Origin: Burkholderiales bacterium
GTDB lineage: Bacteria; Pseudomonadota; Gammaproteobacteria; Burkholderiales; Burkholderiaceae_C
NCBI GenBank assembly: GCA_947458895.1
Contig: CANHBY010000005.1
Coordinates: forward strand, 1-13,694
Reading direction: 5' to 3'
Length of the DNA stretch: 13,694 nucleotides
The notes below the pieces were generated by a model, which saw only the letters and a program-made list of their open reading frames with translations, had not been told where the DNA came from and ran no database searches. Of the stretch, positions 1 to 13,694 are shown in pieces. The first letter of the stretch is position 1; the number at the start of each line of letters is the position of its first letter. Position numbers and translations under genes: made by a program.

Positions 1-1111
1 CGTGAAGGCGATGGCCGTCGAGCCTCAATGGACGCGCAAATGGGACAACCAGCTGGCCGCCTATGTGTCGTCAGGTTTCAAGACCGCCACCGTGAGCAGC
101 TTGGCCAACGGCGGCGTGGCCCTGATTTCGAAGCTGGTGACGGTAGCCACCATGTACTTTGGCGCCAAACTGGTGATCAGCAATGAGCTCACGGTGGGGC
201 AGCTGATCGCATTCAACATGTTGGCCGCTCAAGTGGCACAGCCTGTGATGCGGCTGGCGCAACTCTGGACAGAGTTTCAGCAAACCGGCATTTCGGTGCA
301 AAGGCTGGGAGACATTTTGAACACCCGCACCGAGGTCACAGGCCAAAAAAGCGCGCTGCCGCCATTGGCTGGGCGCATCACACTGACCGATGTGGCGTTT
401 CGCTACCGCCCCGATGGCCCCGAGGTGCTCAAGAGCGTTTCGCTGGACATTTCGCCCGGCGAGGTGATTGGCATTGTGGGCCGATCAGGGTCGGGCAAGA
501 GCACCTTGACCAAGCTGGTGCAACGGCTTTATGTGCCTGAGCGTGGCCGGGTTTCGGTTGATGGCATGGATTTGGCGCTGGCTGACGCCTCATCGCTGCG
601 GCGCCAGATTGGCGTGGTGTTGCAAGAAAACGTGCTGTTTGCCCGAAGCATTCGCGACAACATCGCCCTGGCCGACCCCGGTGCTCCGCTCGAGGCGGTG
701 ATTCAAGCGGCCCAACTGGCCGGCGCCCATGAGTTCATTTTGGAATTGCCTGATGGCTACGACACCGCCGTGGGCGAGCATGGCTCGACGCTCTCAGGGG
801 GGCAACGCCAGCGCATTGCCATTGCACGCGCCCTGATGACCAACCCGCGTGTGCTGATTTTTGATGAAGCCACCAGCGCCCTGGACTACGAGAGCGAGCG
901 GATCATTCAAGACAACATGAAGGCCATCTGCAAAGGCCGCACCGTGATCATCATTGCGCACCGCTTGTCTGCCGTGCGCGATGCCCATCGCATCATCGTG
1001 ATGGACCGTGGGCAGATCGTGGAGGCCGGCACCCATGCTGAGTTGCTGCGCGCCAAGCCCCATGGCGAAACAGGGCACTACGCCCGGCTCCACAGCCTGC
1101 AGCAAGGATGA
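1..1111 (+). CDS. Type I secretion ABC transporter, HlyB-like (5' end outside window)
   Basis: This is the C-terminal part of an inner-membrane ABC exporter that powers type I secretion of a protein substrate. About 369 residues are visible and the reading frame is open at the window edge. Residues 30-80 are hydrophobic and correspond to the last transmembrane helices. The nucleotide-binding domain follows: Walker [10 protein letters not shown] (160-168), Q-loop Q208, signature LSGGQ (264-268), Walker B VLIFDE (284-289), D-loop SALD and switch histidine H320. All catalytic elements look intact. The next gene starts 4 bp after the stop and encodes an HlyD-type adaptor, which supports a type I secretion role over lipid or drug export. 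Any N-terminal C39-like domain and the substrate gene lie outside the window, so the cargo is unknown. The outer-membrane TolC partner is not here. Confidence 0.93.
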
Positions 1112-1115
1112 GGCC

Positions 1116-2543
1116 ATGAGCACAAGCCTGCGATTACTGGCCTTGGGCGACCTGTTAAAGCGCTACGGCGGCGCATTTCAACATGCCTGGCAACGGCGGA
1201 TGCACATGGAGCCCACTCAGCGCCTACCTCATGAAGCGCAATTCTTGCCCGCGGCGCTTTCCTTGCAGGAAACCCCTGTGTCTCCTGCGCCGCGTGTGGC
1301 CATGTGGATGCTGATCAGCTTCGCGCTGCTGGCAGTGCTCTGGGCCACCCTGGGGCACATTGATGTGGTGGCCACAGCGCAAGGCAAGGTGGTGCCCAAT
1401 GACCGCACGAAAACCATCCAGCCCTTCGAGACCGCCACCGTCAAGGCCATTCACGTCACAGACGGCCAGCAGGTCAAGGCCGGCGAGGTGTTGATTGAGC
1501 TCGACGCCACCACCGCGCAAGCCGACCAAGACCGGTTGCGAAATGACTTGGGCGTGGCGCGGCTGCAAGTGGCGCGCGCTCAAGCCATGCTGGCTGCGCT
1601 GGACACCGGCCGCATTCCCAAGCTGACGCAACCGGCGGGGGTCGATGAGGCCAAATTCGCTGAAGCGCAGCGGCTCTTGGCCGGCCAGATGGCCGAATAC
1701 AGTGCCAAACAAAGCCGGATCGAGGCCGAAACAGCCAAGCGCGAGGCTGAATTGCGCTCAACCCAGGCTTTGGTGCGCAAGCTGGAACAAACCCTGCCCA
1801 TTGCCAACCAACGCGCGCAAGACTTCCGAAACCTGGTCGATCAAAATTTCGTCTCCAAGCATGGCTACCTGGAGCGCGAACAGTCTCGCATTGAGCAAGA
1901 GGCCGATCTGGCCAACCTGCGCAGCCGGCTCGGCGAGATCGAGGCAGCGCTGCGCGAAGCCCGTGGCCAGCGCGCCGAGCTGATGGCCGAGACCCGCCGT
2001 GTCAGCCTAGACAGCCTGACCGATGGCCAGCAAAAAGTGGCTGCGCTGGAACAAGAGCTGCTCAAAGCCGACTCACGCGGCAAACTGATGCACCTGAGCT
2101 CGCCGGTAGACGGCACCGTGCAGCAGCTCGTGGTTCACACCGTCGGTGGAGTGGTCACGCCCGCCCAACCCTTGATGGTGATCGTGCCGCGCGACAACGC
2201 CCTCGAGGTGGAGGCCTTCCTGGAGAACAAAGACATCGGCTTCGTCAAGCCGAATCAAGCGGCCGAAGTCAAAATCGAGACCTTCCAATACACCAAGTAC
2301 GGCACCCTCCACGCCAAGGTCACCTCGGTCTCACACGACGCCATCAGTGATGAGAAGCGTGGCCTGATTTACTCCACCCGGGTCAAGATGGAAAAGTCCA
2401 GCATCAACGTGGATGGCACCCCGGTGTCATTGAGCCCAGGCATGGCCGTGTCGGTGGAAATCAAAACCGGCAAGCGCCGCGTGATCGAATACTTCTTGTC
2501 GCCGCTGATGCAGCATGCGAGCGAGAGTTTGCGAGAGCGGTGA
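1116..2543 (+). CDS. Type I secretion membrane fusion protein, HlyD family
   Basis: This is the periplasmic adaptor that links the ABC exporter to a TolC-like outer-membrane channel. The product is 475 aa, normal for HlyD/LapC-type adaptors. I chose ATG 1116 because a purine-rich AAGGATGAGG lies just upstream and the residues before it overlap the ABC gene and are not conserved-looking. An N-terminal cytoplasmic tail (1-60) precedes one membrane helix (about 60-80). A first biotinyl/lipoyl-like half follows (about 84-130, with GQQVKAGEVLIELD). A long Glu/Ala/Arg-rich coiled-coil region spans about 130-345. The second lipoyl half begins at SPVDGTVQQLVV, and a beta-barrel ends in SLSPGMAVSVEIKTGKRRV, a typical HlyD C-terminus. 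The 4-bp gap implies translation coupled with the transporter. The family is clear; the exported substrate is not. Confidence 0.93.
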   Translation: MSTSLRLLALGDLLKRYGGAFQHAWQRRMHMEPTQRLPHEAQFLPAALSLQETPVSPAPRVAMWMLISFALLAVLWATLGHIDVVATAQGKVVPNDRTKTIQPFETATVKAIHVTDGQQVKAGEVLIELDATTAQADQDRLRNDLGVARLQVARAQAMLAALDTGRIPKLTQPAGVDEAKFAEAQRLLAGQMAEYSAKQSRIEAETAKREAELRSTQALVRKLEQTLPIANQRAQDFRNLVDQNFVSKHGYLEREQSRIEQEADLANLRSRLGEIEAALREARGQRAELMAETRRVSLDSLTDGQQKVAALEQELLKADSRGKLMHLSSPVDGTVQQLVVHTVGGVVTPAQPLMVIVPRDNALEVEAFLENKDIGFVKPNQAAEVKIETFQYTKYGTLHAKVTSVSHDAISDEKRGLIYSTRVKMEKSSINVDGTPVSLSPGMAVSVEIKTGKRRVIEYFLSPLMQHASESLRER

Positions 2544-2552
2544 AACCCGGTG

Positions 2553-2602
2553 GGTTGGGCCGGTGCAGCCTCCGATAATCTCGGTTACTGCACCCCTCAA
2601 CC
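2553..2602. other. Stem-loop between hlyD-type gene and mnmC
   Basis: The 77-bp gap holds a nested inverted repeat. GGTTG (2553-2557) pairs with CAACC (2598-2602), GGTGCAG (2562-2568) with CTGCACC (2588-2594), and CCGA (2572-2575) with TCGG (2581-2584). No U-run follows, so it is not a standard intrinsic terminator. It could be a 3' stabilising or Rho-linked structure, or an mnmC leader. GATAAT (2574-2579) in the loop resembles a -10 box, but no matching -35 is evident. Confidence 0.4.
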
Positions 2603-2620
2603 AAGACGCCTCGCCCCCGC

Positions 2621-4564
2621 ATGAAAACTGCTCCCATCCAGGCTGCCACCTTGTCGTTCAACGAGCAGGGCGTGCCGTGGTCTGAGGCGTTTGGCGATGT
2701 GTATCACCCTCAGGCGGGGGCCTTTGCGCAAGCACAGCATGTCTTTCTCGCAGGCAATGGCTTGCCAGACCGCTGGAGCGAGGGCGCACATCAACGCTTC
2801 GTGATTTTGGAAACAGGCTTTGGCCTGGGCAATAACTTTCTCGCCACCTGGCAGGCCTGGCGACAATGTCTAGTGTCGTGTCCTGCGCTCGATTTCATTT
2901 CCATAGAGCGCAACCCCTTCACTCGGGCTGACCTGCAAAGGGCACATGCGCACAGCCCCTGCCCCGAGTTGGCGAGCGCCTTGCTTGAGCAATGGCCTCC
3001 CCTCACACACAACCTGCACAGCCTGCGCTTTGACAATGCCCAGGTGCGCCTGCTGCTGGCCTTCGGCGATGCACTGGCATGGCTACCCGAGCTGGTGGCC
3101 TCAGTCGATACCTTTTATCTGGACGGCTTTGCCCCCGCACGCAACCCTGAACTGTGGCAAGAAAGAGTCTTCAAAACACTGGCGCGATTGGCAAAGCCGG
3201 GTGCCACCGTGGCCACGTGGTCTGCAGCCCGAACGGTGCGAGACGGCCTGAGCAGCGCAGGCTTCGAGGTGCGCAAAACCCCAGGCACTGGGGGCAAGCG
3301 CGACATCACCTTGGCGCGCTTCGCACCGCGCTTCACCCCTCGCCCCCCCTCACGGTGCGCCACGGCCGTCACGGGCGGTGATCAACGTGCCCTGATCATC
3401 GGTGCCGGCCTGGCGGGTTGTGCCACGGCCTGGGGGCTGGCCCAGGTAGGCTGGCACAGCAAGGTGCTGGACTCGGCTGCTCAGCCAGCCAGCGGCGCCT
3501 CAGGCAATCCTGCAGGGCTATTTCATGGCATCGTGAACGGCCAAGATGGTGCCCACTCGCGCCTGTATCGGGCGGCAGCGCTTTCAGCCCACAACGCCAT
3601 TCGCCAGGCCATCGATCACCATGGAGTGCATGGCCATGCCCAGGGCTTGCTGCGCTTGGAGACGCGGCGCAGCGAGGCCGAAATGCAGGCCCTGCTCCAC
3701 ACCCTGGGCTTGCCCTCAGACTATGTTCAGGCGCTCAGCCCGCAGGCTGCCACCGCCGCCAGTGGCCTGCCCTTGTCGTGCCCTGCTTGGCTCTTTCCGG
3801 GGGGTGGCTGGGTTGACCCCTCAGGGCTCTGTCAGGCGTACTTGGCTCAAGCAGGCGAGCGGGTTCAATTTCAGGGTCAGTCCCCTGTGGCCTCCATCAG
3901 CCATGAGGCAGGCCTATGGACGGCATGGGATGCCCAGGGTGGCGTGCTCGGCAGCGCGCCCGCCTTGGTGTTGGCCAATGCTGGCGATGCCCAGCGGCTG
4001 CTGGGCTGGCACGCAGCGGGCCTCAAGCCGGTTCGAGGTCAGCTCAGTTGGTGTGAGGATGATGCACTGGCAGCTCTCGGCTTGGGCTGGCCCACAGAGG
4101 GTCATGTCTTGCCTGTGGCTGGCACAGGCTACTGCCTGCGGCTGCCCAACGGTCAAGGCCTTTTCGGGGCCACCAGCCAAGAAGGCGACATGGAGCCCCC
4201 GGTGCGCGAAGCCGACCACGCACTCAATGTGATGCAACTGGCTCGCTTGCTAGGGCAGCCAATGCAAGACATTGAAGCGACGGACCGAGCCCGCCAGGCC
4301 GCTTTGCAAGGGCGAGTGGGCTGGCGGTGGGCCACGGCCGACAAACTCCCGCTGTGGGGGGGCGTCCCCGCACCGGGCGCGGGCCAGCACGAGAGGGTCA
4401 GGCAGGTCGAGCGTGTGCCGGGCCTATTCGTTTGTACAGGGCTGGGGTCGCGGGGCATCACCTGGTCAGCCCTCGCGGGGGAGGTGGTAGCCGCTTTGAT
4501 CAGCGGGGCACCCTGCCCTTTAGAGTCCAGCCTGCTGGATGCCGTGGACCCTGCACGATTTTGA
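2621..4564 (+). CDS. mnmC: tRNA wobble-uridine modification bifunctional enzyme MnmC
   Basis: This cytosolic enzyme finishes the mnm5(s2)U modification of wobble U34 after MnmE-MnmG. Its FAD-dependent C-terminal half removes the carboxymethyl group from cmnm5U, and its SAM-dependent N-terminal half methylates the resulting nm5U. The product is 647 aa, close to the ~670 aa of E. coli. The methyltransferase domain shows the SAM-site sequence ILETGFGLGNN (62-72) and DTFYLDGFAPARNPELW (163-179). The oxidoreductase domain starts with a dinucleotide-binding motif, LIIGAGLAGCATAWGL (258-273), followed by SGASGNPAGLFHG. It ends with the conserved GLGSRGITWSALAGE. Fusion of both domains is normal for proteobacteria. 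The start is ATG 2621, with no strong Shine-Dalgarno sequence. It stands alone between the secretion genes and a convergent small gene. Confidence 0.95.
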   Translation: MKTAPIQAATLSFNEQGVPWSEAFGDVYHPQAGAFAQAQHVFLAGNGLPDRWSEGAHQRFVILETGFGLGNNFLATWQAWRQCLVSCPALDFISIERNPFTRADLQRAHAHSPCPELASALLEQWPPLTHNLHSLRFDNAQVRLLLAFGDALAWLPELVASVDTFYLDGFAPARNPELWQERVFKTLARLAKPGATVATWSAARTVRDGLSSAGFEVRKTPGTGGKRDITLARFAPRFTPRPPSRCATAVTGGDQRALIIGAGLAGCATAWGLAQVGWHSKVLDSAAQPASGASGNPAGLFHGIVNGQDGAHSRLYRAAALSAHNAIRQAIDHHGVHGHAQGLLRLETRRSEAEMQALLHTLGLPSDYVQALSPQAATAASGLPLSCPAWLFPGGGWVDPSGLCQAYLAQAGERVQFQGQSPVASISHEAGLWTAWDAQGGVLGSAPALVLANAGDAQRLLGWHAAGLKPVRGQLSWCEDDALAALGLGWPTEGHVLPVAGTGYCLRLPNGQGLFGATSQEGDMEPPVREADHALNVMQLARLLGQPMQDIEATDRARQAALQGRVGWRWATADKLPLWGGVPAPGAGQHERVRQVERVPGLFVCTGLGSRGITWSALAGEVVAALISGAPCPLESSLLDAVDPARF

Positions 4565-4600
4565 AAGCCCGACGGGCTTTGATGAGCCCGTTGTCGGGCT
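4564..4600. terminator. Double hairpin between convergent genes
   Basis: AAAGCCC (4564-4570) pairs with GGGCTTT (4574-4580), just past the mnmC stop. A second hairpin, AGCCCG (4585-4590) with CGGGCT (4595-4600), follows. The two stems share sequence and could also pair with each other. The first ends in a short T run on plus and in AAA/TTT on both strands. It therefore fits a bidirectional terminator between mnmC and the convergent small gene. Confidence 0.55.
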
Positions 4601-4637
4601 GTGGTGTGATCGCTGTCAAGCTGTGGCCGATACCTCC

Positions 4638-4817
4638 TCAGGCCGAGGGTGTGCCACCTTCATGCGCCACCACGGGCAGTTCGGCAGCCTCTTGCGAGTC
4701 ACCTGGCGCATCGCTATGCTGTTTGCGCTCAACCTTGTCTTTGAGCTTTTCTTCCTTCTTTTTCTTCTTGGCGATTTCGCGCTGACGCTTTTCGAACGAA
4801 TAGTTTGGTTTGGCCAT
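4638..4817 (-). CDS. Small lysine-rich conserved-type hypothetical protein (59 aa)
   Basis: This short gene falls below a 60-codon cut-off but looks real. ATG 4817 begins MAKPNYSFEKRQREIAKKKK, and a purine-rich GGGGAAG lies about 6 bp upstream. The N-terminal half is a highly basic helix dense in Lys/Arg/Glu (residues 9-32). The C-terminal half is acidic and Ala/Pro/Gly-rich, probably disordered, ending GGTPSA. I recall similar short MAKPNYSFEKRQ-type hypothetical proteins annotated in Burkholderiales, but with no assigned function. The basic/acidic layout would suit nucleic-acid or ribosome contact; that is a guess. There are no cysteines, signal peptide or membrane segment. It is on the same strand as rpiA, but 251 bp and a long inverted repeat separate them, so it may have its own promoter. 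Confidence 0.75.
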   Translation of the reverse strand: MAKPNYSFEKRQREIAKKKKKEEKLKDKVERKQHSDAPGDSQEAAELPVVAHEGGTPSA

Positions 4818-4845
4818 GGGCGCTTCCCCGGAATGAACGTGGACG

Positions 4846-5019
4846 ACAGGTTACCCTAGAAACAGCAGTGGGACGCGCCCGATTGAGCAGCGCTGCGGTG
4901 CGCTGGTGGCCGTTCCCCGGCTTGCGGGCAGGAGCCCACCGCGTTGTCGCGCCTTGCCAGCCCACCGCAGTGCTGCCCACTCGGGTGCGTCAAACTGCAG
5001 GTTCTAGGGTAATGCCTGT
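4846..5019. repeat. 174-bp long imperfect inverted repeat, possible structured RNA
   Basis: This fills most of the 251-bp gap (4818-5068) between rpiA and the small gene. Outer pairs are ACAGG (4846-4850) with CCTGT (5015-5019). The perfect 11-bp TTACCCTAGAA (4851-4861) pairs with TTCTAGGGTAA (5002-5012). Pairing continues almost without break to 4909/4954, with only isolated mismatches. Examples are 4872-4882 with 4981-4991, 4887-4900 with 4963-4976, and 4902-4906 with 4957-4961. The 44-nt apical region holds a small GGGC/GCCC hairpin (4926-4929/4934-4937). Read as plus-strand RNA, at least five imperfect pairs are G-U wobbles, whereas as minus-strand RNA most of these become C-A mismatches. 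That mildly favours a plus-strand transcript. I do not recognise the family. Confidence 0.7.
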
Positions 5020-5068
5020 TCAGCAGAAAAGTGAACCCGTTTTGACAACAAACGCCAACTCTGCACGT

Positions 5069-5728
5069 TCAAAACATCATGGTCTGCACGCCCAGAGGCG
5101 TACCCAGCAGGCACACGCTGGCCTTGTTGCGGGCAAAAATACCCACCGTGACCACGCCAGGCCACTGGTTGACCTCACGCTCCATGCTGAGGGGGTCGGT
5201 GATTTTCAAGCCGATCACATCCAGGATGCTGCAACCGTTGTCGGTCACCACGCCTGCACGCAGCTTGGCCTGCCCGCCCAGAGCCTCGAACTGGCGCGCC
5301 ACTTGGGCTGCAGCCATGGGAATCACCTCCACGGGCAATGGAAAGCGGCCCAGGGTGTCCACCCTTTTGGAGACATCTGCAATGCAGATGAACTTCTGTG
5401 CAATATCGGCCACGATTTTTTCACGGGTCAAAGCGGCGCCACCGCCTTTGATCATGTAGCCCTGCGCGTCGATTTCATCGGCACCGTCGATATAGACCGG
5501 GATTTGTGCAACGCTGTTGCTGTCCAGCACCTCGATGCCATGGGCTCGCAAACGTGCACTGCTTTGTTCACTGCTGGACACCGCCCCAATGATTTGTTGT
5601 TTCATGCCGGCCAGGGCATCGATAAAGAAGTTCACGGTCGAGCCAGTGCCCACCCCCACAATCGTGTGGGGAACGACATAGGCGAGAGCAGCTTGCCCCA
5701 CTTTGGCTTTGAGTTCGTCTTGAGTCAT
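5069..5728 (-). CDS. rpiA: Ribose-5-phosphate isomerase A
   Basis: This enzyme interconverts ribose 5-phosphate and ribulose 5-phosphate in the non-oxidative pentose phosphate pathway, supplying ribose for nucleotides. With ATG 5728 the product is 219 aa, the same length as the E. coli enzyme. The longer open frame upstream runs into the pyrD leader and is not protein-like. The phosphate-binding loop GVGTGST is at 25-31. The DGADEID motif (81-87) carries the two family aspartates, D81 and D84. [11 protein letters not shown] (94-104) carries K94 and the catalytic base E103. All active-site residues are therefore present. It is divergent from pyrD, with 87 bp between the starts. Downstream comes the long inverted repeat, so its mRNA 3' end may lie in that structure. 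Confidence 0.97.
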
Positions 5729-5815
5729 GGCGCGGAGTGCTATGGTTGAATGTTGAAAGAGGCGCATCGCGCCAAAACACTGAATTATCCAAGACCTCGT
5801 CGCTCCAGCAATCAC
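5729..5815. promoter_or_regulatory. Divergent rpiA-pyrD intergenic region
   Basis: These 87 bp must hold both promoters. A 13-bp perfect palindrome, GGCGC-ATC-GCGCC (5761-5773), lies near the middle and could be an operator or a chance GC-rich palindrome. TTGAAA (5752-5757) resembles a -35 box for pyrD, but no well-spaced -10 is visible. I cannot assign promoters with confidence. Confidence 0.3.
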
Positions 5816-6856
5816 ATGGCTCTCATCCCCTACGCACTCACGCGCCCCTTCCTGTTCGGCCTCGACCCCGAACACGCTCACGAGCTGACCCTGGGCGCTT
5901 TGGCCCGCATTCAACACACGCCCTTAATTTGCGCGGTCTCACACCGCCGCGTTGAAGACCCTGTCACCGTGGCGGGCCTGCGCTTTCCCAATCGGGTGGG
6001 CCTGGCCGCGGGGCTCGACAAAAACGGCCGCTGCATCGATGGCCTGGCAGCAATGGGCTTTGGCTTCATTGAGGTCGGCACAGTCACGCCAAAGGCGCAG
6101 CCTGGCAACCCCAAGCCCCGAATGTTCCGCCTGCCTGAAGCCCAAGCCCTGATCAACCGCTTGGGCTTCAACAACGAGGGCCTGGACGCCTTTGTTGCCA
6201 ACGTCAAGCAGGCGCGGTTCCGCCGCAAGGGCGGCATTCTGGGCTTGAACATTGGCAAAAACGCCAGCACCCCGATTGAGCGAGCCGTGGACGACTACCT
6301 CGTGTGCCTAGAGGGTGTCTACCCCCACGCAGACTATGTCACCGTCAACATCTCCAGCCCCAACACCCAGAACCTGCGCGCCTTGCAAAGCGACCAGGCA
6401 CTCGATGATCTTCTGGGCGCCCTGCAGGAGCGGCGAATTTATCTGACCAAGGCCCATGGGCGTAAGGTGCCACTGTTTGTGAAAATCGCGCCCGATCTCG
6501 ATGATCAGCAAATCGAATTCATTGCACACACCCTGACCAAGAACCAAATCGACGGCGTAATTGCCACCAACACCACCATCGCCCGTGATGCCGTGGCCCA
6601 CCTGCCCCATGGCCAGGAAACCGGCGGGCTCAGTGGTGCGCCGGTGTTCGAAGCCAGCAACCGCGTGATACGCCAGCTTCGCACCGCACTGGGGTCAGGT
6701 TTTGCCATCATCGGCGTGGGGGGCGTAGCCAGTGGCGATCAGGCACGCTCCAAAATTGCGGCGGGGGCCGACTTGGTGCAGATTTACACCGGCCTGATCT
6801 ACCAGGGCCCGGCTTTGGTCAGCGAAGCAGCACAAGCCATCAAGACAGGCCGCTAG
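5816..6856 (+). CDS. pyrD: Dihydroorotate dehydrogenase, quinone-dependent (class 2)
   Basis: This enzyme oxidises dihydroorotate to orotate, the fourth step of pyrimidine synthesis, and passes electrons through FMN to membrane quinone. The chosen start ATG 5816 gives 346 aa ([14 protein letters not shown]). The N-terminal hydrophobic/amphipathic helix is the membrane-binding segment that marks class 2 enzymes. FMN and substrate motifs are visible in order: [10 protein letters not shown] (63-72), [20 protein letters not shown] (87-106), INRLGFNN (113-120) and NISSPNT (178-184). The catalytic serine would be S181. Then come KIAPDL (223-228), ATNTT (250-254), GLSGAPVF and IGVGGV (299-304). Length and motifs are complete. 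It is a single gene between divergent rpiA and the cytochrome b561 cluster. Confidence 0.97.
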
Positions 6857-6998
6857 AGCGTGCCGCCAAAGACAGGTGCCCCATGCGAGCATTCAGCAAA
6901 TTTGAACGAAGTCATCAAAACGCGCGCTGCCGTCAGCCACACTGCCTCGCCTACATTGCGAAGACTGGCTGAGAGCACCTAAAGAAAGGCCCGCAACG

Positions 6999-7580
6999 AT
7001 GAACAAACCAGACCGCAGCACCACGGAGTACAACCCCGTAGCCAAGGGGCTGCACTGGCTCATCGCCATCGGCCTGTTGGCGGTGTTTGCACTGGGCAGC
7101 ATCATGACCGACATGCCAGGCATCACGCCCACGAAGTTGAAGTACTACAACTGGCACAAGTGGCTGGGCGTCACACTGTTGGCGTTGAGCTTGGCCCGCA
7201 TCGCGTGGCGGGTCTTGAATCCACCGCCCCCCCTGCCCGCTCACATGTCGAGACTTCAGGTGTTGCTCTCGAAGGCCATGCACCATTCTCTCTACCTGGC
7301 AACCCTGGCCATTCCTGTACTGGGGTACCTGTACACCTTGGCCGCGGGGTTTCCGGTGGTGTATTTCGGTGTGATTGAGCTGCCGGTGTTGTTCGGAAAA
7401 ACACCGGCCTGGATCGAGCCCCTGAAGGAGGCCCATTCGCTCAGCGCCGACTTCCTGTTGGTAGCTGTTGGCGCACATGTGGCTGCAGCCCTATGGCACC
7501 ACTTCCGCGACCACGACGGCTTGCTGTTTCGCATGCTTCCCCGCGCTTTCTCAAAGCTCGGGGGTCGGGCAAACCATTGA
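6999..7580 (+). CDS. Cytochrome b561 family membrane protein
   Basis: This is a four-helix di-haem b membrane protein, expected to pass electrons between quinol and a periplasmic or membrane acceptor. It has 193 aa, close to bacterial b561 proteins (about 175-190). Hydrophobic helices are near 18-36, 53-72, 96-117 and 147-168. Histidines placed to ligate haem are H19 (in KGLHW), H53 (NWHKW), H95/H96 (AMHHS), H146 and H160. The start ATG 6999 follows AAAGAAAGG. Two yceI genes follow on the same strand, matching the E. coli yceJ-yceI pairing of b561 and YceI proteins. The acceptor is not predictable from sequence. The 142-bp gap upstream should contain the promoter, but I see no clear boxes there. 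Confidence 0.92.
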   Translation: MNKPDRSTTEYNPVAKGLHWLIAIGLLAVFALGSIMTDMPGITPTKLKYYNWHKWLGVTLLALSLARIAWRVLNPPPPLPAHMSRLQVLLSKAMHHSLYLATLAIPVLGYLYTLAAGFPVVYFGVIELPVLFGKTPAWIEPLKEAHSLSADFLLVAVGAHVAAALWHHFRDHDGLLFRMLPRAFSKLGGRANH

Positions 7581-7684
7581 ATGCAGTCTTTCGAAAGTAT
7601 GCCCCCAAACGGCAGCCCGGCAATCATGGGGTCAGGTCTTGCCTCGCCAAACTTTCAGTTGATTCCTACATAAATTTCGCAAAG

Positions 7685-8248
7685 ATGAACATGACCCCTC
7701 TTGCCCGTATCGGATCCACCTTGCTCTTTAGCTGCCTGACGTTGTTGGTGGCCCAGGCCCAGCCCAGCCCGGCGAAAAGCCAGATCAGCATCACCTTCAA
7801 GCAAATGGGCGTGCCGGTGGATGCTGAATTCAAGAAGGTCAATGCCTCGGTTCAATACAACCCCGCAAAGCCCGAGGCCGCCACCGCCCAGTTCAGCATC
7901 GACATCGCCAGTTTTGATCTGGGCAGCCCCGATTACAACAAAGAAGTGCTCAAACCCGAGTGGTTCGATGCGGCTCGCTACCCCACAGCCACCTTCACCA
8001 ACACGGGCATGAAGGCGCTCTCCCCCACGCAGCTGGAGGCCAGCGGCAAGCTCACCCTCAAGGGCAAGACACAGGACATTCGCGTTCCGGTCACCGTCAA
8101 GACCCTTGGCGATACCACCACCTTTGACACCACGCTGCGCATTCAGCGCACTGCATTCCAAATTGGTACCGGTGAGTGGCAAGACACCAGCCTGGTGGCC
8201 GATGAAGTCGTGATTCGCGTGCAGGCCCAAACCCGCGCTGTGAAGTAA
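7685..8248 (+). CDS. Periplasmic YceI-family protein (first copy)
   Basis: This is a secreted lipocalin-like beta-barrel protein of the YceI family, whose members can bind polyisoprenoid or quinone-type lipids. The product is 187 aa from ATG 7685; ATG 7691 in the same frame is an alternative. A signal peptide covers residues 1-25 and probably cleaves after AQA. The mature protein starts directly in the first strand (SQISITFKQMGVPVDAEFKK). It contains FDLGSPDYNKEVLKPEWFDA and YPTATFTNTG, family hallmarks, but lacks the longer histidine-containing start seen in the second copy. It probably forms an operon with the b561 gene 104 bp upstream; the gap contains a perfect CTTTCGAAAG palindrome (7588-7597). 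The second yceI gene starts 39 bp after its stop. The exact ligand is unknown. Confidence 0.9.
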   Translation: MNMTPLARIGSTLLFSCLTLLVAQAQPSPAKSQISITFKQMGVPVDAEFKKVNASVQYNPAKPEAATAQFSIDIASFDLGSPDYNKEVLKPEWFDAARYPTATFTNTGMKALSPTQLEASGKLTLKGKTQDIRVPVTVKTLGDTTTFDTTLRIQRTAFQIGTGEWQDTSLVADEVVIRVQAQTRAVK

Positions 8249-8287
8249 GGCAGTCCCGTAGTTCCTCAACAACCCTCAGGAGACCCC

Positions 8288-8878
8288 ATGAAAGCTTTCA
8301 AACTGAAAACCTCCACCACCGCAGGCCTGTTGCTGGCCTTCAGCGCCGCATCACAAGCTGCACCCGTCACCTACAACATTGACGCCTCCCACACCTTTCC
8401 CAGCATTGAGGTAGACCACCTTGGCGGATTGTCGGTATGGCGTGGCAAGTTCAATCAAACGAGTGGCAGCATCCAACTGGACACCGCTGCTGGGGCTGGC
8501 TCGGTCGACGTCACCATCCAGATTTCCAGCATCGACTTCGGCCATGACAAGTTCAACGCCCACGCGGTGAGCCCCGACATTTTGGACGCCGCCAAATTCC
8601 CCACCGCCACCTACAAGGGCAAGCTTGCCGCCTTTGAAAAAGGCCAACCCACGCTGGTAGAGGGTGAATTGACGCTGCACGGTGTCACCAAGCCTGTTCA
8701 ACTGAAAATCAACCAGTTCAAGTGCATGATGCACCCCATGCTCAAACGCGAGGTCTGTGGCGCTGATGCCAGTGGTCAATTCAGCCGGGCTGATTTCGGG
8801 GTGAACTATGGCCAGCAAATGGGTTTCAAGCAAGACGTTTTGCTGCGCATTCAGGTTGAAGGCGTGAAAGCGGATTAA
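8288..8878 (+). CDS. Periplasmic YceI-family protein (second copy)
   Basis: This is a 196-aa secreted YceI-type lipid-binding barrel. A strong Shine-Dalgarno sequence, CAGGAGA, precedes ATG 8288. The signal peptide is residues 1-24, ending ASQA before APVTYNIDASHTFPSIEVDH, the classic YceI start. Other hallmarks are GHDKFNAHAVSPDILDAAKF (85-104) and GELTLHGVTKPV (126-137). C146 and C157 could form a periplasmic disulphide in the loop FKCMMHPMLKREVC. It differs strongly from the upstream copy, so this is an old paralogous pair rather than a recent duplication. It is the last gene of the b561-yceI-yceI cluster; a hairpin and a T-run terminator follow. Confidence 0.94.
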   Translation: MKAFKLKTSTTAGLLLAFSAASQAAPVTYNIDASHTFPSIEVDHLGGLSVWRGKFNQTSGSIQLDTAAGAGSVDVTIQISSIDFGHDKFNAHAVSPDILDAAKFPTATYKGKLAAFEKGQPTLVEGELTLHGVTKPVQLKINQFKCMMHPMLKREVCGADASGQFSRADFGVNYGQQMGFKQDVLLRIQVEGVKAD

Positions 8879-8894
8879 CTTTTCAAACACGAGA

Positions 8895-8918
8895 GAACTC
8901 ACCGAAAGTTGTGAGTTC
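8895..8918. other. Perfect stem-loop after second yceI
   Basis: GAACTCAC (8895-8902) and GTGAGTTC (8911-8918) form a perfect 8-bp stem with an 8-nt loop, 16 bp after the yceI stop. No T-run follows. It may protect the mRNA 3' end or be an operator-like palindrome. Confidence 0.45.
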
Positions 8919-8948
8919 CCAACCGCGTTGGCCCACCACCGATGCTCC

Positions 8949-8977
8949 AATCCATTGGCACACGATGGATTTTTTTT
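8949..8977 (+). terminator. Intrinsic terminator of the b561-yceI-yceI cluster
   Basis: AATCCAT (8949-8955) pairs with ATGGATT (8965-8971) around a 9-nt loop. It is followed directly by a run of eight T in total (8970-8977). The position, about 70 bp after the last gene, fits the end of this operon. Confidence 0.75.
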
Positions 8978-9228
8978 GCTCGGTCTGGGCGCAGACTCAT
9001 ACCGAATATCTCTGCACAACAAATATACCGCACCGCAGCATTTCTAATTAGGCACCAGCGAAACCCTCAAACACCCTCATTTCTGTGAAGTCTTCAACAT
9101 AGAAAACAGCTCAAATCCCCTGTTGAGAACTAAGATAATTCTCATCGATTTCCAACCAACAACCCTTCAATCATTTTCTGAGTGGAATATGGACTAGCCC
9201 TAATCAACGCCCCTAGAGTGAGGTCATC
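8978..9228. other. AT-richer intergenic region before lipoprotein gene
   Basis: No coding region is convincing in this stretch; together with the upstream hairpin and terminator, the gene-free interval is 350 bp. Base composition is visibly more AT-rich than the neighbouring genes, as expected for a promoter region. Besides the possible Fur box listed separately, I see only short inverted words such as CTCAA/TTGAG near 9110-9127. No tRNA or repeat array is visible. Confidence 0.6.
9133..9147 (+). promoter_or_regulatory. Possible Fur box overlapping a -10-like element
   Basis: AGATAATTCTCATCG matches the 7-1-7 Fur consensus (TGATAAT-N-ATTATCA) at 10 of 14 positions, and AATTCTCAT is common in proteobacterial Fur sites. 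GATAAT inside it (9134-9139) resembles a -10 hexamer, so a bound repressor would block RNA polymerase. No good -35 is visible. If real, the downstream lipoprotein would be iron-repressed. Confidence 0.3.
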
Positions 9229-9621
9229 ATGAATTACTTCAAGCCGATGCTGTCGTCAGTTCTGGTGGTCCTTTCACTTTCAGCTTGCGCTGACCGAGCC
9301 TCAGACCTGGAAGGAAAATGGGTCATTGATTTGGAAGCCACATTGCAAAACATGGGCAAACTCGGTACCCCGCCCGGTGATCTCGAAGACATGAGAAAGA
9401 GTTTTGAAGGGGGGCGGCTCTACATCACACCCCAAGAAGTGAAACTCTCCGTTGCTGGCCGACCTGAACAGGTGAGCCTGCCCTATAAATACGTGGGCCA
9501 GGCCAGCACATGCTTCAACCTGGAAATCAAATCTCAGGTCCACAGCTACTGCGTGAGCAATGGATCCTTGGAGGTCCATGACCCCACCACCAAACTCGTC
9601 GTGGTGTATTCGCGCAAATAA
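9229..9621 (+). CDS. Small putative lipoprotein, function unknown
   Basis: This is a 130-aa exported protein that I do not recognise. Residues 1-20 form a lipoprotein signal with lipobox LSAC, giving C20 as the lipidated cysteine. The +2 residue is Ala, which predicts outer-membrane sorting if the Lol rule applies. The mature part opens DLEGKWVIDLEATLQNMGK, a pattern seen in lipocalin-like or small beta-barrel lipoproteins. It continues with alternating hydrophobic residues suggesting beta strands (RLYITPQEVKLSV, KLVVVYSRK). C105 and C118 or nearby cysteines (STCFNLE, HSYCVSN) could form a disulphide. ATG 9229 follows GAGTGAGGT. It stands alone: a gene-poor stretch lies upstream and a convergent tRNA gene downstream. 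Confidence 0.78.
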   Translation: MNYFKPMLSSVLVVLSLSACADRASDLEGKWVIDLEATLQNMGKLGTPPGDLEDMRKSFEGGRLYITPQEVKLSVAGRPEQVSLPYKYVGQASTCFNLEIKSQVHSYCVSNGSLEVHDPTTKLVVVYSRK

Positions 9622-9654
9622 AAAGGCCGCGAATCAATGGCTGATGCGCGGCCT
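9617..9654 (-). terminator. Terminator of the tRNA-Leu transcript
   Basis: On the minus strand AGGCCGCG (9654-9647) pairs with CGCGGCCT (9631-9624). Inner pairs ATCA/TGAT extend the stem to about 12 bp with one mismatch. TTTTTATTT follows, so it is a strong intrinsic terminator 23 bp beyond the tRNA CCA end. Its T-run overlaps the TAA stop of the convergent lipoprotein gene. On the plus strand the stem has no T-run. Confidence 0.82.
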
Positions 9655-9676
9655 GGTAGGAATCTCTGCAAATAAA

Positions 9677-10018
9677 TGGTGCCCCGGGCCGGAATCGAAC
9701 CGGCACGCCCTTTTTCAAGAAGCGGCGGATTTTCTTACCCGCTACGGCTTTAGCCGCCATCAAGCACGCTGGGCGTTTTTGATGTTTGGGGTCTGGAGCG
9801 CGCCTTGGCCGTGGTGCTTTTTAAAGGCACGTTAGGTCTCCACCGTCCGCTCTCTACACCTTCCTGCTGACTGCTCAGGCTTGGCTCGGCGTTGCCTCGG
9901 TGATGTACTCAGCCACCAGGGGTTTCGCCGACTTTGATGGAATTCACACCAACCGTTTCCGTGCTGGGTGCTCAAATTTGTTTAAGTCCGATGTGTCTAC
10001 CAATTTCACCACCGGGGC
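9677..10018 (-). tRNA. tRNA-Leu(UAA), split by a group I intron
   Basis: The 5' exon is 10018-9984 (35 nt), ending in C32-U33-U34. The 3' exon is 9733-9677 (57 nt), starting with A35-A36 and ending with an encoded CCA. Joined, they give a 92-nt tRNA with anticodon UAA. The acceptor stem is perfect: GCCCCGG with CCGGGGC. The T-arm is GCCGG-TTCGATT-CCGGC. The D-arm contains the conserved AATTGGTAGAC of leucine tRNAs. A long class II variable arm (CGCTT/GGGCG) is as expected for leucine. The anticodon stem has four good pairs and a U-C at 27-43. Discriminator base A73 (9680) is the leucine identity base. No other gene overlaps it; a long plus-strand open frame across this region is not protein-like. 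It terminates at the hairpin ending near 9617. Confidence 0.92.
9734..9983 (-). ncRNA. Self-splicing group I intron (IC3-like) in the tRNA-Leu(UAA) anticodon
   Basis: The intron is 250 nt, between U34 and A35, and ends in G9734 (omega-G). Helices fold by hand; numbers are intron positions (position n = coordinate 9984-n). P1: exon CUU plus AAA (1-3) pairs with UUUGAG (8-13), giving the required U-G at the splice site. P2: 14-21/31-37. P3: UUCCAUC (42-48)/GGUGGAG (140-146). P4: UCGGCG (53-58)/CGCCGA (93-98). P6: GCC/GGU and CCUG/CAGG. P7: GAGCG (132-136)/CGCUC (184-188), the guanosine site. P8: 154-161/164-170. P9: CAUCAA (200-205)/UUGAUG (221-226). P9.1: CGGC/GCCG. The core resembles the ~249-nt Anabaena tRNA-Leu intron as I remember it. 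There is no internal ORF, so no homing endonuclease. Confidence 0.93.
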
Positions 10019-10027
10019 AATGCGGAG

Positions 10028-10033
10028 AGTTTA
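10028..10033 (-). promoter_or_regulatory. Candidate -10 box of tRNA-Leu
   Basis: Read on the minus strand this is TAAACT, 9 bp before the tRNA 5' end. With a 17-18 bp spacer the -35 would fall at about 10051-10057, reading GCTGGA or GGCTGG, a poor match to TTGACA. The foldback element begins at 10058, directly next to that site. The call rests on position more than on sequence. Confidence 0.3.
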
Positions 10034-10043
10034 CTTCGACTGA

Positions 10044-10267
10044 GCGTGTTTCCAGCCAGGGCCTGTTCGGAAAGTCGTTGTCGGGCAGAAAATGGTCTAT
10101 TGGAGTGAGCTGCAAGGCGCAAAGCACAGCACTACCAGTAGGAAGCACAGCAATACCAGTAGGTATTGCGAGCATTTGCAACGCCGCAGATCACTTCAAG
10201 AGACCGTTTTATGCTTGGCAAGGACTTTCCGAACAGGCCCTAATCAGTTCATTCGTTGGAAACACGC
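10044..10267. repeat. Outer inverted repeat around the foldback element
   Basis: GCGTGTTTCCA (10044-10054) is the exact reverse complement of TGGAAACACGC (10257-10267). The pair brackets the 184-bp foldback element, 3 bp outside its left end and 15 bp outside its right end. It could mark the true ends of a 224-bp element or be a separate palindrome split by insertion. Confidence 0.5.
10058..10241. mobile_element. 184-bp foldback (MITE-like) element
   Basis: The terminal inverted repeats start AGGGCCTGTTCGGAAAGTC (19 bp perfect). They continue ungapped to 56 bp, with 47 of 56 positions identical between the left arm (10058-10113) and the reverse complement of the right arm (10241-10186). The centre holds a 21-bp unit repeated twice in tandem (10122-10142 and 10143-10163) with one mismatch. 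It also holds an 8-bp palindrome, GCAATACC-AGTA-GGTATTGC (10150-10169). There is no coding capacity, so any movement would need a transposase in trans. I see no clear target-site duplication. I cannot name the parent IS family. Position: between the asd 3' end and the tRNA-Leu promoter. Confidence 0.75.
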
Positions 10268-10284
10268 CGCAGTTCACGAGGCGA

Positions 10285-11418
10285 TCAAGCGCTGAGCAAA
10301 ATGCGCAGCATGCGGCGCAGAGGCTCGGCAGCACCCCACAGGAGTTGGTCGCCAATGGTGAAGGCGCCCAGATACTCAGGGCCCATGGCCATTTTGCGCA
10401 CGCGGCCCACCGGGATGGTCAGGGTGCCGGTGACGGCCACGGGGGTCAGGTCTTGCAGGGTGGCTTCACGGGTATTGGGCACCAGCTTGACCCACTGGTT
10501 GTCGTTGGCGATCATGCTTTCGATGTCGGCCAGAGGCACATCCTTCTTGAGCTTGAACATCAAGGCTTGGCTGTGGCAGCGCATGGCGCCAATACGCACG
10601 CAAAAGCCATCCACAGGCACAGCCGGCGTGCCGAAGCCTTCGCCCTGGCCCAAGATCTTGTTGGTCTCGGCGCCGCCCTTCCACTCTTCGCGCGAGGTGC
10701 CGTTGCCCAGATCCTTGTCGATCCAGGGGATGAGCGAGCCGCCCAAAGGGACACCGAAATTGGCCGTTTCAGCCGCACTCAGGTTGCGCTGCTTGTCAAC
10801 CACGCGGCGGTCGATTTCCAGGATGGCGCTCTTGGGGTCGTCGAGCAGGGAGCGCACTTCCGCGTTGATCGTGCCAAATTGGGTGAGCAGCTCACGCATG
10901 TGCTGGGCACCGCCACCCGAGGCGGCTTGGTAGGTTTGGGTGCTCATCCACTCCACGAGGCCTGCCTTGTAGAGCGCGCCAACGCCCATCAGCATGCAGC
11001 TCACGGTGCAGTTGCCACCCACCCAGTTGCGCCCACCCGCCTTGAGCGCCTTCTGGATGACCGGCAGGTTCACCGGGTCGAGCACGATGACGGCGTCATC
11101 ATTCATGCGCAGGCTGGAGGCTGCGTCGATCCAGTGGCCAGCCCAGCCGGCTGCGCGCAGCTTGGGATAGACCTCATTCGTGTAGTCACCCCCCTGAGCG
11201 GTGAGGATGATGTCGCAGCGGCGAAGCGCCTCGATGTTGTAGGCGTCCTGCAGCTGGGTCTCGTTTTTGGCCATCGCCGGCGCGGTGCCGCCCGCATTGC
11301 TGGTGCTGAAGAACAGCGGCTCGAACAGCGCGAAATCGTTTTCTTGTTGCATGCGGTCCATCAGGACCGAACCCACCATGCCACGCCAACCGACAAGGCC
11401 AACCAAAGTAGTGCTCAT
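10285..11418 (-). CDS. asd: Aspartate-semialdehyde dehydrogenase
   Basis: This enzyme reduces beta-aspartyl phosphate to aspartate semialdehyde with NADPH, the branch point to lysine/diaminopimelate, threonine and methionine. The product is 377 aa from ATG 11418, slightly longer than the 367-aa E. coli enzyme and typical of Gram-negative Asd. The N-terminal nucleotide loop is [17 protein letters not shown] (7-23). The catalytic cysteine is C137 in [10 protein letters not shown]. Substrate-binding [11 protein letters not shown] is at 164-174. The catalytic histidine would be H282 in [11 protein letters not shown]. It follows leuB on the same strand after a 101-bp gap. leuC-leuD-leuB-asd is a common Burkholderiales gene order. 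Downstream, where other housekeeping genes often continue, the order is broken by the foldback element and tRNA-Leu. Confidence 0.97.
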
Positions 11419-11519
11419 TTATCATTCCAATCTATTCAAAATTTGAGTGCAGACGCTAGGCCTGCGCAACGGCTACCCGAGATGGGGTGGGTGGCGCAGG
11501 CCCTTGGGGGGCAAGGGCA
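11419..11519. other. leuB-asd spacer with two stem-loops
   Basis: GGCCTGCGC (11459-11467) pairs with GCGCAGGCC (11494-11502), a perfect 9-bp stem. GCCCTTG (11500-11506) and CAAGGGC (11512-11518) form a 7-bp hairpin right after the leuB stop. The two overlap at 11500-11502, so they could be mutually exclusive. Neither is followed by a T-run on the minus strand. They may tune read-through from leuB into asd; no leader peptide is evident. Confidence 0.4.
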
Positions 11520-12599
11520 TCAGCCCTGAGCTTTCAAGTGGGCGACTACAGCGTCGCCCATCTCCTTCGTGCTCACGCGTGTGGTGCCCGCGCTGTGAAT
11601 GTCTGCCGTGCGCAGGCCCTGCTTGAGCACGGACTTCACGGCGGCTTCAATGCGTTGGGCGGCGGCCTCTTGATTCAGGCTGAAGCGCAGCATCATCGCG
11701 GCGCTCAAAATGGTTGCCAGGGGGTTGGCAATGCCTTGACCGGCAATGTCAGGGGCCGAGCCGTGGCTGGGCTCATAGAGGCCCTGGTTCTTGTCGTTCA
11801 ACGAGGCTGAGGGCAACATGCCGATCGAGCCAGTCAGCATGGCGGCTTCGTCGCTCAGGATGTCGCCAAACATGTTGCCGGTCACGATCACATCCAGGCG
11901 CTTGGGGGCCTTGACGAGCTGCATGGCGGCGTTGTCAACGTACATGTGCTCGAGTTCCACGTCAGGGTACTGTGCATGCACCTCGGTCACCACATCACGC
12001 CAAAACTGGAAGGTTTCCAACACATTGGCTTTGTCTACGCTGAGCACCTTGCGCGAGCGCTTGCGTGCGGCCTGAAAAGCCACATGGGCGATGCGCTCGA
12101 TCTCAGGGCGGCTGTAGCGCATGGTGTCGAAGGCCTCGGGCGCGCCGGCAAAGGCGCCATCGGGCGAAATACGGCGGCCGCGCGGCTGGCCAAAATAGAT
12201 GTCGCCGGTGAGCTCGCGAATGATGAGCAAATCGAGCCCGGCCACGATCTCGGGCTTGAGGGTCGAGGCGTGGGTGAGCTCTTCGTAGCAGATGGCCGGG
12301 CGAAAGTTGGCGAACAGGCCGAGGTTCTTGCGCAAGCCCAAAATGGCCTGCTCGGGGCGCAGGTGGCGCTCGAGCTTGTCGTACTTCCAGTCACCCACCG
12401 CGCCAAACAACACGGCATCGGCCGACTTGGCCAAGGCCAAGGTGGCCTCAGGCAGCGGATGGCCGTGAGCCGCATAGGCCACGCCACCCACCAGCGCCTC
12501 TTCGAGCTCCATGCGCAAATCGAGGCAATGCAGAACTTTCAGGGCCTCTGCAACGATTTCAACGCCAATGCCATCACCGGGCAACACTGCAATTTTCAA
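11520..12599 (-). CDS. leuB: 3-isopropylmalate dehydrogenase
   Basis: This enzyme performs the third leucine-specific step, oxidative decarboxylation of 3-isopropylmalate to 2-oxoisocaproate with NAD+. I place the start at TTG 12599, giving [12 protein letters not shown] and 359 aa, the usual family start. AGGAG lies 6 bp before it. An in-frame TTG at 12605 would touch AGGAG with no spacing and is unlikely. There is no ATG option at this end. Motifs: GAVGDWKYD (67-75), [13 protein letters not shown] (128-140), [15 protein letters not shown] (187-201) with the catalytic lysine K190, [22 protein letters not shown] (241-253), and the NAD site [15 protein letters not shown] (279-293). It contains GVEIV where many homologues have GPEIV. 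It is third in the leuC-leuD-leuB unit, 58 bp after leuD. Confidence 0.96.
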
Positions 12600-12657
12600 A
12601 ATCAACTCCTTGTAAAGCGGGGCTCAGCGTGGGGCTTGCCCCCACCCGCCACTCAAT

Positions 12658-13302
12658 TCAAATACGATGCGCCAACCAAGGCTGCTTTAACAGCCGCTCA
12701 GCCTCAAAAGCCCTGATTTTGTCGGCGTGCTGCAAGGTCAGGCCGATGTCGTCAAGGCCGTTGAGCAGGCAATGCTTTCGGAAGGGCTGAACATCGAAGG
12801 GCAGCTCGGTGCCGTCAGGTTTAACGACACACTGGCGAGGTAAATCGATGATCAGACTGTAGCCCACAAAGGCCGCCACTTCATCAAACAACTGAGCCAC
12901 TTGGTGTTCCGGCAGCACGAGGGGCAGCAGGCCATTTTTGAAGCAGTTGTTGAAGAAGATGTCAGCAAAACTCGGGGCAATCAGGGCCCTGAAGCCGTAT
13001 TGATCAATGGCCCAAGGGGCATGCTCACGGGAAGAACCGCAACCAAAGTTTTTGCGCGCCAACAAAATTGAAGCGCCTTGGTAGCGCGGCTGGTTGAGCA
13101 CGAAGTCGGGGTTCGAGCGGCGGGTGGCCGGGTCTTGGCCGGGCTCGCCCACATCCAGATAGCGCCATTCATCGAACAGGTTGGGGCCAAAGCCGGTTTT
13201 CTTGATGGACTTGAGGAATTGCTTCGGGATGATGGCGTCGGTGTCCACGTTTTCGCGGTCCATCGGGGCCACCAGGCCTTGGTGAAGTTGAAAGGCTTGC
13301 AT
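12658..13302 (-). CDS. leuD: 3-isopropylmalate dehydratase small subunit
   Basis: This is the small subunit of isopropylmalate isomerase; with LeuC it converts 2-isopropylmalate to 3-isopropylmalate. It has 214 aa, within the usual range for the proteobacterial form (about 200-215). It opens [20 protein letters not shown] with [11 protein letters not shown] (20-30), the mobile substrate loop region. The conserved [18 protein letters not shown] lies at 82-99. [16 protein letters not shown] follows. ATG 13302 is preceded by AGGAA, which overlaps the leuC stop codon; only 9 bp separate the genes, so translation is probably coupled. That fits the need for equal amounts of the two subunits. Confidence 0.97.
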
Positions 13303-13311
13303 GAAAAATTC

Positions 13312-13694
13312 CTAGGCAATGCGACGCACGTCGACAAAATGACCCTGCATGGCTGCAGCAGCCGCCATGGCCGGGCTGACCAAATGGGTGCGGCCACCGG
13401 CGCCCTGACGGCCCTCAAAATTGCGATTCGAGGTGGAAGCGCAGCGCTCGCCAGGCTCAAGCCGGTCGGCATTCATGGCCAGGCACATCGAGCAACCCGG
13501 CTCACGCCATTCAAAGCCTGCCGCCTTAAAAATGGCGTCCAGCCCCTCACGCTCGGCCTGCTCTTTCACCAGCCCAGAACCAGGCACCACCATGGCCAAC
13601 TTCACGTTGGCGGCAAGGCGCCCACCCAAGTGCTTCACCACAGCCGCCGCCTCACGAATGTCTTCAATGCGCGAGTTGGTGCAAGAGCCGATGA
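13312..13694 (-). CDS. leuC: 3-isopropylmalate dehydratase large subunit (5' end outside window)
   Basis: This is the last 127 codons of the aconitase-like large subunit that carries the [4Fe-4S] cluster. The reading frame is open at the window edge. The visible protein starts [20 protein letters not shown], with the first cluster cysteine in GSCTNSR. The other two are in GCSMCLAMN, so all three iron-sulphur ligands are present. The C-terminus [24 protein letters not shown] is typical. The protein ends RRIA. It is the first gene here of a minus-strand leuC-leuD-leuB-asd run; promoter and N-terminus lie beyond the window. Confidence 0.97.

Follow-up and report, generated by a model that had tools for sequence, protein, structure and literature searches.

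A tRNA-Leu(UAA) gene split by a small group I intron in a Burkholderiales genome, and related introns in other bacteria and in phages

The interrupted gene and its surroundings

The window, that is, the whole stretch of 13,694 nucleotides analysed here (positions 1 to 13,694 of contig CANHBY010000005.1, assembly GCA_947458895.1, from a Burkholderiales bacterium), carries on its minus strand, at 10018-9677, a tRNA-Leu(UAA) gene in which a 250-nt insert separates U34 from A35 (Table 1). An earlier note, made from the letters alone, had described two tRNA halves 250 nt apart that join into a leucine tRNA with anticodon UAA, and an insert between U34 and A35 that ends in G; both descriptions are exact to the base, and the joined halves are called tRNA-Leu(taa) by ARAGORN. 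The joined tRNA has 92 nt and pairs at 7/7 positions of the acceptor stem, 5/5 of the T stem and 4/5 of the anticodon stem. Removal of the insert restores an empty tRNA site, as judged against an uninterrupted tRNA-Leu(UAA) gene of a confamilial genome (G234), whose 5' half and anticodon arm are identical to those of the joined tRNA and whose variable arm differs. The single anticodon-stem mismatch, U27 x C43, is also present in that uninterrupted gene and is therefore a trait of the lineage, not decay. The insert lies at U34/A35 of tRNA-Leu(UAA), the insertion site of the cyanobacterial tRNA-Leu(UAA) intron.

Table 1. Features of the interrupted tRNA-Leu(UAA) locus (positions in the window)
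Feature	Position	Strand	Evidence and remarks
5' exon of tRNA-Leu(UAA), G1 to U34, 35 nt	9984..10018	-	Ends C32-U33-U34; same 5' half in the uninterrupted G234 gene
Group I intron, 250 nt, last base G (9734)	9734..9983	-	Sequence reading, alignment, covariation, model R1
3' exon of tRNA-Leu(UAA), A35 to encoded CCA, 57 nt	9677..9733	-	Sequence reading
Internal guide sequence UUUGAG	9971..9976	-	GAG pairs with exon C32-U33-U34, with U34.G at the splice site; U.G in 49/49 rows
Catalytic core, P3-P8 and P7	9792..9943	-	Match to model R1, 118.8 bits, E 5.6e-27, window excluded from the model
P7 5' strand GAGCG (guanosine-binding helix)	9848..9852	-	Pairs with 9796-9800; two-sided changes in 3/5 pairs
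P7 3' strand CGCUC	9796..9800	-	Pairs with 9848-9852; covariation
Terminator-like hairpin downstream of the tRNA	9620..9653	-	7-bp GC stem (9625-9631 / 9647-9653), 15-nt loop, then a U run; by eye

The hairpin downstream of the gene is absent from the list of a terminator scan, whose allowed loop length its loop exceeds, and a simple scan of the window found no sigma-70-like promoter. A 184-bp element with 56-nt inverted arms, 84% complementary, lies 39 nt upstream of the tRNA (10058-10241) and is matched at 16 other places in the same genome with E below 1e-26; this MITE-like repeat might hold the tRNA promoter or interfere with it. UUA codons are used by the host, with 6 among the 3724 codons of 12 ORFs in the window.

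The expectation that annotation tools would miss the tRNA was borne out: the default ARAGORN scan reports none in the window. An intron-aware search, suggested in the earlier note as a check, does call a tRNA at the locus, but as tRNA-Phe and with the splice point misplaced. The interrupted gene escaped default ARAGORN and Rfam wherever they were tried, so that the genomes concerned look as if they had no tRNA-Leu(UAA).

Group I architecture of the insert

A further check proposed there, a search with the Rfam group I model RF00028, counts against the insert at the curated threshold: the model spans the insert over its full length at 18.5 bits, below its curated cut-off of 50, and neither Rfam at the curated cut-off in the window nor RF00028 in the window's own genome gave a match. 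The same threshold is reached by 0/20 relatives (18 introns in tRNA-Leu(UAA) and two in tRNA-Leu(CAA)); it serves for detection and does not define the group. Because of this low score, relatives were aligned and a structure and model of our own were made. The alignment has 49 rows, namely the window and 48 relatives, thinned to <88% identity from 113 introns of <=252 nt, and a 53-pair group I structure was drawn by hand on one row (L058). Under this structure 94.5% of 2593 cells are paired, a share that leans towards the drawing because it was made on L058; shifting the structure by 1-3 columns leaves only 31-46% paired. Two-sided changes occur in 33/53 pairs, compared with 18.9 +- 1.6 in shuffled alignments, none of 500 of which reaches 33. 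The fold claimed earlier, with P1-P9, a 5-bp P7 and a U-G at the splice site, is upheld by this covariation, which supports P1 with its U.G pair, P2-P9 and P7 (GAGCG/CGCUC). P7 is paired in 49/49 rows, as GAGCA/UGCUC, GACUA/UAGUC, GAGCG/CGCUC (the window and one more row) and five further forms; the exon-guide U.G pair at the 5' splice site is found in every row, the window included, and the terminal G is an invariant column. The insert thus has the core expected of a group I intron, P3-P8 / P4-P6 with P3 and P7 in a pseudoknot.

A covariance model of the core, R1, was built from 42 of the 48 relatives (four long and two wrongly trimmed rows were left out) and finds the window, which it had not seen, far above chance; this match is the only such core detected in the host genome assembly. 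Thermodynamic folding speaks against the structure, the folding z-score of the whole pre-tRNA being only -2.2 and its minimum-energy fold not recovering the core.

Features of subgroup IC3 include a GAAA L2, an 11-nt receptor in P8 and small peripheral domains. By eye, L2 is GAAA in the window and P8 has the variant CCUAAC...CACGG where some relatives have CCUAAG...UAUGG, and the L9 loop is UAAA as against GAAA in most rows. The insert has no stop-free run above 53 codons. That the insert is spliced by proteins (of the archaeal, bulge-helix-bulge type), or is some other kind of insert, is highly improbable: its place in the anticodon loop is the one point in favour of such a reading, and both the absence of longer stop-free runs and a P3-P8 core, covarying P7 and guide pairing that are those of group I introns speak against it.

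We therefore hold, with high confidence, that the locus is a functional tRNA-Leu(UAA) gene split at U34/A35 by a small group I ribozyme that has no ORF and belongs with the tRNA introns of bacteria (IC3-like); splicing, a need for guanosine and a role of the locus as sole reader of UUA are predicted. Counting against this reading are the low RF00028 score, the UAAA L9 loop, the lack of a sigma-70-like promoter in the simple scan and the intact copies found in some intron genomes (see below). By analogy with established group I chemistry, the pre-tRNA would fold so that the guide GAG pairs with C32-U33-U34, a guanosine bound in P7 would attack after U34, the freed U34 would attack after the terminal G, and ligation of the halves would create the UAA anticodon of a tRNA reading UUA. 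The UUU of the guide (UUUGAG, 9976-9971) pairs with the first intron bases AAA, and could later pair with the AAA of the 3' exon as P10.

Occurrence in bacteria and in phages

Among 399 sampled Burkholderiales genomes, 63 have R1 matches, in 26 of which the flanks are tRNA-Leu(UAA). Of the 399 genomes, 314 match a strict pattern for an intact tRNA-Leu(UAA), namely 4/26 genomes with the intron and 310/373 others; a match is thus lacking in 22/26 compared with 63/373 (Fisher p 1e-12). By the pattern used, the interrupted gene is the only recognisable tRNA-Leu(UAA) in these 22 genomes, some of which may hide a divergent copy, since the pattern misses 63/373 genomes without the intron. In two genomes (G352 C21:30724 and G350 C17:1759113) the interrupted gene has a neighbour, no more than about 200 nt away, that resembles a tRNA-Leu(UAA) without an insert; this neighbour has AAAATCT in place of the AAAATCC of the interrupted gene.

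These counts bear on whether the window's insert is a decayed remnant that no longer splices, the tRNA being dead and another tRNA-Leu(UAA) doing the work, which we consider very unlikely. An intact copy does accompany the intron in four of the 26 genomes, truncated copies exist on two Cupriavidus plasmids (see below), and a second copy could be unseen in the host genome, which is 66% complete. Against this, no intact copy was seen by the pattern in the other 22, and the window preserves the helices of the core, the U.G at the splice site, the G at the intron end and both exons, the exons matching the intact G234 relative in the 5' half and anticodon arm. The earlier note had named a second, intact gene as a sign of a dead remnant; none was seen in the window's genome, of which only those 66% could be covered.

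Wider searches extend the range. In a phylum-wide draw, R1 matches occur in 39/398 genomes; among 24 of these loci inspected, eight are Leu(taa) by ARAGORN (six of them outside the window's class) and eight more read GACTT/...G/AAAAT by eye. A pattern scan of named genomes gave at least 118 stretches, at least 112 of which parse as a complete interrupted tRNA-Leu(UAA). The remaining six among the 118 listed comprise four that run off the stored stretch (L100, L107, L148 and L159) and two false matches, in Arenibacter (L087) and Rickettsiales (L150), which are intact tRNAs with a chance match downstream and were dropped. The 112 listed belong to Betaproteobacteria (77), Gammaproteobacteria (22) and unclassified Pseudomonadota (nine), with one each in Alphaproteobacteria, Bdellovibrionia and Desulfobulbia and one without rank; the three singletons, on contigs of 3 to 10 kb and two of them in MAGs, may be contamination. 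Altogether 135 units were parsed and joined at U34/A35, giving 134 Leu(UAA) and one Leu(CAA) at the same site, by a parser that sought only this site and an encoded CCA. A locus read as two tandem introns (L245) was reinterpreted as one long intron.

Plasmids also carry the element. Blast matched 15 plasmid records, from Mycetohabitans, Ca. Vallotia and Cupriavidus, and of five examined three are complete (Mycetohabitans, Ca. Vallotia) and two truncated (Cupriavidus). In the insect symbionts Ca. Vallotia (L025, L112), the interrupted tRNA-Leu(UAA) sits on a 61-66 kb plasmid. Both Cupriavidus plasmids (L023, L026) have the 5' tRNA half and intron up to about P3/P8, where the match stops, which might reflect the insertion of an element at that point or the duplication of one end.

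Contigs of IMG/VR were scanned twice, with a pattern that includes a Leu-like exon and with the core alone, which gave at least 131 loci with the core, at least 89 of them a tRNA-Leu(UAA) split at U34/A35. Among these 89 listed, 88 joined tRNAs are called Leu(taa), 30 loci are distinct at under 90% identity, and 58 lack an encoded CCA, a count that allows no comparison with bacteria because the bacterial parser required CCA. Among the 131 listed, 42 are not Leu(UAA) at U34/A35 by the parser. Seven viral loci resemble host sequence of Achromobacter or Burkholderia and could be the edges of proviruses. A viral scan for cyanobacterial introns found none. A third scan added 102 new loci, of which at least 24 are interrupted, six are cut by the end of the stretch and 72 are unparsed; 24 is a floor because, among eight unparsed loci inspected, three (L404, L408, L418) show the core, the other five having no core in the stretch (four are an uninterrupted tRNA-Leu). 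The notion of an isolated case therefore had to be given up, the same insert being found at the same site in 26/399 Burkholderiales genomes, at least 112 named stretches and at least 89 viral loci.

Individual phage genomes bear the same arrangement. The isolate Agrobacterium phage Atu_ph07 (490 kb) has a 278-nt intron at U34/A35, at a place where its annotation shows no tRNA. LR756501 (735,411 bp), a record without annotation, has one of 205 nt at the same site. In LR756511 (595 kb) the intron measures 700 nt and contains an ORF that matches HNH endonucleases (Pfam HNH at 26.3 bits, cut-off 21.4; phrog_10822 at E 1.2e-46). In L382 the HNH ORF inside the phage tRNA-Leu(UAA) intron (1567-2136) has as its stop codon the TAG of the conserved GGTGTAGAGA, and two further viral introns have HNH-like ORFs by eye (L432, L459). 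Other phage genes resemble tRNA-Lys(UUU) with the anticodon loop split by the same core (L251, L253, L257, L258, L281 and L383, partly by eye). A marine phage match (L263) was rejected as a tRNA intron, its core sitting between two capsid CDS, and a capsid annotation of Pelagibacter phage HTVC120P (MH598807.1, near 19653-19807) covers the same core; cores at the capsid genes of two marine phages suggest a common lineage for introns of tRNA genes and of protein genes. A statement in a 2014 review places the phage introns then known all in protein genes, despite the many phage tRNAs (PMC3984707), and a 2017 paper puts forward, as the first phage case, a tRNA-Stop interrupted by about 2.5 kb that, according to its authors, may be an artefact (PMC5746245).

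Origin and significance of the intron

Comparable introns occur in the same and in other tRNAs. The cyanobacterial intron, for example that of Anabaena, resembles the window's in its tRNA gene, presumably in its site, in its similar length and in being a small ribozyme, and differs in host and core letters. Introns in tRNA-Arg(CCU), known from alphaproteobacteria, were also met among R1 matches; they are found by the same core model and lie in the anticodon loop like the window's, in another tRNA and at another site. The Azoarcus-type tRNA-Ile(CAU) intron of betaproteobacteria has a related core that R1 also finds and a GAAA-type P2 loop (by eye), yet it interrupts another tRNA, at U36/A37 instead of U34/A35. 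A second family in tRNA-Ile2(CAU) of Burkholderiales (L226-L241) is inserted at U33/C34 (by eye, 11 viewed) and scores 70-80 bits with R1 in six tested; its P8 is short and the 5' hairpin of several members carries a CCUAAG/UAUGG-like receptor motif, so the tetraloop receptor may have moved. Introns with the same core were also seen in tRNA-Leu(CAA) at C34/A35, with C, not U, before the splice site (L047, L189, L207), in tRNA-Ser(UGA) at U34/G35 (L195, L205, L208) and in tRNA-Thr(UGU) (L222, L225).

In the literature, the Anabaena intron is given as 250 nt (PMC2729099, Table 1), PMC8450103 mentions tRNA-Ile2 introns in Acidovorax and Burkholderia, and, according to PMC4033280, cyanobacteria and alpha- and betaproteobacteria have group I introns in tRNA genes. 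Similar by description are the putative group I introns in tRNA-Leu-TAA of the Gammaproteobacteria Ca. Maribeggiatoa (BOGUAY) and Ca. Thiomargarita nelsonii (PMC4853749), which share with the window's the tRNA gene, a proteobacterial host and their absence from annotation, but belong to another class and have their structure and type left undetermined in that account. Our search found no report of a Leu(UAA) intron in Burkholderiales or in a phage tRNA-Leu, which is weak evidence of absence as most subscription journals lay outside it, and no printed intron sequence. The kind of intron was thus already known; its range is unexpectedly wide and it is apparently unannotated.

The shared site, shared core and patchy spread favour lateral transfer over independent choice of the site. 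Transfer from cyanobacteria, as opposed to an origin in phages or in other proteobacterial tRNA introns that changed their target, is unlikely: the cyanobacterial intron interrupts the same gene, as does that of Beggiatoaceae (PMC4853749), but the window core is only 53% identical to the one cyanobacterial comparator (a provisional sequence, and a long branch in the tree) compared with at most 74% to other Leu(UAA) introns of proteobacteria, 56-63% to nine tRNA-Ile(CAU) introns and 49-65% to three Ser(UGA) introns. Phage versions are abundant. The phylogeny proposed in the earlier note was carried as far as trees of the core, which left out rows that failed core cutting; with 134-143 columns most of their forks are unsupported and they resolve neither route nor source, so that these points together decide nothing.

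A phage version with an HNH ORF is a possible vehicle. More broadly, and tentatively, since we rate it at somewhat under an even chance, phages may be both vehicle and reservoir: homing into an intronless tRNA-Leu(UAA) in the course of infection or lysogeny, with the endonuclease lost afterwards, would leave scattered ORF-less introns, which cells could no longer do without where the sole tRNA that reads UUA contains one.

In 22/399 sampled Burkholderiales genomes the UUA-reading tRNA is seen, by the pattern used, only as a ribozyme-interrupted gene. Copies of the intron in phages, some of which contain an HNH ORF, offer a testable route by which ORF-less tRNA introns could move between lineages, and the same route could bear on the much older tRNA intron of cyanobacteria and plastids.
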